DNA of 64,000 nt. It comes from Verrucomicrobiia bacterium. Its GTDB lineage: Bacteria > Verrucomicrobiota > Verrucomicrobiia > Limisphaerales > Fontisphaeraceae. The DNA is taken from positions 186,001-250,000 of the forward strand of contig JAOAIT010000018.1 of assembly GCA_026414565.1 (NCBI GenBank), written 5' to 3'. The notes under the pieces are model-generated. The model did not search any database. It saw only the letters and a list, made by a program, of their open reading frames with translations, and had not been told where the DNA came from. The translations under genes and the position numbers were made by a program. Positions 1-64,000 of this stretch are shown here, piece by piece. Positions within the stretch are counted from its first letter, which is position 1. Every line of letters begins with the position of its first letter.

Positions 1-2435
1 ATTTTCCTGCCGGCCAGATGCTATGGGCCATACTGCGCCTCAAATCTTCCTCCGGCGGTCTGGCGCAGTTGTTCTTTTTCGATCGCCACGCCACCGAGGA
101 GCAGTCGCGCCGCTTTATGGTTCCCCAAGGCCAATGGACCGAGGTGCGTTTGCCCCTGCCGGCATTGGGGCCGCAATATCGTTTTCGTTTGGATCCACCC
201 GGTGACTCCGGCGAGGCCATCCTCGCTTCGCTCCGCTTTGAACCACGGGCCGAGTTCACCCCCCCTCCACGCCAGTGGCAACCGCCGGCTGCCGGCCGCC
301 GCATGGTGCTCAAATCCGGTCAGGTGGAATGGTGGGATGCCCCGGACTCACAATGGGGCGGCGAGATGCGTGTGAACGGGCAAGTCATGGCCTATGCGCA
401 TCCCCGCCTCCAGATTGCTTACGTGCATGAACTGAAACAGCATTGGCTCAACATCCCATCACCTCAGGTGGACCTATCCCGCGCCGGTTACCGGCTGGAG
501 GCTACATGGAAAGACCCCCGCGGAGCGAACTGGCGCTATGTTCAGCACTTTCGCAGTGGTCTGACGGACGTGATCGAGGTACACACCATGTTGGAAACCT
601 CGCAAGACACTGAGGTGCTGTATGCCCCAATGTTCCTGCTGTTCCCCGGCGAAGGGAGCTTTGGCACCAACAAAAGCCAGGCACTTTTCGCGGGATTGGA
701 ATATCTGGAAAATGAATCCAGCAGTTCCGAGGCGGACATCATCGGCCCGGAATCACGCCGCCAGGTGCCGGCCAATCACAAAATCACCTTCCCGCTCATG
801 GCAATCCAGATGCACAGCCGTTATGTGGCTCTGGCTTACGACCGCCATCTTTCCTTCAGCGCCGTGTTTGACTCTCCTGACCGCCTCTATGGCAGCGGCG
901 GCCACGTCATGGGCGTAATATGGCCGGAGTCGGATGGAGCCAACCGGCCGGAGGGGAGCCTGGTACCCCATTTTCCCCGATTGTTGCGGGCCGGCCAAAA
1001 AGTTGAATGCAGCCTGCGTTTGCTGGGAGGGCGCGGCGAGACGGTGATCCCGGCGGTGCAACAGTATGTGGCTCTTCATGGCCTTCCGGCCTATGCCAAG
1101 AATTACTTGGACTTGACCGCTTATGAGGAGCTGGCGTCCCTGGGATGGCTGCGCTCCAAAGCGCGGGAAGGCAACCGCTATCGTCATGCCGTCTGGCCGG
1201 GCTTTAATGCCCAACCCGCCGCCGACGCGGCCTTGTACATGACCTGGCTGGGTCGTCGGGCCTCACATTTCTCCACGGAACTTCACGCGGCCGCAAAGGA
1301 GGCGCTGGCTTTGGTGCCGCCGCAGAATTACTACCATTCCGCCGTCAGTCACGTGCGCAGCCCGGCCACGCCTCTGGTATTCGGCCATGTAGGGGAGAAT
1401 GTGGCCACGGCACGCGCGTATGCCGCCGGCCTGCTCAAGCGCCTGGGAGATGATTATGTCATTCGTTACCGGCCACAATCGGGAGGCACCGATTATGCCC
1501 GGACATATTGGACAAATCATGCCAACGGCCTGACCTTTCAACCCCTGGCGGAAGCCCTCGAAGCTGCCGCCTTTTGCGGCGATCGCGAGCTGACGGCCCG
1601 CGCCCTAGCCGCGTTGCGCGCCCAACAACGCTACCAAAACGGTGTTCCCCGGGGAGCGCAAACCTGGGAGATCCCGTTGCACACCCCCGATATTCTGGCC
1701 TCAGCCCATCTGGTAAAAGCCTATGTCCTGGGCTACGAGCTGAGTGGAGATCCCGCCTTTTTGGAGCAGGCGCGCTATTGGGCGTGGACGGGTATTCCTT
1801 TTGTTTATTTGGTCCAACCCACTCTCGGAGAAGTGGGCATCTACAACACCATTGCGGTGCTGGGCGCAACGAGCTGGAAGGCACCCGTCTGGTTTGGCCA
1901 GCCGGTGCAATGGTGCGGGCTGGTCTATGCTGACGCGCTCTATCGGCTGGCCGAAGTGGACCCGCAGGGGCTTTGGCGCAAGGTCGCCGAGGGGATCACG
2001 GTGGCCGGTCTTCAACATACCTGGAAGGCGAATGACACCAATCGTGTGGGGTTGTTACCAGATTATTTCCTGCTGCGTGAACAGCGCGCCGATGGACCCG
2101 CCATCAACCCCGGCACAGTGGGAGCCAACGCGGTGAACTATTATACCCGGGCGCCCCTGTATGGCTTTCGGCGTCTTGTCCGGGCGGGTTTTAATGTGCA
2201 CGCGCCGGGCCTGGTCCGGGTTCAGCAGGACACCCCCAGAACCGCCAGATTGAATGTGCAAGGCTGGCCGGCTCAAAATTATTATGTGCTTTTGTGTGGG
2301 TTGCCCGCCATGCCGAGGATTAAAGTGAATGGCCGCGAGCAGGCACTGCAGCCGCCCCACGAGGCGGATGCCGCCGCCGGTTGGATGGCCTTGCAGGTGC
2401 AGGGCGTGGCCACTGTCGAGGTGCAATTTCCGTAA
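1..2435 (+). CDS. Large protein of unknown function, possibly carbohydrate-active (5' end outside window)
   Basis: The reading frame is open from the first bases of the window, so the true start lies to the left; at least 805 residues are visible. The first 100 visible residues look like the end of a beta-sandwich. Residues about 100-350 are beta-rich. The rest is helical and rich in aromatic residues (Trp, Tyr), with repeats of the kind seen in alpha/alpha-toroid glycosidases and lyases. It ends with a short beta-rich tail. I do not recognise a named family or catalytic motif; a carbohydrate-active role is inference from composition. avtA begins 6 bases after the stop, so the two may be cotranscribed, although their functions show no clear link. 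Confidence 0.75.
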   Translation, partial: FPAGQMLWAILRLKSSSGGLAQLFFFDRHATEEQSRRFMVPQGQWTEVRLPLPALGPQYRFRLDPPGDSGEAILASLRFEPRAEFTPPPRQWQPPAAGRRMVLKSGQVEWWDAPDSQWGGEMRVNGQVMAYAHPRLQIAYVHELKQHWLNIPSPQVDLSRAGYRLEATWKDPRGANWRYVQHFRSGLTDVIEVHTMLETSQDTEVLYAPMFLLFPGEGSFGTNKSQALFAGLEYLENESSSSEADIIGPESRRQVPANHKITFPLMAIQMHSRYVALAYDRHLSFSAVFDSPDRLYGSGGHVMGVIWPESDGANRPEGSLVPHFPRLLRAGQKVECSLRLLGGRGETVIPAVQQYVALHGLPAYAKNYLDLTAYEELASLGWLRSKAREGNRYRHAVWPGFNAQPAADAALYMTWLGRRASHFSTELHAAAKEALALVPPQNYYHSAVSHVRSPATPLVFGHVGENVATARAYAAGLLKRLGDDYVIRYRPQSGGTDYARTYWTNHANGLTFQPLAEALEAAAFCGDRELTARALAALRAQQRYQNGVPRGAQTWEIPLHTPDILASAHLVKAYVLGYELSGDPAFLEQARYWAWTGIPFVYLVQPTLGEVGIYNTIAVLGATSWKAPVWFGQPVQWCGLVYADALYRLAEVDPQGLWRKVAEGITVAGLQHTWKANDTNRVGLLPDYFLLREQRADGPAINPGTVGANAVNYYTRAPLYGFRRLVRAGFNVHAPGLVRVQQDTPRTARLNVQGWPAQNYYVLLCGLPAMPRIKVNGREQALQPPHEADAAAGWMALQVQGVATVEVQFP

Positions 2436-2441
2436 GTTATA

Positions 2442-3722
2442 ATGAATCCTGAGGTCATTTCGCGGGTGGGAGCCAAATGGTCGCAAGTGACGGGCATTGG
2501 CGAATTAATGGAGGATCTGGGGCATGCCCTGACAGTTGATCCCGAGATGCGCATGTTAGGCGGCGGTAATCCCGCCCTGGTCCCTGAATTTATGCAGGCC
2601 GCCCAGCAACGGATGGCGGCCATGTTGCGCGAGCCAGAGGCCATGGCGTCTTTGCTGGGCAATTACGATCCCCCACGGGGGCATCCCCGGTTTGTCAGCG
2701 CCTTCGCCGCGCTGTTACGGAGTATTTACCATGCCGACTTTGAGCCGGAAAACGTGGCGGTCACGGCCGGCAGCCAATGCGCTACTTTCTTTCTCATCAA
2801 CCTGTTTGCTGGCAGAGGCAGGGGGAGAAAGCGCCACAAGATATTACTGCCATTGTGTCCGGAATACCTCGGTTATGCCGATCAGGGATTGGAGGAGGAC
2901 ATTTTCGTGGCCTGCCGCCCAAAAGTGGAGTGGCCGGCGGGAGCTGGGGGCCATGTTTTCAAATACCACGTAAATCTCGATGCGGTGCGGGAGCGCCTTG
3001 GACAGGGGGACATCGCCGCAATGCTGGTTTCACGGCCCACCAATCCCTCTGGTAATGTCATCTCAGAAGATGAGCTCTTAAGTTTATCAGACCTGGCCCT
3101 TCGGCACGACATCCCCTTAATCCTGGATCAGGCTTACGGCGTTCCCTTTCCCGCCATAGTCCACGTCCCCGTTAAACCCATCTACGCTCCGCATTTTATT
3201 CTGCTGTTCAGCCTCTCCAAGATTGGGCTGCCGGGTACCCGGACGGGCATCGTAGCCGGGCCAGCAAGTGTCACCTCGGCGGTAGCTTCCATGACGGCCG
3301 TTGCCGGTCTGGCCAATCCCTCCCTGGGACAGCACCTGGTGCTGCCCTGGTTGGAGGATGGCAGCATTTTGGAAATGGGACCACGCTGGCTGCAGCCGTT
3401 CTATAACGCGCGCCGTCTCAAGGCGCGCGAATGGTTGGAGGAAGCCTTCAAGCGGGCGCATGTCCCCTGGGCCATCCATGCAGATGAGGGCGCCTTTTTC
3501 CACTGGCTCTGGTTGCCTGAACTAAGCACGACGAGCCGCGAATTCTGCCGGCGTCTCAAGGCGCACAAAGTCCTGACCGTGCCAGGAGAATATTTCTTTT
3601 ATGGCCTGGAGGAGGACTGGCCCCATCGTCATCAATGTCTGCGCATTAATTACTCCGGGCCGGAAAAGGTGGTACGCGAGGCTATTCATATCATTGCCCG
3701 GGAGGCAGCGCGCTGCCATTGA
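2442..3722 (+). CDS. avtA: Valine--pyruvate aminotransferase (AvtA type)
   Basis: A PLP-dependent fold-type I transaminase of 426 residues, the usual length for AvtA, which moves the amino group between valine (or alanine) and pyruvate/2-oxoisovalerate in the cytoplasm. The N-terminal MLGGGNPA segment, the YDPPRGHPRF stretch, the TAGSQCATFFLIN stretch and the PLP-lysine motif SLSKIGLPGTR (Lys about 260) match this family, as does the substrate-side Arg region near the C-terminus. It starts 6 bases after the preceding gene's stop. Its stop is 4 bases from the stop of a convergent gene. Other class I aminotransferases are possible, but the GGGNPA and YDPPRG motifs favour AvtA. Confidence 0.9.
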   Translation: MNPEVISRVGAKWSQVTGIGELMEDLGHALTVDPEMRMLGGGNPALVPEFMQAAQQRMAAMLREPEAMASLLGNYDPPRGHPRFVSAFAALLRSIYHADFEPENVAVTAGSQCATFFLINLFAGRGRGRKRHKILLPLCPEYLGYADQGLEEDIFVACRPKVEWPAGAGGHVFKYHVNLDAVRERLGQGDIAAMLVSRPTNPSGNVISEDELLSLSDLALRHDIPLILDQAYGVPFPAIVHVPVKPIYAPHFILLFSLSKIGLPGTRTGIVAGPASVTSAVASMTAVAGLANPSLGQHLVLPWLEDGSILEMGPRWLQPFYNARRLKAREWLEEAFKRAHVPWAIHADEGAFFHWLWLPELSTTSREFCRRLKAHKVLTVPGEYFFYGLEEDWPHRHQCLRINYSGPEKVVREAIHIIAREAARCH

Positions 3723-3725
3723 AGC

Positions 3726-4877
3726 TCAGGGGGTTCTGGCGGCAGGCGGAGAGGGCAGGGGAGCTGCCAGCGGCACCCGGGGCTGGCCGCCGCCCCCGAT
3801 GCGGTCCGGGCCGTTGTTATCCACGACATGCAGGTTGGTGAACAGGCGATCCATGTCTCTTGACCAGGGATTATCGCGGCGGGCTGGGTTGATGTCGAAT
3901 CCCCAGGCTTTTTTGAACTCATCTTTGACGCGGCCGTCCGGCCCCCATTCGGTGACGAGGGCATAAACGTCCCAAGCTGTATCATCCACGACATAGGCGC
4001 CGTAATCGCGCAGGGCCTGGGCCAGGCGGCGGGCTGGTTCTGTTTCCAAGCCCAATACCTGATCCGTTAAGTGAGGCGGCAACGCCAGCAACGCGCCCAT
4101 GCGGCAGGCCTTGGGCGGCTTGCCCTTGGTGCCATAAACTTTCGCCGCATAACCATCCGCCCGCCGGGCGGGCCAACGGTAGCCGCGCGTCTCCTCGTCG
4201 TAATACAAATTGCGGGCGGCATAGAGATTGATTTTCAGAGCGTGCCGGATGGGGCCGGCGCCCGGCACCAGCTCACCGACACGCAATGTGCCGCCAATGC
4301 AGGACAAGCCGGAGCCGCCGTGAGCGCCATAATATCCCATGCCGTACAAGTCCTCATCGGCAAACACGTAGCGGCTGGTGCCAAAGCCAGGTTCACAACG
4401 GGCAAAAGGTTGCGTTTGCTTGATGGTGCGGCCGTCAGGCATCAGCACCGCCAGGCCCGAATTGGGGGTTGCTCCATCCCAAGTGTCGGGACTGACAATA
4501 AACTGCGGCGGTATGGGCGCTTTGAACAACAGCTCGCCGTCCTTGGTGCAGCGGCTTTTCTGGCGGTCCCAGCCGGCATTATTGCGGTAGATTTCCAGCA
4601 GGGGCGCCCTGGGGGTCAAAACAATTAAATCCTCATCAATGGTCATGCCCGCCCCGGTGGCTTTCTGAATGTTGGCAGGTACATAAACCGCCTCCCGGCC
4701 GATGGGCATATTCCAAATACTACGCTCATGGAAAGGATGTTTGAGCGGGTCTCGCCCGCCTGCTTTCGGCGACTCCCCCGCGGCCAGCGCTACGGCACCG
4801 GCAACCATTAACGCTGCGACGGCAAAAACCTCCGCGCGCTGGACAAAATCCCGACGGACGCGATATTCCTGCTGCAT
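3726..4877 (-). CDS. Secreted protein of unknown function
   Basis: 383 residues from the ATG at 4877. Longer in-frame starts exist up to 4997, but only this one puts a typical signal peptide at the N-terminus: a basic start, then a hydrophobic AVAALMVAGAVALA stretch. The mature part begins with an SIWNMPIG segment and a YVPANIQ segment, and carries a Gly-rich GAHGGSGLSCIGGTLR motif followed by IRHALKINLYA. I have a memory of similar motifs in uncharacterised secreted actinobacterial and planctomycete proteins, but I cannot name a reaction. It diverges from the HzsA-like cytochrome gene with about 160 bases between starts and converges on avtA. Confidence 0.75.
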   Translation of the reverse strand: MQQEYRVRRDFVQRAEVFAVAALMVAGAVALAAGESPKAGGRDPLKHPFHERSIWNMPIGREAVYVPANIQKATGAGMTIDEDLIVLTPRAPLLEIYRNNAGWDRQKSRCTKDGELLFKAPIPPQFIVSPDTWDGATPNSGLAVLMPDGRTIKQTQPFARCEPGFGTSRYVFADEDLYGMGYYGAHGGSGLSCIGGTLRVGELVPGAGPIRHALKINLYAARNLYYDEETRGYRWPARRADGYAAKVYGTKGKPPKACRMGALLALPPHLTDQVLGLETEPARRLAQALRDYGAYVVDDTAWDVYALVTEWGPDGRVKDEFKKAWGFDINPARRDNPWSRDMDRLFTNLHVVDNNGPDRIGGGGQPRVPLAAPLPSPPAARTP

Positions 4878-5036
4878 AGGTGGGAATCCTAATCTGATAG
4901 TCCGAAGCTGAAAATGGGATAAATCGAAATTGTGATCTTGCCACGCCCAGCACCTAACCGCTGCTGGCCGGTGGAAACAATCATGATTTGAAGACATCTC
5001 CTTGGCTGACCGTCCAATTTTCGGTAAATTGAATCC

Positions 5037-7511
5037 ATGAATTCCCGGTGGATAGCCGTGCTAATGGCGGCGGTGCCATGGGGCTTTGTGGTGCTCGGGG
5101 CAGCCTCCACCCCTGGGTCTCCACAGCCTCCTGCTCCTTTGCTGGCCAGGGCTTTGGCTGGTCCCATGCGTGGGGTGGAGGAAATCGTTTACGTCACCCG
5201 CGCCCGTTACGATGATTCCCACTGGTACGCCAACATTGGCTATTATTGTGATGACGAAAACAAGAAGGCGTATGCCGGCAATGGCGCCCCGGACATCGGC
5301 AAGCTCTGCAAATGGAATCTGCGCACCGGTGAAGTGAAGGTGCTGCTCGATGCGCAAGGCGGCTCGGTGCGGGATCCCCAGGTGCACTACGACGGCGGGA
5401 AAATCCTGTTTTCCTATCGGCCCCAAGGCACGGATTATTATCATCTGTATGAGATCAACACCGATGGCACGGGGCTGCGCCAGATCACCCGCGGGCCGTA
5501 TGATGATTACGAACCCACCTACCTGCCCGACGGGGACATTTTATTTGTATCCACCCGCGCCAAACGCTGGGTCAACTGCTGGATGACCCAGGTGGGCATC
5601 ATGTTTCGCTGCGATACCAACGGCCAGCGAATCACCCAGGTCAGCGCCAATACGGAGCATGACAACACCCCCTGGGTTATGCCCGATGGCCGCATCCTCT
5701 ACACCCGCTGGGAATACGTGGACCGCAGCCAGGTGGAATATCACCACCTCTGGGTCATGAACCCCGATGGCACCGGCGCCATGACCTTTTACGGCAACAT
5801 GCATTCCTGGATCGTGATGATCGGGGCCAAGCCGGTGCCGGGTTCCGACAAGGTAGTAGCCTGTTTCTCGCCGGGGCACGGAGTAAATGAACATGCAGGC
5901 ATCGCCACGCTGGTCTCACCGCAACTCGGCCCCGATAACAAAGGCGCAGCCGTGCCGCTGCATAAAGGCAGGCACATCCGCGATCCCTACCCTTTTGCCG
6001 AAAACTGTGTGATTGCCGCGCAGGACAACAAGATTGTGCTCATGGACGGCTCCGGGGCCGTGGAAACCATTTTCACCCATCCGGCCAATGAGCCGTTGCA
6101 CGAACCCCGCCCGATTCAACCCCGCCCACGCGAGCCGGTCATCCCCCACCGCACACAACCCGCCGCCACCACCGGCCGGATGATCCTGGCGGACGTTTAT
6201 CAGAGCCGCAACCTGCCAGGAATTCAACGAGGTGAAATCAAGAAATTGCTTCTACTCGAATCTCTGCCCAAACCGGTCAATTTTAACGGGGGGCCGGACC
6301 TGACCTCTTTCCTAGGCACCTTTACTTTGGAGCGCGTGCTGGGCACTGTGCCCGTGGAGCCGGACGGTTCGGCTTACTTCGAAATGCCGGCCAATCGTCA
6401 GATATTCTTCGTGGCCCTCGACGAAAACGACCTTTCCGTCAAGCGCATGCAAAGCTTCACCAGCGTCATGCCGGGGGAAACCCTGAGTTGCGCCGGCTGT
6501 CATGAGCCGCGCGCCCAAACCCCGCGTGAATCCCGGCCGGGGCCGGCGCTCCAGGCTTTGCGGCGTCCGCCCAGCAAAATTCAGCCCTTCGAAGGATTTC
6601 CCGATGTAGTGGATATGCACCGGGACGTGCAACCGGTGCTGGATCGCGCCTGCGTTCCGTGTCACAATCCGCAAAAACCTGAGGGGAAAATCATCCTGAC
6701 GGGAGATTTGGGGCCACAATTCTCGCATAGTTACTTCACCCTGATCATGCACAAACTGGTGGCCGATGGGCGCAACGGCCTGGGCAATCAGCCGCCGCGT
6801 TCCCTGGGCAGCTCCGCCAGCCGCCTGCTTAAACTGGGTGATGGCTCGCATTATGGGGCGCGTTACACGGAGCGGGAATGGCGCATGCTGTGGCTGTGGA
6901 TTGAAAGCGCCGCGCCTTATGCCGGTGCTTATGCGGCTTTGCGTAATGAAAAAAACCAACAACTGGCAGCACAAGCAGCAGGCATTGCCGCACAGGCCCT
7001 GGCGCCCATCCAGCACGCCCGCTGTGCTGGTTGTCACAATGGGCAGCCGAATGGACTGCCCATCAATCCCACCCATTACGACATGGATAAACGCCGTGCC
7101 CAGGCGGGACGGCCCACGGCACAATACGAACGCATCCTGACAGATCGGGATCCCTTCGCCCGTTATGGGCCGGATATTCTGTTCAATTTTAGCCGTCCCG
7201 AATTTTCCAAGGTGCTGCTGGCCCCCCTGGCCCGCTCGGCAGGAGGCTACGGTTGGTGTGGGGACATATTTAAGACCACAGAGGATCCAGACTATCGCCA
7301 ACTGCTGGCCGCCCTTCGTCAGGCCAAAGCGTTGCTGGAAACGATGCCCCGATACGGCATGCCCAATTTTGTCCCCAATCGGCAGTACATTCGGGAGATG
7401 AAACGCTTCGGCATCCTTCCGCCCGAGCATGATCCCCGGCAGCCGGTGGATTTCTTCGCCCTGGAGCAACAATACTGGCGCTCCTTGTGGCATTATACCT
7501 CCGGCCCCTGA
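5037..7511 (+). CDS. HzsA-related secreted propeller protein with three c-type haem motifs
   Basis: 824 residues with an N-terminal signal peptide (hydrophobic stretch, residues 7-23). Residues about 40-330 carry WD40-like/PD40 beta-propeller repeats with recurring DG-x-ILF/Y strands. The C-terminal half holds three CxxCH haem motifs: CAGCH near residue 485, CVPCH near 538 and CAGCH near 662. This layout matches the HzsA-related family, named for the alpha subunit of anammox hydrazine synthase but widespread in planctomycetes and Verrucomicrobiota that do not make hydrazine. A periplasmic electron-transfer or redox role is inferred. No hydrazine-synthase beta/gamma subunits or cytochrome maturation genes are nearby, so true hydrazine synthesis is not supported. 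Confidence 0.85.
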   Translation: MNSRWIAVLMAAVPWGFVVLGAASTPGSPQPPAPLLARALAGPMRGVEEIVYVTRARYDDSHWYANIGYYCDDENKKAYAGNGAPDIGKLCKWNLRTGEVKVLLDAQGGSVRDPQVHYDGGKILFSYRPQGTDYYHLYEINTDGTGLRQITRGPYDDYEPTYLPDGDILFVSTRAKRWVNCWMTQVGIMFRCDTNGQRITQVSANTEHDNTPWVMPDGRILYTRWEYVDRSQVEYHHLWVMNPDGTGAMTFYGNMHSWIVMIGAKPVPGSDKVVACFSPGHGVNEHAGIATLVSPQLGPDNKGAAVPLHKGRHIRDPYPFAENCVIAAQDNKIVLMDGSGAVETIFTHPANEPLHEPRPIQPRPREPVIPHRTQPAATTGRMILADVYQSRNLPGIQRGEIKKLLLLESLPKPVNFNGGPDLTSFLGTFTLERVLGTVPVEPDGSAYFEMPANRQIFFVALDENDLSVKRMQSFTSVMPGETLSCAGCHEPRAQTPRESRPGPALQALRRPPSKIQPFEGFPDVVDMHRDVQPVLDRACVPCHNPQKPEGKIILTGDLGPQFSHSYFTLIMHKLVADGRNGLGNQPPRSLGSSASRLLKLGDGSHYGARYTEREWRMLWLWIESAAPYAGAYAALRNEKNQQLAAQAAGIAAQALAPIQHARCAGCHNGQPNGLPINPTHYDMDKRRAQAGRPTAQYERILTDRDPFARYGPDILFNFSRPEFSKVLLAPLARSAGGYGWCGDIFKTTEDPDYRQLLAALRQAKALLETMPRYGMPNFVPNRQYIREMKRFGILPPEHDPRQPVDFFALEQQYWRSLWHYTSGP

Positions 7512-7617
7512 CTTCAGCTCCCTCTTGGGCACGAAACCAGTCGCGGGTTGGGGCGGCATTGACAGCAGCATTAGCTTCTTTAAGCTGTCGCCCGCATCGG
7601 AATAACCAAACTGAATT

Positions 7618-8919
7618 ATGAGCGCGAAACCGAATGTTTTTATCGCCCAATCCGGCGGCCCTTCGGCGGTCATCAACAACTCGCTGCGCGGTGTCATTGA
7701 TTTTTGCCATGAACACCCCGAAACCTTCGGCCGGGTGTATGGCGGCTGGCACGGCATTGAGGGCGCCCTCAAAGAAGAACTTTTGGACCTAAGCGCACAA
7801 GATCCCAAAGAGATCGCCCTGCTGGAGACCACCCCTGCCGCCGGGGCCATTGGCACCTGCCGCTACAAACTCAAGGAAAAGCAGCGCGCGGATTTTGAGC
7901 GGGTGATTGAAGTCTTCAAGGCCCACCGGATTGGCTATTTCTTCTACATTGGCGGCAACGACTCGATGGATACCGCCAATAAAATCAGCAAACTGGCGGC
8001 GGAACGCGGCCTCGATTTGGTGGCCACGGGGGTGCCGAAAACCATAGATAACGACGTGGGCGACGCCGAGTTCAAGTTGGTGGATCACACTCCCGGTTAC
8101 GGCTCCACGGCACGCTACTGGGCATGCAATATTTTGGCCGCCAATGAAGAAAATGCCGGGTCATGCCCGGCGGATCCGGTGCTGGTGCTACAGGCGATGG
8201 GGCGCAAAATTGGCTTCATTCCGGCGGCTGCCCGCCTGGCCGATCCCCACCGCGAGCTGCCCCTCCAAATTTACATGACGGAAGCCGGTCTCTCGCTGGA
8301 GCAGTTGGCCGATAACGTCAATGATGCTCTGAAAAAATGCGGACGCTGCATCGTCGTGGTGAGTGAAGGATTGGACGTCGGCGACATTGGCGCACAGAAA
8401 GACGCTTTTGGACATACCCACTTCGGCGCCAGCGATCAAACGGTGCAGCAGGTGGTGGTATCCTACTTGAACCGCAAGGGGCTGGCCGCCACCGGCAAGG
8501 CCCGTGGCCAGGTCCCGGGCACGGATCAACGACATTCAATTGTCCTGGCCTCGACGGTGGACCTCAAGGAAGCCTATGAATCCGGGCGAAAAGCCGCTGA
8601 AATTGCCATGCGCGAGGGCAACGGCTTCATGGCCACCATTCTCCGTGAGCCGGGACCGGCCTACAAGGTGCGCTACGACAAGGTGCCGTTGGAGCTTATG
8701 GCCAACAGCGAGCGCTTTTTCCCCAAGCACTGGATTGCGGCGAATAAAATTGATGTGACAGATGATTTCATTGCCTATGCCCGTCCGCTGATTGGCGAAG
8801 AATGGGTGCGCGTGCCGCTGGAGAACGGCCTCCCGCGCTTCGCCCGTTTGAAGCCACTGTTTGTGGAGAAAAAATGCCCGCCTTTTATTCCGGAGGCTTA
8901 TCGGAAAAAAGGTGAGTAA
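7618..8919 (+). CDS. pfp: Pyrophosphate--fructose 6-phosphate 1-phosphotransferase
   Basis: A phosphofructokinase-family enzyme of 433 residues. It starts with the FIAQSGGPSAVINN nucleotide/pyrophosphate loop. It has GGNDSMDTANK with Asp at about residue 115, in the place where ATP-dependent enzymes carry Gly; this Asp marks PPi-dependent enzymes. The catalytic PKTIDND motif follows (Lys 141, Asp 144). It catalyses the reversible phosphorylation of fructose 6-phosphate with PPi in glycolysis/gluconeogenesis. The gene is monocistronic: 106 bases of upstream spacer, then a convergent sensor kinase 30 bases beyond its stop. A 5-bp CCCAA/TTGGG hairpin lies in that 30-base gap (8923-8941) but is too weak to call a terminator. 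Confidence 0.93.
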   Translation: MSAKPNVFIAQSGGPSAVINNSLRGVIDFCHEHPETFGRVYGGWHGIEGALKEELLDLSAQDPKEIALLETTPAAGAIGTCRYKLKEKQRADFERVIEVFKAHRIGYFFYIGGNDSMDTANKISKLAAERGLDLVATGVPKTIDNDVGDAEFKLVDHTPGYGSTARYWACNILAANEENAGSCPADPVLVLQAMGRKIGFIPAAARLADPHRELPLQIYMTEAGLSLEQLADNVNDALKKCGRCIVVVSEGLDVGDIGAQKDAFGHTHFGASDQTVQQVVVSYLNRKGLAATGKARGQVPGTDQRHSIVLASTVDLKEAYESGRKAAEIAMREGNGFMATILREPGPAYKVRYDKVPLELMANSERFFPKHWIAANKIDVTDDFIAYARPLIGEEWVRVPLENGLPRFARLKPLFVEKKCPPFIPEAYRKKGE

Positions 8920-8949
8920 AGACCCAATTGTTAGTTTTGGGAATGACGG

Positions 8950-11895
8950 TCACTTGGCCGGGGCGGGCCGCTCCAGGACTTCACGCAGGGTGGACGTTAA
9001 TTGGGAGATGGTGTAAGGCTTGGGCAGGATGGCGAATATCCCGCCGAGGGAAAGCTCCCATTCGGCCAGTTCCACGCTGTAGCCCGTGGAAAAGATCACC
9101 CGCAGATCGGGTTGTTCGGCGCGCATGATTTGAATCAATTCCAGACCGCTCATGCCGCCAGGCAGGACCATATCCGTGAAAACGAGGGCGATTTCGTCCT
9201 TGCGGAGGCCCCAGATTTGCAGCGCCTCCGCTCCATGGCCGGCTTCGATCACCTGATAACCTGCCCGGCGCAGACAATTGGATATTCCGCGCCGCACTGA
9301 TGGCTCATCCTCGACCAGCAGGATGGTCTCAGTCCCACCGACAATCCGAGGTGCAGGGCCTTGCGATGTGGCGGCTGCCTCAGCCGACTTGGCCAGGGGC
9401 AGGTAAATCGTAAACGTGCTGCCGATGCCCACCTCACTTTTAACCTCAATCCATCCCTCGTGCTGCTTGACGATGCCCTCCACAGTGGCCAGGCCCAAAC
9501 CGGTGCCTTTGCCGGGCCCTTTGGTGGTAAAAAAGGGATCAAAGATGCGCGCCAGAACCTCCAAGGGCATGCCGCAACCCGTGTCACTGACCTCCAATAC
9601 GGCATATTGGCCGGTTTTGCCTTGGGGATGCTCGCTCAACTCGGCCTCAAGGATCTCCCTGGTATGCACGGCAACGCGCAAATCGCCCCCCTTGGGCATC
9701 GCGTCTCGCGCATTCACGGCCAGGTTTAGCAACACCTGTCCCAACAGGCTGGCATCTGCATTCACCCATGCCGGCTCCGCCGCAGGGGAGAAAATTACCT
9801 GAATATGTTCTCCCACGGAGCGCCGCAACAGTTTTAGCATGTCCATGACGCAAGCATTTAAATCCAGGACTTTTTTCTCCATTGGTGCACGCCGGCTGTA
9901 CAGCAGCAACTGACGTGTCAGATTCGCCGCCCGCTCGGCCAGCTTGTTCAATTCGTTAATGGACTCCCGCACAGGAGGCGACAACTGGGCATCCTCCAAA
10001 AGCTCCTGGTAGTGCATCATCATGGCCGCCAGGATGTTGTTGAAGTCATGCGCAATCCCGCCTGCCAGATGCCCGATGGCCTCCATTTTCTGCGCCTGGA
10101 AAAGCTGTTGTTGCAGCCGGTCACGTTCCGCCTCGGCGCGGTTGCGTGCCGTGACATCATTTAAGCAGAGCAAAAAGCGAGTTTGCCCATCAATGTTGAG
10201 ACGGCAAACATTGCCCTGTAGTTCAACCTGTTGTTTTTGCTTCGAGCCAGCCAGTGTCAGTTGACATTCGACCTCCGAGCAGCAATGCGTGGTGTTTTGT
10301 AGCTCCTGCAAACTGTGCAGCAACAGGCATTGCAGGCAGGCAACGCTGCTGCCGCAACCCGAAGACGCAGTCAGCGCATTCACGCACCGCAACACATCGC
10401 CGGGGCCGCCCTTGAAACAGGCATTCCATTCATGCGCCGGCACATCGGCCAGCATGCGTGCGGCCCGGTTGGCCCGCACAATTTTAAAATGTTCATCCAA
10501 CAACATCATCACCACGGGGGCCTGCTCATGCACCGCCTCCAATTCACGCTGGGAGGCCTGTAATTGACGCTCGGCCTGTCTTTGGGCCGTAATGTCAAAA
10601 ACAATTCCCTCCAAAAATTGCGGCGTCCCTTTTTCATCGTAGCAGGCCCGCCCTTTTTCGAAGACATGGCGAATCTGCCCATCTGGGCGGACAATGCGGT
10701 AAGTGGCCTCATACGCTCTCCTGGCGACCACGGCTTCCTCAACAATCTTGTCCAGCTCAGACAAATCATCGGGGTGCACCATGTCCGCATAAGTAAGTTT
10801 GCCCTCCGTAAAATCCGAGGGCGGGCGCCCGGTGATTGCCTGTGAGCCTTCGCTAAAGAAAGCAACCCTCCAGGGAGCGTGCACTTCGCATTTATAAACC
10901 CCGCCCGGGATATTGGCCAGGAGCATTTGCAACTGGCGCTCACGCTCCACCAGAATTTGCTCCATTTGTTGTTGCCGGCGCTCCGCCTGCAGGCGCTTCA
11001 ACGCGAAAGTGACATCCGCAGCCACTTCCGCCAAAAGAGCCAGCTCGCGCTCGGTAAAAGCGCTGGTGCTGGGGCTGCACACCGTCAGGCTGCCATAGAC
11101 ACCACCCTCATCAAACAGGGGAAAGGCCGCACATGACTTAATTTGATGCTCCTCGATGAGGTGACGCCAGGGAGCCAGCCTGGGATCATCTGATTCCATC
11201 TGTGACACCACAGGGCGTTGCCGGCGAATGGCCGTGCCGCTCGGCCCCAGTCCCTCCGGTCTTTCGTCGGCATAAACCACGATGGCCTCTTTTTTTATGG
11301 GCCGCAAACCAAAGGCCGCCAATGGAAGGACTTGAGAGGTAGGGGGATTCAACTTTCCCGCCCACGCCAAACAGAACCCGCCCAGTTCCACGATGGCCCG
11401 ACAACTCGACTCCATCAAATCCTGTTCCGACTGAACCCGCACGACCGTTTGATTTACCGCGCTCAAGGTGGCATAAAGCCGACTGAGCCGGCGGGCTTCC
11501 TCTTCTTTTTCCTTGCGCAGGGTAATATCCGTGGCCACGGTGGCAAACCGTCCGGGAGCCGGACTGAAGACCGAGATCAGGAAATGCTTGCGCATCGGCT
11601 CGTAATACGTCTCAAACTGTTCAGCAATGCCCGATTGAGCCACACGCGCGTAAACCTCGAGGTAGGGGGGCGGTGATTGCTGATAGACTTCCGATGCCAG
11701 TTTGCCGTTGGCTTGCTCCCAGCGAATTCCGGTGACTTGGGTAAAGGCAGGATTGGTGTCAAGTATGCGGTAATCCAATGGTTTTCCCAATTCATCACAC
11801 ACCAGCTCATGCAGCACCACGATTTCCGTCATGTGCTCATGCAAGAGCTCGATTCCCTTGACCAGGGAATGTCTGTTGGGCTGACCGGAGTTCAT
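8950..11895 (-). CDS. Hybrid sensor histidine kinase (PAS-GAF-PAS-PAS-HisKA-HATPase-REC)
   Basis: 981 residues from the ATG at 11895 (an in-frame GTG lies 21 bases upstream). Domains in order: N-terminal PAS (about 15-125), GAF (145-310), PAS/PAC (325-450), a second PAS with a cysteine-rich insert (455-580), and HisKA with the phospho-acceptor motif LAGGIAHDFNN (about 610-680). Then come HATPase_c (N box NLAVNARDAMP, G1 DTGCGMP, G2 GKGTGLGL) and a C-terminal receiver with VEDEP, the phospho-acceptor FTDMVLPGG and KPYT. No transmembrane segment is visible, so it is probably a cytoplasmic sensor. No partner response regulator or output gene is adjacent. The insert (about residues 490-545) has eight or more cysteines, including GCG and CLQC, suggesting metal or redox sensing. 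Confidence 0.92.
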   Translation of the reverse strand: MNSGQPNRHSLVKGIELLHEHMTEIVVLHELVCDELGKPLDYRILDTNPAFTQVTGIRWEQANGKLASEVYQQSPPPYLEVYARVAQSGIAEQFETYYEPMRKHFLISVFSPAPGRFATVATDITLRKEKEEEARRLSRLYATLSAVNQTVVRVQSEQDLMESSCRAIVELGGFCLAWAGKLNPPTSQVLPLAAFGLRPIKKEAIVVYADERPEGLGPSGTAIRRQRPVVSQMESDDPRLAPWRHLIEEHQIKSCAAFPLFDEGGVYGSLTVCSPSTSAFTERELALLAEVAADVTFALKRLQAERRQQQMEQILVERERQLQMLLANIPGGVYKCEVHAPWRVAFFSEGSQAITGRPPSDFTEGKLTYADMVHPDDLSELDKIVEEAVVARRAYEATYRIVRPDGQIRHVFEKGRACYDEKGTPQFLEGIVFDITAQRQAERQLQASQRELEAVHEQAPVVMMLLDEHFKIVRANRAARMLADVPAHEWNACFKGGPGDVLRCVNALTASSGCGSSVACLQCLLLHSLQELQNTTHCCSEVECQLTLAGSKQKQQVELQGNVCRLNIDGQTRFLLCLNDVTARNRAEAERDRLQQQLFQAQKMEAIGHLAGGIAHDFNNILAAMMMHYQELLEDAQLSPPVRESINELNKLAERAANLTRQLLLYSRRAPMEKKVLDLNACVMDMLKLLRRSVGEHIQVIFSPAAEPAWVNADASLLGQVLLNLAVNARDAMPKGGDLRVAVHTREILEAELSEHPQGKTGQYAVLEVSDTGCGMPLEVLARIFDPFFTTKGPGKGTGLGLATVEGIVKQHEGWIEVKSEVGIGSTFTIYLPLAKSAEAAATSQGPAPRIVGGTETILLVEDEPSVRRGISNCLRRAGYQVIEAGHGAEALQIWGLRKDEIALVFTDMVLPGGMSGLELIQIMRAEQPDLRVIFSTGYSVELAEWELSLGGIFAILPKPYTISQLTSTLREVLERPAPAK

Positions 11896-12041
11896 ACAAA
11901 TAGCACTGACAACCACGCCCTTGCACCCCCACGCGAGCGCAGCCAGAGAGTGTGTCTAAATTGATATCGGCGATTTATGGAAAAAATCAATTTTATTCGA
12001 CAAACTAAAAGCTGTTTCAGTTAAGAAAGCTAATAGAGTCT

Positions 12042-14792
12042 TCAATGCCGCCGCAGAGCCAGCCGGTGATCAATGCGGCGGGTTTGCTGATAATCCAGCG
12101 GGGGCAGGTCGGTCAGGGTAGGGGATTCTGTCTCCTGCAGAATGGCCCTGGCGCGTTGCTGCAGTTCCTGCCAGCGCGGCCAATCCAACGAAGGAGCATG
12201 GGCAATTTGGCGCAGGGTGCTGCGCCATTCGATGATGATGCGGTCGATATCGCCCACCCCCAGCCATTCCGTAACGAAACGATGTTTGCTTTCGGGCTGC
12301 CGATGCACGGCAGCCACGATTTGCTCGGCCCCGGCACCGTAATGCGGCGGCAAACCGTTTTCCAGATAGCCGGGGATGGTTTGCAGTCCGTAAAGTTTCT
12401 GACAGGCAATCGCCAACCGGCCGGCCCACCGGCTTTCCTCACCGGAAAAGCGAAAACCGGCATCCAGATTGGCCAGCTCATAAATCATCTCTTCAAGCGG
12501 ACAAGACTCATCTTCAAGTCCGGCGGCGATGGCCAGTCCGTCACCTTGATGGAAGAAGCTGACGACGCGGCCGCGCAGCGTGGGCACCCCCCGTGCATCC
12601 ACCAGCCCGAGGCGGCGCCACAACATGGCGGCCCCACTCCCCGTGGGGAGTTGCCGGCAGGTTTCAAGGTGCGGGCATTGCTGACAGTCGGCGGGCAAAA
12701 CTTCGCGGGTCACGGGTTTCCAGATTGGCACGCCGTGGGCGTCCACTGCCACCTTCAATGGCATTTGAGCCAGGCTGACCATGGCCATCAATTTATGGCC
12801 GCGGTTTTCAAATCGCACCACGGGCAGACGTTGCGCCGCAAAACGTTGCCGCAATAATGGCTCCACCTTTTCAGCCCACAGCTCCGGCGTGGTAATTCGT
12901 CCCGGCCAGCGCAGCAACCGCCGCACCCATTTGACCATTTCCAACCGCCCATCATGTAATATGTCCGCCACCGTGACGGCCCGCCCGTGGACGGGTGATG
13001 CCCCCTCATGCTGTTCCAAGACTACCAGGGCCCCATGTCCCAGTTTCTCCAATGCCTGAGGCACCGCCAGCGCTGGCCGCCATTGGAGCAGTTCCTGGAG
13101 TGTCCCCCGCCGTTCTCCAATCTCTGGAGTGTCATCCTGGGGAGGCAGCAGTTTAAGGGCGTCCAAAAGAGGGCCCGGCGGCGCCAACAGCACTTGTACT
13201 TCACCGGCCGGCCGTTCACATAGGGATGGCAGCGGCTCCCATTCCGCCCGGCTATTAAGCATCTGGTGGACTTTGCGCCGCACATGACGGGCGCGCTCGG
13301 CATCGGTTTTCAGTCCGCATGGCGTGTGGGGGTATTTGAGACTCTCCTCCACCCCCAGCGTGACCGTACGAGTCGTGAAGAGCCTTTGTTGCACGCGCAC
13401 CGCTTCGGCAAAAGGATCGCGGCCGGCCTCGGCCGCAGCCGCCATCAACCCCAGCAAGGTGTTCCAGTCCACCATGCCATTGCGTTGCAAATGCGCGGGG
13501 TAACCATCGCGCAGGCGTATTTCGTTGGCGCCGACCAGCACATAACCGGTTTCGTCTATGCCGCGGCGGCCAGCCCGGCCAAACATTTGGAGGATTTCAT
13601 CGGGACGCAGGGCCTGCTCGAGTTGATCGCGCCGGTAGGAATCACCCGCCAGCGCCACGCTGCGCAGCGAGAAATTGATGCCGGCCGCCAGCCCCATCGT
13701 GGCCACCACCACCCGCAAGGCACCCCCTTTGGCCAATGGCTCAATCACGCCGGCGCGGGCCGCATAACTCAGCCCGCTGTGATGATAAGCCACGCGAGCC
13801 CGCAACATTCGGGCCAAATCCTCGCCAACCAACCGCTTTTGCTCCAGGGTGAGCGTCAACGGATGGGGGCAGGGAAGCTGACGGGCCAGTTCTCTGGCAA
13901 TGGATTCCGCGTTGGCCCGGCGCGGAGCAAAAAGAAGAATGGGCCCAAGCCCCTCAGCCAGGGCACGGGCGCAAAAGCGCGCCCAATAACCGCGAATTTC
14001 GGCCGGCAGCCGGTAACTGAGCCTTTCCACATCCACCTCCTCCAGAGGCACGGGACGGATTTTATCTTCAATGAGCACCGCCTTGCGGCCCAGGCGGCGA
14101 AGCCAGCGCACGATGTCCTGGGGATTGGCCACACTGCCGCTCAAAAGCAGCAATTGGGTTTGCGGGGGGGCCAGAGCCAGAGCCAGTTCATAGTTCAAGC
14201 CCCGATCCGGATCCCCCAAAAGCTGGTATTCGTCCACCACCAGCAGGGTTGGCCCCACGCCGCGAACCAGCCGGTATTTTTGGGTTTCCAAGGTGGCCAC
14301 CAGAATGGAGGCCTCCAGGTTTTCGGCCAAATCGCCGGTGGCAATGCCCACATCCCACCCGCGAGCCCGCCATTCCGCCAGCTTGTCATTGGCCAGCGCG
14401 CGGGTGGGCACTGTGTAAATCGCCTGACCACGGTTTTTGCCCTGTTTGCTCCAAAGTTCAAAAATCAGCGTTTTGCCGGCACCGGTGGGGGCCTGCACCA
14501 CCACGTCTTTGCCCTCGCGCAAGGCATTGACGGCCTGCTGTTGCCAAAGGTCCGGCACCACCACCGATTGACTCAAGGTGGCTGTGCCGTTGAGGGCATC
14601 CTTCAGCGTGTCCACAACCTCAAGGTAGCGCAGCTTGGGCAGGGGGTGAAGCCCGCAGAAGAAATCTTTGCTGCATCCTCCCGCAACTCTGCACCATCTG
14701 TGCCTTGGAAACGGGGCATCCGGCTGCGCCACGAAGCAGGAAGAAATGAAGGTTGTCAGGCCGGGGCGCGTCTGATAGCAACGGAGGGACAT
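12042..14792 (-). CDS. Ski2-like DEAD/DEAH-box helicase with a Cys-x2-Cys-x5-Cys cluster
   Basis: A superfamily 2 helicase of about 916 residues. Walker A is APTGAGKT (about residue 100), motif Ia VPTRALANDK, motif II DEYQ (about 186), motif III LSGS and motif VI QMFGRAGRRG (about 402-411). Homology starts only near residue 50 (PDLWQQQAVNAL), so the true start may be an internal GTG near 14615; the ATG at 14792 is the longest start that does not run far into rsgA. After the helicase core, a cluster CQQCPHLETC (about 702-711) suggests an Fe-S or zinc site. A C-terminal helical domain follows. The ATG overlaps the divergent rsgA start codon by two bases. Confidence 0.85.
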   Translation of the reverse strand: MSLRCYQTRPGLTTFISSCFVAQPDAPFPRHRWCRVAGGCSKDFFCGLHPLPKLRYLEVVDTLKDALNGTATLSQSVVVPDLWQQQAVNALREGKDVVVQAPTGAGKTLIFELWSKQGKNRGQAIYTVPTRALANDKLAEWRARGWDVGIATGDLAENLEASILVATLETQKYRLVRGVGPTLLVVDEYQLLGDPDRGLNYELALALAPPQTQLLLLSGSVANPQDIVRWLRRLGRKAVLIEDKIRPVPLEEVDVERLSYRLPAEIRGYWARFCARALAEGLGPILLFAPRRANAESIARELARQLPCPHPLTLTLEQKRLVGEDLARMLRARVAYHHSGLSYAARAGVIEPLAKGGALRVVVATMGLAAGINFSLRSVALAGDSYRRDQLEQALRPDEILQMFGRAGRRGIDETGYVLVGANEIRLRDGYPAHLQRNGMVDWNTLLGLMAAAAEAGRDPFAEAVRVQQRLFTTRTVTLGVEESLKYPHTPCGLKTDAERARHVRRKVHQMLNSRAEWEPLPSLCERPAGEVQVLLAPPGPLLDALKLLPPQDDTPEIGERRGTLQELLQWRPALAVPQALEKLGHGALVVLEQHEGASPVHGRAVTVADILHDGRLEMVKWVRRLLRWPGRITTPELWAEKVEPLLRQRFAAQRLPVVRFENRGHKLMAMVSLAQMPLKVAVDAHGVPIWKPVTREVLPADCQQCPHLETCRQLPTGSGAAMLWRRLGLVDARGVPTLRGRVVSFFHQGDGLAIAAGLEDESCPLEEMIYELANLDAGFRFSGEESRWAGRLAIACQKLYGLQTIPGYLENGLPPHYGAGAEQIVAAVHRQPESKHRFVTEWLGVGDIDRIIIEWRSTLRQIAHAPSLDWPRWQELQQRARAILQETESPTLTDLPPLDYQQTRRIDHRLALRRH
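14783..14788 (+). promoter_or_regulatory. Ribosome binding site of rsgA
   Basis: GGAGGG sits two bases before the ATG at 14791. It is one of the few strong Shine-Dalgarno sequences in this window and fixes the rsgA start. If the helicase start at 14792 were used, its first codon would lie in the same few bases on the other strand. Confidence 0.6.
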
Positions 14793-15876
14793 GACCGGTG
14801 GTAATACAGACAAGCGCGCACCTTTGACCCTGGCAACGCTAGGGTGGTCCGCCGAATGGGAGGCACGTTTTAAGGAACTGCAACAGCCCACCTGGGAACC
14901 GGGGAGGGTGGTGGTGGAGGACAAACACCATTATGTGGTCTTTACCCGCCACGGGGCTTTGCGCGCCCGGGCCGCCGGACGCTTGTTGCATCGCGCCGCC
15001 CAGCCGTCGGAGCTGCCCAAAGTGGGAGACTGGGTGGCGCTCGTGGCCTATCCCGCCGAAGAAAAAGCCGTCATCCAACATGTTCTGCCCAGAAAGACCC
15101 GTCTGGCGCGGAAAGTGCCCGGCAAGGAAGTCACCGAACAGGTGCTTGTCACCAATGTGGATACCGCCTTTGTTGTGCAGGCCTTGGACAATACTTTCAA
15201 TCCGCGTCTGCTGGAACGGTTCTTGGTGATGGTGGTGGAAGGGGGCATTCAACCTGTGGTTCTGCTGAACAAATGTGATTTAAGCAAGGATGTGCCAGGG
15301 CAACAGGCCGAGGCACAGGCCTGCGCGGGTAGCGCGCCGGTGCTGGCAGTCAGCGCCAAAACAGGCAAAGGCATCAAAGCGTTGTGGGAATATATTGCCC
15401 CCCAGCAGACCGTGGTTTTTCTGGGCATCTCCGGGGTGGGCAAATCGAGTTTGATTAACCGCTTGTACGGCGAGGAAGTTGCCGCCACGGCCGAGGTACG
15501 CGAATCGGACCATAAAGGCCGCCATACCACCACCTGGCGCGAGCTGATCGTGCTGCCCAATGGCGGCTTGGTCATTGACACACCCGGCATGCGCGAATTC
15601 CATCTCTGGATGGCCGGCGAGAGTTTGCCCGAGGCGTTTCCAGATATTTACGCGCTGGCTGCAGGATGCAAATTCAACGATTGCACGCACACCGTGGAAA
15701 AGGGCTGTGCGGTGCAGGCAGCGGTGGCGGCCGGTCAGCTTGCGCCCGAACGCCTGGCGAGCTTTCACAAGCTGCGCCAGGAGCTGGAGTATCTGGAGAA
15801 GGCGGGCAGATTGCGCCACCGGCGGGGCGGGGGACGGCCCAAGGACTTTCTGGCGGCCCACGAGGAGGAGGCTTGA
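14791..15876 (+). CDS. rsgA: Ribosome small-subunit-dependent GTPase RsgA
   Basis: A circularly permuted GTPase of 361 residues that acts late in 30S subunit maturation. Residues about 30-110 form the OB-fold. The permuted G motifs follow: G4 NKCD, then G1 GISGVGKSS (Lys about 218), then G3 DTPGM. The C-terminal zinc finger has Cys 293, Cys 298, His 300 and Cys 306 (CKFNDCTHTVEKGC). Length and motif order are standard for YjeQ/RsgA. The start has a strong GGAGGG ribosome binding site. It is divergent from the helicase; the next gene on the same strand begins about 50 bases later. Confidence 0.95.
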   Translation: MTGGNTDKRAPLTLATLGWSAEWEARFKELQQPTWEPGRVVVEDKHHYVVFTRHGALRARAAGRLLHRAAQPSELPKVGDWVALVAYPAEEKAVIQHVLPRKTRLARKVPGKEVTEQVLVTNVDTAFVVQALDNTFNPRLLERFLVMVVEGGIQPVVLLNKCDLSKDVPGQQAEAQACAGSAPVLAVSAKTGKGIKALWEYIAPQQTVVFLGISGVGKSSLINRLYGEEVAATAEVRESDHKGRHTTTWRELIVLPNGGLVIDTPGMREFHLWMAGESLPEAFPDIYALAAGCKFNDCTHTVEKGCAVQAAVAAGQLAPERLASFHKLRQELEYLEKAGRLRHRRGGGRPKDFLAAHEEEA

Positions 15877-15928
15877 CCCTGTATTTTTTCTCACGCTCTT
15901 GACCCACGGCCTGCCAGGGGGCATGATT

Positions 15929-16453
15929 ATGCCCATGAAGCGAGCCGCCAGATTACCCTCCCCGGATGAGGTACAACAAAAGGCTGTTAAAAAAATTGAT
16001 GAAGAACGGGAATTATTGCGCCGCCGCATGATGATGTGGGACGGAGGCAAACGCAGCCGCATCACGCTTTTTGATTTAAGCAACAAGCAGGAGCTTTTTC
16101 TGGAGCTTGAAGGACTGGGGTGGAAACGCTTTCAGGACGTGGCAGTCGAACCCCACGATTGGAATGTCCATCATGGAGCCGCCCTGCCCACGCCCGCCGA
16201 ACTCTATGAAGCGCTTGAGAATGAGCACGGCGCCGTCATCCAGCAGGAATTAGTCCGGCTGCGTGACGAGGTTCTGCCTCGCATTCAACGGTCCCCCAAT
16301 CAGCGCGGAATTTACACCTGTGCCGGCTTGCACCCTTTTGTGGTCCAGTACCTTATGGACACACTGCGTGAAAGTGGATGGTGGGTGGAATTTGCCCCCA
16401 CCACCATGGGCGTGGAAAAACAACTTTTGATCAGTCCCAAGACCGGGGGTTGA
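15929..16453 (+). CDS. Conserved-looking hypothetical protein
   Basis: 174 residues from the ATG at 15929, chosen over ATGs at 15923 and 15935 because AGGGGG (15916-15921) is then 7 bases upstream. The N-terminal 40 residues are charged and probably helical (KKIDEERELLRRR). The middle has FDLSNKQELF and an LGWKRFQDVAV segment, and the C-terminal half an LHPFVVQYLM segment. No signal peptide or membrane segment is visible. I do not recognise a family. It follows rsgA on the same strand and converges on the Gfo/Idh gene 13 bases beyond its stop. Confidence 0.7.
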   Translation: MPMKRAARLPSPDEVQQKAVKKIDEERELLRRRMMMWDGGKRSRITLFDLSNKQELFLELEGLGWKRFQDVAVEPHDWNVHHGAALPTPAELYEALENEHGAVIQQELVRLRDEVLPRIQRSPNQRGIYTCAGLHPFVVQYLMDTLRESGWWVEFAPTTMGVEKQLLISPKTGG

Positions 16454-16466
16454 AGCGGTTAAATCC

Positions 16467-17954
16467 CTAAATCGCCTGCGGTTCCCAGCCTTTGCGGTAT
16501 TCCCGGGTCAAATAACGATTGGCCTCAGGGCGATTGGTGATGGTGCCACGAGCAGCGTCCCACAGCAGCCGCCGGCCTCCCATCCGCAGCGAGACGGCTG
16601 CCAGGTTGAAGGCCTCCGTTATCGGGCCAGCCAGCAGGAAGTCACCATCCGTCTTTTGCCCCACCCGCAGGGCATGCGTCCAATTGGGAATCTCACGTGG
16701 CGGAGGCTTGAGGGAGTCAATCTCCTGTTTGGGCAGGGGCAAGACTCGGGGATTCTGCCCCAGGAAACCGGCCAGAATGATGCGCTCCTCCCCGACCCAC
16801 ATCATCCCTTCGGCGGGCAGCTCGCCGCCTTCTTTTTCCAGCTCGGGCGGGGTGGGTGGCCGCATTCCGCCATCGTACCAGTACAGGTTGATTTCCGGAC
16901 GGTCTCCTTTTGCCGCAAACTTAAAACGCACGGTGCTGGCCACCGGAAAGGAATAATCATTTTGAATGATGACACTGACCTGATCGCGCACCTCGCAGAC
17001 GTGGCTGGGAGTGGACTCCACCCACACCGGAGCATCCAAGGCCAGCTCTTGAAACACCCGCCACAGGCTGTAATGTCCCATGTCGGCAATCGGTCCGCCG
17101 CCAAACTCATACCAGCCCCGGAAGACCGCATGAGTATAGTGCGGATGATACGGACGGGGCAGGGAGGGGCCGAGCCATAAATCCCAGTCAAAGCCCTTCG
17201 GCACAGGGGGGCGTTCTGTTGGCAGCGTGGCATACTGCGGCCAGAACGGACGGTTGGACCAATTGTGGATTTCTTTGAGCCGGCCAATGACGCCCTGCCG
17301 CGTCCAGTGCACCAGACGGCGCACGGCGTCGCCCGCGTTGGCCGGCAGAAAGTGCGTGGCAGCCCCGGTTTGGCGGGCAGTTTCGATGACCCATCGCCCT
17401 TCGGTGACACGGTTGGCCAGTGGCTTGTGGGTGACCACCTTTTTGCCTTTTTTCATCGCTTTGATGGCGATTACCGCATGCAGATGATCCGGGGTCATGA
17501 TTTTGACACAATCCACATCCTTGGCAGTTTCCAACAGTTCACGGAAATCGGCGTAAGCCTGCACCCCGCGGAATTGGGCCTGCTGCCGTACTCTGGCGTA
17601 AGCGCCCTCAATCATGACTTTGGCCACCTCCCGCCCGCCCGGGATGCCCGGCCGCTCCTTGCGCCATTGCGGCTGGCCAATAGCCTCAGCCACGGCGCTG
17701 CGAATGCCGTCCTTGGACCAATCCACATAATCCTGCGAATCCTCATTGGGATCGCAGGCGGCCACATATTGCAGCTCCGGCTGCTTCAATTCATGCGCCA
17801 TTTCACGCAAACCCTGCGTGCCACAGCCAATGAGGGCCACCGTCATTTTCTCATTGGGCGAAATCTGTCCCGCGCCTCCCAACACATGACGGGGCACCAC
17901 GGTGAAGATGGCGGCGGCTACGGCGCTGTTTTTGAGGAATTGACGGCGTTTCAT
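16467..17954 (-). CDS. Gfo/Idh/MocA-family oxidoreductase with a Tat-like leader
   Basis: 495 residues. The N-terminus MKRRQFLKNSAVAAA is a twin-arginine-type or Sec-type export leader, common in this family in planctomycetes and Verrucomicrobiota. A Rossmann NAD(P) site (VALIGCGTQG) follows, then MTPDHLHAVIAIKAM and a THKPLAN motif at residues 175-181. In most family members that motif reads EKP; here Glu is His 176, while the catalytic-region Lys 177 is kept. The C-terminal half has the WYEFGGGPIADMGHY segment typical of the family's substrate domain. A periplasmic sugar or polyol dehydrogenase is inferred; the substrate cannot be told from sequence. 158 bases of spacer separate it from the DUF2249 gene upstream. 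Confidence 0.88.
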   Translation of the reverse strand: MKRRQFLKNSAVAAAIFTVVPRHVLGGAGQISPNEKMTVALIGCGTQGLREMAHELKQPELQYVAACDPNEDSQDYVDWSKDGIRSAVAEAIGQPQWRKERPGIPGGREVAKVMIEGAYARVRQQAQFRGVQAYADFRELLETAKDVDCVKIMTPDHLHAVIAIKAMKKGKKVVTHKPLANRVTEGRWVIETARQTGAATHFLPANAGDAVRRLVHWTRQGVIGRLKEIHNWSNRPFWPQYATLPTERPPVPKGFDWDLWLGPSLPRPYHPHYTHAVFRGWYEFGGGPIADMGHYSLWRVFQELALDAPVWVESTPSHVCEVRDQVSVIIQNDYSFPVASTVRFKFAAKGDRPEINLYWYDGGMRPPTPPELEKEGGELPAEGMMWVGEERIILAGFLGQNPRVLPLPKQEIDSLKPPPREIPNWTHALRVGQKTDGDFLLAGPITEAFNLAAVSLRMGGRRLLWDAARGTITNRPEANRYLTREYRKGWEPQAI

Positions 17955-18112
17955 AGAATCGGCTTTGCGCTGATGTTGGCTTTCGCCGTCAGACTAATGC
18001 CAGGCGGCACCGCTGGCAAGCGGCAGATATTGCCTGCACAGCGGGCTGGCCGAGATCCCCAAGGCAGCCCACCTGTTAGCCACAAGCCATGGTGAGCTTT
18101 GCGGCGATTGTG

Positions 18113-18625
18113 CTATTTTTCCTTGAAGAACTCCACCCGCCAGGAGCCATCGGTCTGTAGTTCAGCTTTATGCGTGAAGCCCTCGCGTGCGAGTTTGGCG
18201 TAGAGCGGCAATGGCTCGAAGGGTACAAGCAGCACAAAACTGCCGCCGACCGGCGTTTGCGCGGCGGCCTCGTCAATCAGGGCGCAGGGGGGCTCGCCAC
18301 GCTGAAAGAGCGGGCGGGTATCCACAGTTAGGGGACAATCCGCCAAGCCTTTGGCGGCGGGCTTTTTCCGCGGCGGTTTGAAACCCGGGTCAGGATAGTC
18401 CCCCTTGGTGATGCGTACCCGCCAAACCTCCGGCCCTTTTTCCAAATAGTCCCAATGAAAAGTGCCTGTATGCTCACAGGCCAGTTGATAATACAAGGGC
18501 AGGGGATCGTGGTCATTTACCAGCTCGAGCGCCGCGCCTTGACCCAGCTTGCCCCACACCGCGAAAACCTGAGCGTGCCGTTGTTTGGGTGCCAGTGTCC
18601 GGACATCCACTAAAACATTTTGCAT
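18113..18625 (-). CDS. Tandem DUF2249 (TusA-like fold) protein
   Basis: 170 residues. The first half has the DUF2249 pattern: DVRTLAPKQRH, then LELVNDHDPLPLYYQL and a WDYLEKGPEVWRVRI strand. The second half (from about residue 90) repeats it in a weaker form: VDTRPL, then FVLLVPFEPLPLYAKL and SWRVEF. DUF2249 proteins often accompany denitrification, haem or cupin redox genes, but their activity is not established. No such partner is adjacent here. The start is the ATG at 18625. The protein looks complete and cytoplasmic. Confidence 0.85.
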   Translation of the reverse strand: MQNVLVDVRTLAPKQRHAQVFAVWGKLGQGAALELVNDHDPLPLYYQLACEHTGTFHWDYLEKGPEVWRVRITKGDYPDPGFKPPRKKPAAKGLADCPLTVDTRPLFQRGEPPCALIDEAAAQTPVGGSFVLLVPFEPLPLYAKLAREGFTHKAELQTDGSWRVEFFKEK

Positions 18626-18699
18626 GGGGTAAAACTAGCATGCTTCCAGGAATCGTCATTGACGCATATCAAAGGACATAAGGATGCCATACGATGTCC

Positions 18700-19428
18700 T
18701 TACCGGCGGCCGTCGTACCATATCCCGCAATGCTGGCGGGTGCGACACAAGCGGGCTCCCAGGTAAAAAGAGCGCCCGATGAACTTCAAGTGATCGCCCA
18801 GGGTGTATAAATGGGTCTTACGTCCTGAGGTGATGAGGGGGTGCTCCGTCAAAATGACCACACGCAGACGATGCTTCCGCGCCCAACGCTTCAGCCGCCG
18901 GCTGAAATCTATCTCCTCTGAAACAAACAGCGTTTCATCAAATCCACCAAGTTCTTTGAACGCTTGCGCACGACAAAAGATAAATGAGCCGGCGGCCCAT
19001 TTCAGCGTGCGGCTGCACAGGTTCCAAAACCGCACCGCCCAGTATCCCCAGGGTGCGGAAGCGTCAAATCGCAGCAAGGCCCCGCCGGCCGCAACGTCCT
19101 CCAATTCAGCCGCTCTGGCCACCGCTGCCAGGAGTCCCGGGCAAGGCTGCGAATCCGCGTCCATGAAAACCAGCCATTGACCGCGAGCGGCGCGGGCGCC
19201 GGTGTTGCGGGCACGGGCGATCTGATTCACCGGCTCGAATACCACCCTGGCACCCGCTGCCGCGGCCACGCGGGCGGTCTCGTCAGAAGAGTTATTGTCG
19301 CAAACAATGACCTCCCATGCAAAGCCCTGCGATTCCCATGCTGCCGCCGCAGCCTGCCGCAACACCAACAAAGAGGCCGGCAATAACTTTTCCTCGTTAA
19401 AAGCAGGGACAATGACGGAAAACTTCAC
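18700..19428 (-). CDS. Family 2 glycosyltransferase
   Basis: 242 residues from a GTG start. It opens with the GT-A nucleotide-sugar fold: FSVIVPAFNEE, then VIVCDNNSSDET, ARNTGARAARG and FMDADSQP, whose DAD is the metal-binding DxD. The acceptor-side motif SEEIDFSRRL is also present. There is no clear membrane anchor, and the C-terminus ends shortly after the catalytic domain. It transfers a sugar from a nucleotide donor to an unknown acceptor, perhaps a lipid or cell-surface glycan. It lies 42 bases downstream of the small membrane protein at 19471, so cotranscription is plausible. Confidence 0.88.
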   Translation of the reverse strand: MKFSVIVPAFNEEKLLPASLLVLRQAAAAAWESQGFAWEVIVCDNNSSDETARVAAAAGARVVFEPVNQIARARNTGARAARGQWLVFMDADSQPCPGLLAAVARAAELEDVAAGGALLRFDASAPWGYWAVRFWNLCSRTLKWAAGSFIFCRAQAFKELGGFDETLFVSEEIDFSRRLKRWARKHRLRVVILTEHPLITSGRKTHLYTLGDHLKFIGRSFYLGARLCRTRQHCGIWYDGRR

Positions 19429-19470
19429 GTGGGTGACATTCCGGGCGCAACGGCAAGCCCGCCGTCTGGA

Positions 19471-19734
19471 TCACTTCAACTCCTTGCGCAACATCTTCAA
19501 GGTGGGATAGTTGTCCAACCGGATGGAAAAAGGCAGGTAAATCAGGATGCCCACCAGCGGCAAACCGGTGATAATTAAGATCCAAAAGAGCCGTTGGCGG
19601 CGGGTGAAACCCTGGGAATTCAGACTGGACAGGGCGCAAATCACCAGGGCCAGCCAGATAATCATCATGCAGGCGGCAATCTGCAAATTCCACTTGGGAT
19701 CGCTGAAACTAAAACGATTCAAGAGTTCACCCAT
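19471..19734 (-). CDS. Small PLDc_N-type two-helix membrane protein
   Basis: 87 residues with two hydrophobic helices (about 17-36 and 50-68) joined by a short basic loop (FTRRQRLFW). This matches the phospholipase D nuclease N-terminal (PLDc_N) family, whose free-standing members are small inner-membrane proteins of unknown role. It lacks any HKD catalytic motif. The region is AT-richer than its neighbours. It sits between the FHA-cyclase gene and the glycosyltransferase on the same strand. Confidence 0.75.
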   Translation of the reverse strand: MGELLNRFSFSDPKWNLQIAACMMIIWLALVICALSSLNSQGFTRRQRLFWILIITGLPLVGILIYLPFSIRLDNYPTLKMLRKELK

Positions 19735-19785
19735 AGGCCATCAAGATAATCACCCGGCTGCTGCCGCGCAATAGCGTTTATGCCT

Positions 19786-20658
19786 CTAGAATGCGTAGAA
19801 AGTCTCGGCCTGGCGGAAACCCAGGAGGGTGAAGGTACCGATTTCGAAGGTCTCAATAAAAGGCTGCAGGCGCTCGCGCGCTGCGGCGCTGAGCAGGGTG
19901 GTCTGGCCTTGGGCGCCCGCCAGTTTTTCCATGCGAAAAAGGCGGTTAACCTCCTGACCCATGAGGGTTTCATCCCCCGTCACGGCAGAAATTCCAAACG
20001 CGACCTGCCCATAATGGACCACAAAGCGGAAGGGCGGCTCCGCCTTGGCCTGCAGTTCAAGCAAGTCTTTGATACATTGAGCCACGGAGGCGGTGGCCTG
20101 TTCATCCTCCTTCCAGAAAGCCAGAAATCCGTCGCCGAGGTACTGATTGAGCACACCATGATGGCGGCGGACAATTTTGCGGCCATCTTCCATCCAGCGC
20201 TCCATCACCTGCGCCTGCTGGGATGGGAGCAAATTTTGCATGATCATGGTGGCGTCCAGCACCTCGGCCAGCAGCAACCAGCCCTCATCCAGTCGCACTG
20301 CGTGGAAGGGAGCGTTGGCCGGAGGCGGAGAAGCCTCCGTCGTGCTGCCCGGCTGATGAAAAACCAACTCATATTCCCCAATGCCAAGGCGGTCCCCATC
20401 GCGCAGCAGCATGGGCTGGGTAATGCGCCGGCCATTGAGAAAAGTGCCGTTGCTGCTGGCCAAATCCACCAGCCAATGCTCATTTTTGCTCTGCACATGC
20501 ACCAGCGCGTGGCGGCGGGAAACCTTGGCGCCTTCAAGCACGACCTGATTGGTCAGAGACCGGCCAATGCCACAAGATCCCAGCACAGACCACCGGCGTC
20601 CATCTTGCGCCTCAAGCCACACCGATTCCTTGCCAGCCGTGGGAGGAGTTTCACTCAT
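19786..20658 (-). CDS. FHA domain - class III nucleotide cyclase-like fusion
   Basis: 290 residues from the ATG at 20658. Residues about 20-105 are an FHA phosphothreonine-binding domain with GRS, SRRHA and SSNGTFLNG. Residues about 120-285 resemble an adenylate/guanylate cyclase catalytic domain: the central YLGDGFLAFW motif with the second metal Asp, HYGQVAFG, and GQEVNRLFRMEKLA, which fits the family's VN-x3-R region. The first metal-binding Asp of active cyclases appears to be missing, because the first strand reads LLAEVLDAT. The protein may be an inactive binding domain or use an altered site. No membrane anchor is visible. Confidence 0.85.
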   Translation of the reverse strand: MSETPPTAGKESVWLEAQDGRRWSVLGSCGIGRSLTNQVVLEGAKVSRRHALVHVQSKNEHWLVDLASSNGTFLNGRRITQPMLLRDGDRLGIGEYELVFHQPGSTTEASPPPANAPFHAVRLDEGWLLLAEVLDATMIMQNLLPSQQAQVMERWMEDGRKIVRRHHGVLNQYLGDGFLAFWKEDEQATASVAQCIKDLLELQAKAEPPFRFVVHYGQVAFGISAVTGDETLMGQEVNRLFRMEKLAGAQGQTTLLSAAARERLQPFIETFEIGTFTLLGFRQAETFYAF

Positions 20659-20829
20659 ATCTTTTTCCGACGACAAATGCGCGCAGACCGGGATTGTGAT
20701 GATTGCCGAACGGACTTACTACCATGCCCCCGGAGAAACCACAAGCCCCAAGTCCGATGGGCGGATTGGTTCAGGGTCATTGGGGTTGCGGAAAGCGCCA
20801 GCGTTGAACCCGAGTCCTTCAGTAATTGC

Positions 20830-22209
20830 TCACAGGAACTTGCCGGGATTAAGGATGCCCCGGGGGTCCAGGGCCGCCTTGATGTCTTTATGGAGACGCC
20901 GCACCTCGCGACTGACAGCCTGCGGAAACCACGGCTTTTTAGCCAGCCCCACCCCGTGTTCGCCGGTAATGACGCCGCCCCAAGCCAGAATCTGCGTGAA
21001 AAGTTTGTCCAACACCTTTCGGCTGCGGGCCTCTGCGCCCGGTTGATTGAAGTCCACCATGATGTTGACGTGGATGTTGCCGTCGCCGGCATGGCCAAAG
21101 CAGGCCACAGGGAAGCCGGATTCCTTTTGCAAACGCGCCGTGAAGCGAAACAAATCCTCCAGCCGCCCGCGCGGCACCACAATATCCTCATTGAGCTTGG
21201 TCAGGCCGGTGTCCCGCAACGCATAACTGAACTCGCGTCGCAACTGCCAGAGCTGTTCGCAGGCCTCGGCGCCAAGGGCATGTTGAATGAACAAATGGGG
21301 CAGGGAGCGAATCAGGCGGCGCAAATCCCCCAAATCCGCCTTCACGGCCGCCAGTCGCCCGTCCAATTCCACGAAAATCAGGGCCCCACAACCGCGCAGA
21401 CGGCGGCTGCCGGTTCGGCGGCGGGCGGCCTCCAAGGTAAATTGATCTGCCACCTCCAGGGCACAGGGCAAAAAGCCTGCGGCAAAAATGCGTCGGATGG
21501 CCTGAGCGGCATGCCCCATGTGATTAAAGCCCACCACCAGCAAGGCGCGGTAAGGGGGCAGGGGGAGTAGTTTCAATGTGGCCTCGGTGATGACGCCCAG
21601 CATTCCTTCGCTGCCCACGAACAGGCGGGCAAGGTCAAAGCCTGTCTTGTTCTTGTGGGTACGGCTGCCCAGGCGCAAGACCTCGCCATTGGCCCGCACG
21701 ACCTCCAAGCCCAGGACATAATCGCGCGTGACCCCATATTTGAGACAGCGCGGCCCGCCCGCGTTGGAAGCGATGTTACCGCCGATGGAACAATCTTTCC
21801 GGCTGGCCGGATCCGGCGGATAGTAAAGGCCCTTTTTTTCCACGGCCTCCTGGAGCGTCTGAGTGTGCACCCCTGGCTCCACCACGGCCACGAAGTCGCC
21901 GGGATGGATTTCTTTGATGCGATTCATGCCCTCCAAGGAAAGCACGATGCCGCCCTGTTGGGGCACGCAACCGCCAACATAGCCATGACCCGCGCCACGA
22001 GCGGTCACTGGCAGACCGTGGCGATGCGCAAAGGACAACAGTCGCGCCACGCTTTCAGTCGAACGGGGCAGAGCGACTGCCTCGGGCACTCGCGCGGCGA
22101 ACCATTTGTCGCCCGCGTAAGCCTGACAAGTCACCGGGTCTATTGCTAATTCGCCCTCGGGCAGCAGTTGCCGCAACCGGCGCAGGAGGGAAGGGGACAA
22201 GGCACTCAT
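20830..22209 (-). CDS. glcD: FAD-binding oxidase, glycolate oxidase subunit GlcD type
   Basis: 459 residues of the FAD-linked oxidase (PCMH-type) family. The N-terminal FAD domain has ARGAGHGYVGG, SIGGNIASNAGG and GSEGMLGVITEATL. The C-terminal domain ends with CFGHAGDGNIHVN and GEHGVGLAKK, the His-containing flavin/metal-site motifs of GlcD and D-lactate dehydrogenases. It oxidises a 2-hydroxy acid such as glycolate or D-lactate. The GlcE and GlcF partners are not adjacent. Its start overlaps the stop of the DUF2007 gene by four bases (ATGA), indicating translational coupling in the mla operon. Confidence 0.9.
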   Translation of the reverse strand: MSALSPSLLRRLRQLLPEGELAIDPVTCQAYAGDKWFAARVPEAVALPRSTESVARLLSFAHRHGLPVTARGAGHGYVGGCVPQQGGIVLSLEGMNRIKEIHPGDFVAVVEPGVHTQTLQEAVEKKGLYYPPDPASRKDCSIGGNIASNAGGPRCLKYGVTRDYVLGLEVVRANGEVLRLGSRTHKNKTGFDLARLFVGSEGMLGVITEATLKLLPLPPYRALLVVGFNHMGHAAQAIRRIFAAGFLPCALEVADQFTLEAARRRTGSRRLRGCGALIFVELDGRLAAVKADLGDLRRLIRSLPHLFIQHALGAEACEQLWQLRREFSYALRDTGLTKLNEDIVVPRGRLEDLFRFTARLQKESGFPVACFGHAGDGNIHVNIMVDFNQPGAEARSRKVLDKLFTQILAWGGVITGEHGVGLAKKPWFPQAVSREVRRLHKDIKAALDPRGILNPGKFL

Positions 22210-22472
22210 GCAGGAGAAGCCCCATCTGGCGCAGAATCATCCGCCGGGGGCACTGGAGCACTGGATGCAAGAAAGGCCTTGGCCTCGTCAGCTTGATCGG
22301 CCGGCACCTCGACGCGGACACCGCCGGCGGCCAAGCTGTAACCCTCAAGGCTTAGCGCTGCCAGTTCATGGCTGACCGAGGCAAAGAAACCGGCCGCCTG
22401 CAAGCGACTGCAAACCAGTTGCGCCTCGGCCAGGTTCAGCGTTTTGAAAATGACGACCGGATTGGACTCCAT
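22206..22472 (-). CDS. DUF2007 small protein
   Basis: 88 residues. It has the DUF2007 pattern (VVIFKTLNLAEAQLVCSRLQAAGF, cut short here), a strand pair ending in GGVRVEVPADQADEA, and an Ala/Pro-rich tail. Related proteins are annotated as putative signal-transducing proteins because they resemble PII-like folds, but no function is proven. It sits between the PIN-TRAM gene (8 bases upstream) and glcD (4-base overlap) and so is almost certainly in the same transcript. Confidence 0.8.
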   Translation of the reverse strand: MESNPVVIFKTLNLAEAQLVCSRLQAAGFFASVSHELAALSLEGYSLAAGGVRVEVPADQADEAKAFLASSAPVPPADDSAPDGASPA

Positions 22473-22480
22473 AAAGAAAG

Positions 22481-23485
22481 TTACGAGTGATTCTTAATTT
22501 CGGCAAATATGATCACGCCGGCGCCGGTCTGCAGCAAACTTTGCACCTGCACATTGGCCTGCTGCCCTATGTAGGGCTGGCCCTGGTTGACCACCACCAT
22601 CGTGCCGTCGGGCAAATAACCCACTCCCTGTCCCTTGTCCTTGCCTTCCCGCACGATTTTCAAGTTCAACGTGTCCCCGGGAAGCACCACGGGTTTGAGG
22701 ACTGATGCCATTTCGGCGATGTTCAGGCAACGCACGGACTGCAAGTCCGCGATTTTGGCAAGGTTGTAGTCTGTGGTAATCAGCCGGGCTTGAAGGGATT
22801 TGGCCAGCCGCACCAGCTTGGCGTCCACGCCGTTTTCGTCAGGGTATTCGGCATCGTGGATTTTCAAGTCCACTCCGTGCAGACGGCGGATGCGGTTCAA
22901 AATATCCAGCCCCCGGCGCCCCCGGGCGCGTTTGACAGGATCGGAAGAATCTGCGATCTGCTGCACCTCGTGCAGGACAAAGCGGGGCACAACGACGGTG
23001 CCCTCCAAAAAACGGCGCTCGATTAGTTCCACCACCCGTCCATCCACGATGGCGCTGGTATCCAGCAAAAGCAATGAAGTGGGTTGGGACTGCGATTGAA
23101 AACGGACAAACGGGATGATCAGCGAGAAGTCCTCCTTATTGCTGCGCATGGCCAGTACCATCCCCAGATAGCCAAAAAACAAGAAGGTAACCAGCCGGAT
23201 CAACCAGCGCACGGGCATCTCATCGGCATATTGAAAAAGACCGGAGCGGTCCACCATCCAGGCAATAAAACTGCCCAGCGCCAGGCCGAAGGTGGCCGCC
23301 GAAAACGCCCGGAGGGAGAACCCTTTAAGCATTTCCTCAATGGCGATGAGCAATCCCCCAAAGCCAAAGCCCGCCAGTGCCCCCCAATACCACTGACTGA
23401 TCAGCTCTTCACGCACCTGGCTGATCGCCACGCCGCCCAGTATGCACAAGAGCAGAAAAAATATCCGAATGACCCAAAAAGACAT
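22481..23485 (-). CDS. Membrane PIN-TRAM domain protein (YacL-like)
   Basis: 334 residues. Residues 1-115 hold four hydrophobic helices. Residues about 137-260 form a PIN nuclease domain with LLLLDTSAIVDGR, FVLHEVQQIAD and LITTDYNLAKIA, giving the expected acidic residues. Residues about 270-330 form a C-terminal TRAM domain that usually binds RNA. This is the YacL architecture known from Firmicutes and many diderms. An RNA-directed nuclease at the membrane is inferred; the substrate is unknown. It begins 3 bases after mlaD's stop, an odd partner for a lipid transporter. Confidence 0.88.
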   Translation of the reverse strand: MSFWVIRIFFLLLCILGGVAISQVREELISQWYWGALAGFGFGGLLIAIEEMLKGFSLRAFSAATFGLALGSFIAWMVDRSGLFQYADEMPVRWLIRLVTFLFFGYLGMVLAMRSNKEDFSLIIPFVRFQSQSQPTSLLLLDTSAIVDGRVVELIERRFLEGTVVVPRFVLHEVQQIADSSDPVKRARGRRGLDILNRIRRLHGVDLKIHDAEYPDENGVDAKLVRLAKSLQARLITTDYNLAKIADLQSVRCLNIAEMASVLKPVVLPGDTLNLKIVREGKDKGQGVGYLPDGTMVVVNQGQPYIGQQANVQVQSLLQTGAGVIIFAEIKNHS

Positions 23486-23488
23486 GTC

Positions 23489-24592
23489 TTAATTCGCGCG
23501 CCCAGCAGAAGATTTGACGCTGGCGGCGGTATTGGTCTTCGGATATTTCGGTTTCCACAACATCCACCAAAGGCCAAATCGGTTGAGATTGCCGGCGGCC
23601 ACATTCAAGTTGGAGCTGAGCAAACTGGCGTGCTCCAACGTGGCTGCGGCGTTGCTTTTCATCGTATCATCCCGCAGCAATCCGCCCAGCAATCCCCGCC
23701 CCGCGTCCAGGTCCGCCTGCACGCTGGAGACAATATTGGTCACAGATTGCGAGGCGTTTTCAATGTTTTTTACGACATTGTCCAACCTTGGTTTGCTGGT
23801 GTTCACCCAATCCTCGAGCGAATCACCGGTGCGGCGCAGGCTGGCGGTGGTGAGATGGACGTTGCTGGAAGCCTGACGCAAATCGAAAATCGCCTCCGAA
23901 ACCACCGAGGTGTGACCTTGGATAAGCGCTTCAAGCTGCTCGGAGGCACGCCGCGCCCGCTCGGAAAGTACCGCCGCATTGGTCAATATCTCAGGCACTT
24001 TTTCCTGCACACTCTCCGAGGCGCGCCGTACATTCTCGAGCATCTGCACGATATTGGTTGTGTAATTGGTGAGGCTTTGCTGGCTAAGCAGCGTGCCATT
24101 GACGTTGCTAAAGGCGCTGCGCACGTCCGTCAAGGTCGCTCCCACGCTGTCCAGCAGATCGCTGGCGCGGCGGGCGGTATCTTGCAAATCAAAGGGCGGC
24201 AGGCATTTGACGACATCGCCATTTTGCAAATACCCCCCCGTGGTGCTGCGCGGGGCGATGGCCACGTATTGATCGCCCAAGAAACCGGATTGCTCGATGG
24301 CAAACACCGCATCCCGCCGGATCAGGTATTTGGAATAAATACGAGCAGTCAGAATGACCGAGCGGCCATCAGGGGTTAATTCAATCTTGTGCACATACCC
24401 CACCGGAACGCCGGCCATCAGTACCGCAGCCCGGGGTTTGATGCCGCTGACATTCGGGGTGCGCAGGTAAAGGTCGTAGGTGTCCTCAAACCAATCGCCC
24501 GTCTTGCTGAAATTGAGCAATAACACGGCCAAAGCCACCAGGCCAATCAGTACAAACACGCCCACGCGCGTGGTCAGGCTTTTTTCGCTCAT
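23489..24592 (-). CDS. mlaD: MlaD-family MCE-domain lipid-binding protein
   Basis: 367 residues from the ATG at 24592, one base after mlaF's stop. One N-terminal transmembrane helix (about 12-30) is followed by an MCE domain (about 40-120: GIKPRAAVLMAGVPVGYV, and SGFLGDQYVAI). After that comes a long helical region of about 200 residues rich in Ala, Ser and Asn, likely a coiled coil or needle that spans the periplasm. In Mla systems this subunit hands phospholipids between the ABC transporter and periplasmic or outer-membrane partners. Gene order mlaE-mlaF-mlaD is clear here; mlaB and mlaC are not adjacent. Confidence 0.9.
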   Translation of the reverse strand: MSEKSLTTRVGVFVLIGLVALAVLLLNFSKTGDWFEDTYDLYLRTPNVSGIKPRAAVLMAGVPVGYVHKIELTPDGRSVILTARIYSKYLIRRDAVFAIEQSGFLGDQYVAIAPRSTTGGYLQNGDVVKCLPPFDLQDTARRASDLLDSVGATLTDVRSAFSNVNGTLLSQQSLTNYTTNIVQMLENVRRASESVQEKVPEILTNAAVLSERARRASEQLEALIQGHTSVVSEAIFDLRQASSNVHLTTASLRRTGDSLEDWVNTSKPRLDNVVKNIENASQSVTNIVSSVQADLDAGRGLLGGLLRDDTMKSNAAATLEHASLLSSNLNVAAGNLNRFGLWWMLWKPKYPKTNTAASVKSSAGRAN

Positions 24593-24593
24593 A

Positions 24594-25340
24594 TCAAAAA
24601 TCAATTTCTTTGGGGTCGCTGATACCGTTCACGAACCGGTGAATGATGGGGTCGTTGGATTGAAAAAAATGCGCCGGCGGCCCGTCCGCATAAATCCGGC
24701 CCTGGTGCAGCATCATCACCCGGCGAGCGATGGTACGCACGCTGCGCATGTCATGGGTCACCACAACCGTGGTCACCTTTAATCGCTCACAAACGCGAAC
24801 AATCAAATGGTCAATGCTGTCCGAAACAATGGGATCCAGGCCGGTGGTGGGCTCATCGTACAAGACGATTTCCGGCCGATAGACGATGGCCCGCGCCAGC
24901 CCCACCCGCTTGCGCATGCCCCCCGATAACTGAGCCGGCTTTTTGACCCCGGCTCCGGGCAAATCCACCATCTCCAGGGCCTCTTCCACTCGTTCTTTGA
25001 TCTCCGCCTCGCTCAGGTTTCCATGACGCCGCAAGGGAAAAGCAATATTTTCGAACACCGTCAGGGAATCGAACAAAGCCGCGCTCTGAAACAACATGCC
25101 AAACCGGCGGCGCACTGTAAGTAGCTGGCGTTCATTTAATTTGGCCAGATTTTCTCCGGCCACCCAGACCTCACCGCGGTCAGGTTGCAGCAAACCGATC
25201 AGATGCTTGAGCAGGATGCTCTTGCCACAACCGCTGCGCCCAATAATGGCCACCGCCTCCCCGGCTTCAATGGTCAAGCTCACGCCATCCAAAACCCGCT
25301 GGCGGCCGAAGCTTTTTTCCACTGCGCGAACCTGGATCAT
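24594..25340 (-). CDS. mlaF: Mla-type lipid ABC transporter, ATP-binding subunit
   Basis: 248 residues from the ATG at 25340; an in-frame TTG directly abuts mlaE's stop at 25346. It carries a complete ABC ATPase: Walker A GRSGCGKS, Q-loop LFQSAALF, signature LSGGMRKRV, Walker B IVLYDEPTTGLD and the switch His in VVVTHD. LSGGM together with the AALFDSLTVFEN segment is characteristic of MlaF/Ttg2A proteins. It powers phospholipid movement between inner and outer membranes with MlaE and MlaD. Spacing of 6 bases to mlaE and 1 base to mlaD shows one operon. Confidence 0.92.
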   Translation of the reverse strand: MIQVRAVEKSFGRQRVLDGVSLTIEAGEAVAIIGRSGCGKSILLKHLIGLLQPDRGEVWVAGENLAKLNERQLLTVRRRFGMLFQSAALFDSLTVFENIAFPLRRHGNLSEAEIKERVEEALEMVDLPGAGVKKPAQLSGGMRKRVGLARAIVYRPEIVLYDEPTTGLDPIVSDSIDHLIVRVCERLKVTTVVVTHDMRSVRTIARRVMMLHQGRIYADGPPAHFFQSNDPIIHRFVNGISDPKEIDF

Positions 25341-25346
25341 GGCCAA

Positions 25347-26147
25347 TCAGTTGAGCACTTTCACCAACAACAGGGTCAGGAAAAAGTTGCTGATCAGGAT
25401 GGTAATGGAAGCAAAGACGACCGCCTCCGTCGTGGCGCGGCCCACGCCCTCCGCTCCCTCCTTGCAGGTCAGTCCCTTGTAACAGCCGATCATGGCCAGG
25501 GTATGGCCAAAAACCACCGATTTGATGATTCCCTGCCAGAGGTCCGAAGGATCCGTGAACTGCACCATGTTGTTATAGGCATACACGGGATCAATCCCCA
25601 GCAAGAAGGTTCCCACGATGAAAGCCGCCATAATGCCCACCGTGATCGAGCCGATGGTAAGCAGCGGCAGGGCGATGGTGGCAGCCAAAACGCGGGGCAC
25701 CACCAGGTAATCCACCGGATGCGTGGCCAGCGTGCGCAGCGCATCAATCTGCTCGGTGACCCGCATGGTGCCCAGCTCTGCCGCCATGGCCGCCCCCACC
25801 CGGCCCGCCACCATTAACGCGCTCAGCACCGGGCCAAGCTCGGCGCACATGGACACGCTCACCACCGCCAGGGTGGCAGTGTCCATCTTGACCTTGTGGA
25901 ATTGGAAGTAGGTCTGGGCACAAAGCACCATGCCCGTAAACGCCCCGGTAATCAGCACCACCGACAGGCTCTTCACCCCGATGTGATAAATCTGGTAAAT
26001 AACGTCCCGTGGCGGTGGCCGGTGCAACAGCAACGAACGGAAAAACTCCAATGCCAGCAAGGCAATGCTGCCCAGGCCTTGCAGAGGCTCCAACACCCAT
26101 TTTTCCAGTTGCGGCCTCATGAACGGCACGCAATCTAGCAGAGTCAT
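25347..26147 (-). CDS. mlaE: Mla-type lipid ABC transporter, permease subunit
   Basis: 266 residues from the ATG at 26147, which has a GGAAG three bases before it; a GTG at 26192 would add 15 residues. It is a MlaE-family permease: an amphipathic N-terminal helix, then about five transmembrane segments, with the conserved ELGPVLSALMVAGRVGAAMAAELG and the EQIDALRTLATHPVDYLV loop (each quoted in part). It moves phospholipids across the inner membrane with MlaF. It is the first gene of a minus-strand operon that runs to glcD and diverges from the ETF-QO-like gene about 85 bases away. Confidence 0.92.
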   Translation of the reverse strand: MTLLDCVPFMRPQLEKWVLEPLQGLGSIALLALEFFRSLLLHRPPPRDVIYQIYHIGVKSLSVVLITGAFTGMVLCAQTYFQFHKVKMDTATLAVVSVSMCAELGPVLSALMVAGRVGAAMAAELGTMRVTEQIDALRTLATHPVDYLVVPRVLAATIALPLLTIGSITVGIMAAFIVGTFLLGIDPVYAYNNMVQFTDPSDLWQGIIKSVVFGHTLAMIGCYKGLTCKEGAEGVGRATTEAVVFASITILISNFFLTLLLVKVLN

Positions 26148-26231
26148 CCGCTTCCAAGCAAGTCGGGCGTTGTCACAGTACGTTAACGCCACGCTTGTCA
26201 GCCTGTCGGGCTTGTCCTAGTGTTGCCCGTG

Positions 26232-28103
26232 ATGACAGTGACCGATGATGGCACCACCCCGGTCGAACGACAACGACTCGAAGTGGACATTGTTTGCGTG
26301 GGATTTGGACCGGCGACAGCGGGATTCTTAACCACGCTCAGCCGCTACCTAGTCAATCCGGACGGCACGCCAGCCCTGCCCAGTCGCGTTTGTCCCGGGA
26401 TGCCCCTGCAAGTGGTCTGTTACGAGCGGGCGGATGATGTAGGCTTTGCTGTTTCCGGCGTCGTCACCCGCGCCCGGGCGATTCGCCAAAGTTTCCCTGA
26501 TCTGGACCCCGCCCAGATACCCATGGCGGCCCCCGTGGCCGAGGAAAAAGTGCTTTACCTGTTGGACCCCGTCGGTGCCAGCCGGCGTTCGGCGGGTTTG
26601 CGGGTGGCCGATAAGGTGATCCAAGGCCTGCGCTGGGCCCTGCCTTGCGAGCATCAGGCCATGGAGCTGCCATGGACACCTGAATTTCTGCACAAATCGC
26701 CGGGTTTGGTGATGTCTCTTGGGCAGTTCAACCAGTGGGTTGCTTCGCAGCTCTTGAGCTCGGGGCTGGTGCAAATCTGGCCGGGCACGCCCGTAGCTCA
26801 ACCGTTGATAGAGGGGGACAGGGTCAAGGGAGTTCGTTTGGTGGATCAAGGGACGGACAAGTTGGGACGCCCCGAGGCCGGCTACCTGCCCGGCATGGAG
26901 GTGCTCGCCGATCTCACCGTGGTTGGCGACGGGCCGGTAGGGCCGATTGGCCAGCTCTTGGACCAGCACTTTGGCCTGCCTGCAGGCCATCATCAGCACG
27001 ATTGGGCGGTGGGGATGAAAGTCGTGGTGGACCTGCCGGAAGGAGTGGACTTGAAACCCGGCACCGTCCTGCACACCTTTGGTTATCCAGAGCCGGAAAT
27101 TTTTGGTTTTCTTTACGTACATCCTCAGCGCGTGGCCTCCCTGGGCATTTTTGTGCCCTCCTGGTTTGACAGTCCGGTGCGAAATGCCTACCGCTACCTG
27201 CAACATTGGATGCAGCATCCGTATCTATGGCGATACCTCAAAGGCGGCACCTTGCGCTCTTGGGGAGCCAAATCCTTGCAAGAATCCGGGCGCCGCGGTG
27301 AGCCCTATCTTGCGGGTAACGGTTATGCCCGCATCGGCGAAGGCTCCGGCGCCACCAACGTTCTCACCGGCTCCGGGGTGGACGAAGCCTGGCACACCGG
27401 AGTCCTGTTGGCCGAAAGCGTGGTGGAATTGGCCAAGGCCGGCCAGCCCTACACCCGCGAAAACCTGGAACGCACCTATGTCAAACGCCGCCGCGAGAGC
27501 TGGCTGGATAAGGAATCCCAAATCGCGGAGCGCAGTCGCGACGGTTTCCAGCGCGGCGTTCTGACCGGCATGATGGGCATGGCGCTGGCCGGTTTAACTC
27601 AGGGCAAACTGGCCGTGAAAGGCCGTCCTCTGCCTCCCCATGGCCGGGTGCCAACCCTGGAAGAATATTACGCCGGTAAAATTGCACCGGAGGAAATCGC
27701 GCGGATTCGCCAAGAATGCCACAGCCGCGGGACTTCAGTTCACGGTGCCCTGATGGAACGGGCAGGTTGGCCGCCCATTGAGTACGATGGCCGGTTGCTC
27801 GTGTCGCATCAGGATGCCCTGCTGATGGGCGGCAAGGTACAGGCGCCGCCCGGTTATGCCGATCATGTGTTGTTTCTGTACCCTCGCCTGTGCGAAAGCT
27901 GCGGGACGCAAGTTTGTGTCGAACTGTGCTCCGGCCAGGCCATTGCCCCTGGTCCGCATGGGGTTCCCCTATTTGACCGCGAAAAGTGTGTGCATTGTGG
28001 CGCCTGTCTTTGGAATTGTGCACAGGCCAATCCGGAGCGTCCCGAGCAGGGCAACATTGCCTTTCGGGCAGGTGCCGGCGGCTTGCACTCGGCAGAAAAT
28101 TAG
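26232..28103 (+). CDS. ETF-quinone oxidoreductase-like flavoprotein with eight C-terminal cysteines
   Basis: 623 residues from the ATG at 26232; a GTG at 26220 is also in frame. Residues 10-80 hold the FAD dinucleotide fold (VDIVCVGFGPATAG). The middle follows the ETF-quinone oxidoreductase/FixC pattern, with GEGSGATNVLTGSGVDEAWHTG cut short here. The C-terminus carries two cysteine groups: Cys 554, 557, 562 and 566, and a classic ferredoxin set Cys 586, 589, 592 and 596 (CVHCGACLWNC). Standard ETF-QO has one 4Fe-4S cluster with four cysteines. It is expected to pass electrons from a flavoprotein to quinone at the membrane. No etfAB genes are adjacent. Confidence 0.85.
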   Translation: MTVTDDGTTPVERQRLEVDIVCVGFGPATAGFLTTLSRYLVNPDGTPALPSRVCPGMPLQVVCYERADDVGFAVSGVVTRARAIRQSFPDLDPAQIPMAAPVAEEKVLYLLDPVGASRRSAGLRVADKVIQGLRWALPCEHQAMELPWTPEFLHKSPGLVMSLGQFNQWVASQLLSSGLVQIWPGTPVAQPLIEGDRVKGVRLVDQGTDKLGRPEAGYLPGMEVLADLTVVGDGPVGPIGQLLDQHFGLPAGHHQHDWAVGMKVVVDLPEGVDLKPGTVLHTFGYPEPEIFGFLYVHPQRVASLGIFVPSWFDSPVRNAYRYLQHWMQHPYLWRYLKGGTLRSWGAKSLQESGRRGEPYLAGNGYARIGEGSGATNVLTGSGVDEAWHTGVLLAESVVELAKAGQPYTRENLERTYVKRRRESWLDKESQIAERSRDGFQRGVLTGMMGMALAGLTQGKLAVKGRPLPPHGRVPTLEEYYAGKIAPEEIARIRQECHSRGTSVHGALMERAGWPPIEYDGRLLVSHQDALLMGGKVQAPPGYADHVLFLYPRLCESCGTQVCVELCSGQAIAPGPHGVPLFDREKCVHCGACLWNCAQANPERPEQGNIAFRAGAGGLHSAEN

Positions 28104-28166
28104 CCATCGGTTAAAAGGAATTGATGACAGTCTTGCCCTAGGGTGGCCAGAAATGGGACTTGCTTC

Positions 28167-29216
28167 ATGCTAACGAAACAAGCGCGAATATCCTATGTGC
28201 TGATGGCGGTGTTGCTGCTGCTCATTGGAGTATTACACCTCGCCACGCTCGTGCTGACGGCCCTCTTTGGTTATTTTGCCCTGCGGGTTTTCAGTTTTGG
28301 CCGCAGCAAGGCGGTAGCCTTGGTTTTGTATGTCTTGGTCGTGATGGCTATAGGGTATGGTCTGTTTTATTTCACTCGCCAGGCCGTGGTGGCGTTCCCG
28401 GCCATCGCCGAAAAAACCATCCCCGCCATCGTGGACTATGCCCAGAAACAGGAGATTGATTTGCCTTTTACAGATTATGAGAGCTTGAAGTCACTGGCGG
28501 TGGAAGAAATCAAGGATCGTTTCGCTAATCTGGGAACCTACGTGCGCCGGGTATTGTTTGAAATTGCCTCCCTCATCATCGGTCTGGTCGTGGCGGCCAG
28601 CCTGTTCATTAATGCCCGCTGGCAGGTGGAAGGTGATCCACATGCCGTTTCCGACAGTTTATATGCCCTCGTCAGTCGCGAGCTGGGTTTGCGATTCAAA
28701 ACGTTTTACCGCAGTTTTGCCACGGTCATTGGGGCCCAGTTGGTCATCTCGGCCATCAATACCACCCTCACGGCCATATTTCTGGCGTACAATCATTTTC
28801 CGCATCTGCCGGTGCTGGTTATTTTTACCTTTCTCTGTGGCCTCCTGCCCATCATTGGCAACCTCATGAGCAACACCTTGATCATTGGGGTGGGTTTTAC
28901 CATTTCGCCGCAAATGGCCTTGTTTGCGCTCGTTTTTCTGGTGGTGATTCACAAACTGGAATACTTCCTGAACAGTAAAATCATTGGGGAGCGCATCAAA
29001 AACCCCATGTGGTTGACTCTGTTGGGTTTGGTGCTGGGGGAGCAACTGATGGGAATTCCGGGCATGATCCTGGCGCCCGTGGTTCTGCATTACATCAAGG
29101 TTGAGGCCAGCCGTAATAAAATCTCCGATCTGGACGGCTCTGCATCGGGCCAGCCGGGAGTTGGTCCCGCTCCCGGAGAGGATGTTTCCATACCCGCCCC
29201 CGGCGCAACTCCGTGA
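28167..29216 (+). CDS. AI-2E family transporter
   Basis: 349 residues from the ATG at 28167; a GTG at 28143 is in frame. It has two N-terminal membrane helices, another near residue 55, a soluble central helix-rich section, and a C-terminal block of helices with VLVIFTFLCGLLPIIGNL and LVVIHKLEYFLNSKIIGERI, plus GEQLMGIPGMILAPV. These are hallmarks of the AI-2E/TqsA/PerM family. Members export or permeate varied small molecules or act as Na+/H+ antiporters, so the substrate cannot be stated. A Pro/Gly-rich tail ends the protein. It lies 63 bases downstream of the ETF-QO-like gene. Confidence 0.88.
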   Translation: MLTKQARISYVLMAVLLLLIGVLHLATLVLTALFGYFALRVFSFGRSKAVALVLYVLVVMAIGYGLFYFTRQAVVAFPAIAEKTIPAIVDYAQKQEIDLPFTDYESLKSLAVEEIKDRFANLGTYVRRVLFEIASLIIGLVVAASLFINARWQVEGDPHAVSDSLYALVSRELGLRFKTFYRSFATVIGAQLVISAINTTLTAIFLAYNHFPHLPVLVIFTFLCGLLPIIGNLMSNTLIIGVGFTISPQMALFALVFLVVIHKLEYFLNSKIIGERIKNPMWLTLLGLVLGEQLMGIPGMILAPVVLHYIKVEASRNKISDLDGSASGQPGVGPAPGEDVSIPAPGATP

Positions 29217-29280
29217 CCTGCACAATTTTAATAGCAGCCCGACTGCGTGCGCGCTAACTTCAAATCACTGAAACAGACTT

Positions 29281-29826
29281 ATGGAATACGGAACTACGAT
29301 AGAACTTAAGCGCGATTGTGAGGCGGTGCAGATTCCCTCCGGCGAGCGGGCCGTCCTGGCGAAAGGCACGCAAGTGCAAATTACGCAAACCTTGGGCGGA
29401 ACCTACACCGTCTATACCCCCCATGGGTTGTTTCGTATCGCCGCCAAGGACGCCGATGCACTCGGCGCCGAGGTGGGCCAGTCCGCCCCGGCGGCTGCCG
29501 AAGCCTCCGGCCCCCTCACCGAAGAGGCCGTTTGGGCGGTGCTCAAGACTTGTTATGACCCGGAAATCCCGGTGAACATTGTGGATTTGGGCCTGGTGTA
29601 TGATCTGCACATTGAACCCACCCCCTCCGGCCGGAGCAAAGTCGCCGTCAAAATGACCCTGACCGCTCCAGGGTGCGGCATGGGGCCGGTCATTGCCCGC
29701 GATGCCCAGGAAAAAATCTTGAGCCTGCCGGGCGTGGAAGAGGCTGATGTGGAAGTGGTGTGGGACCCGCCCTGGCATCAGTCCATGATCAGCGTGGAAG
29801 GGCGCCGCATTCTGGGCTTGGAGTAA
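29281..29826 (+). CDS. sufT: SufT-like Fe-S assembly protein (MIP18/DUF59 family)
   Basis: 181 residues. A beta-rich N-terminal 65 residues (IELKRDCEAVQIPSGE, then LGGTYTVYTPHGLFRI) are typical of the SufT family and absent from short DUF59 proteins. From residue about 80 comes the MIP18/DUF59 domain with CYDPEIPVNIVDLGLVYD and the TAPGCGMGPVI motif carrying the conserved Cys. SufT-type proteins help mature or distribute iron-sulfur clusters. No suf genes are adjacent, but the ETF-QO-like gene 1.2 kb upstream encodes a probable Fe-S client. The start is the ATG at 29281. Confidence 0.88.
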   Translation: MEYGTTIELKRDCEAVQIPSGERAVLAKGTQVQITQTLGGTYTVYTPHGLFRIAAKDADALGAEVGQSAPAAAEASGPLTEEAVWAVLKTCYDPEIPVNIVDLGLVYDLHIEPTPSGRSKVAVKMTLTAPGCGMGPVIARDAQEKILSLPGVEEADVEVVWDPPWHQSMISVEGRRILGLE

Positions 29827-29867
29827 ATCCGCCGCGGATCTGACCGACGTTGTCATAATTTATCTGA

Positions 29868-29886
29868 CAGGCAATTAAGTTGCCTG
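29868..29886. other. Hairpin between sufT and the giant surface-protein gene
   Basis: Arms CAGGCAA and TTGCCTG pair perfectly across a five-base loop. No T-run follows on either strand, so it is not a classical terminator. It could attenuate transcription leaving sufT, or act as an operator for the large gene that starts 67 bases later. Confidence 0.4.
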
Positions 29887-29953
29887 AAAGTGCCTATTTC
29901 ATGTTAATTTCCTGTCCCCGAAAACGCATTTGTGCTACATTTGGGTGACAACC

Positions 29954-32900
29954 ATGAAGTTTTTTCGTGCTCCCGCGACCGCGGCGGTGGTGGTCGGTAT
30001 GGTTTTAGGGTATGCAGTCACCGCTCACGGCCAAACCACCAATGGGGTGTTGCGGGAGGTTTTTAGGGGAATCAGCACAGGCACAATATCCGCCCTTACC
30101 AGCGCTCCCAATTACCCCAACAACCCCGACCTCGAGGAAGTTTTAACTCAATTTTTTGAGTGTCCCCGGGAATTTTCTGATTATTACGGCACCCGGCTTC
30201 GGGCCCTACTCATCCCTCCGGTCACCGGCACCTATTATTTTTATATCGCCAGCGATGATCAGGGGCAGTTGTTCCTTAGTTCCGATGAAAACCCGGCCAA
30301 TAAACAATTAATAGCCAGCGTCAATTCCTGGACCGCCGCCCGCGAATACAATAAAGAACCCAATCAACGCTCGGCCGGCATTGTTTTGACCAATGGCCGC
30401 CGGTATTACATCGAGGCCTTGCAGGCGGAAGGGGCAGGGGGGGACAATCTGGCCGTGGCCTGGCAAATGCCCGGGCAGCAGCCCCTGCAGAATAACGCTG
30501 ATCCTATTCCGGCCATTTACGCGGTTCCCTATGGCCTGGGACCGCCCACAATCACCACGCAACCGCAAAATATCAGCGTCGTGGAGGGCGGCTCCGGCAG
30601 CTTCTCCGTGGCCTTGGCCCGCTATATCGGCGCTACTTTCCAGTGGTATAAAAACGGCCTGCCGGTGGCGGGGGGTACCAATGCCATGCTTACGGTGGGG
30701 CCGGTGGCCTTGAGCGACAATGGCGCAACCTTCCGATGTGCCATTACCAATGCCTACGGCGGCACCAATTCCCTCGTCGCCACACTCACCGTGACCGCCG
30801 ACATCACCCCGCCGGTTTTCCAATCCGGTGCCTGGCTGGGACATCCACAGGTGTTGTCGCTCCTCTTTTCGGAACCGCTCGAGGCGGCTTCCGCCACCAA
30901 CCCCGCCAACTATTCCATTGCTAGTGGGTTTCAAGTCTTGGGTGCCGGTTTTGGGCCGGACACGCGAACGGTGGTTCTATACACCACCCCGCTGACCAAT
31001 GTGACTTCCGTGACCGTCACGGTTAACAACGTGCGTGATCGCGCCACCACCCCCAACACCATCCCGGCCAACAGCACCCGCACCATCAGTTTGAGCGTGA
31101 CCCCGCTGGATTCAGCTTTACGCTGGCCCGCCCGCGAACCGGCCGGCCCGGCCACCCGCAACGGCCCGCTGGTGATCAGCGAAATCATGTATAACCCCAC
31201 CAACCGCAGCGACGGCCGGGATTTGGAATTTCTGGAAATTTACAATGCCCAGTTGTGGCCGGAAGAAATCGGTGGTTTTCGCATTACGGGCGCAGTCGAA
31301 TACACATTCCCCACAGGTACTGTCATACAAGCCAACAGTCGTTTGGTGGTGGCCGCGGTGCCGGCGGATGTACAAGCGGTTTATGGAATCAGCGGGGTCC
31401 TGGGACCGTTCAGCGGCCGATTGCAAAACGAAGGAGGCACCTTGCGCCTGCGCAATCATCTGGGGGCTGTGCTCTTTGAGGTGGAATATTCCGACGACTG
31501 GCCCTGGCCGGCCGCTGCCGACGGCGGGGGACATTCGCTGGTGCTCGCCCGGCCCTCTTATGGGGCCAACGATCCGCGGGCCTGGGCCGCCAGTGAACGC
31601 CTCGGTGGCTCACCGGGCACTGACGAACCCGTGATGGTTAATCTCTACCGCGCCATCATGTTCAACGAGGTGATGCCCTATCCCGGACAGGGAGAGCAGC
31701 CCTTCCTCGAGTTGTTCAACTACGCTGCAGGCGGATTAAATCTCTCCGGTTGTATTCTCACGGATGAAACAGGCACCAACCGCTATGTATTTCCAGCCAA
31801 TACCGTCATACCCGGCATGGGCTTTTTGGCCATTTCCCAAAGTCAACTGGGTTGGTCGCTCAATCCAGAGGGGGGCAAGCTATTCTTGCGAGATCCTTCG
31901 CAGATCAGGGTGATTGATGCGGTAAAGTATCCGGGGGTGGAGGCTGGACGCTCTTGGGGCCGCAGCCCGGATGGCGGCATCGAATTCTCCCACCTGACCA
32001 CCCCTACCGCAGGACGGGCCAATGCCGCCCCGCTGACGCCGGAAGTGGTAATCCATGAAATCATGTTCGATCCCATCACTGAAAATGCCGATGATGAATT
32101 TATTGAATTGCACAATCCGGGCTCGCAGCCGGTCAACCTCAGCAAATGGAGAATTCGCGGAGATGTCAGTTATACCTTCCCCAACCCTACCGTCATCCAA
32201 CCGGGCGGCTTTCTCGTCATTGGCGCGAACACCAGTTACCTGCGGACGCGCTACCCCAATCTGAATGCCCAGAACTCCGTGGGAGATTACCAGGGGCGCC
32301 TTGCCAATCGCGGCGGCTGGCTGCGTCTGGAAAAGCCGGTCCAACTGTTCTACACCAATCAAAATGCCCAGGTGGCGGAAGCCAAATACGAGGTGGTGGT
32401 CCATCAAGCGCGCTTTCAGGCTGGCGGCCGCTGGCCGGCATGGACGGGTGGCGGCGGCAGCAGTCAGGAGCTGGTGGACCCCCGGGTTAACGGCCTCTGG
32501 GCCATGGCCTGGCGGGGTTCCGACGAATCTGGCCAGTCGGATTGGGTGGTGATTCAGCACACGGGTGTGTTGGATAACGGCATGGATACCGCTGACTCTT
32601 TGCAGGTACTCCTGCTGGGGCCGGGGGAGTGTCTGGTGGACGATGTCGAGGTCATCCCTGCCGGTGGCACCAATCTGGTGTTGAACGGCTCGTTTAACCA
32701 GGACGCCAGCGGATGGTTCTTTCAAGGCACCCATTGCCGCTCCAGTTGGGAGCCGCTGCAAGGTTACGGCGGCCCGGGCTGCCTCTATGTGCGCGCCAGC
32801 TCCCGCGGTGACACGGGGGCCAACCGCATTCGCACCCGCCTGGCTCGCACATTGAATGCCGGCGAAACGGCCACGATTCGTGCCCGGGTCAAGTGGCTCA

Positions 32901-35900
32901 AGGGACATCCAGAAATTCTGCTGCGTTTGCGAGGTAATTACCTCGAAGCTACCGGCAACATGTTGTCCAAGAGCAATTTCGGCACCCCAGGCCGTGCCAG
33001 CCGGCCGCTGGGAAATGGAGCCCCGGTGATCATGGACGTCACCCATAGTCCGGTATTACCCACCGCCGGCCAGACGGTGCGGGTCATTGCGCGGGTTTTT
33101 GATCCGGACGGTCTGTCCGCTTTGTTTGTGCGTTACCGGGTGGACCCCGCCACCAATTGGAATAGTGTGGCCATGTCCTACCACGGCGCTGGCTATTACT
33201 CAGCTTCCATTCCCGCCCAATCATCAGGAGCAGTAGCAGCCTTTTACATTCTGGCGGCCGATCTGTACGGCTTGACCCGGCAGTTTCCTGAGGACGCCCC
33301 CGAGCGCGAATGTTTGATCCGTTGGGGTGAATCCACTCCTTCCGGGCAACTGGGCGTGTATCGCATGTGGCTGACCCAGAAGACCATTAATCAATGGACC
33401 ACCCGTGAGAAACTCAGCAATGATCCGCTGGACGGTACTTTTGTCTATGGCAATTCGCGGGTGATTTATAATGCTGGCAACCAGTACAGTGGCAGTCCCT
33501 GGCATTCACCGGGCTTCAACTCGCCCCTGTCGGGGTTCTGCGACTTCGCCTTGAGTTTTCCTCCCGATGAGCCCTTGCTGGGCAGTGAGGAACTGACTCT
33601 CCAATGGCCGGGCAATGGGGGAGGGGACGGCACCGCCCAGGGCGAGCAACATGCCTACTGGCTGGCTTATCAACTGGGCCTGCCGTATTGCTATCGTCGT
33701 CCGGTGCATTTCTACGTCAACGGTAATCGGCGTGGCGATCCCACCATTGAGGATGTGCAACAGCCCAACCGGGAATTTGTCCAAACGTGGTATCCGGATC
33801 AACCACGCGGCGATTTGCATAAAATCCAGATTTGGTTTGAATTTGACGACCAGGCCAGCACTTTCGCAGCCGCAGGGGCCAACCTTGGCAATTACACCAC
33901 CACCGGCGGACAGAAAAAACTGGCGGTGTATCGGTGGACGTGGAGCAAGCGTGCCTATGGCAACCAGGGCAACAACTACACCAACCTCTTCCGCCTGGTG
34001 GACGCCGCCAACACCTCCGCGAGTGGAGAAAATTACACGCGGGCCATTGAGGCCGTCATAGATGTCAACCAATGGGCCCGCCATTTCCTGGTGGAAAAAC
34101 TGGTGGGCAACTGGGACAGTTATGGCAATGGTGGCGGCCAAAATATGTACACCTACATGCCCCAGGGCGGCACCTGGAAGATGTTAATCTGGGATATTGA
34201 TTTCGCCTTTTATTCCGGCAGTCCCACCGACGGTTTGTTCGGTTTTACTGATGGGCCTCTTTCGCGGCTCTTCAGCCATCCCCCCTTCGCCCGGGCCTAC
34301 TGGCGAGCCATTAAGGACGCGGCGGAAGGGCCACTGCAGCCCTCGCGCTCCAATACCATTTTAGACTATCGCTACAATGCCTTGCGCGCCAACGGCATCA
34401 GCCTTTCGGCGCCGGACAACATTAAGAATTACATCAGCGGGCGGTTGCAATACCTGCAAAACACCGTGCTGCCGCAAATCGCCAGCCCTTTTCAGGTCAC
34501 CTCATTGCCCGGCGGGAACTGGACCACCAACCGCAACTTGTTGACGCTCTCCGGCACCGCCCCCATCGAGGTTGAATCCATTACCATCAACGGCATACCC
34601 GTGCCGGTGGTATGGACAACGGTTACTAATTGGACAGCCTCCTGGGCTTTGCAGCCCGGCACGCAAACGCTCACCGTGGCCGCGCTGAATGGACGGGGAC
34701 AAACCCTGTCCACCACCACCCGCACGGTGACCTATACTGGCACGCCGGAATCCCCTTCAGACGTTTTGGTTATTAATGAGATCATGTACCAACCCCCCTG
34801 GCCGGGGGCGGAATATGTGGAAATCTATAATCGTTCGCAAAACAATGCGTTCGATCTGTCCAACTGGCGGTTGCATGGCGTGGATTATCAATTCCCTCTC
34901 GGCACCATCATTCAACCCAATGGTTACCTGGTGGTGGCCAAAAGCATTGCCGCCTTCAACACTGCTTATGGCGCTTCGCCAGCCGTCATCGGGGAGTTTG
35001 GCGGCAATTTGGACAAGGACGGGGAAGTCATTCGTTTGGAGAAACCGGCCTCAGATACCAACCTGCTGGAGGTCGTGGACGAGGTTTATTATGAGACCAT
35101 GCCACCCTGGCCGGTCGTAGGCGCCCAAGAGGGGGCATCCCTGCAACTGCGCGATGCGGCCCAGGACAACAGCCGGGCTGCCAATTGGACCGCTCTGACC
35201 ACCAACCTGGCTGCGCCGCCAGCATGGCGGTTCATTTCCGCCAGCGGGGTTGCCGGCAGCGGGGTCATTTATGTGTATCTCCAAACCGCCGGCGATTGTT
35301 ACATTGACGATTTGAAATTGGTGGCTGGAAGCAATCCGGACTCCGGCGCCAACCTGCTGGTCAACGGCGATTTTGAAAGTCCTTTGGCCGGCACGTGGAA
35401 TGTATCCGCCAACCATGCGGGCTCCTATATTGATACCGCAGTCAAGCGCAGCGGCAATTCCAGTTTACATCTCATGGCCTCCAGCGGCGGCACCACTCGT
35501 GATTCTTCCATCTGGCAGGATGCCTCCAGCCGCCTGACCCAGGGACAAACTTATACCTTGAGTTTCTGGTATTTGCCGGGAGCCAGCGGCGGGCCATTAA
35601 CGATCCGGTTCTCCGGCAGTTGGATTCGCATTGATGCCAATTTGGGCGCCGCCCAGGTCCAACGGGCCACTCCGGGCGCACCCAATTCGGTCGCCACCTC
35701 CCTGCCTGCCTTCCCGTCATTATGGCTCAACGAAGTTCAACCGTTGAACGTTTCTGGCCTGCGGGATCGTTTTAACGAAGCCGAGCCATGGGTGGAGCTT
35801 TTCAACAGCGGCACCAATACCGTCAGCCTTTCGGGGTTTTACCTGGCCAGCCAGTTCACCAACCTTGCCCAGTGGGCTTTTCCTACCAACGCCTCCATCG

Positions 35901-38900
35901 GGCCGAGGCAATTTTTGACCGTATGGCTTGACGGTGAACCCGGCGAAACCAGCTCCAACGAGTTGCATGCCTCCTTCCGGTTGACCTCGCCCACCGGCAG
36001 TGTAGCTCTGGCCCGGCTAGTGGGTGGGCAAACCAGCCTGGTGCACCACTTAAACTTCCGCGTGCCGGGACCGGACCGCAGTTACGGTTTGTATCCCGAT
36101 GGCCGGGCAGCCAGACGACAAATCTTCGCCCTGCCCACACCAGGCGCAACCAACAACCCGGCTTACCCGCCTGTTTCGGTGTTCATCAATGAGTGGATGG
36201 CGGATAATGTCAGCGCCCTGGCCGATCCTGCGGATGGCAACTTCGAAGACTGGTTTGAATTATTCAATGCCGGCAACACTACCGCAGACCTTTCAGGTTA
36301 CTACCTCTCCGATGATTTGGCCAACGCCTTCAAGTGGCGCATCCCGCAGGGCACCCTCATGCCCCCGCGCAGTTATTTATTGGTTTGGGCCGATGGCGAG
36401 CCTGAGCAAAACAGCGGCGGAGACTTGCATGCGAATTTCCGTTTGAGCGCCAGCGGAGAAAGCATCGGCTTGTATGGCCCGGACGGCACGCTGGTGGATT
36501 TGGTGGTATTTGGGCCGCAGGCCCCAGATCGCAGCGAGGGCCGATTTCCCGATGGCGCTGAATACATTGGGCCGATGAATATTGCCACCCCGCGCACTCC
36601 CAACCGGCTCAACTTTACCAACTCCCCGCCCGCGCTGGCGCCCTTGCCCAACCAGGTGGTGGCTGAGGGCACCCTCTTGACTTTTTCCTTCCAAGCCTCG
36701 GATCCGGATGCGGGACAAAATCTTGTATTCACGCTGGAACCCGGCGCCCCGCCGGGCGCCAGCGTGACGCCGGAAGGCACGTTTTCCTGGCTGCCCACTG
36801 AGGAGCAGGGTGGCCAGACCTACACCTTCACCGTCCGGGTGCGCGACAACGGCACCCCGCCGTTATCGGTTACCCAGTCATTTTCCGTTACCGTGGAAAA
36901 GGTGAATAGTGCCCCGCAGCTCCTTATCAGTGGTGATTTTGTCATCTATGAAGGCGAGCATTTTGCCCTTCTGGCTCGTGCCACTGACGGAGATCTGCCC
37001 CGGCAGAGCTTACGTTTTTCGTTGGGAGGCGAGCCTCCCTTGGGAGCGCAGATCAACCCCACCAACGGCCTGTTGACCTGGACGCCCTCGGAAATCCAGG
37101 GCCCAGGATTATATGCCCTGACCGTGCGGGTAATTGACGATGGCCAGCCGCCCCTGATGGATTCTCAAATCATTCGCATCACGGTTCTGGAGTCCAATAC
37201 TCCGCCGCGGTTTCCTCAACTCGGCCCCTTCGCCGTAGCCGCCCAGCAAAACCTGAACCTTGCTTTGAACGCGAGCGATGACGACTGGCCGGCACAGTAC
37301 TTGACATACGCCTTTGCCCAAACGCCTCCCTCCGGCGCCACCCTCACGCCAGACGGGCGCTTTAACTGGACGCCCACTTTGTCGCATACCGGCCAGACTT
37401 TCACCATCCATGTACAGGTTACAGATGATGGCATCCCACCGGCCAGTGCGACCACGGCCTTTACCGTTGTTGTTCATGGACAAAACACCGCCCCCGTGCT
37501 GGCGGCTGCAGCTTCCAACTTGGTGGCCATTACCGGCGAGGAGTTGAGGGTCACCAATGTGGCTTGGGACGCTGAAGCCCCGCCGCAAATCTTGCGATGG
37601 CAGATGCTTGCCGGGCCAACCAATGCGTCTCTGGAGGAACTTACCGGCACGTGGCGCTGGCGTCCGCAAAATTTGGACGCCGGAACGACGCAGTCGGTGC
37701 AACTGGTGGTCACGGATAATGGCCTGCCCCCGCTGAGCGCCACTCAATCCTTCGCCGTGATTGTTTTGCCTGCCGCCGCCGCTCCGCCGCTGACGGCGGT
37801 GACGCGAAGTGTGCTGGAAAGAGAACCCCTGGAATTTTTGGCCGGGCCGCTGACGAATACCTTGGGCCAGGCATTAAATTACGTCATCGTGCGGGCACCA
37901 CGTTTTGGAACAGCCACCATACTGCCTGACCAGCGTGTGCGCTACTTGTCAGGCGGCTTTTTCAACGGTATGGACACTTTCGAGATTGGCTATCTCGTCA
38001 ACGGAATCCTGGTTCGCACCGCGCCAGTGACCGTAACCGTCGGAATTGTCAATGACGTGGCTCCTTACCTGTTCGAGTTTCCGCTCAATTATCGGGCCGG
38101 GGCGCAACCGGTGGCGGTGGTCACAGGGGATTTCAATCGGGACAGCAAACTGGATGCGGCTTGTGCCAATGCGGCCGGCAATTCAATTTCACTGCTTTTT
38201 GGCAATGGGCAGGGGGGATTGGCGGCCCCTGTGGAATTGCCGATTGGGGGTGTGGTAACCCATCTGGCTACCGGCGATTTTAATCGGGACAGTCGCTTGG
38301 ATCTGGTGGTGGCAGGGGGGCGCGACAACCGCATCAGCCTCTTAATCGGGGGCGGCGATGGCACCTTTGCCTCGCCCTTCCACGTGCCCTCAGGCAGCAA
38401 CGTTACTGCCGTCGCCGTGACCGATCTCGATAAGGACGGCAAACCGGACGTCCTCTGCACGCACTTTGACGATAACACTTTGGGTATTCATTTTGGCAAC
38501 GGGGTGGGGTGGATTCGTAATTCCACGTCCATCCCAGTGGGCACTCAACCCCTGGCGTTGCTGGCTGATGACTTCAACGCCGATACCCGGCCGGATATCG
38601 CGGTGGCCGAATACGGCCAGGGGACGATCAGAATCTTGTTGGGAGCGGGAAACGGCGGCTTTTTATCACAACATACCTACATCACCGGTACCGGCCCGCG
38701 GGCCATGGCCGCCGGCGACTTCAACGGGGACGGACGCCGGGATCTGGCTGTGGCGCACAGTGACGGTCTGCTGGTCGTTCTGCGCAACGTGGGCCTGGGA
38801 CTGTTTGCGGCCACCAACCAGGTGTGGCTGGGGGGCAGCCCTGCCGGCCTCCTGGCGGCGGACATCAATCGGGACGGCCTGCTTGATTTGGTGGTCAGTG

Positions 38901-40339
38901 ACGAGGCCGACAGCAGCCTGAAGGTGCTGCTGGGACTGGGCGATGGCACATTCCAGAATTATTATCAGGATCAGGGCGCTTTTTACTGGTTGCAAGGTCT
39001 GCCTGGCGGACTGGCCTTGGGCGACTTTAACAAAGACACCTTCGCCGATGTGGTGGTGGCCCAGTGGGGTTCGGACGAAGTGGCCGTGCTGCTCAATAAC
39101 TATCAACCCCGCGTCCTGCCCATGAAACTGACGACGTTGGAGGACTGGCCCCTGGAAATCCGCCTGCGCGGCAGCACCGGACCTCTCCAGTTTCAATTTG
39201 GCTCCGGCCCCACCAACGGCACCCTGACGCTTAAACGTGCGCCTGACGTTTATTGGTATCGGCCGCACACCAATGCCAACGGGCGTGATGTCATTGAGTA
39301 TTTCGCCTTTGATGGCCAGCGCTACTCGGCCCCGGCCAAAATTGCCGTCACCATCCTGCCCGTCAATGATCCCCCGGAAATCAGCCTGGCCACCAACGTG
39401 GTGGTGGCCCCCGAGGACTCAGGCTATTTCACCGTGCCGGGATTCATCACCCGCGCCGTTGGCGGTCCGGCCTCCGCGTTGGATGAGCAACGGCAGGCTG
39501 TGCGCTTTCAACTGACTGCCGCGCAACCGACCTTGTTTGCCGCGCAGCCCGCCATCATCAGCGGCGGCGCCCTGCGTTTTATGCCGGCGAAAAATCAATT
39601 TGGTGAGACCTTGGTAACGCTGGTGGGGCGGGATAATGGCCCGGTGGCCAATGGCGGCCAGAATCTCTCTGCCCCCGTACAATTCCTGATCCGTGTGGAA
39701 AATGTAAATGATCCGCCCGTGCTGGGTTACCTTCCCGGCAAAACCGGCTACGAAGATCAGGAAATTCGCTGGGACTTCACAGTTAGCGATTTGGAGTCTC
39801 CGCCTGACAGCCTGACATTTAGTTTTGCCTCCACCAACGAGGTGCTGCTGCCGCCCACCGCCCTGCGGGTGGAAGGGGCCGGCACCAACCGTGTGCTCGT
39901 GGCCCGGCCCGCCACTAATGAATTTGGCCGCACCCTAATAACGCTCACCGTCAGTGACGGCACCAACAGCGCCAGCCGCAGTTTTTCCCTGTTGGTGTAC
40001 GGGGTAAACGATCCCCCCGTCATCGCCCTTCTCACCAACCGGGTGGTCTTGAACGCCGAGCCAACCACCCAATCTATACCCGTAATCAACTGGGCTGGCT
40101 GCTTCAACGGCCCGGAGAATGAAAGTGCACAGACCTTACGTTTTGTAGTGGTCAGCCCCCGCAAGGATTTGTTCCGATTGCAACCCGCCATCAGCCCACA
40201 GGGCGTTTTAAGCTGCCAGCCGGCCGCCACGGTGGGCACGGTGGAAGTCCTGGTGTACGGCGTGGATTCCGGCGGCGTCTCCTATGGCGGCCAGAACACC
40301 AGTGAACCGGTGGCTTTGACGATTGAAGTGCGCCCTTAA
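29954..40339 (+). CDS. Giant secreted lamin-tail/CotH/FG-GAP surface protein
   Basis: 3461 residues from the ATG at 29954 (a TTG lies 24 bases upstream). A signal peptide ends near residue 27. Domains by approximate residue: PA14 (32-193), Ig-like (196-283), and lamin-tail domains at 400-529, 563-660 and 694-816. Then come a beta-sandwich (870-1010), a CotH kinase-like domain (1143-1510; IWDIDFAFYSG), lamin-tail 1603-1722, another beta-sandwich (1796-1896), and lamin-tails 1923-2066 and 2075-2219. The rest is four He_PIG repeats (2223-2606), a cadherin-like unit, a seven-blade FG-GAP propeller (2713-3050) and cadherin-like repeats to the end. No PEP-CTERM or LPXTG anchor is visible. Adhesion or binding of extracellular polymers is inferred. 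Confidence 0.93.
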   Translation: MKFFRAPATAAVVVGMVLGYAVTAHGQTTNGVLREVFRGISTGTISALTSAPNYPNNPDLEEVLTQFFECPREFSDYYGTRLRALLIPPVTGTYYFYIASDDQGQLFLSSDENPANKQLIASVNSWTAAREYNKEPNQRSAGIVLTNGRRYYIEALQAEGAGGDNLAVAWQMPGQQPLQNNADPIPAIYAVPYGLGPPTITTQPQNISVVEGGSGSFSVALARYIGATFQWYKNGLPVAGGTNAMLTVGPVALSDNGATFRCAITNAYGGTNSLVATLTVTADITPPVFQSGAWLGHPQVLSLLFSEPLEAASATNPANYSIASGFQVLGAGFGPDTRTVVLYTTPLTNVTSVTVTVNNVRDRATTPNTIPANSTRTISLSVTPLDSALRWPAREPAGPATRNGPLVISEIMYNPTNRSDGRDLEFLEIYNAQLWPEEIGGFRITGAVEYTFPTGTVIQANSRLVVAAVPADVQAVYGISGVLGPFSGRLQNEGGTLRLRNHLGAVLFEVEYSDDWPWPAAADGGGHSLVLARPSYGANDPRAWAASERLGGSPGTDEPVMVNLYRAIMFNEVMPYPGQGEQPFLELFNYAAGGLNLSGCILTDETGTNRYVFPANTVIPGMGFLAISQSQLGWSLNPEGGKLFLRDPSQIRVIDAVKYPGVEAGRSWGRSPDGGIEFSHLTTPTAGRANAAPLTPEVVIHEIMFDPITENADDEFIELHNPGSQPVNLSKWRIRGDVSYTFPNPTVIQPGGFLVIGANTSYLRTRYPNLNAQNSVGDYQGRLANRGGWLRLEKPVQLFYTNQNAQVAEAKYEVVVHQARFQAGGRWPAWTGGGGSSQELVDPRVNGLWAMAWRGSDESGQSDWVVIQHTGVLDNGMDTADSLQVLLLGPGECLVDDVEVIPAGGTNLVLNGSFNQDASGWFFQGTHCRSSWEPLQGYGGPGCLYVRASSRGDTGANRIRTRLARTLNAGETATIRARVKWLKGHPEILLRLRGNYLEATGNMLSKSNFGTPGRASRPLGNGAPVIMDVTHSPVLPTAGQTVRVIARVFDPDGLSALFVRYRVDPATNWNSVAMSYHGAGYYSASIPAQSSGAVAAFYILAADLYGLTRQFPEDAPERECLIRWGESTPSGQLGVYRMWLTQKTINQWTTREKLSNDPLDGTFVYGNSRVIYNAGNQYSGSPWHSPGFNSPLSGFCDFALSFPPDEPLLGSEELTLQWPGNGGGDGTAQGEQHAYWLAYQLGLPYCYRRPVHFYVNGNRRGDPTIEDVQQPNREFVQTWYPDQPRGDLHKIQIWFEFDDQASTFAAAGANLGNYTTTGGQKKLAVYRWTWSKRAYGNQGNNYTNLFRLVDAANTSASGENYTRAIEAVIDVNQWARHFLVEKLVGNWDSYGNGGGQNMYTYMPQGGTWKMLIWDIDFAFYSGSPTDGLFGFTDGPLSRLFSHPPFARAYWRAIKDAAEGPLQPSRSNTILDYRYNALRANGISLSAPDNIKNYISGRLQYLQNTVLPQIASPFQVTSLPGGNWTTNRNLLTLSGTAPIEVESITINGIPVPVVWTTVTNWTASWALQPGTQTLTVAALNGRGQTLSTTTRTVTYTGTPESPSDVLVINEIMYQPPWPGAEYVEIYNRSQNNAFDLSNWRLHGVDYQFPLGTIIQPNGYLVVAKSIAAFNTAYGASPAVIGEFGGNLDKDGEVIRLEKPASDTNLLEVVDEVYYETMPPWPVVGAQEGASLQLRDAAQDNSRAANWTALTTNLAAPPAWRFISASGVAGSGVIYVYLQTAGDCYIDDLKLVAGSNPDSGANLLVNGDFESPLAGTWNVSANHAGSYIDTAVKRSGNSSLHLMASSGGTTRDSSIWQDASSRLTQGQTYTLSFWYLPGASGGPLTIRFSGSWIRIDANLGAAQVQRATPGAPNSVATSLPAFPSLWLNEVQPLNVSGLRDRFNEAEPWVELFNSGTNTVSLSGFYLASQFTNLAQWAFPTNASIGPRQFLTVWLDGEPGETSSNELHASFRLTSPTGSVALARLVGGQTSLVHHLNFRVPGPDRSYGLYPDGRAARRQIFALPTPGATNNPAYPPVSVFINEWMADNVSALADPADGNFEDWFELFNAGNTTADLSGYYLSDDLANAFKWRIPQGTLMPPRSYLLVWADGEPEQNSGGDLHANFRLSASGESIGLYGPDGTLVDLVVFGPQAPDRSEGRFPDGAEYIGPMNIATPRTPNRLNFTNSPPALAPLPNQVVAEGTLLTFSFQASDPDAGQNLVFTLEPGAPPGASVTPEGTFSWLPTEEQGGQTYTFTVRVRDNGTPPLSVTQSFSVTVEKVNSAPQLLISGDFVIYEGEHFALLARATDGDLPRQSLRFSLGGEPPLGAQINPTNGLLTWTPSEIQGPGLYALTVRVIDDGQPPLMDSQIIRITVLESNTPPRFPQLGPFAVAAQQNLNLALNASDDDWPAQYLTYAFAQTPPSGATLTPDGRFNWTPTLSHTGQTFTIHVQVTDDGIPPASATTAFTVVVHGQNTAPVLAAAASNLVAITGEELRVTNVAWDAEAPPQILRWQMLAGPTNASLEELTGTWRWRPQNLDAGTTQSVQLVVTDNGLPPLSATQSFAVIVLPAAAAPPLTAVTRSVLEREPLEFLAGPLTNTLGQALNYVIVRAPRFGTATILPDQRVRYLSGGFFNGMDTFEIGYLVNGILVRTAPVTVTVGIVNDVAPYLFEFPLNYRAGAQPVAVVTGDFNRDSKLDAACANAAGNSISLLFGNGQGGLAAPVELPIGGVVTHLATGDFNRDSRLDLVVAGGRDNRISLLIGGGDGTFASPFHVPSGSNVTAVAVTDLDKDGKPDVLCTHFDDNTLGIHFGNGVGWIRNSTSIPVGTQPLALLADDFNADTRPDIAVAEYGQGTIRILLGAGNGGFLSQHTYITGTGPRAMAAGDFNGDGRRDLAVAHSDGLLVVLRNVGLGLFAATNQVWLGGSPAGLLAADINRDGLLDLVVSDEADSSLKVLLGLGDGTFQNYYQDQGAFYWLQGLPGGLALGDFNKDTFADVVVAQWGSDEVAVLLNNYQPRVLPMKLTTLEDWPLEIRLRGSTGPLQFQFGSGPTNGTLTLKRAPDVYWYRPHTNANGRDVIEYFAFDGQRYSAPAKIAVTILPVNDPPEISLATNVVVAPEDSGYFTVPGFITRAVGGPASALDEQRQAVRFQLTAAQPTLFAAQPAIISGGALRFMPAKNQFGETLVTLVGRDNGPVANGGQNLSAPVQFLIRVENVNDPPVLGYLPGKTGYEDQEIRWDFTVSDLESPPDSLTFSFASTNEVLLPPTALRVEGAGTNRVLVARPATNEFGRTLITLTVSDGTNSASRSFSLLVYGVNDPPVIALLTNRVVLNAEPTTQSIPVINWAGCFNGPENESAQTLRFVVVSPRKDLFRLQPAISPQGVLSCQPAATVGTVEVLVYGVDSGGVSYGGQNTSEPVALTIEVRP
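38129..39110 (+). repeat. Seven FG-GAP/VCBS repeats coding a calcium-loop propeller
   Basis: Seven DxNxDxxxD-type loops recur near 38129, 38276, 38423, 38568, 38717, 38861 and 39022, about 147 bases (49 residues) apart; examples are GDFNRDSKLD and GDFNGDGRRD. Each is followed by a GxGDGTF-like segment. The spacing and count fit the seven blades of an integrin-alpha-like propeller inside the giant surface protein. Confidence 0.85.
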
Positions 40340-40371
40340 AGGCCGCGCTCAATCCCGCCAGCCCGGCCCGC

Positions 40372-43300
40372 TCACTTCACCAATACCACGTCCCCAACAG
40401 ATCCTGCCGGTGTGCCGACTGAGGCGGCTGTCGAGGCGTTCTCGGCTGGCGGAGCGGCGGCCTGGTTTTCCCCCTCCGGGGCAGGGGAGGTTGAAGCATC
40501 CGCCTTGTGGAACTTGACACTCACGACCTTGCTCACGCCGTTTTCCTGCATGGTGATGCCGTAGAGCACATCGGCCATGCCAATCGTGCGTTTGTTGTGG
40601 GTGATGATGATGAACTGCGAGTGCAATAAAAACCGTTGCAGCACCTTGATGAAGCGGTTGATGTTGGACTCGTCCAGGGGCGCATCCAGCTCGTCCAGCA
40701 CACAGAAGGGGCTGGGCTTGACTTGATAAATGGAGAACAACAGCGCCACCGCCGTCATGGTCTGCTCCCCGCCGGAAAGCAGGGAAATGCTTTGCAATTG
40801 CTTGCCCGGCGGCCGCGCCACGATCTCGATGCCGCTTTCCAGCACGTCCCCTTCATCCACCAGCCGCAAATCCGCCTTGCCGCCGCCGAAGATCTCAGTG
40901 AACATGGCTTGGAAGTTTTCCCGGATTTTGTTGAACGTCTCGGTGAACATTTCGCGCGTCTGGCTGTTGATGCGCTGGATGACCTCCAGTAATTGGGCCT
41001 TGGCGGCCACCAGGTCTTCGTGCTGGGTGCTGAGGAATTTGTAACGCTGCTCGGTTTCCTCATACTCCTCGATGGCCACCAGGTTGACCGGCCCCATCTC
41101 TTCGATGCGCTTTTGCAGAGCCGCCACCTGCTCGGCCACCGCGTTCCAATCCGTGGCCACACCGGCCGCGGCCATTTGCTCCGGGGTCAGCGTTTCCACC
41201 CGCGCCGGCCCTTCATCGGCATAGGTGATGGTGATGCACTCGCTGCGCACTTCGTCCAGATTGATTTGGTATTTCTGCTGGATGCGCTCGCGCAGGTTTT
41301 GCACCGCCATGTTTCGTTGGGCCAGTTCAACTTCCACCGCCGCCTTGTGCTGCTGTAAATCATTATGGCGCTTGCGCTCGGACCGCAATTGCTCTTCCCG
41401 CTGGTTGAGCGAAGTCATCAGGAGACTCTTTTGCTGCTGCAGCATGGCCGTGCGTTCGCTGATCTGTTCCCGCTCGTGGGCCAGGCGCTCCATCTGACGG
41501 CGGCTGTCTTCAATTTCCGCTTGCGCCTGCGCGTGACGCTGGGCGCCGGAACCAATTTCCGCCTCACGCTGACCGACCAACTGGCCCAATTCCCTGATGC
41601 GCTGTTCCAGCGGCCCGCGCTGCTGCCAGCAGGCGGCGCGCAGTTGTTCCTGGGTGGCCACGGCCACCCGAGCCTCGGTCAGCGCGGCATGGGCGCTTTC
41701 ACGTTGCTGGCGCAGAGCCTCCAAACCCGCGCTTTCCTCCGCCAGTCTGGCCTGCAGTTGCTGCTCCTGCCGCTCGCACTCCGCCGCCTGGGCGGCCAGC
41801 GCCGCATGTTGTTGCTGGCCCTCTTGGGCCTGGCTGGCCAGGCTCTGGATTTCATAGACCACGGTGTCAATTTTCTGATGGAGCACCCGGAGCGAATTCT
41901 GCAATGCGTTGAATTCACCCTGATGCGTGGCCACGGACACCTCCTGCGCCCTCAGCTCGGTCTGCGCCTGTTGCAGGCTTGCCTGCAGGGCGGTCTGTTC
42001 CGCCTGCAACACCCCCTTGCGGCGGTTGCAATCGTTAAGTTTTTCCTGCAAGCCGGCCAGGGCCGCCCGCAAACTCTGCATCTGATTCTTGCGGCTTAGA
42101 ATCGAGGAGGCTTGATGCCCATTGGCGGCGGCCCCGCCGGTAAAGATGCCGTGACGGCTGAGCAGATCGCCCTGGGGCGTGACAAAATCCCACTGGCCGG
42201 GGTGTTCCTGCCAGGCCGAGGTGGCCACGCTCAAATCAGCGACCAGACGCGTGCGCCCCAACAACGCGTTCACCCACGGCTGCGCCACCTCATCCGCTTG
42301 AATCAGGCGCGTGATGGCCTCGCCGGGGGCCGCGCTGCCATCCTCCACCGGCGGCGCGTGGTGGCCGTTGGTCAAAGCAAGGGCGGCCACACTGGCCTTG
42401 CCCTTCTTCTCCTGGCGCAATTCCTCCAAAATCTGCCGCGCAGTCTCCGGACGCTCGGTCAACACCAACTGCAAGTGATGGCCCAGGGCAGATTCCACTG
42501 CCGTGATGTGTTCATCGGCGGTCTGGATGCGATCGGCCAGCGAGCCCAAAACGGCTTCTGTTTTTTTCAACGCCGCCTGCGCGCCGGCGCTGAAACCTTC
42601 ATGGGATTCCGCCAGTTGTTCCAGGGTATTCAACCGCGCGCGCAAACCTGCCTGTTCCCGCAGCCAGTTCTCCACCTCGTTCACCACCAGCGCCAATTCT
42701 TGTTGTGTCTCGCGCAGGCGGCGCTGGCGTTCCTCCACGGTGCTGCGCTGGAGCAAGACGTTTTGCTTCTCCTCTTCCACACTGGCCGCAAAGTGGCGCA
42801 AACGCTCTTCCAGCCGTCCCCGTTCCTCCTCCAACTGGATTTTTTCCGCTGACAGTTTCTCCAAGCGGGCAAGGTTGCCCTGTTTTTGCAGCTCCAGCAC
42901 GGTGATGGCATTGCGCGTTTGCGCCAGCTTCTGCGCCGCCGCAAAAGCTTCGCTTTGGGTCTGACGCAAAACCTCCTGCCGCTGGCGCAGGGAATCTTCC
43001 ACCGCCTGCACGGCCCGCTGCCGCTCGGCCAGATTCTCCCGCTGGCGGGCCAGGTTTTCTTCGGCTTCGCGTAACCGGGCATTCACCTGCTCCAGCTCAG
43101 TTTCAGAGGCCAGACGGCGCTCCCGGGCTTCGGCAATGTCGCGCAAGGCCCGCGCATTTTGCTCCTCCAATTCCCGGATGCGCTCCTCGTTGAACTGAAT
43201 CCGGCTCTCATGACGCTCAATTTGCGCCTTGATCTGCAGGCCCTCCTGCTGGGCCAGATTGATCTGCTGTTCCAGTTCGGCCGCCTGCTGGCGCAGTTGG

Positions 43301-44127
43301 GTCAGCTCATCTTCCTGCCGCAGCAACGCCTCGGCGCCCAGCTCCAAATCGCGCTGGATTTCAACCAGCCGGGCATGGCGTTCCCGAATTTCTCCCTGCA
43401 GCACGTCATACTGGTGGCGGGCCAGTTGCGTATCCAGATGTTGCAGCTCCTGCATGAGCTGCCGGTAGCGGCGGGCCTTGCCCGCCTGGCGTTGCAGTGA
43501 GCCGATCTGGCGTTTAACCTCTTTAATTAAATCGGCCACCCGCAAAAGGTTCTGTTCCGTGTATTCCAGCTTGCGCAACGCTTCTTTTTTCTGGGCCTTG
43601 AATTTGGTGATCCCCGCTGCCTCCTCAAACACCAGGCGGCGCTCTTCCGGCCGGCTGGAAAGGATTTGCGTGATGTTGCCCTGGGCCATGATGCTGTAAC
43701 TTGTCCGGCCCACCCCCGTGCCCATGAACAATTGTTGTATGTCCTTCAACCGGCAGGGGGTACGGTTAATGAAATACTCGCTGCCGCCATCCCGGAATAC
43801 GCGGCGGGTAATCGTGACCTCGTTGTAACTCATCTCCACCCCCGCCGCCCGCAAATGCTCCTCGTCCACGTCTCCGATGGTGAGAGACACTTCGGCCATG
43901 CCCAGCGGTTTCCGGGAGTCGGTTCCGTTGAAAATTACATCCGCCATCTCGCCCCCGCGCAAGGCTTTGGCAGATTGCTCACCCAAGACCCAACGGATTG
44001 CGTCCGAGACATTCGACTTACCACACCCATTGGGGCCAACGATGCAGGTGACTCCCGGCAGGAAGTTTAGCGTAGTCTTGTCCGCAAAGGACTTGAACCC
44101 TAAAACCGTAAGATTCTTAAGATACAT
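40372..44127 (-). CDS. smc: Chromosome segregation ATPase SMC
   Basis: 1251 residues. The N-terminal ATPase half starts with LKNLTVLGFKSFADKT and Walker A GPNGCGKSN, then the RGGEMADVIFNG segment. Long coiled-coil arms (about 170-500 and 680-1010) flank a hinge near 510-670. The C-terminal half has LLSGGEQTMTAVAL and Walker B FCVLDELDAPLD. It organises and helps separate sister chromosomes with ScpA/ScpB, which are not nearby. The signature reads LSGGEQT rather than the more common LSGGEKAL. After the ATPase domain, about 45 residues of Pro/Ala/Glu-rich tail extend beyond the usual end. The convergent giant gene stops 32 bases away. Confidence 0.96.
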   Translation of the reverse strand: MYLKNLTVLGFKSFADKTTLNFLPGVTCIVGPNGCGKSNVSDAIRWVLGEQSAKALRGGEMADVIFNGTDSRKPLGMAEVSLTIGDVDEEHLRAAGVEMSYNEVTITRRVFRDGGSEYFINRTPCRLKDIQQLFMGTGVGRTSYSIMAQGNITQILSSRPEERRLVFEEAAGITKFKAQKKEALRKLEYTEQNLLRVADLIKEVKRQIGSLQRQAGKARRYRQLMQELQHLDTQLARHQYDVLQGEIRERHARLVEIQRDLELGAEALLRQEDELTQLRQQAAELEQQINLAQQEGLQIKAQIERHESRIQFNEERIRELEEQNARALRDIAEARERRLASETELEQVNARLREAEENLARQRENLAERQRAVQAVEDSLRQRQEVLRQTQSEAFAAAQKLAQTRNAITVLELQKQGNLARLEKLSAEKIQLEEERGRLEERLRHFAASVEEEKQNVLLQRSTVEERQRRLRETQQELALVVNEVENWLREQAGLRARLNTLEQLAESHEGFSAGAQAALKKTEAVLGSLADRIQTADEHITAVESALGHHLQLVLTERPETARQILEELRQEKKGKASVAALALTNGHHAPPVEDGSAAPGEAITRLIQADEVAQPWVNALLGRTRLVADLSVATSAWQEHPGQWDFVTPQGDLLSRHGIFTGGAAANGHQASSILSRKNQMQSLRAALAGLQEKLNDCNRRKGVLQAEQTALQASLQQAQTELRAQEVSVATHQGEFNALQNSLRVLHQKIDTVVYEIQSLASQAQEGQQQHAALAAQAAECERQEQQLQARLAEESAGLEALRQQRESAHAALTEARVAVATQEQLRAACWQQRGPLEQRIRELGQLVGQREAEIGSGAQRHAQAQAEIEDSRRQMERLAHEREQISERTAMLQQQKSLLMTSLNQREEQLRSERKRHNDLQQHKAAVEVELAQRNMAVQNLRERIQQKYQINLDEVRSECITITYADEGPARVETLTPEQMAAAGVATDWNAVAEQVAALQKRIEEMGPVNLVAIEEYEETEQRYKFLSTQHEDLVAAKAQLLEVIQRINSQTREMFTETFNKIRENFQAMFTEIFGGGKADLRLVDEGDVLESGIEIVARPPGKQLQSISLLSGGEQTMTAVALLFSIYQVKPSPFCVLDELDAPLDESNINRFIKVLQRFLLHSQFIIITHNKRTIGMADVLYGITMQENGVSKVVSVKFHKADASTSPAPEGENQAAAPPAENASTAASVGTPAGSVGDVVLVK

Positions 44128-44176
44128 GCCAGTATGGATCTCAGGTTACCAGAGGTTGTGGATGATGCAAGCACAA

Positions 44177-44194
44177 ACCACAACTAATTGTGGT
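44177..44194. promoter_or_regulatory. Inverted repeat upstream of smc
   Basis: ACCACAA and TTGTGGT form a perfect 7-bp inverted repeat around CTAA, 50 bases upstream of the smc start. It could be an operator or a leader hairpin. No known regulator motif is matched. Confidence 0.35.
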
Positions 44195-44280
44195 CGCTCG
44201 CCTCTGTCGCACAACCAAGGTGAGGGTTCGGTAGGTACGACAACATCCCTAGTGGAGCATAAATCAAGGATGGGTGCAAC

Positions 44281-44312
44281 AAAAAAAATACAGAAAAACA
44301 GCCTTAAGGCTG
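44281..44312 (-). terminator. Rho-independent terminator after the amidohydrolase gene
   Basis: On the minus strand, the self-complementary CAGCCTTAAGGCTG (44299-44312) is followed by TTTTTCTGTATTTTTTTT. The stem is short (five pairs around TTAA), but the T-tract is strong. It lies 26 bases after the amidohydrolase stop and should separate it from smc. Confidence 0.7.
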
Positions 44313-44337
44313 ATTCTATAACGATAAAGCCGGTAAG

Positions 44338-45588
44338 TTAATGGTACCCATGGGGTTCCATTAGCCACTTACCATCTATCATGACGCCCAGGGGCTTGGG
44401 GGCTGCCTGCACAACATATTCAAAGGGGCAGGGGAGTCTGGCGGGTGCAGGAAGCGCAACCAAATCCGCATAGGCCCCCGGCTTAAGCTCCCCAAGGCGA
44501 TTTTGTAATCCGATGGCTCGCGCTCCATGCAGGGTTGCCATCTTAAGGATGGCTTCCGGGGGCAACTCTGGATTTTTAGCAGCCAACTGCCGCATTTCAG
44601 AGAACAGGTTAAGTTCCAGCGGCTGGCCAGACTGCTTCAAAGTAGAAGCCAGGCTGTCCGTGCCCAGGCATACGTTGACCCCAGCCTTAAGCAAGAGAGC
44701 AAGTGGAAACGGCCGGTGTTTAAAGTACCGATGGCTGGAGGGGCAATGCACCACACCGACCTTGTGGCGTGCCAACACTTCAGCGTCATGGGGAGTGGCG
44801 TAATTCACATGGACGGCCAAAAAGTTGGGGGCTAGAACGCCCAACTCCGCCAATCTCTCAACCGGTGTATGCCCGCCGCAATCGGTCATGTCGCGCTGTG
44901 GCGCGAGCCAGTCGTACATGCGCCCGGCGCGGCGCGTGAACATCTCAAACTCGTCCACTGATTCCGCCACGTGCATCGCCATCAGCCAGCGCCGTCTGCG
45001 GCAGAGAGCCGCAGCAGCCTGAACCAGCGCAGGCGTGGTGGAATAAAGGGCATGCGGAGACAACCCCGGGCGGCACCGGCGGCGGGGCAGGGGAGCGATC
45101 CACTTTAGCGCCTCTTGTAATAACACCGCAGGCTCCCGGCGGTGGCGGACGTTGGTCAGCTCCAAGAGACTGAAAACCCGCAGGGGCGTAACCTGCCAAA
45201 CGTCGGCCAGCAGTTCGGGCACCGCTTCAATATCCACCACCGTGGTGGTCCCGTTTTCCAACAACATCCGCGCGCCGGCCAGCCAGGATTGGGCATACTC
45301 ACTGAATCCCCAATGGGCTTTATAGGCCAACATCCCTTTGAGCCAGTCCGGGAAATAACGCGGGGCAGGCAGCCTGCCGGCCATGGCCGTGTAATCCAAA
45401 TGGCAATGCGCATTGATCAGACCGGGCATGAGCAGGACCTCTCCCAAGTCCTGGACGCTGCCAGTCACGTGCGAACGCACCTCCCTCCATTGGCCCACGC
45501 TGGCGATGCGATTGCGGTAAATCTGCACCGCCGCGTCCCGCAGGGGAGGCGAGGTTATGGGCAAAAGCCATTTGGCGCGCAACCACAT
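44338..45588 (-). CDS. Amidohydrolase, TRZ/ATZ/MtaD-like deaminase or chlorohydrolase
   Basis: 416 residues from the ATG at 45588, which has a GGGG five bases before it; a GTG at 45600 is also in frame. The metal-dependent TIM-barrel motifs are present: PGLINAHCHLDYT (HxH), AMHVAES (His), AVHVNYAT (His) and LGTDSLAS (Asp). A short beta domain frames the barrel, as in subfamilies that deaminate 5'-methylthioadenosine, guanine, cytosine or aminofutalosine. The substrate is not certain. The MFS transporter lies 34 bases upstream on the same strand, so uptake and deamination of one compound could be linked. A terminator follows the stop. Confidence 0.85.
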   Translation of the reverse strand: MWLRAKWLLPITSPPLRDAAVQIYRNRIASVGQWREVRSHVTGSVQDLGEVLLMPGLINAHCHLDYTAMAGRLPAPRYFPDWLKGMLAYKAHWGFSEYAQSWLAGARMLLENGTTTVVDIEAVPELLADVWQVTPLRVFSLLELTNVRHRREPAVLLQEALKWIAPLPRRRCRPGLSPHALYSTTPALVQAAAALCRRRRWLMAMHVAESVDEFEMFTRRAGRMYDWLAPQRDMTDCGGHTPVERLAELGVLAPNFLAVHVNYATPHDAEVLARHKVGVVHCPSSHRYFKHRPFPLALLLKAGVNVCLGTDSLASTLKQSGQPLELNLFSEMRQLAAKNPELPPEAILKMATLHGARAIGLQNRLGELKPGAYADLVALPAPARLPCPFEYVVQAAPKPLGVMIDGKWLMEPHGYH

Positions 45589-45622
45589 GCAGCCCCACAC
45601 TAACGCGGTGCAGGCCCGGGCA

Positions 45623-47047
45623 TCAATGTTTGGTTTGCAGGCCGGCAGCCACCCATTTGCGCGCCAGCCACAGGCCCACGGGCGTGCTCATGGCAAAGCA
45701 GCCGTAAATCAACCAGATCCATTCCGTGTGCAGTTGCTCGGGTGGCAAACCCTTGGTACAAAACGTTTCCAACATATAACCGGAATACAAACCGGTGGTG
45801 CCTTTGGCCAGCAGCCAAGGGATGTTGGCCAGGCCCATGAATTGTGCCACCCGTCCTGGGGGCGCCAGCTCGGCGGCGTACTCCAGAAACCGGGCCGACC
45901 ACAGCGCCTCGCCGATGGAGAAAATGACAAAATAGATGATGAGGAGTCCCAAATGCGGGCCAGCGCACAACAGAAAGGTCGGGGCGGCGGAAACCAAAGT
46001 TCCAATCACCATCATGGTATAGACGGGCACCCGCCGGGTTAAGGCGGTCAAAATCGGCACGCCGAAAAAGATGATGAGCGGGTTGATCCAATTGACCAGC
46101 CACTCCATGCGATCGGCCACGTTTTGCGGATAGGCCCGCAAGATGTATTCCGGCATGGTCAGCCATTGGTGGGCAAACAAGGTCCGCACCGGTAGCAGCA
46201 TGAAAATGAAAAACAGGAAACGCGGATTGGCAAAGGGGCCTTCGGTAAAATAATGTCGCAAAAATTCCCGAAATGTACGGCGAACCTTGGGCGTGATGTC
46301 TGTTTCCGGGCGCAACCGTGCGGCTTCCTGGCGTCTTGTCATAAACAACCAAAACCCCACGCCGGCCAGCAGTGTGATCCCCAAACAAACCCAATTTACG
46401 GCATGAGCGCCGCTTACCGAAATGTCGCGCAGAAATCCCAAAAAGGGCAGGGGAGTGCCCTGCCCCTTCCCGTCCATCATCTCCTGCACCGCCGGACGAA
46501 TCCAAGCCGACAATGCGCCGATGCCCACAATGCCCAGGTTCATCCAGGCGTAGATCATGGCATATCCCATGGAGTGGGTTTTTTCGTTGGTAAACTGTTT
46601 GACGCCGGAGTAACAAGACGGCGTCAATATGCCGGATCCCATGGCCACCAGGAGGATGCTGGTGAAAACCAGGACGGTTGACCAAGAGGTCCAAGGTGCC
46701 AGACAATAAGCCAGCCGCCCCACGGCGCTAAACCCCAGAGCCAGCAAAATGGCCCGCCGAAGCCCCTGCTTTTCCGCCCAACTTCCCACGCCCAACATGA
46801 ATAAAGTCACCAGCATGGTAAAAGCTGAGACGGCGACGCCCGCGGCCTTGTCCCCCCAATGCAAGTCATTGGACAAGTAATGCGTCATGAGTGTTAGCAC
46901 GCCAAAGTAAGCCATGCTCTCCACGACATAGACGCCAATGACAATCCACAGCGCCCCGGGTAAGACACCGAGGTCGGTGAACGAACGCCAGAAATCACGC
47001 AACGCATCTCTGACCGTGAGAGGTTTGGGATGATTTGAGTTTTGCAT
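45623..47047 (-). CDS. MFS transporter, possibly POT/PTR-like
   Basis: 474 residues with about twelve hydrophobic helices. The N-terminal half resembles proton-coupled oligopeptide (POT) carriers: VYVVESMAYFGVLTLMTHYL and GSGILTPSCYSGVKQF, shown in part. A cytoplasmic loop with many basic residues (RRQEAARLRPETD) divides the halves. The substrate is unknown, perhaps a peptide, nucleoside or purine. It is followed after 34 bases by the amidohydrolase. An AT-rich stretch 150-220 bases upstream probably holds its promoter. Confidence 0.85.
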   Translation of the reverse strand: MQNSNHPKPLTVRDALRDFWRSFTDLGVLPGALWIVIGVYVVESMAYFGVLTLMTHYLSNDLHWGDKAAGVAVSAFTMLVTLFMLGVGSWAEKQGLRRAILLALGFSAVGRLAYCLAPWTSWSTVLVFTSILLVAMGSGILTPSCYSGVKQFTNEKTHSMGYAMIYAWMNLGIVGIGALSAWIRPAVQEMMDGKGQGTPLPFLGFLRDISVSGAHAVNWVCLGITLLAGVGFWLFMTRRQEAARLRPETDITPKVRRTFREFLRHYFTEGPFANPRFLFFIFMLLPVRTLFAHQWLTMPEYILRAYPQNVADRMEWLVNWINPLIIFFGVPILTALTRRVPVYTMMVIGTLVSAAPTFLLCAGPHLGLLIIYFVIFSIGEALWSARFLEYAAELAPPGRVAQFMGLANIPWLLAKGTTGLYSGYMLETFCTKGLPPEQLHTEWIWLIYGCFAMSTPVGLWLARKWVAAGLQTKH

Positions 47048-47335
47048 CGGCAGCTAAGGGTGTAAAGGAAGGCGCCAAGCAAGACAATCAAAACGTCCTT
47101 GGCGGAGGAATCTTTCGGCTGGAGCTCAGGCCTATGGTCCTTGACGATGAGAAATGCCAGAAAAGGAAACACGCAATGGACAGCTCAGCAAACGCAAGCA
47201 TCTATATTAAATATAACATAAATTGTGCGAATATAATTAAAACACAATGTGTTGCGCCAGAATGGCTTTAACATCGCGCCATCCCCAAAACCGCTGCTCC
47301 GGGAGCCAGCTCTTAACCTCCTTGGAAACCGGTGT
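47048..47335. promoter_or_regulatory. AT-rich spacer with an inverted repeat upstream of the MFS gene
   Basis: No gene is visible in this 288-base gap. The part at 47195-47255 is much more AT-rich than the surroundings (several TATAT and TTAAT blocks) and is the likeliest promoter region for the MFS transporter. The repeat AACACA-A-TGTGTT lies at 47241-47253 and could be an operator. No confident -10/-35 pair is assigned. Confidence 0.4.
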
Positions 47336-48592
47336 TTATTTCCGTTCGCTATTGGCCAGGTGTTCCCAACCAAACCGCTCGCCGAAGGGCCAATACACAA
47401 AAAAGGATTTCCCAATGACATTTTCCTGTGGCAGATCACCCCAGTTACGCGAGTCGGAGCTGTTCAAGGTGTTGTCGCCCATCGCCAGGTAATGCTTGGG
47501 CCGCACAACGAACTCGGCCTTGGCATCCGGGAAGTGATAAGCCAGGGCGGTCAGGCTCGGGTCGCGCAGGATTTGGGCCACCTTTAAGCCCACCGTCCGA
47601 TTCATGTGGCCAAAGTACTGACCTTTTTGGGGATGATTGAGGTCGAAGGTATAAACGCGTTCAAAATTAGGGGTGCTGGCATCCAAGCGGGTGCCATTGA
47701 TGATCAAATGATTGTCATCGCCAATACGCACTTTCTCGCCCCCCATGGCCACCATGCGTTTAATGTAATATTGGTTCTGGGGTAAATCCCGGATGCCTTT
47801 GGTGGCGAAGACAATGATTTCTCCGCGCCGGGGCCGCCGGAAATTATAAGTCATCCGATCCACAAACAAATGATCTCCGCTGATGACCTTCAAACGCATC
47901 ACCGTTTCGCCGGGCTGGAATTCGCGGCTGGTGGGCGTGAAATAAAAGGCCCCGTCGGGAAGCCGGTGCAAATCCACCAGCCCGGCCCGCTGCAGAATGT
48001 CATCCGGCGGAAAAAACAGGGTCACCTCCTGCGCGCCAATTTTGAACTTCTGCCAGAGATTGAAAAAGATGAACCGTTTGGGCGGGCGCACGTCTTGAAT
48101 TTGACCGCCCGATTCCGCCACCACCTGGAAATAACTGACGCCTTTGAACCACGAATCCACAAATGCCTGCCAGCCTGTGGGAATGGCCACATCTTCCCGC
48201 CCCATCAAATTTTCGTGGGTGATGCCATACAGAGTCGGCTGCATGGAGCCCGTGGGAATTTTGAAGGGCTGGAGGAAAAAGGTGCGGATGGCCATGGCAA
48301 CGGCGATCGCCACCAGAAACACCTCGATATTGTCGCGCAGGCTGGCGTGCGGGTAGGGCTTGAGCCATTTGCCGGCGGCCTTTTCCAGCTCTTCCACTGC
48401 TGCCGCCAACTTTTGCTTGTGGGTGGTTTCGCGGGCGGTCTGGCGGAGCGCCGCACACGCCGCCAGGATGGCCTCATGGCCGGCCGGGGCGACCAGATCA
48501 GCCTGCGCCCGCAAGGTGCGGCGCACGTGTCGCTCAGCCGCGATGGCGTTGCGGACGTTGTGACTTAGAAACCAATGCAACAACAATGCCAT
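47336..48592 (-). CDS. lepB: Signal peptidase I with an N-terminal extension and a large insertion
   Basis: 418 residues from the ATG at 48592. After an N-terminal hydrophobic segment and about 75 charged residues comes the main anchor (FLVAIAVAMAIRTFFLQ), then the catalytic Ser in IPTGSMQPTL. About 95 residues are inserted before the next conserved block (VISGDHLFVDR). The catalytic Lys is in YYIKRMVAMGGE, and the GDN/SSDSRNWG box is also present. It cleaves signal peptides of exported proteins at the outer face of the inner membrane. The lepA-lepB order is common in bacteria; only 13 bases separate them. The insertion makes it about 100 residues longer than E. coli-like enzymes of the same core. 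Confidence 0.93.
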   Translation of the reverse strand: MALLLHWFLSHNVRNAIAAERHVRRTLRAQADLVAPAGHEAILAACAALRQTARETTHKQKLAAAVEELEKAAGKWLKPYPHASLRDNIEVFLVAIAVAMAIRTFFLQPFKIPTGSMQPTLYGITHENLMGREDVAIPTGWQAFVDSWFKGVSYFQVVAESGGQIQDVRPPKRFIFFNLWQKFKIGAQEVTLFFPPDDILQRAGLVDLHRLPDGAFYFTPTSREFQPGETVMRLKVISGDHLFVDRMTYNFRRPRRGEIIVFATKGIRDLPQNQYYIKRMVAMGGEKVRIGDDNHLIINGTRLDASTPNFERVYTFDLNHPQKGQYFGHMNRTVGLKVAQILRDPSLTALAYHFPDAKAEFVVRPKHYLAMGDNTLNSSDSRNWGDLPQENVIGKSFFVYWPFGERFGWEHLANSERK

Positions 48593-48605
48593 AGGCAGGA
48601 AGGCC

Positions 48606-50396
48606 TCAAGCCTTGAGCACGGCAATGAACGCCTCCTGCGGAATGTCCACCGAACCGATGGATTTCATGCGTTTCTTGCCTTCTTTTTGTTTTTCAAGCA
48701 GTTTGCGCTTGCGCGTGATGTCGCCCCCGTAACACTTGGCGGTGACATCCTTGCGAAAGGCCTTTACCGTCTCCCGCGCAATTATTTTTCCGCCGATGGC
48801 CGCCTGGATGGCCACCTGGAATTGCTGGCGAGGAATGACCTCCTTCAATTTGGCCGCCAGCGCGCGCCCGCGGCTTTCGGCCTTGGAACGATGCACAATG
48901 CAGGAAAAGGCATCCACCGGCTCGCCATTCACCAGGATGTCCAGCTTGATCATATCCGCCGCGCGCGGTTCGATGAATTCGTAATCCATTGAACCGTAGC
49001 CGCGGGTGATGCTTTTAATGCGGTCATGGAAATCGATCAGGATTTCATTGAGCGGCAGCTCGGCCGTCAACATCACGCGGCGTGGATCAATGGTTTCCGT
49101 ATGTTTAACCTCCCCGCGGCGGTCGGCAATGAGCAGCATCAAATCGCCGATATACTCATTGGGACAAATTAAAAACGCCCGCACCATGGGCTCCTCGATG
49201 GTCTGGATATGATTAGGCTCGGGCAGAAAAACAGGGTTGTCAATTTCCTTCACTGTTCCATCGGTCAGGGTGACGCGGTACACCACCGAAGGGTACGTGG
49301 CGATGATGTCCATGTCGTATTCACGGCGCAGCCGCTCCTGCACAATCTCCATGTGGAGCAAGCCCAGGAAGCCACATCGGAAGCCAAAGCCCAGCGCCAC
49401 CGAACTTTCCGGCTGATAAACAAAGGCCGGGTCATTTAATTGCAGCTTGCCCAGATTTGCCTTCAAGTGTTCGTAATCGGCGGTGTTGATTGGATAAATG
49501 CCGCTGAACACCATCGGATGCACCTCCTTGAAACCGGGCAGGGCCGGCGAGGGGTGCCGGGCATCGGTGAGGGTGTCGCCCATTTTCACCTCGGACGGGC
49601 TTTTAATGTTGGCCGTGATGTACCCTACCTCGCCCATGGTCAAGGCCTCGCGGATGTAGGGTTTGGGATTGAAGCTCCCCACTTCCTTCACCTCGACGGT
49701 CTTTCCCGAGTGCAGGAGCTTGACCAGCATGCCGGGACGCAGTTCGCCATTGAAAACGCGGACATACGTGATGACGCCCTTGTAGGTGTCAAACTTGGAA
49801 TCAAACATGAGCGCCTGCAAGGACGGCGCAGGTGTGGGCTGGGGCGGCGGAATGCGGGCCACCACGGCCTCCAGGATGTCATCAATGCCGATGCCGGCCT
49901 TGGCGCTGGCCAGGATGGCCTGATCCGCCGGGATGGCCAGAATGTCTTCCAGTTGTTTTTTTACTTCCTCGATGTTGGCATGAGGCAAATCAATTTTGTT
50001 GATGACCGGGATGATGGTGAGGTTTTGTTTCATGGCCATGTGGACGTTCGCCACGGTCTGCGCCTCCACCCCCTGGGCGGCGTCCACGATCAACAAGGCC
50101 CCCTCACAAGCGCTCAAGCTGCGCGATACCTCGTATGAAAAGTCCACGTGTCCCGGCGTGTCGATAAGATTCAGCTCGTAGGTCTCCCCATTGTGCGCCT
50201 GGTAGTACATGGTCACTGGATGCGCCTTGATGGTGATGCCGCGCTCCTGTTCCAGATCCATGGCATCCAGCAGTTGATCACGCATTTCCCGCTCGGAAAC
50301 CGTGCCGGTGCGCGCCAGCAAACGATCGGAAAGCGTGGTTTTCCCATGATCAATATGGGCAATAATGCAAAAATTTCTGATATGTGCTGCGTCCAT
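48606..50396 (-). CDS. lepA: Elongation factor 4 (LepA)
   Basis: 596 residues, the standard length. The GTPase domain has AHIDHGKTT (G1), ERGITIKA (G2), DTPGHVD (G3) and NKIDLP (G4). Domains II, III and V follow, then the LepA-specific C-terminal domain ending in [19 protein letters not shown] (shown in part). It binds stalled or late-initiating ribosomes and can back-translocate tRNAs. It is upstream of lepB on the same strand with 13 bases between. About 100 bases with no clear signal separate it from the ankyrin gene upstream. Confidence 0.97.
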
Positions 50397-50499
50397 CGCC
50401 TGTCAAACGTCCCAAAACGGCCCAAAGGTTAAACGCTGAATCTCCATCCGGCAACGGCAATCTGGTCTGGATTTGTCGGGGTTACGGCAGCGGCCCGTG

Positions 50500-52137
50500 T
50501 CACTGGCCGCCCAACTCTGGGAAAATCTGGCTCAGCGAAGGGATCAACACCCATCGCCCTCCCACATGATAAAAATCGCCCTCCAAAAAGCGATCCCCGC
50601 CCCGCCGGCGCACCTCGAGCTGGTACACGGGTATATCTGGCGCGATTATGCGCCGGGCCTTGGCCGCCGCCGCGGCCGCCGAGGGCGGGCGCGGTTCCAA
50701 TCTCAGGTATTCCCCTGCCCGGCTCCCGCCCCGCATGAGGTTCAAAAAGTTTTGGCGGTCTTCATCATTGCGATTGGCGGCGCCCCAGGCCATCACTTCA
50801 TCCCGGTGGATCCGATCCACCTTTTCCCAAACTTGCGAGGCCCCCCGCACGAAAATGCGGTTGATTTCCTGTTGCGTGGGCAGCCGTTCCAACATCACCT
50901 TTTTCAAGTCGGCAAAAGAGGTGGTGGCCAGTTTTTCCTGGTATTTCCGGTAGTGTTCCATCAGCGACCGCTCAAGTGGCGTTACCGTGGGTTCCGGGGG
51001 TAGTGCCCCCCCTGCCCCGCGCAACAACGAAGCAATTTCCTGATGCCCCTCAAACATCGCCAAGGCCAGCGGCGTGTCCCCTTCGCGGGTGACCAGATTA
51101 GGATTCGCCCTGGCGGCCAATAAAGCCTGCACCAGCGGACGGTTGCCGCGCAGCACGGCATGGTGCAGGGCGCTGAAGCCGCCGCCGGTCTCCTGGGCAT
51201 TGATGTCCAACCCCGTGGAAATCAAGAGCTCGGCCACGCCGTCCGGTTCAGGCACTGCTGCTGCCAGAATCAAGGCTGTATTGCCAAAGCGATCGCGGGC
51301 GCGGGGATCCGCGCCAGCGGCCAGCAGCAGCTTGACCATGTCCCCCATCTTTCCCGCCGCGGCGGCAAGCAACAAGGGCGTGGCGCCAATGGACGTCCGC
51401 AGATTCACATCCGCCTTATTGGAGATTAAGAGACTGGCCATGGCCAGATCGTTGCGCTGCACTGCAATGTGCAATGGGGCCACTCCCCCATGGCCCTGGG
51501 CGTTGATTCTGGCGCCAGCATTTAACAAAACTTGTGCGGCCTGCACCGTGCCCACTTCAGCAGCGTGATGCAGGGCAGTCCATTGGTTGGTGTCCGTGGC
51601 CTCCACCGCCGCCGTATTGGTGGTTAATATGGCTCCCAGAGCCGCCAAGTCGTTGCTACGGACCGCCATGATGATGGCAGGATAACGAGGCGGCGGCGGC
51701 ACAACGGTATCGCGCGGCATCAGGTTGGTGGCTGCAAGCGACGGACGACGGACTGGCGTAGTGGCGGCAGGCTTTTGCACATCCATGATGCCCCCATGTT
51801 TGCGCAACAATTCAGCGACGGCCTTCCGGCCAAAGCCCTGAGCCAGGTAAAGAGGGGTTATGCCGCTGTTGGAGCGGGCGTTTACCTCGGCCCCGGCTTC
51901 GAGCAGGAAGGCAGCTACCTCCAATTGACCAGCCGCCGCGGCGTAGTGCAGCGGGGTTTTTTGCTCGCGATCCCGGTCATGCACCAGGGCCGGGTTGGCG
52001 GCCACCAACGCCCGAACTCGTGCCAGATCGCCTTTTTCGGCGGCGGTATGGATTTCTCCTGCCGATAAATACGCCGCGCCGATTAGAAGCCAGAAAAAGC
52101 AATACAGGCGCCCAAGACTTGGTAGGAACAGAGCCAT
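50500..52137 (-). CDS. Secreted or periplasmic ankyrin-repeat protein
   Basis: 545 residues from the ATG at 52137, the start that places a signal-like hydrophobic segment (FFWLLIGAAYLSAG) at the N-terminus; an in-frame start at 52233 would overlap the upstream gene. About nine ankyrin repeats (TPLHYAAAAGQ, ALHHAAEVGT, TPLLLAAAAGK and others) occupy residues about 25-380, interrupted by a Pro-rich linker near 120-150. The C-terminal 150 residues are not ankyrin-like and end in a beta-rich part (GDFYHVGGRWVLIPSL). A protein-binding role is inferred. It starts 10 bases after the Dpm1-like gene stops. Confidence 0.87.
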   Translation of the reverse strand: MALFLPSLGRLYCFFWLLIGAAYLSAGEIHTAAEKGDLARVRALVAANPALVHDRDREQKTPLHYAAAAGQLEVAAFLLEAGAEVNARSNSGITPLYLAQGFGRKAVAELLRKHGGIMDVQKPAATTPVRRPSLAATNLMPRDTVVPPPPRYPAIIMAVRSNDLAALGAILTTNTAAVEATDTNQWTALHHAAEVGTVQAAQVLLNAGARINAQGHGGVAPLHIAVQRNDLAMASLLISNKADVNLRTSIGATPLLLAAAAGKMGDMVKLLLAAGADPRARDRFGNTALILAAAVPEPDGVAELLISTGLDINAQETGGGFSALHHAVLRGNRPLVQALLAARANPNLVTREGDTPLALAMFEGHQEIASLLRGAGGALPPEPTVTPLERSLMEHYRKYQEKLATTSFADLKKVMLERLPTQQEINRIFVRGASQVWEKVDRIHRDEVMAWGAANRNDEDRQNFLNLMRGGSRAGEYLRLEPRPPSAAAAAAKARRIIAPDIPVYQLEVRRRGGDRFLEGDFYHVGGRWVLIPSLSQIFPELGGQ

Positions 52138-52147
52138 GACAGAATAA

Positions 52148-52888
52148 TCAAGAGACAGGCCGGGGCCGCGGGGAGCGACGCAAACCGTTTTGGAACCATA
52201 GGCGCCAGACCATCCAGACGGCCTCCCATACAATTTTTCCAGACATCTTGGAGGTTCCCTGAAAGCGATCCGTGAAGATGATGGGGATTTCCGCCACTTT
52301 CAGCCCCTGACGCCAGATTTTATGGGTTACCTCGACCTGAAAACTGTAGCCATTGGAATGGATGTTTTTCCAATCCACCGACGCCAGAGCGGAGCGCCGG
52401 AAGCATTTGTACCCGCCGGTGGGATCCGTTACCGGCAAACCCGTTATCCAACGCACGTATTGCGCCGCACCCAGGCTTAGAATAAGCCGTTTCAGCGGCC
52501 AATTAATCACTCGTATGCCGTTGCTGTAACGGGAGCCAATCACCAGATCGGCCTCCTGAGCAGCCCGAACAAACTCAGGAATGGCCGCTGGATCGTGCGA
52601 AAAGTCGCCGTCCATTTGAATAACATACGCGTAGCCCCGGGCCAGAGCCCACTCAAAGCCGGCACAATAAGCCCGGCCCAGGCCGTTCTTTTCGCGCCGG
52701 TGCAGGACGTGCACCTGTGGGTGCTTGCGGGCCAGTTCATCAGCAAGCTCGCCCGTGCCATCAGGAGAATTGTCGTCCACCACCAGCACATCCACCGGGA
52801 TGGGGAGTCCCAAAAGCCGGGCAATAAGCGGGGGTAAATTGTCCCGCTCATTGTACGTTGGCACCACCACCAGCACCTCGGCAGCCAT
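52148..52888 (-). CDS. Polyprenol-phosphate mannosyltransferase-like GT2 (Dpm1/Ppm1 type)
   Basis: 246 residues. The GT-A motifs VVVPTYNERDNL, VVDDNSPDGT and QMDGDFSH (DxD) are followed by GSRYSNGIRVINWPL and the DPTGGYKCFRR segment characteristic of dolichyl/polyprenyl-phosphate mannose synthases. The EIPIIFTDRFQGTSKMS segment is also diagnostic. It makes a lipid-linked sugar used to glycosylate exported proteins or glycans. There is no C-terminal membrane domain, so this is the single-domain form. It is directly upstream of the ankyrin gene. Confidence 0.9.
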   Translation of the reverse strand: MAAEVLVVVPTYNERDNLPPLIARLLGLPIPVDVLVVDDNSPDGTGELADELARKHPQVHVLHRREKNGLGRAYCAGFEWALARGYAYVIQMDGDFSHDPAAIPEFVRAAQEADLVIGSRYSNGIRVINWPLKRLILSLGAAQYVRWITGLPVTDPTGGYKCFRRSALASVDWKNIHSNGYSFQVEVTHKIWRQGLKVAEIPIIFTDRFQGTSKMSGKIVWEAVWMVWRLWFQNGLRRSPRPRPVS

Positions 52889-52966
52889 AAAAGCGTTCGT
52901 TGGCCAGATGAATTACCATGCATGCCGCAGAACTCAAGCCGGGAATGAGGGGATGGCCTTGGGGAC

Positions 52967-52981
52967 ATCAAATCATTTGAT
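52967..52981. promoter_or_regulatory. Perfect palindrome between divergent genes
   Basis: ATCAAAT-C-ATTTGAT lies between the divergent starts at 52888 and 53007. It is a 15-base perfect inverted repeat around one base, a shape typical of a repressor operator. It is 25 bases before the receiver-like gene. No regulator is identified. Confidence 0.35.
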
Positions 52982-53006
52982 TTTTGCCCCTTCCTGACCC
53001 ACTCTT

Positions 53007-53387
53007 GTGCGCGTGACGCGACCGTTGGTCATTCTGGTTTATGAGCGCATCCTGCCCGGCAGCCAGCTTTTGAACCGGTTCCAGGACATGGGATATCGCG
53101 TCCTCGCTTTGAACGACCCCGCTGGTTTGGTGGAAACGGCGCGCCGGGAAGGCCCCCTGCTGGCGGTGGTGGACATGCCGTTTTCCCAGGCTGACGCCGC
53201 CCGGGCCATTGCCGAGCTGCGTTCCTCCCCGGATACCCAACATGTGCCGGTCATTGCCATCGTGCCCGCCCTCGACAAGGAAATGGAGCAAAAAGCGGTA
53301 GCCAGCCAGGCCACTTTGGTGGCCCATGACAATGCCATCTTGAATCATCTGGATCGCTTTTTACAACAAGCCCTGCAACTGGATTGA
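53007..53387 (+). CDS. Stand-alone degenerate receiver-like protein
   Basis: 126 residues from a GTG start. The fold pattern follows CheY-type receivers: a beta1 strand LVILVYERI, a helix, a VVDMPF strand with Asp in the phospho-acceptor position, and a helix-strand VPVIAIVPAL. The acidic pair normally at the end of beta1 is absent (YER) and the conserved Lys after beta5 is not clear, so phosphorylation is doubtful. It has no output domain. Divergent from the glycosyltransferase, 42 bases upstream of hemQ. Confidence 0.6.
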   Translation: MRVTRPLVILVYERILPGSQLLNRFQDMGYRVLALNDPAGLVETARREGPLLAVVDMPFSQADAARAIAELRSSPDTQHVPVIAIVPALDKEMEQKAVASQATLVAHDNAILNHLDRFLQQALQLD

Positions 53388-53429
53388 AACAGAGTTGATC
53401 TTCACCCTAGCGCCCATGGCTTCTTTCGC

Positions 53430-54254
53430 ATGAATCTGCCCAGTGTTGCCTTAAAACAAGGAATCCACGTCATGCATCTTTTCTACCGGGTGGACCGCTG
53501 GAAGTGGCTGCAACTGCCCGCTGGCGAATCCACCGGCCGCCGCGAGCGTTTGGCCACCCTATGCCAGGCCAATAGCGCCGCCTGTCAGCCACGGCTCACC
53601 TGTTACGCCAACGTGGGCGGCAAAGCGGACCTAGCCTTTTTGCTGCAACACGCCACACTTGACGGCATTGCCCGCCTCCACCGGGATCTCGAGGCTTGTT
53701 TCCCTCCCGGGGTGTTGCAGCCGGTGTTCAGCTACCTGAGCGTCACTGAATTGACTGAATACATGCCGACCCTTGAGGAGGCCAAACAGCGCTTGCAACG
53801 CCAGGAAAACCTGACGCCCGGCACGCCGGAGTATGAAACGCGACTGGCCGAGGAAACCAAGCGGGTGGAGGAATACATGCACTACCGCCTTTACCCGGAA
53901 CTGCCCAATTGGGAGGTCATGGGGTTTTACCCCATGAATAAGCGCCGGATGTCCGGCGATAATTGGTATCTCCTGAATTTTGAGCAGCGCAAACTGCTCA
54001 TGGGCGGTCACGCGCGCACCGGCCGCAAATACGCGGGGCGCGTCGTGCAAATGATCACCGGCTCCACCGGCCTGGATGACTGGGAATGGGGGGTGACGCT
54101 CGTGGCCCGGCAGGCGGATACCATCAAAGAAATCGTGTACGAGATGCGGTTCGACGAGGTGAGCGCCCGCTATGCGGATTTTGGACCTTTTTACATCAAT
54201 TTGCGCCTTGCTCCCGAGGCCCTCTGGGAACATCTGCGCCTGCCCCAGGCCTAG
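53430..54254 (+). CDS. hemQ: Coproheme decarboxylase HemQ (chlorite dismutase-like family)
   Basis: 274 residues. The segment HARTGRKYAGRVVQMITGS and the following LDDWEWGVTL match HemQ closely. His 194 fits the proximal haem ligand. Gln 207 stands where true chlorite dismutases have the distal catalytic Arg. HemQ decarboxylates coproheme III to haem b in the coproporphyrin-dependent pathway, in the cytoplasm. It looks complete. A hairpin follows at 54283-54302. No other haem genes are adjacent. Confidence 0.92.
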   Translation: MNLPSVALKQGIHVMHLFYRVDRWKWLQLPAGESTGRRERLATLCQANSAACQPRLTCYANVGGKADLAFLLQHATLDGIARLHRDLEACFPPGVLQPVFSYLSVTELTEYMPTLEEAKQRLQRQENLTPGTPEYETRLAEETKRVEEYMHYRLYPELPNWEVMGFYPMNKRRMSGDNWYLLNFEQRKLLMGGHARTGRKYAGRVVQMITGSTGLDDWEWGVTLVARQADTIKEIVYEMRFDEVSARYADFGPFYINLRLAPEALWEHLRLPQA

Positions 54255-54282
54255 AAGTGACCAATCAGCCCCTCTGCCGCTT

Positions 54283-54302
54283 TGAAAACCGGCTGGTTTT
54301 CA
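54283..54302. terminator. Hairpin between convergent hemQ and tRNA-Pro
   Basis: TGAAAACC and GGTTTTCA pair perfectly (8 bp) around GGCT. It lies 29 bases after hemQ and 44 bases beyond the tRNA 3' end on the other strand. A T-rich arm is present but no separate T-run, so a two-way terminator is likely but not certain. Confidence 0.5.
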
Positions 54303-54345
54303 CCTCAATCCAACACGGGCAGGCAGGGCGAAGAAGCAGGCCAAA

Positions 54346-54422
54346 TGGTCGGAGCGGCCGGATTTGAACCGGCGACCTCTTGGTCCCAAACCAAGCGCTC
54401 TACCAAGCTAAGCTACGCTCCG
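54346..54422 (-). tRNA. tRNA-Pro (anticodon TGG)
   Basis: 77 bases including an encoded CCA. The acceptor stem CGGAGCG pairs with CGCTCCG, with A as discriminator base. The D-arm (TAGCTTAGCTTGGTAGAGC), an anticodon stem CTTGG/CCAAG with loop TTTGGGA (anticodon TGG), and the T-arm GCCGGTTCAAATCCGGC are all present. It reads CCN proline codons, chiefly CCA and CCG. No integrase or attachment repeat adjoins it. Confidence 0.97.
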
Positions 54423-54557
54423 ACACGCGGCGGAATACTTGCGCGAGCAGGCCGTCAATGCAATCACGAAGTGCAGCCCATGGCGCCATGGCCCCCTGCC
54501 CTGCCCCCTTGGGAATGCGGCTTTACGGAGGGGCATTTCATGCTACACTAGCTTCGT

Positions 54558-55808
54558 ATGGCGGCGGAACCCACAGTCACGACCCCCAAAATCAACCTGC
54601 GCCGTCCGGACATCATGGCCGAGGTGCAGGCGCAAGTGGTCTCGCATTATCGCAGCGAGCTGGTGGAATATTTGCGGGCGCACGGCCACGAGTTGCGCGC
54701 CGGCAATTTGTGCATCAAACTGGCCAAGGAATTCGGTTTCTGCTACGGCGTGGAACGGGCGATTGATTTGGCCTACGCGGCCCGGAAAAGTTTTCCGCCC
54801 GAAACCCCCATCTACCTCCTGGGCGAAATCATTCATAACCCGGAGGTCAACGACCAGATTCGCCACATGGGTATTCGCACCATTTCGAGCCGGCCAACCC
54901 CCGAGGAACTGGCTCTGTTAAAAGCCGGTGATGTGGTGATCATTCCCGCTTTTGGCACCGAAGTGCGGACCCGCCAGATTTTGCAGGAAAAAGGATGTGT
55001 GTTTGTGGACACCACCTGCGGCGACGTGATGAGCGTTTGGAAACGGGTGCGCCAATACGCCCGGGATCAGGTTACCAGCATCATTCACGGCAAAGCCCGC
55101 CACGAGGAAACCAAGGCCACCACCTCCCAGGCCACCGCCAGCGGCCAGGGCCATTATCTGGTGGTGTACAACCTGGAGGAAACCGATTACGTCTGCCGTT
55201 ACATCCTGCAGGGCGGCAACAAGCAGGAGTTCCTGGAAAAGTTCAAAGGAGCCTACTCGCCTGGCTTTGACCCCGATGTGCATCTTCAGGCCGTCGGCGT
55301 GGCCAACCAGACCACCATGCTGCGCAACGAGACCGAAGAAGTGCAACGCCGCTTCAAAGCGGCCATGGAACAAAAATACGGCCCGGAAAACCTGGCGGCT
55401 CATTTCCGTTATTTTGACACGATATGCGGCGCCACCCAGGACCGCCAGGATGCCCTGCAAAAATTGCTGAAAGAGCCGCTGGATTTGTTGATTGTCATTG
55501 GTGGCTATAATTCCTCCAACACCTCCCACCTGGCGGAAATGGGCGAGGCGGTCCTGCCGACCTATTTCATCAAAAACGCCGCCAAAATGGTTTCGCCCCG
55601 CCTCATTACCCACTGGAATCAACACCTGCATCGGGAAGTGGAAACCCGGGACTGGCTTCCCGATGGCCCCGCCACCATTGGAATCACAGCAGGAGCCTCC
55701 TGCCCCAATAATTTGATCGAGGATGTCATTTCCCGCTTGTTGGAATTTCGCGGCCTAAGTGCCAAAGACGTGGTCGGCGCCCCCTTGAAAACCGGGACGC
55801 CAGGCTGA
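54558..55808 (+). CDS. ispH: 4-Hydroxy-3-methylbut-2-enyl diphosphate reductase
   Basis: 416 residues, the long form also found in cyanobacteria and plants. It is an Fe-S enzyme making IPP and DMAPP in the last step of the MEP isoprenoid pathway. The three cluster cysteines are in FGFCYGVERA, VDTTCGDV and DTICGATQDRQ. Substrate motifs include GEIIHNPEVN, VANQTTML, GGYNSSNT and GASCPNNLIE. The N-terminal 50 residues precede the core. dgt begins 16 bases downstream. The gap to hemQ contains the tRNA. Confidence 0.95.
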   Translation: MAAEPTVTTPKINLRRPDIMAEVQAQVVSHYRSELVEYLRAHGHELRAGNLCIKLAKEFGFCYGVERAIDLAYAARKSFPPETPIYLLGEIIHNPEVNDQIRHMGIRTISSRPTPEELALLKAGDVVIIPAFGTEVRTRQILQEKGCVFVDTTCGDVMSVWKRVRQYARDQVTSIIHGKARHEETKATTSQATASGQGHYLVVYNLEETDYVCRYILQGGNKQEFLEKFKGAYSPGFDPDVHLQAVGVANQTTMLRNETEEVQRRFKAAMEQKYGPENLAAHFRYFDTICGATQDRQDALQKLLKEPLDLLIVIGGYNSSNTSHLAEMGEAVLPTYFIKNAAKMVSPRLITHWNQHLHREVETRDWLPDGPATIGITAGASCPNNLIEDVISRLLEFRGLSAKDVVGAPLKTGTPG

Positions 55809-55824
55809 CCCCTGGAAGCGTCCC

Positions 55825-57003
55825 ATGAATGCGCTGCGCACGCGTGAGCAATTGGAGGCGCTGGAACGGCTGACACTCGCCCCCTACGCCCAGCTTAGCG
55901 CCCAAACCCGTGGCCGCCGCCACGCGGAGCCGCCGCCGGAGTGGCGCACCCATTTTCAGCGTGATCGGGACAGGGTCATTCACAGCCGCGCCTTTCGCCG
56001 CCTGGAGGGCAAGACCCAGGTTTTCCTGAATGGTACAGGGGATCATTTGCGCACCCGCCTCACCCATACCATGGAAGTGGCCGCCATTGCCCGGAACATT
56101 GCCCGCGCCCTGCGACTCAATGAAGACCTGGCGGAAACCATTGCGCTGGCCCATGACCTTGGACATCCCCCTTTTGGTCACAAGGGGGAAACGGTGCTCA
56201 ACCGCCTGATGCGCGAGCACGGAGGTTTCGAGCACAACCGCCAAAGCCTGCGCATTGTGGAGGAATTGGAGCAGAAATACCCGCAGTTTCCCGGCCTGAA
56301 TTTGACTTGGGAAGTGCGGGAGGGTCTGGTCTGCCATTCCCCCGAAAAGGCCGATGCCCGGGACGCCGCTGAATTCTCCTCCGGTTGGGGCAGCCTGGAA
56401 GCGCAGGCGGCCAATCTCGCGGACGAAATCGCCTATTACAGCCACGACCTGGACGACGGCCTGGAGAGCGGCTTGTTGGAGGAGCGCACCTTGTTGCGCG
56501 AGGTGGAGTTATTTGCCCTGGCCACCCGCCAGGTGGAACGCGCCCACGGGCATCTGGCCGATGAGTGCCGCCGCTTTTTCATCATCCGATGTGTGATTGA
56601 CCTGCAGGTGCGGGATGTCGTCACCACCTCCGCCCGGCGCATTGCCGAGGCGCGGCTGCAATCCGCCGATGACGCCCGCGCCAGCCGGCATCCCTTGATT
56701 TGTTACAGCAAGGAGAGGCACCGCCAGAATCGTGAGCTGCGGCGTTATTTGTATCGCAATCTTTATTACAATCCAGTGGTGCACCAGCCGAATCGGCGGG
56801 CCGTCAAAATGCTGGCCGAGTTGTTCCGCTATTATCTGGCGCATCCGCAGGAAATCGGCGAGCAAAGCCGCAAACGTGCCGGGGTGGATGGCTGGCCGAG
56901 AGCCATCTGCGACTACCTGAGCGGCATGACGGATCGCTATGCCTTGCTGGATTACGAGCATCGTTTGCGCGGAGGCCCGGCGCCGCCGGGGGAGCGGGTT
57001 TGA
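55825..57003 (+). CDS. dgt: Deoxyguanosinetriphosphate triphosphohydrolase-like HD protein
   Basis: 392 residues of the dGTPase-like HD family. Key motifs are HSRAFRRLEGKTQV, RTRLTHTMEVA and AHDLGHPPFGHKGE, giving the His-Asp metal site, and then YYSHDLDDGLESGL. It cleaves dNTPs to nucleosides and triphosphate, helping dNTP balance; substrate preference cannot be read from sequence. It starts 16 bases after ispH and ends 36 bases before nuoA on the same strand. Confidence 0.9.
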   Translation: MNALRTREQLEALERLTLAPYAQLSAQTRGRRHAEPPPEWRTHFQRDRDRVIHSRAFRRLEGKTQVFLNGTGDHLRTRLTHTMEVAAIARNIARALRLNEDLAETIALAHDLGHPPFGHKGETVLNRLMREHGGFEHNRQSLRIVEELEQKYPQFPGLNLTWEVREGLVCHSPEKADARDAAEFSSGWGSLEAQAANLADEIAYYSHDLDDGLESGLLEERTLLREVELFALATRQVERAHGHLADECRRFFIIRCVIDLQVRDVVTTSARRIAEARLQSADDARASRHPLICYSKERHRQNRELRRYLYRNLYYNPVVHQPNRRAVKMLAELFRYYLAHPQEIGEQSRKRAGVDGWPRAICDYLSGMTDRYALLDYEHRLRGGPAPPGERV

Positions 57004-57039
57004 GCTTGCACCCGCGGCAGACACTTTTACATTGGCTGT

Positions 57040-57438
57040 ATGCAACTGGAACAATATCTGCCGGTGCTGATGCTCCTGCTGCTGGCGGTGGCCTTCACCG
57101 CATTCATGCTGATTGGCTCGGTGGTGGTGGGCCGTCTGGCCAACCGCTACCGTCTGCATCGTGCCCGCAGCAAAGACCTGCCGTATGAATGCGGCATGAT
57201 CCCGGTCAGCGGACAGAGCACCCGCCTGACGATCAAGTTCTATCTCGTGGCGCTGCTGTTCATCCTTTTTGATATTGAGGTGGTATTTCTTTATCCCTGG
57301 GCGGTGGTGTACCGGGACATGTTACAGGATGCCGCCACCCGCAATCTAATTCTGGCCGCCATGCTGCCTTTCCTCGGGCTTCTGTTTTTCGGATTCCTGT
57401 ACGAGGTGAAAAAAGGCGGTTTCAACTGGCGGGAATAG
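57040..57438 (+). CDS. nuoA: NADH-quinone oxidoreductase subunit A (isolated)
   Basis: 132 residues with three membrane helices (about 8-30, 68-90 and 103-122). Family motifs YECGMIPV, IKFYLVALLFILFDIEVVFLYPW (in part) and VKKGGFNW identify NuoA/NDH-1 subunit 3. It is part of the membrane arm of complex I. No other nuo gene lies in the window: dgt precedes it and a phosphohexomutase follows. Either the rest of complex I is elsewhere or this is a leftover or extra copy. Confidence 0.92.
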   Translation: MQLEQYLPVLMLLLLAVAFTAFMLIGSVVVGRLANRYRLHRARSKDLPYECGMIPVSGQSTRLTIKFYLVALLFILFDIEVVFLYPWAVVYRDMLQDAATRNLILAAMLPFLGLLFFGFLYEVKKGGFNWRE

Positions 57439-57519
57439 GCCGTGAGGCGGGTTTCCAACACCGCAGATTATTGCAAATCATCCATACCGCACCAAGGTTT
57501 TTCCAACCCGGCAACAACC

Positions 57520-58956
57520 ATGAGCACCTCCATCAAGTTTGGCACATCCGGCTGGCGCGGTTTGATTGCCCGCGATTTTACCTTTGACAACGTTTATCTG
57601 GCCTCCCAGGGCATTGCGGATTATCTGTCCGCCGAGCGGGAGAACACCAATTCTATTCTGGCGGGCCGCAAACCTCAGTTGGTCATCGGCTATGATACCC
57701 GCTTTTTGGGGCGTGATTTTGCGCTCGCTGTGGCTGAGGTGCTGGCGGCCAACGGCCTGACTCCCTTGCTTTGCGATCGTGATACCCCTACCCCGGTCAT
57801 CGCCCATACCATCCGTCGTCGCAAACTCTTGGGCGGCATCAACCTGACGGCCAGTCACAATCCCGCGGAGTATCAGGGGCTCAAATTCTCCAACTTCAAG
57901 GGTGCGCCTGCCCCACCAGAAACCACCCGCCAAATCGAGGACGCCATTGTGCGCCGGCAGAAGGAGGGCTGGTCGTTCAAACCGGCCCCCCTTGGCAGCT
58001 TTCAATGCAAGTCCATCAATCCGCAGCCCGATTATTTCGAGCAGATTCGCCGCCTGATTGATTTTCAGGCCTTGCGCAAGGCCAGGCTCAAGGTGGCCGT
58101 CGAGTTGCGGTATGGCACGGGCCACGGTTATCTGGACACGCTGTTAAAGGAGGCAGGCGCCGAAGTCACTGTTTTCCATGATGAACAGAATCCTCTTTTT
58201 GGCGGGCATCATCCGGAAGCCGATGCCGCCGGCATGGCCGAGGTCAGCGCCTTTGTGCGCCGCGGGAGGGCGCAACTGGGTCTGGGATTGGATGGGGACG
58301 CTGATCGGTTTGGTATCGTGGACAAAACCGGCCAATGGCTGACCCCCAACCAGGTTCTGGCCCTGGCGCTTTACCATTTGAAGAAAAACCGCGGATGGGA
58401 AGGCGCGGTGGTGCGCACAGTGCCCACCAGCCACCAGGTGGATGCCGTGGCGCAATGGCTGGAAGTCAAATTGCATGAAACGCCTGTCGGCTTTAAATAC
58501 ATCGGCGCCCTTATGGAGAGCGAGCCGATCATCGTCGGTGGCGAAGAATCTGGCGGCCTGAGCGTCAAGGGGCATGTGCCGGAAAAGGATGGCATTCTGG
58601 CCTGTCTGCTGATGGCCGAGCTGGTGGCGGTGGAGGGGCGGAGTCTTGGCCAGATATTGAAAATGTTTGACCGCCAGTTTGGTGAATTTCACACCACCCG
58701 TATCAACATCCGCATCCAACCCGAAGCCCGGGAGGCCCTGCTGAAAAAATTGGGGTCAGGCTTGGAGAAAATCGGCACCAGCCGCGTGGAAAAAGTCATC
58801 ACCCTGGACGGTTACAAGTTCCTTCTGCCCGAGGGTGAATGGGTGGCGTTTCGTCCCAGCGGCACGGAGCCGCTTTTCCGTTGTTACATCGAGGCTCGCA
58901 GTGCGGCACGCCAGAAGCGGCTCGAATCCGCCTGCCGGGCCTTGCTCAAGCTTTAG
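57520..58956 (+). CDS. Phosphoglucomutase/phosphomannomutase family protein
   Basis: 478 residues from the ATG at 57520. The four family motifs are present: FGTSGWRG at the N-terminus, the phosphoserine loop NLTASHNPAEYQG, the metal loop LDGDADRFG and the sugar-binding GGEESGGL; FRPSGTEP forms the C-terminal phosphate site. It interconverts hexose 1- and 6-phosphates for sugar nucleotide synthesis; glucose versus mannose cannot be decided. Its stop lies 11 bases inside the convergent OPT transporter gene. Confidence 0.92.
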   Translation: MSTSIKFGTSGWRGLIARDFTFDNVYLASQGIADYLSAERENTNSILAGRKPQLVIGYDTRFLGRDFALAVAEVLAANGLTPLLCDRDTPTPVIAHTIRRRKLLGGINLTASHNPAEYQGLKFSNFKGAPAPPETTRQIEDAIVRRQKEGWSFKPAPLGSFQCKSINPQPDYFEQIRRLIDFQALRKARLKVAVELRYGTGHGYLDTLLKEAGAEVTVFHDEQNPLFGGHHPEADAAGMAEVSAFVRRGRAQLGLGLDGDADRFGIVDKTGQWLTPNQVLALALYHLKKNRGWEGAVVRTVPTSHQVDAVAQWLEVKLHETPVGFKYIGALMESEPIIVGGEESGGLSVKGHVPEKDGILACLLMAELVAVEGRSLGQILKMFDRQFGEFHTTRINIRIQPEAREALLKKLGSGLEKIGTSRVEKVITLDGYKFLLPEGEWVAFRPSGTEPLFRCYIEARSAARQKRLESACRALLKL

Positions 58957-61225
58957 CGGACGCCGGCTGCGGCCGGCCCGATTTCCAAAGCCCCACCGCC
59001 AGCAATACGAAGGGAATCAGCGAGAGCAAGTCAGATAGTGGCCCGGCAAAGAACGGGTTATGAGCCTCCGCCCATTGCGTAATGGCCTGCTCTACGCGGT
59101 CGAAAAAGCCGGCATAAAAGGCAATTAAAGTGCCGGCGATGGCCCCGCCGGCAATATAACCTGAAGCCATCAGAACACCCGGACTTTTATCGCTCTCAGC
59201 CGCCAGTTCCGCCTCAGAAAGGTTGGCTTCGCGTAAGCGCGCCCGCATCCGCCGGTCCACCAGCCAGCGCACCACCCCCCCCGCCAGAATGGGAGCAGAG
59301 GACGAAATGGGCAAATACACCCCCACCGCAAAGGCCAGCGATGGCACGCCGGCCATTTCCAAGATTAAAGCGATCATCACCCCAAATAGAACCAAGGCCC
59401 ATGGCAGTTGGCGATCCAAAATGCCCTTGATGATGTAGGACATAAGCACCGCCTTGGGCGCGTCAAATTTCCGTACTTCCGTACCGTCGGGCCGCTTGGT
59501 GTAATGGCCGTTGACCCCGGGATCCACAAGATACACCACCTCGCCTTGCTCATTGACCAAGTACTTACCCGGCGGGCCGTTGGTGGCGTCGGTCTTGTGC
59601 CAAACATAGTAAGTCCGCGAATCCTCGCGAGCCTGGGGCCCACGCAAGGCCTCCCGGTCTTGCAAACGGCTGATTTCCGTGCGCAGACCGGGCACCACTT
59701 CCGCCGCTGGCACATATACTGTAGCCGCCTCGTTGAGTTTGAGCAGGATGGGCCCCAAGGCGAGCGCAGACACCAGGGCCCCCACTAAAATGGCAATCTG
59801 TTGATATTTGGGCGTGGCCCCCACCAAAAAGCCGGTTTTCAAGTCCTGCGAGGTGGTGCCACCGTTGGAGGCAGCGATGCAGACAATGGCGCCCACGGAC
59901 AGGGCGGTGACGAAATAGGTGCCGCCGGTCCACCCCATCAACAAAAAGATCAAGCACGTCAGCAACAGCGTGGCCACGGTCATCCCCGAAATGGGATTGG
60001 AGGAAGAACCAATCTCGCCGGTCAGCCGTGAAGAAACCGTAACGAAGAGAAAACCAAACACCACGATGAGCAGCGCGCCCAACAGATTCATGTGCAGGGA
60101 GGGCGAAAAGAGAATGGCCAGAATCAAAACCACGATGCCGCCCAGCACAAAGTGCATGGACAAATCTTGCTCGGTCCGGGGCAAGGCGCCCGAGGCCCCC
60201 CCAGCGGCTTGCAAATCGGCCAGACCACTTTTCAAACCATGCCACAACATGGGCAGAGAACGGATCAAACTGATGATCCCACCTGCCGCCACCGCCCCGG
60301 CCCCGATATAGAGAATGTAGTCCTGCCGCACCTGGGTTGGGGTCATCTGGCTGATTGGAATTTTACCGGGCGCCAGCGGTCCGGCCAGTCCATCGCCAAA
60401 GAACTTGATCAGGGGAATGAGCAGCAAATACGACAACATTCCGCCAGCGCACAGCACCGCGGCAATGCGCGGGCCAATGACGTAGCCCACTCCCAGTAAT
60501 TCCGGCGAAACCTCCACCCCCAAAGAGCCCCCCTTGAAGGCTCCGCCAAATACCACGCCAGGAATGTCTTTCCATCCTTTTAACGCCAACATCACCGTCT
60601 TGTACACCAGCCCGATGCCAAAGCCGGTGAAGATGGTATGCGCGCTGAGTGTGGCTTGGGCGTTGGTCTCCTGCCCGGCCGCGGATGCGGCCTGCCGGGA
60701 TTCCTCGGAGGCACCGGCTTTGAGTACTTCTGCGCACGCCGTGCCTTCAGGATATTTCAGCCGCCCATGCTGTTGCACAATGAGCGCCCGGCGTAGAGGA
60801 ATCATCATCAGGATGCCCAACAGGCCGCCCAGAACGGCCACCAGCATCACCCGGCCGATCTCCAGATCGAAACCTAATATCATAATGGCCGGCATCGTCA
60901 CCCCCAGACCAAACGCGATGGACTCACCCGCCGAGCCGCCCGTCTGGATGATGTTGTGCTCCAGTATCGTGGCGTCGCGTCCTCCGGCCCTGGCATACAG
61001 GCGGTATAGGGCGATGGAAACCACGGCCACAGGAATGGATGCGCTCACCGTCAACCCCACCTTCAGCACCAAGTAAAGCGAAGAGGCTCCAAACAACAAT
61101 CCCAACACGGCTCCGGTAATGACCGCGCGCAGCGTCAGTTCTGGCAGGCGGGCTTCGGGCGGAAGATAAGGGGAAAAGGAGGGGGAGACGCCAGTTGAGC
61201 CGTTGGAAGTGCCGGTGTTACTCAT
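58946..61225 (-). CDS. OPT-family oligopeptide/metal-chelate transporter
   Basis: 759 residues from the ATG at 61225; an upstream in-frame ATG at 61309 would add 28 residues that look non-homologous. It has some 14-16 hydrophobic helices, with the OPT motifs [21 protein letters not shown] and PYPEG-like [14 protein letters not shown] soluble loop of about 80 residues (around 540-620) lies between helices. OPT proteins import peptides or metal-siderophore chelates with protons. The 3' end overlaps the convergent phosphohexomutase gene by 11 bases. Confidence 0.9.
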
Positions 61226-61386
61226 AGCGCACGGGCGCAAGCTAACGAAAACTACTGCGGCCTGCAAATGTTTCCGGCGCCCTGCCCTGCCACCGAAGGG
61301 GGCCGTCATGAACTGGATATCTTGGGGGCAAAGCAGAGGGGAAACTCCCCATTGCCACCCGCCTGCCGTCGTGTCATGCTTGGCGT

Positions 61387-61908
61387 GTGAAACGAAAAAT
61401 GTTGCTTTGTCTGCTCATGGTCTGCGCGGGGGGAGGGTATGTGACGTCCCAGGAAAACCAGGGGGGTGATTCCTACGATGAGGTGGGACTGGAGCAAAGG
61501 ATATCTCCGGCCATGATGCGCTGGTTCCGCGCAGGCGTGCCTGCCGATGCAGCGGGTCTGGGCATCGCCCTGGGCAAGGTGCTTTCCGTTAAAGTGGCGC
61601 GCTTCTGCCCTCAAGGCGGTCCCCATTGTGGACTGGCACCGGCCTGCGGCCACGGAAACCTGACGTGGGGCACGTCCAGTTCCTATCAAATCAACGGCAT
61701 GATCATCCGCCGCCAGGGGGTCAAAATGCCCGAGAAAATTGAAAATTACCTTAATGCCCCGGGGGCCAACACCTTGCGCGCGGGAGAAGACGTATGGATT
61801 GCCTTTCATACCCTTAAAACCAATCAGGCCGTGCGCATTGCCCTGGTTGAACGGGTTCCCAAAACCAATTCCCCTCCCGCCACCAACGGCCCAGTGGCAA
61901 GACCCTAG
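61387..61908 (+). CDS. Small secreted protein of unknown function
   Basis: 173 residues from a GTG start at 61387; an ATG at 61399 is also possible. An N-terminal signal peptide (KMLLCLLMVCAGGGYV) may be followed by processing near residue 21. It has three Cys close together (CPQGGPHCGLAPAC) that do not fit CxxCH, and a beta-rich region (MIIRRQGVKM, VWIAFHTL). I do not recognise a family. A repeat-poor Pro/Thr tail ends it. It is divergent from the OPT gene and about 120 bases upstream of the coiled-coil gene. Confidence 0.7.
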   Translation: MKRKMLLCLLMVCAGGGYVTSQENQGGDSYDEVGLEQRISPAMMRWFRAGVPADAAGLGIALGKVLSVKVARFCPQGGPHCGLAPACGHGNLTWGTSSSYQINGMIIRRQGVKMPEKIENYLNAPGANTLRAGEDVWIAFHTLKTNQAVRIALVERVPKTNSPPATNGPVARP

Positions 61909-62031
61909 GGCAAGACCGGCGCCGCCCATTATGGGTATAAAAAAACTTGGTCAGCAGGATTTTTCTTTGATAGAAAAGCCGCTGGGCAGGCGTCTAAACC
62001 ATGAAGCTGTCACAGAAATGGGAGACAATTT

Positions 62032-62853
62032 ATGCGAGCCAAAGTAGCCATCATCATCCTGGTTGCGGTGTGCGTTCTTCTGGGTGTTGCTCTGATTAGC
62101 GTCAGCCAGAAAACCAAGGCCCGGGAAAAGGAGTCGGTGACCATTCAGAAAACCAACTGGGTGGAAATCTCCAACACCCTGGCCAGCACGTCGTCCAAAG
62201 TGGAAGAGTTGCAGCAAGTCAATACACACTTGACCAACCAACTGGCCAGTGAACGCCGCAAAGTCGAAACACTGACCGGCGAAACCAAGCGTCTGGAGGG
62301 CACCTTGCAACGTGTCACGGCGGAACGTGACGACCTCAAACAGGAAATCGAACAGGTCAAGAAAGCGGCCGCCGAGGCCGCCGCTGTGGCGGAAAAGGAG
62401 ATTGCCCGGCACACCGCCAAGATTGCCGAGCTGGAAAAGGAGCGCGAGGTGCTCACCCGCACCATGGAGCAGCTCACCAACCAAATCGCCCAGCTTGAAG
62501 TGAAAATCGCCGAGACCGAAAAACAACTGGCCGCCGCCACGGGTCAAAACGACTTCCTCCTCAAGGAGCTGCAACGCCTCCGCGCCGAGAAGGCCGAGCT
62601 GGAACGCCAGTTCAATGATCTGAAGATCGTCAGCGAGCAAAAGAAAAAGCTCACTGAGGAACATCACATCGCCCTGCGTCTGGAATGGATGCGCCGCGGG
62701 CTGTATCAGGACATGCGTGGCGGCGAACGCCTGGTGCGTGGTCTGCCCAAGCCTGCCTCAGCCACCACCAACGCCAGTTTGGAGGCGGAAATCCGCCGCA
62801 GCGGCAGCAGCACGATCAAGAGCGCAACCAATGCGCCGGCCGCGCCCAAATAA
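62032..62853 (+). CDS. Membrane-anchored coiled-coil protein
   Basis: 273 residues. One N-terminal helix (residues 4-24) is followed by an almost unbroken coiled coil (about 30-215) rich in Glu, Lys, Ala and Gln with heptads of Leu. The C-terminal 50 residues are Ala/Thr/Ser-rich and unstructured. A GGGAGA six bases before the ATG supports the start. No enzyme motif is present; a spacer or scaffold in the periplasm is inferred. It is transcribed with, or close to, the small secreted protein upstream. Confidence 0.8.
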   Translation: MRAKVAIIILVAVCVLLGVALISVSQKTKAREKESVTIQKTNWVEISNTLASTSSKVEELQQVNTHLTNQLASERRKVETLTGETKRLEGTLQRVTAERDDLKQEIEQVKKAAAEAAAVAEKEIARHTAKIAELEKEREVLTRTMEQLTNQIAQLEVKIAETEKQLAAATGQNDFLLKELQRLRAEKAELERQFNDLKIVSEQKKKLTEEHHIALRLEWMRRGLYQDMRGGERLVRGLPKPASATTNASLEAEIRRSGSSTIKSATNAPAAPK

Positions 62854-62877
62854 GGGCGGCCACCACGAGCAGGATAT

Positions 62878-64000
62878 TTAACGCGGCAGGGCAGCCTCAA
62901 TGCGCCGCCAGAGTGCCTCCGGTTCTTCGAGGCCAACGGAAAGCCGGATTAAATGCCGGGACACGCCGCAGGCTTCCGCCCAATCCAATTCAGTGTAATG
63001 GGCCAGCAACGTGAACGGACAGGCCAGTGTAAACACCGTCCCCAGGCTGGGCCCCTTGTTTACCGCCAGGCGGTCATAGATGGCCGGAGCGGTTTGCGCA
63101 GCATGGCGCGGCAAGAAGGTGACCAAACTGCCCCACCCCCCCCGCGGGCGGCGCACTGACTCGTACACTTCGGCAAATTCCCATTTGGGATACCAAACCC
63201 GCTCAACGGCGGGATGAGCCCGCAGTTTTTCGGCAATCCAGAGGCCATTGGCATTGTGCCGCTCCATTCGCGCCGGAAAATCCCGCGCCTGGCGCTCAAT
63301 CACCAAGGCATCCTCGCCCCACAAAAGCTCCTCGTGCTGTGCCCGTAAAACCTCCTTCAGATGGGAATAAAAGGGGGAGCGTGGATTGCAAATCACCGCC
63401 CCCCCCATGGCGTCGGCCGTGCCGACAATGTATTTGGTCAAGCTGGTTGCCACCAGATCGGCATGCGCGCTCAAGTCCACATTGTAGGGTGTCGCCACCA
63501 CATCATCCGCCACCAAAGGCACCCCGCGCTCCCGCAGCAAGGGCGATACCCTTCGCAGATCCGCCGAGCCAAGCAGGGGGTTGCCCGGGATTTCGCAGAA
63601 GCATCCCGCCAGAGTCTGGCGGGACAACAGGGACTTCAGCTCATGTTCCACGCGATCCAATTGATGGATGAGCGTCGCCCCGTGGCCCAACTTCTGCTGC
63701 AATTTCAGCGTATCCACATACGGAAAACCTAACTGCACAGTGGGCAGGCCGGGACGCAAACAGCGCGCCGCTGCCAGGGCGGCATATTGAGCCGCCATGC
63801 CGGTGGGCTGTAAAAACACGTCATCCGCCTCCACTTCGTAAAACGCCGCCAAATGCCGCCTGAGGGCGGCGCGTACCTCATCGGATTCTTTCGGCTCGCC
63901 GCGTCTCTCCAGAAACGCCCTGGCCTGCCGGCTCGATACAATCAAACCCGTGTGCTGCCAAAAAGCTTTCAGGATCAAACCGCCATCCAACGAAGTGACC
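62878..64000 (-). CDS. Cys/Met-metabolism PLP enzyme, cystathionine gamma-synthase-like (5' end outside window)
   Basis: The frame remains open to the right edge, so the N-terminus is missing; about 374 residues are visible. It belongs to the trans-sulfuration PLP family: TGMAAQYAALA, IPGNPLLGSADL, a VADDVVATPY segment and the PLP-Lys region ATSLTKYIVGTADAMGG. The usual motif is SxTKY; here it is SLTKY. The C-terminal part carries FTLACPFTLLAHYTELDWAEA and ends as in this family. It may make cystathionine or degrade methionine-related amino acids; the exact reaction is not decided. It converges on the coiled-coil gene 24 bases away. Confidence 0.85.
   Translation of the reverse strand, partial: VTSLDGGLILKAFWQHTGLIVSSRQARAFLERRGEPKESDEVRAALRRHLAAFYEVEADDVFLQPTGMAAQYAALAAARCLRPGLPTVQLGFPYVDTLKLQQKLGHGATLIHQLDRVEHELKSLLSRQTLAGCFCEIPGNPLLGSADLRRVSPLLRERGVPLVADDVVATPYNVDLSAHADLVATSLTKYIVGTADAMGGAVICNPRSPFYSHLKEVLRAQHEELLWGEDALVIERQARDFPARMERHNANGLWIAEKLRAHPAVERVWYPKWEFAEVYESVRRPRGGWGSLVTFLPRHAAQTAPAIYDRLAVNKGPSLGTVFTLACPFTLLAHYTELDWAEACGVSRHLIRLSVGLEEPEALWRRIEAALPR

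Follow-up and report, generated by a model that had tools for sequence, protein, structure and literature searches.

The gene at 26232 to 28103 of the 64,000-nucleotide stretch analyzed here (the window) encodes a protein resembling ETF-quinone oxidoreductase (ETF-QO) in which eight cysteines lie in two groups near the C-terminus. ETF-QO feeds electrons released in fat oxidation into respiration. An initial annotation had taken the second group as the classic ligand set of a single [4Fe-4S] cluster and the first as a possible second Fe-S or metal site, perhaps for extra electron storage or a different donor. The locus raises the question whether the protein indeed holds a second cluster and, if so, to which electron path this cluster would belong. 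The relevant features of the window are:

26232..28103, + strand: gene for an ETF-QO-like flavoprotein of 623 aa with a predicted C-terminal 2[4Fe-4S] domain; intact open reading frame, GTG at 26220 as alternative start
26286..26324, + strand: N-terminal dinucleotide (FAD) binding motif DIVCVGFGPATAG, with D19, G24, G26, P27 and G31 invariant in 40 sequences
27003..27278, + strand: match to Pfam ETFQO_UQ-bd, the quinone-binding region of ETF-QO (PF21162, E 1e-9, residues 262-353 in GTG numbering)
27891..27929, + strand: first cysteine group (C554, C557, C562, C566), invariant, aligned with ETF-QO and EtfX
27987..28019, + strand: second cysteine group (C586, C589, C592, C596), invariant; C586/C589/C592 match pig CVHCKTC and EtfX C61/C64/C67 via the ETF-QO profile

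The ETF-QO-like identity proposed initially was confirmed at the level of domain, sequence and fold. A Pfam scan revealed the ubiquinone-binding domain PF21162 above threshold (39.3 bits, cut-off 27.7) together with sub-threshold matches to 4Fe-4S domains. PF05187 (Fer4_ETF_QO) gave no match to the protein at E values up to 1 and none anywhere in the genome at E 0.001. Therefore, the protein was classed as ETF-QO-like and assigned to a sister family. A phmmer search of the PDB matched porcine ETF-QO (2gmh, 4.2e-28), and the family profile matched Thermotoga maritima FixC/EtfC (7koe_C, 6.7e-6). PDB sequence matches of the tail were dicluster subunits of molybdoenzymes; phmmer found no PDB match for the C-terminal 85 aa alone. 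An AlphaFold2 model built with the family alignment (pLDDT 84.4, pTM 0.88) matched the fold of 2gmh (2gmh_B) over model residues 1-618 with Z 32.6, an rmsd of 2.8, 531 aligned residues and 24% identity, and on this match the N-terminal motif is a predicted FAD site. The second fold match was 7koe_C (EtfC/FixC, Z 26.1), followed by geranylgeranyl reductases (Z about 20-23); outside model residues 13-462 the comparison is with ETF-QO alone. Profile alignment by hhalign of the family with fused verrucomicrobial ETF-QOs gave E 3.9e-49 for the whole length and 1.4e-9 for the C-terminal domain alone. A tree of 53 rows placed a 100/100 branch between the 13 fused ETF-QOs and the ETF-QO-like family. 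Judged by sequence and model, the protein is a full-length member of a distinct ETF-QO-like family. A frameshift or chance artefact is ruled out by the intact reading frame and the invariant cysteines.

Counted from the ATG at 26232, the tail follows the pattern C554-x2-C557-x4-C562-x3-C566 ... C586-x2-C589-x2-C592-x3-C596. Both groups and all eight positions had been numbered correctly in the initial annotation. All eight cysteines are invariant columns in alignment A1, whose 40 sequences comprise the window gene and 39 of the 71 related loci described below; the split-frame L069 and the truncated L070, L072, L073, L075 and L076 were excluded, and the others were thinned for diversity. When all 71 loci and the window-genome copy (L001) were aligned in 72 rows, six of the cysteine columns held Cys in 68 rows and the other two in 69. 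The remaining rows are gapped, which we attribute to the truncated L072, L073 and L076 and the split-frame L069.

The division of these cysteines into two ligand sets was deduced from the pig enzyme. Two alignments linked through the ETF-QO profile place the pig FCPAG cysteine at C566 and the pig CVHCKTC cysteines at C586/C589/C592. In pig ETF-QO the position of C596 is occupied by D, and positions 554, 557 and 562 are not Cys. Consequently, 566/586/589/592 form the classic set and 554/557/562/596 the additional one. The initial assignment of 586/589/592/596 as the classic set was wrong in one member, since C596 stood in for C566 and belongs with the first group. The classic cysteines of the pig enzyme count as 528/553/556/559 in the 2gmh chain, and in precursor numbering we take them to be 561/586/589/592; this near-coincidence with the numbers of the window protein may be the source of the misassignment. 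By alignment, C566 with C586/C589/C592 are the predicted ligands of the proximal, classic ETF-QO cluster. For an additional, distal cluster we propose C554/C557/C562 with C596, an ordinary 2[4Fe-4S] ferredoxin pattern. The pairing of the ligands and the assembly of both clusters are predictions; given its invariant ligands, a second Fe-S cluster in the protein is very probable. Independent acquisition of an unrelated ferredoxin domain was also considered and rejected: although dicluster subunits of molybdoenzymes match the tail, the C-terminal domain can be aligned with the tail of ETF-QO over its whole length, and the alignment continues through the NI-F...GG segment that follows.

A second cluster would not set the protein apart from known ETF-QO-type proteins. 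Fifteen of 23 loci matching PF05187 were fetched, and 13 of them (from L110-L123) formed alignment A4; L121, without a frame by pattern, and the stand-alone L124 were left out. All 13 fused verrucomicrobial ETF-QOs carry C-x2-C-x7-C-x3-C ahead of CxxCxxC, and six of them the eighth cysteine. T. maritima EtfX (7KOE) is described in the available text of its report as having two [4Fe-4S] clusters, both in the path to menaquinone, with 7.1 Fe per complex, two EPR species, and mutated ligands C29/C33 for the distal and C61/C64 for the proximal cluster (PMC10734219). Counted on the alignment of 7koe_D with the tail, C29/C33 correspond to C554/C557 and C61/C64 to C586/C589. For FixX, two [4Fe-4S] motifs are mentioned in the available text of another report (PMC6085437). 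The stand-alone FixX-like L124 from the same phylum has the four classic cysteines only. Thus, one- and two-cluster forms both exist, pig ETF-QO and L124 being single-cluster forms.

A single cluster had initially been taken as the rule for ETF-QO. According to the sequences compared, the two-group pattern is already known, and bacterial relatives do not in general follow the pig enzyme with its single cluster. The cysteine finding thereby corrects a generalisation drawn from that single cluster. The initial reading, in which an otherwise classic single-cluster ETF-QO has in its first group an unusual extra site for electron storage or for a new donor, is very unlikely. In its favour are the confirmed invariance of all eight cysteines, a single-cluster FixX-like protein in the same phylum, and the divergence of the partner ETF described below, whose EtfB alone has no PDB sequence match at E 0.01. 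However, the first group is present in all 13 aligned fused ETF-QOs of the phylum and in EtfX, and both EtfX clusters are part of the wire to quinone. Electron storage is less likely than a lengthened wire. The idea of a different donor retains some support from the unusual divergence of the partner ETF.

The partners were identified from the gene neighbourhood. A scan of 84,980 species genomes for close relatives only yielded 71 loci with 53-72% identity. Their labels include Verrucomicrobiota, Kiritimatiellota, Lentisphaerota, Sumerlaeota, Latescibacterota, Acidobacteriota, Gemmatimonadota, Thermodesulfobacteriota, Myxococcota, Bdellovibrionota and Actinomycetota, and most of the records are metagenome bins. 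Rumen Kiritimatiellae and Solidesulfovibrio are among the carriers, the latter with the cultured S. alcoholivorans DSM 5433 and S. aerotolerans DSM 16695. In related loci of other phyla the gene order is acyl-CoA dehydrogenase (~740 aa) - ETF-QO-like gene - etfB - etfA, and this gene cluster was seen in records labelled as ten phyla. EtfB/EtfA were found in the fetched flank of 42 of the 71 loci and the dehydrogenase in 47, in 46 of these on the same strand. Both partners were present in 38 flanks, the dehydrogenase only in nine, ETF only in four and neither in 20. From the 29 loci without flank ETF, 24 were chosen and 23 genomes searched (L031, L033, L072, L073, L076 and L074 being left out). 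The same EtfB was recovered in 18 of these 23 genomes, three times as a partial or split hit, and was not found in the other five, which are draft assemblies. No other neighbour family judged to be real genes occurred in more than eight of the 71 loci, and those eight were generic ABC ATPases. By eye, an acyl-CoA synthetase-like reading frame lies upstream of L023 and L029.

Genes near the ETF-QO-like gene in the window were also considered as partners. MlaEFD, an AI-2E transporter and a SufT-like gene were rejected, as among the fetched flanks this neighbourhood occurs only in the same-genus genome G001 (L077); other flanks gave at most generic ABC ATPase matches to it. An iron-sulfur cluster assembly protein of the FeS_assembly_P family is encoded at 29281-29826 (+), two genes downstream of the Fe-S flavoprotein, and this neighbourhood likewise recurs among the fetched flanks in L077 only. 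The region 29930-40339 (+) holds a 3469-aa open reading frame with six lamin-tail domain stretches, a CotH kinase domain, a carbohydrate-binding module, and Ig/cadherin-like and FG-GAP repeats.

In the genome of the window a candidate etfAB partner, for which the initial annotation had proposed a search elsewhere in the genome, was found, and the module genes lie on three contigs:

contig C18, + strand: ETF-QO-like gene
contig C10, 7591-8851, - strand: divergent EtfBA
contig C53, 157748-159946, - strand: ~740-aa acyl-CoA-dehydrogenase-like gene, the only one detected in this genome

As the four genes are unlinked here, their partnership in this genome rests on the other genomes. Within the order, 14 of 58 genomes, including that of the window, contain the ETF-QO-like gene; the G054 copy is in two pieces on two contigs. 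G029, with a 28-residue fragment and no dehydrogenase found, was counted as a fifteenth carrier. ETF genes of any type occur in 23 of the 58 genomes. The divergent EtfBA type was present in all 15 carriers (own included) and in none of the 43 non-carriers. A check of this type by sequence gave 379-542 bits for EtfB in the 14 carriers other than the window's genome, and the query EtfB had no match at E 0.001 in ten ETF stretches of eight other ETF-bearing genomes. The dehydrogenase was detected at E 1e-60 in 14 of 15 carriers and in 0 of 43 others. Of the 14 genomes with this dehydrogenase, 13 contain no second PF02771 match. Linkage and co-occurrence together are strong genetic evidence that this ETF would be the redox partner of the ETF-QO-like protein.

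Sequence features characterize the partners as genuine but divergent members of their families. With a PF01012 cut-off of 26.7, the window-genome EtfA scored 77.6 bits and EtfB 42.2 bits. The L008 copy of the dehydrogenase exceeded the cut-off in both acyl-CoA dehydrogenase domains and the window-genome copy in the N-terminal one. Its catalytic Glu, aligned with the YEG of known enzymes, was invariant in 37 of 37 rows, comprising 36 of the 47 loci, kept for frames of 690 aa or more, and the window-genome copy. Alignments A3 and A2 contained the window genome plus 20 and plus 15, respectively, of the 42 loci with flank ETF. EtfA (L003, contig C10) keeps Q[VI]GQTG and conserved His residues in the FAD region, and its FAD domain shows an invariant CCHGEEPH followed by VGWRFI..ERRA. 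The canonical EtfA motif at that place is the ISGAIQH region, unlike CCHGEEPH.

Further ETF genes were noted in the order. A second EtfBA pair of the window's genome starts at 215701 on contig C53 (L002, L004) and is followed by a NarI-like membrane protein with a sub-cut-off Nitrate_red_gam hit only, which we take to be likely of the EMO/EtfD type. Close relatives of this pair (EtfB at least 246 bits) were present in 8 of 15 carriers, own included; non-carrier ETFs reached at most 97 bits. In the carriers G033 (C7) and G045 (C305) an extra ETF lies beside a FixC/ETF-QO-like protein of 28-30% identity (L164/L167). The EtfB hits of the ruminant-sample carriers G264 and G272 each contain one in-frame TGA, which may reflect assembly errors or codon reassignment.

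On the observed sequences, their conservation and homology and the observed linkage and co-occurrence of the four genes, we consider it likely that the protein is a quinone-linked ETF dehydrogenase with two clusters in series in a dedicated wire between acyl-thioester, ETF and quinone. The acyl-CoA-dehydrogenase-like enzyme would be the donor (or acceptor) at the far side, and the divergent EtfBA would exchange electrons between this enzyme and the ETF-QO-like protein. The distal cluster (C554/557/562/596) would lie next to ETF, a placement at the ETF-facing end that follows the EtfX precedent, with the proximal cluster (C566/586/589/592) after it. From there electrons would pass to FAD and then to quinone, and the whole wire could operate forwards or backwards. 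We infer the sequence of electron transfer, quinone as the acceptor, and the direction. The substrate would be an acyl thioester, probably not degraded via classical beta-oxidation in the organism of the window. Against this wire stand the missing PF05187 match, the scattered genes in the window's genome, the 20 of 71 loci without either partner in the flank, the 5 of 23 genomes without EtfB, and G029 with its gene fragment and no dehydrogenase found.

We regard it as highly improbable that the proteins form a bifurcating complex of the FixABCX/EtfABCX type, in which NADH would reduce ferredoxin and quinone. In its favour, the structure of a relative with two clusters, EtfX, is known, EtfC ranks second among the fold matches, and at E 0.01 EtfA matches one PDB entry only, the C. 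difficile EtfA from a bifurcating complex (E 0.0065). However, the C and X parts are fused here, as in ETF-QO, and the conserved neighbour is an acyl-CoA dehydrogenase; EtfB is too divergent for judging a bifurcating flavin by sequence.

A conserved acyl-CoA dehydrogenase with its ETF would also fit an ordinary beta-oxidation chain, with electrons passing from acyl-CoA via ETF to quinone during fatty-acid breakdown. The gene set and its order agree with such a chain, as does the catalytic Glu kept in the dehydrogenase. In the order, however, thiolase (PF02803, Thiolase_C) was over cut-off in 0 of 15 carriers versus 25 of 43 others (Fisher p 4e-5, uncorrected for kinship; carrier G001 had a below-cut-off match). 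Enoyl-CoA hydratase (ECH_1, PF00378) was over cut-off in 2 of 15 versus 22 of 43 (Fisher p 0.014, kinship ignored); both models may miss divergent enzymes, and several of the genomes are incomplete drafts. The window's genome has neither thiolase nor ECH_1 and a single acyl-CoA dehydrogenase. Given the absence of a recognisable thiolase from the 15 carriers, classical beta-oxidation is unlikely in the lineage of the window. Beyond the order the survey covered 40 of the 71 loci: thiolase was absent in 24 of these carriers, the two cultured Solidesulfovibrio isolates among them, and present in 16. Hence, absence of beta-oxidation is not a rule. The module does not require beta-oxidation but may coexist with it, and that it is an ordinary chain for fatty-acid breakdown is unlikely. 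Across the 58 genomes of the order module and thiolase are mutually exclusive, a pattern that points to two different lifestyles among its members.

The same wire might be used in reverse, so that electrons from quinol would pass through the ETF-QO-like protein and EtfBA to the dehydrogenase and reduce an enoyl thioester. Such a flow could let the cell respire or detoxify an unsaturated acyl compound, or could serve a step in lipid synthesis. For an enoyl product the carriers of the order offer no recognisable thiolase and, in most cases, no hydratase, and EtfA weakly matches the acryloyl-CoA reductase ETF family, far below cut-off. Solidesulfovibrio and the rumen Kiritimatiellae are among the carriers; Solidesulfovibrio oxidizes lactate and alcohols. 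Reverse flow is possible, and we regard it as doubtful.

Returning to the two-cluster wire, we tentatively suggest, as quite possible, that the four genes form a self-contained acyl-thioester:quinone module which in many carriers works without beta-oxidation, for example in making or reducing an unsaturated acyl chain via the quinone pool. A paper on this four-gene module was not found by title and abstract in the literature covered, subscription journals being mostly outside it. We consider the module a modest but real lead. Genomes in which thiolase is not detectable, and in most of the order enoyl-CoA hydratase neither, have retained a fatty-acid-type chain together with a divergent ETF of its own. 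If its purpose lies outside fat breakdown, the acyl-CoA dehydrogenase/ETF/ETF-QO chain would gain a further role, which could be tested in the cultured carriers.

Among known systems, ETF:menaquinone oxidoreductases of the EtfD/EMO type also connect ETF to quinone, but in the available text of a report on EtfD this protein is described as having no homology to mammalian ETF-QO (PMC13083937). Porcine ETF-QO (2GMH) shares with the window protein the full-length fold, the domain order, the ETFQO_UQ-bd region and the CPAG...CVHCKTC ligand set; it differs in lacking the distal group, in the D in place of C596, and in an overall identity of about 21-24%. The fused verrucomicrobial ETF-QOs (PF05187) have the same fused architecture and the first cysteine group, whereas the spacing in this group is x7 there and x4 in the window protein, a 100/100 branch lies between the two, and PF05187 misses the family of the window. 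T. maritima EtfC and EtfX (7KOE) resemble the protein in the two-cluster binding motifs, the arrangement of cysteines and the fold of EtfC (Z 26.1). They are, however, separate chains of a four-subunit NADH/ferredoxin bifurcating complex, whereas here both parts are encoded by a single fused reading frame.

Follow-up and report, generated by a model that had tools for sequence, protein, structure and literature searches.

A large, predicted secreted protein of a Verrucomicrobiia bacterium that combines a divergent CotH-homologous domain with six lamin-tail domains

Does a CotH-homologous domain embedded in the middle of a very large, probably secreted protein still work as a kinase? This question is raised by a gene in the 64,000-nucleotide stretch of contig JAOAIT010000018.1 (hereafter the window) that was analysed in this work. 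A preliminary description, made from the sequence, had claimed that the gene encodes a 3461-residue secreted protein in which a CotH kinase-like domain is joined to six lamin-tail domains (LTDs) and an FG-GAP propeller, and had suggested a protein kinase phosphorylating other surface proteins as one possibility.

The gene, its modules and its neighbours

The reading frame at 29954..40339 (all features of the gene are on the + strand) is open over 3461 codons and ends with a stop. The chance of such an open frame at the local GC content, estimated from base composition, is log10 P ~ -51. The one-contig genome of a species of the same genus contains a syntenic full-length orthologue of 3466 residues (79% identity, 4 gaps), and dN/dS between the two is approximately 0.07 over the whole protein. 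This orthologue and the dN/dS value identify the frame as a genuine gene that purifying selection maintains.

The translation starts with a Sec-type signal peptide, judged by eye from the sequence (residues ~1-27, MKFFRAPATAAVVVGMVLGYAVTAHGQ; 29954..30034). It is followed by a PA14 domain (residues 80-175; 30191..30478; E=2.6e-6 in the Pfam fragment scan), an Ig domain (residues 197-280; 30542..30793; Pfam Ig_3 and fragment scan) and three LTDs, of which LTD1 comprises residues 400-512 (31151..31489; E=4.5e-13), LTD2 residues 567-659 (31652..31930; E=2.5e-9) and LTD3 residues 695-776 (32036..32281; E=1.7e-17). The CotH-homologous domain, recognized by Pfam and by profile, occupies residues 1120-1513 (33311..34492; Pfam core 1206-1478). 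Downstream of it lie LTD4 (residues 1600-1712; 34751..35089; E=3.5e-16), a CBM_4_9 carbohydrate-binding module (residues 1799-1873; 35348..35572; Pfam and fragment scan), LTD5 (residues 1943-2010; 35780..35983; E=1.3e-9) and LTD6 (residues 2071-2186; 36164..36511; E=4.9e-17), then three He_PIG and cadherin-like modules found by fragment scan (residues 2225-2664; 36626..37945) and the FG-GAP propeller recognized by Pfam (residues ~2700-3049; 38051..39100). With the whole protein as query, Pfam returned LTD (2.5e-84, six stretches) and FG-GAP_3 (1.5e-40) as well as CBM_4_9, Ig_3, PA14 and Big_9, and in the fragment scans all six LTDs were individually above the cut-off. In the propeller region six DxNxDxxxD-type Ca-loop motifs were detected by script at 49-residue steps and a seventh, LGDFNKDTFAD, was read by eye, a spacing that fits with a seven-bladed propeller. 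The overall architecture given in the preliminary description is thus borne out by the frame, the Pfam matches and the orthologue, with the signal peptide resting on visual judgement; its list of binding modules (PA14, Ig, He_PIG, cadherin-like, calcium propeller) was correct and has to be extended by CBM_4_9, and the IWDIDFAF acidic motif that it placed in the CotH core is present at residues 1412-1419.

The order PA14-Ig-3LTD-CotH-LTD-CBM-2LTD is largely conserved among orthologues. The six LTDs and the central CotH domain are retained in L100, L103, L104 and L011, and PA14 and CBM_4_9 in L100, L103 and L104. The last ~1,250 residues, from He_PIG to the C-terminus, are variable: FG-GAP and cadherin-like C-terminal modules were found in the window protein and in genomes G001 and G013, and other orthologues have a short tail with an RFYR motif.

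A C-terminal module of ~70 residues, with W...(R/Q)(F/Y)YR shortly before the stop, was seen in L009, L011, L014, L015, L016, L019, L023, L024, L025, L028, L101, L102 and L104. It occurs in ~60 copies in the source genome and in 71 in the sister species, had no convincing match in Pfam or NCBIfam, and is a candidate surface-sorting or anchoring module; the window protein does not have it. A PEP-CTERM/exosortase route for the window protein was rejected, the single PEP-CTERM of the genome being located elsewhere. A search of the genome for SprA of the T9SS gave no match, but neither did the control genomes.

The genes flanking the giant gene are housekeeping genes. Common to both genomes of the genus are an AI-2E transporter and an FeS-assembly protein upstream and SMC and an amidohydrolase downstream, and these neighbours are not shared by the orthologues in other genera. 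With synteny confined to the genus, no local substrate is implied and an operon partner was ruled out. The FeS-assembly protein (181 residues, PF01883; 29281-29826, +) is encoded between the AI-2E transporter gene and the giant gene and is 93% identical in the sister species; the overlapping ORF 29260-29856 (-) was rejected as a gene in its favour. Further along the window, a 577-residue frame (50500-52233, -) matched ankyrin-repeat models, all far under the cut-offs, and adjoins a glycosyltransferase-like gene at 52148-52888.

Homology to CotH and the state of the active site

Residues 1206-1478 match PF08757 (CotH) with E=1.6e-14 and 54.6 bits, the cut-off being 23.8. The domain belongs to a subgroup with the signature GSPxH (GSPWH in the window protein, residues 1180-1184; 33491..33505) in place of the canonical CotH RG..S. 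All 40 subgroup members scanned match PF08757, and a profile made from 40 subgroup rows had a sole match in the PDB, B. cereus CotH (5jd9/5jda; E=2.2e-12, profile positions 50-424). Comparison by hhalign of nine subgroup rows with ordinary CotH and 5jd9 gave 98.7% (E=1.6e-16). By sequence the domain is genuinely homologous to CotH; that the assignment is a chance match or artefact and the domain unrelated to CotH is highly improbable, for although a single-sequence phmmer search of the PDB with the domain gave nothing meaningful, the 40/40 Pfam matches, the profile match over the full domain and the hhalign match refute a non-CotH identity. An AlphaFold2 model of the domain had a pLDDT of 30.6 and a pTM of 0.22, the low pLDDT being due to an input of just four sequences (the window sequence and three homologues).

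In B. subtilis CotH the replacements D228Q and D251A abolish activity (PMC7821199). CotH retains the equivalents of PKA D166, N171 and D184, and the adenine is sandwiched by Tyr142 and Trp245 (PMC12189002). By alignment, D1388 (34115..34117) of the window protein corresponds to CotH D228 and PKA D166, N1397 (34142..34144) is the catalytic-loop Asn, and D1414 (34193..34195) corresponds to CotH D251 and PKA D184. Conservation was assessed in a subgroup alignment of 59 rows, which included the sister sequences L027 and L028, in comparison with 27 ordinary CotH domains. The three positions are occupied by Asp in 58, Asn in 59 and Asp in 58 of the 59 rows, respectively. Trp245 has its counterpart in W1413, directly before D1414 (Trp in 48/59), whereas Tyr142 aligns with H1289/K1290, the alignment being ambiguous by one residue. 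Other near-invariant charged residues of the subgroup are R1327 (59/59), R1169 (58/59) and K1290 (56/59).

Two features set the subgroup apart. The lysine of the K-x-S-Y motif in the N-terminal lobe, which from its position in the sequence would contact ATP, is present in 26 of the 27 ordinary CotH domains, including that of B. cereus, and in none of the 59 subgroup sequences; the window protein has F1195 instead. The distance between the catalytic Asp and the loop Asn is 9 in all 59 sequences, whereas in ordinary CotH it is 5 (23/27), as in the references PKA and B. cereus CotH, or 8 (4/27). A joint loss of the CotH Lys-Glu pair is not claimed, the counterpart of the Glu being ambiguous (D1267, V1268 or Q1269).

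Relative to the same-genus orthologue, the CotH domain is 89.8% identical and has the lowest dN/dS (0.028), followed by LTD1 (0.033) and PA14 (0.036), in a ranking that covers the computable modules, synonymous sites being saturated in LTD2, LTD3, LTD6 and the propeller. In a tree rooted on B. cereus CotH as a single outgroup row, the GSPxH subgroup is monophyletic (SH-aLRT 99), and the window domain falls within an order-wide group of ten (support 100). The GSPxH clade adjoins L027/L028 (92) and L016/L017/L022 (95), which have the long loop too. In the giant proteins L016, L017 and L022 the catalytic Asp is changed to Glu and the loop Asn to Asp, and these domains are likely to be inactive or altered. 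Taken together, the tree and the residue changes indicate that the CotH family of one genome spans canonical to strongly altered active sites, and that substitutions in the active site are tolerated within the wider long-loop branch.

A lineage-specific family and its known relatives

The source genome encodes 26 CotH and 107 LTD domains. Twenty of the CotH domains are in LTD proteins of 1537-3904 residues (frames counted in both domain tables), the other six in stand-alone frames of 432-770 residues without LTD; the earlier remark that LTD and CotH occur together was therefore right, and understated. CotH domains were found in 49 of 58 relatives, with up to >30 copies each. Of the 58 genomes from the order, 43 have the window-type domain, which almost always sits in frames of >1,200 residues; across the phylum it was found in only 14 of 195 sampled genomes (E<=1e-30). 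Its named matches are from Verrucomicrobia, including one Pedosphaera sp., and no relative was found in the viral contigs searched. The giant gene is locally not unusual and belongs to an extensive family specific to this lineage: in a genome of 4.3 Mb, 20 giant genes code for CotH+LTD proteins, and CotH domains are present in most members of the order.

Eight giant CotH/LTD genes (L012, L013, L017, L018, L020, L022, L026 and L027) are at or near contig ends, which suggests that these genes break the assembly and that their copy number may be misjudged. Just past the end of the window, L002 (G000:C18:250948-255021) encodes a 674-residue stand-alone CotH protein with the KxSY lysine, which could be a useful active control.

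Among known proteins, the spore coat kinase CotH of B. subtilis and B. cereus is homologous over the whole domain, and the window protein keeps counterparts of its D228 and D251, of the loop Asn and of the Trp that precedes D251. CotH differs in being a small coat protein and in possessing the lysine and the shorter Asp-Asn spacing. In domain content the window protein resembles Cthe_0239 of Clostridium thermocellum, a secreted protein combining LTD and CotH; in its table entry (PMC6083626) this ~117 kDa cellulosomal protein is listed with LTD, LTD, Fn3 and CotH only, in contrast to the six LTDs and the PA14, CBM and propeller modules found here. The function of cellulosomal CotH/LTD proteins is unknown in the literature as well (PMC12484212). 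Another secreted PVC protein of large size that contains LTD is the 'Planctosome' anchoring protein, for which anchoring at the outer membrane has been proposed, but the excerpted account reports no CotH domain and presents a hypothetical model of a peptidase anchor (PMC6461901). SIR_1594 from the Pel locus of Streptococcus intermedius (CotH + FN3) is a secreted CotH protein tied to the surface matrix and aggregation; it is, however, Gram-positive and part of a Pel polysaccharide operon, of a kind that does not accompany the window gene (PMC12345266). The window protein is a variant within the known CotH+LTD kind of protein.

Possible roles of the CotH domain

The reading that we prefer, tentatively and from sequence comparison, is a secreted scaffold that carries a divergent, still working, metal-dependent phosphotransferase-like domain of the CotH fold beside an extracellular target. 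The protein would probably reside at the cell surface or in the matrix, as a matrix or adhesion protein, its PA14, Ig, LTD, CBM_4_9, cadherin-like and Ca-propeller modules acting as binding modules around the single CotH-fold domain. This domain, belonging to a lineage-wide subgroup that kept the metal/catalytic Asp-Asn-Asp set, lost the ordinary lysine and acquired a longer catalytic loop, is most likely still such an enzyme, with a remodelled nucleotide pocket, and the scaffold may hold it next to a matrix protein, a paralogue or a glycan. Anatomy, homology, conservation and the two changes of the subgroup are demonstrated by the sequences; that the protein is secreted and active, with what donor and on which target, we infer. 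That Asp/Asn/Asp hardly varies while purifying selection is strong points to a metal site that still functions, whereas the missing lysine, the longer loop and the extracytoplasmic location argue against a plain CotH-like ATP kinase. The periplasm and the cell exterior are normally without ATP, which, together with the changes tolerated in the wider long-loop branch, speaks against the preferred reading itself.

The same observations could be explained, with lower probability, if the CotH-like domain were a pseudokinase, incapable of phosphate transfer and serving an adhesive scaffold for binding or as a structural part. The absence of the lysine from the whole subgroup, the four extra loop residues, the altered Asp and Asn of the neighbouring subtype and the failure to find a conserved partner gene, with synteny restricted to the genus, are all compatible with this explanation, and in Mucorales, according to excerpts of two reports, CotH3 acts as a surface invasin (PMC8644226, PMC7267888). 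On the other hand, Asp/Asn/Asp and two Arg scarcely change among sequences with identities down to ~35% and, among the computable modules, CotH evolves most slowly. Pseudokinases usually lose catalytic residues of the Asp/Asn/Asp type, and here these are kept.

That the protein, once secreted, works as B. subtilis CotH does, as a Ser/Thr protein kinase with other surface proteins as its substrates, the possibility raised in the preliminary description, appears unlikely. In its favour are the Pfam match above cut-off, the profile match to 5jd9, the retained D228/D251 equivalents and the precedent of CotH, which polyphosphorylates the Ser-rich CotB/CotG (PMC7821199). A CotB/CotG-like Ser-rich partner, in contrast, was not found: a Ser/Lys/Arg-repeat probe of the genome, which had no positive control, came back empty, and the neighbouring genes are housekeeping. 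We also know of no extracytoplasmic ATP supply. The preliminary description had named loss of the catalytic Asp/Lys in close homologues as evidence against a kinase, and here the two residues diverge, each Asp being kept in 58/59 sequences and the lysine being absent from 59/59 and from the window protein itself. Homology to CotH, as seen in the sequence, and the Asp/Asn/Asp set stand, but the claim of a kinase is weakened by the subgroup changes in the sequence; with no substrate, ATP source or evidence of activity found, phosphorylation of other surface proteins is still a guess, and the lineage-wide loss of the lysine and the stretched loop make the label of ordinary protein kinase unsafe. 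Residue conservation, the subgroup changes and the location together place the divergent phosphotransferase-like enzyme first, the pseudokinase second and the ordinary secreted kinase third.

A bolder proposal, which we regard as doubtful, is that the GSPxH subgroup might form a separate class of extracellular kinase-fold enzymes having a longer catalytic loop and handling nucleotides without the usual lysine, possibly through K1290, R1169 or R1327. Such enzymes would modify matrix proteins or glycans of Verrucomicrobiota by transfer of phosphate or nucleotide, and free cytosolic ATP would not be the donor.

Seven residues (R1169, K1290, R1327, D1388, N1397, W1413 and D1414) provide a direct set for mutational tests. 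Should the subgroup prove inactive, annotating genes of such genomes as 'CotH kinase' is misleading. If it is active, a kinase-fold enzyme without the usual lysine would modify the surface or the surroundings of these bacteria, and extracellular phosphorylation in the phylum would become testable.
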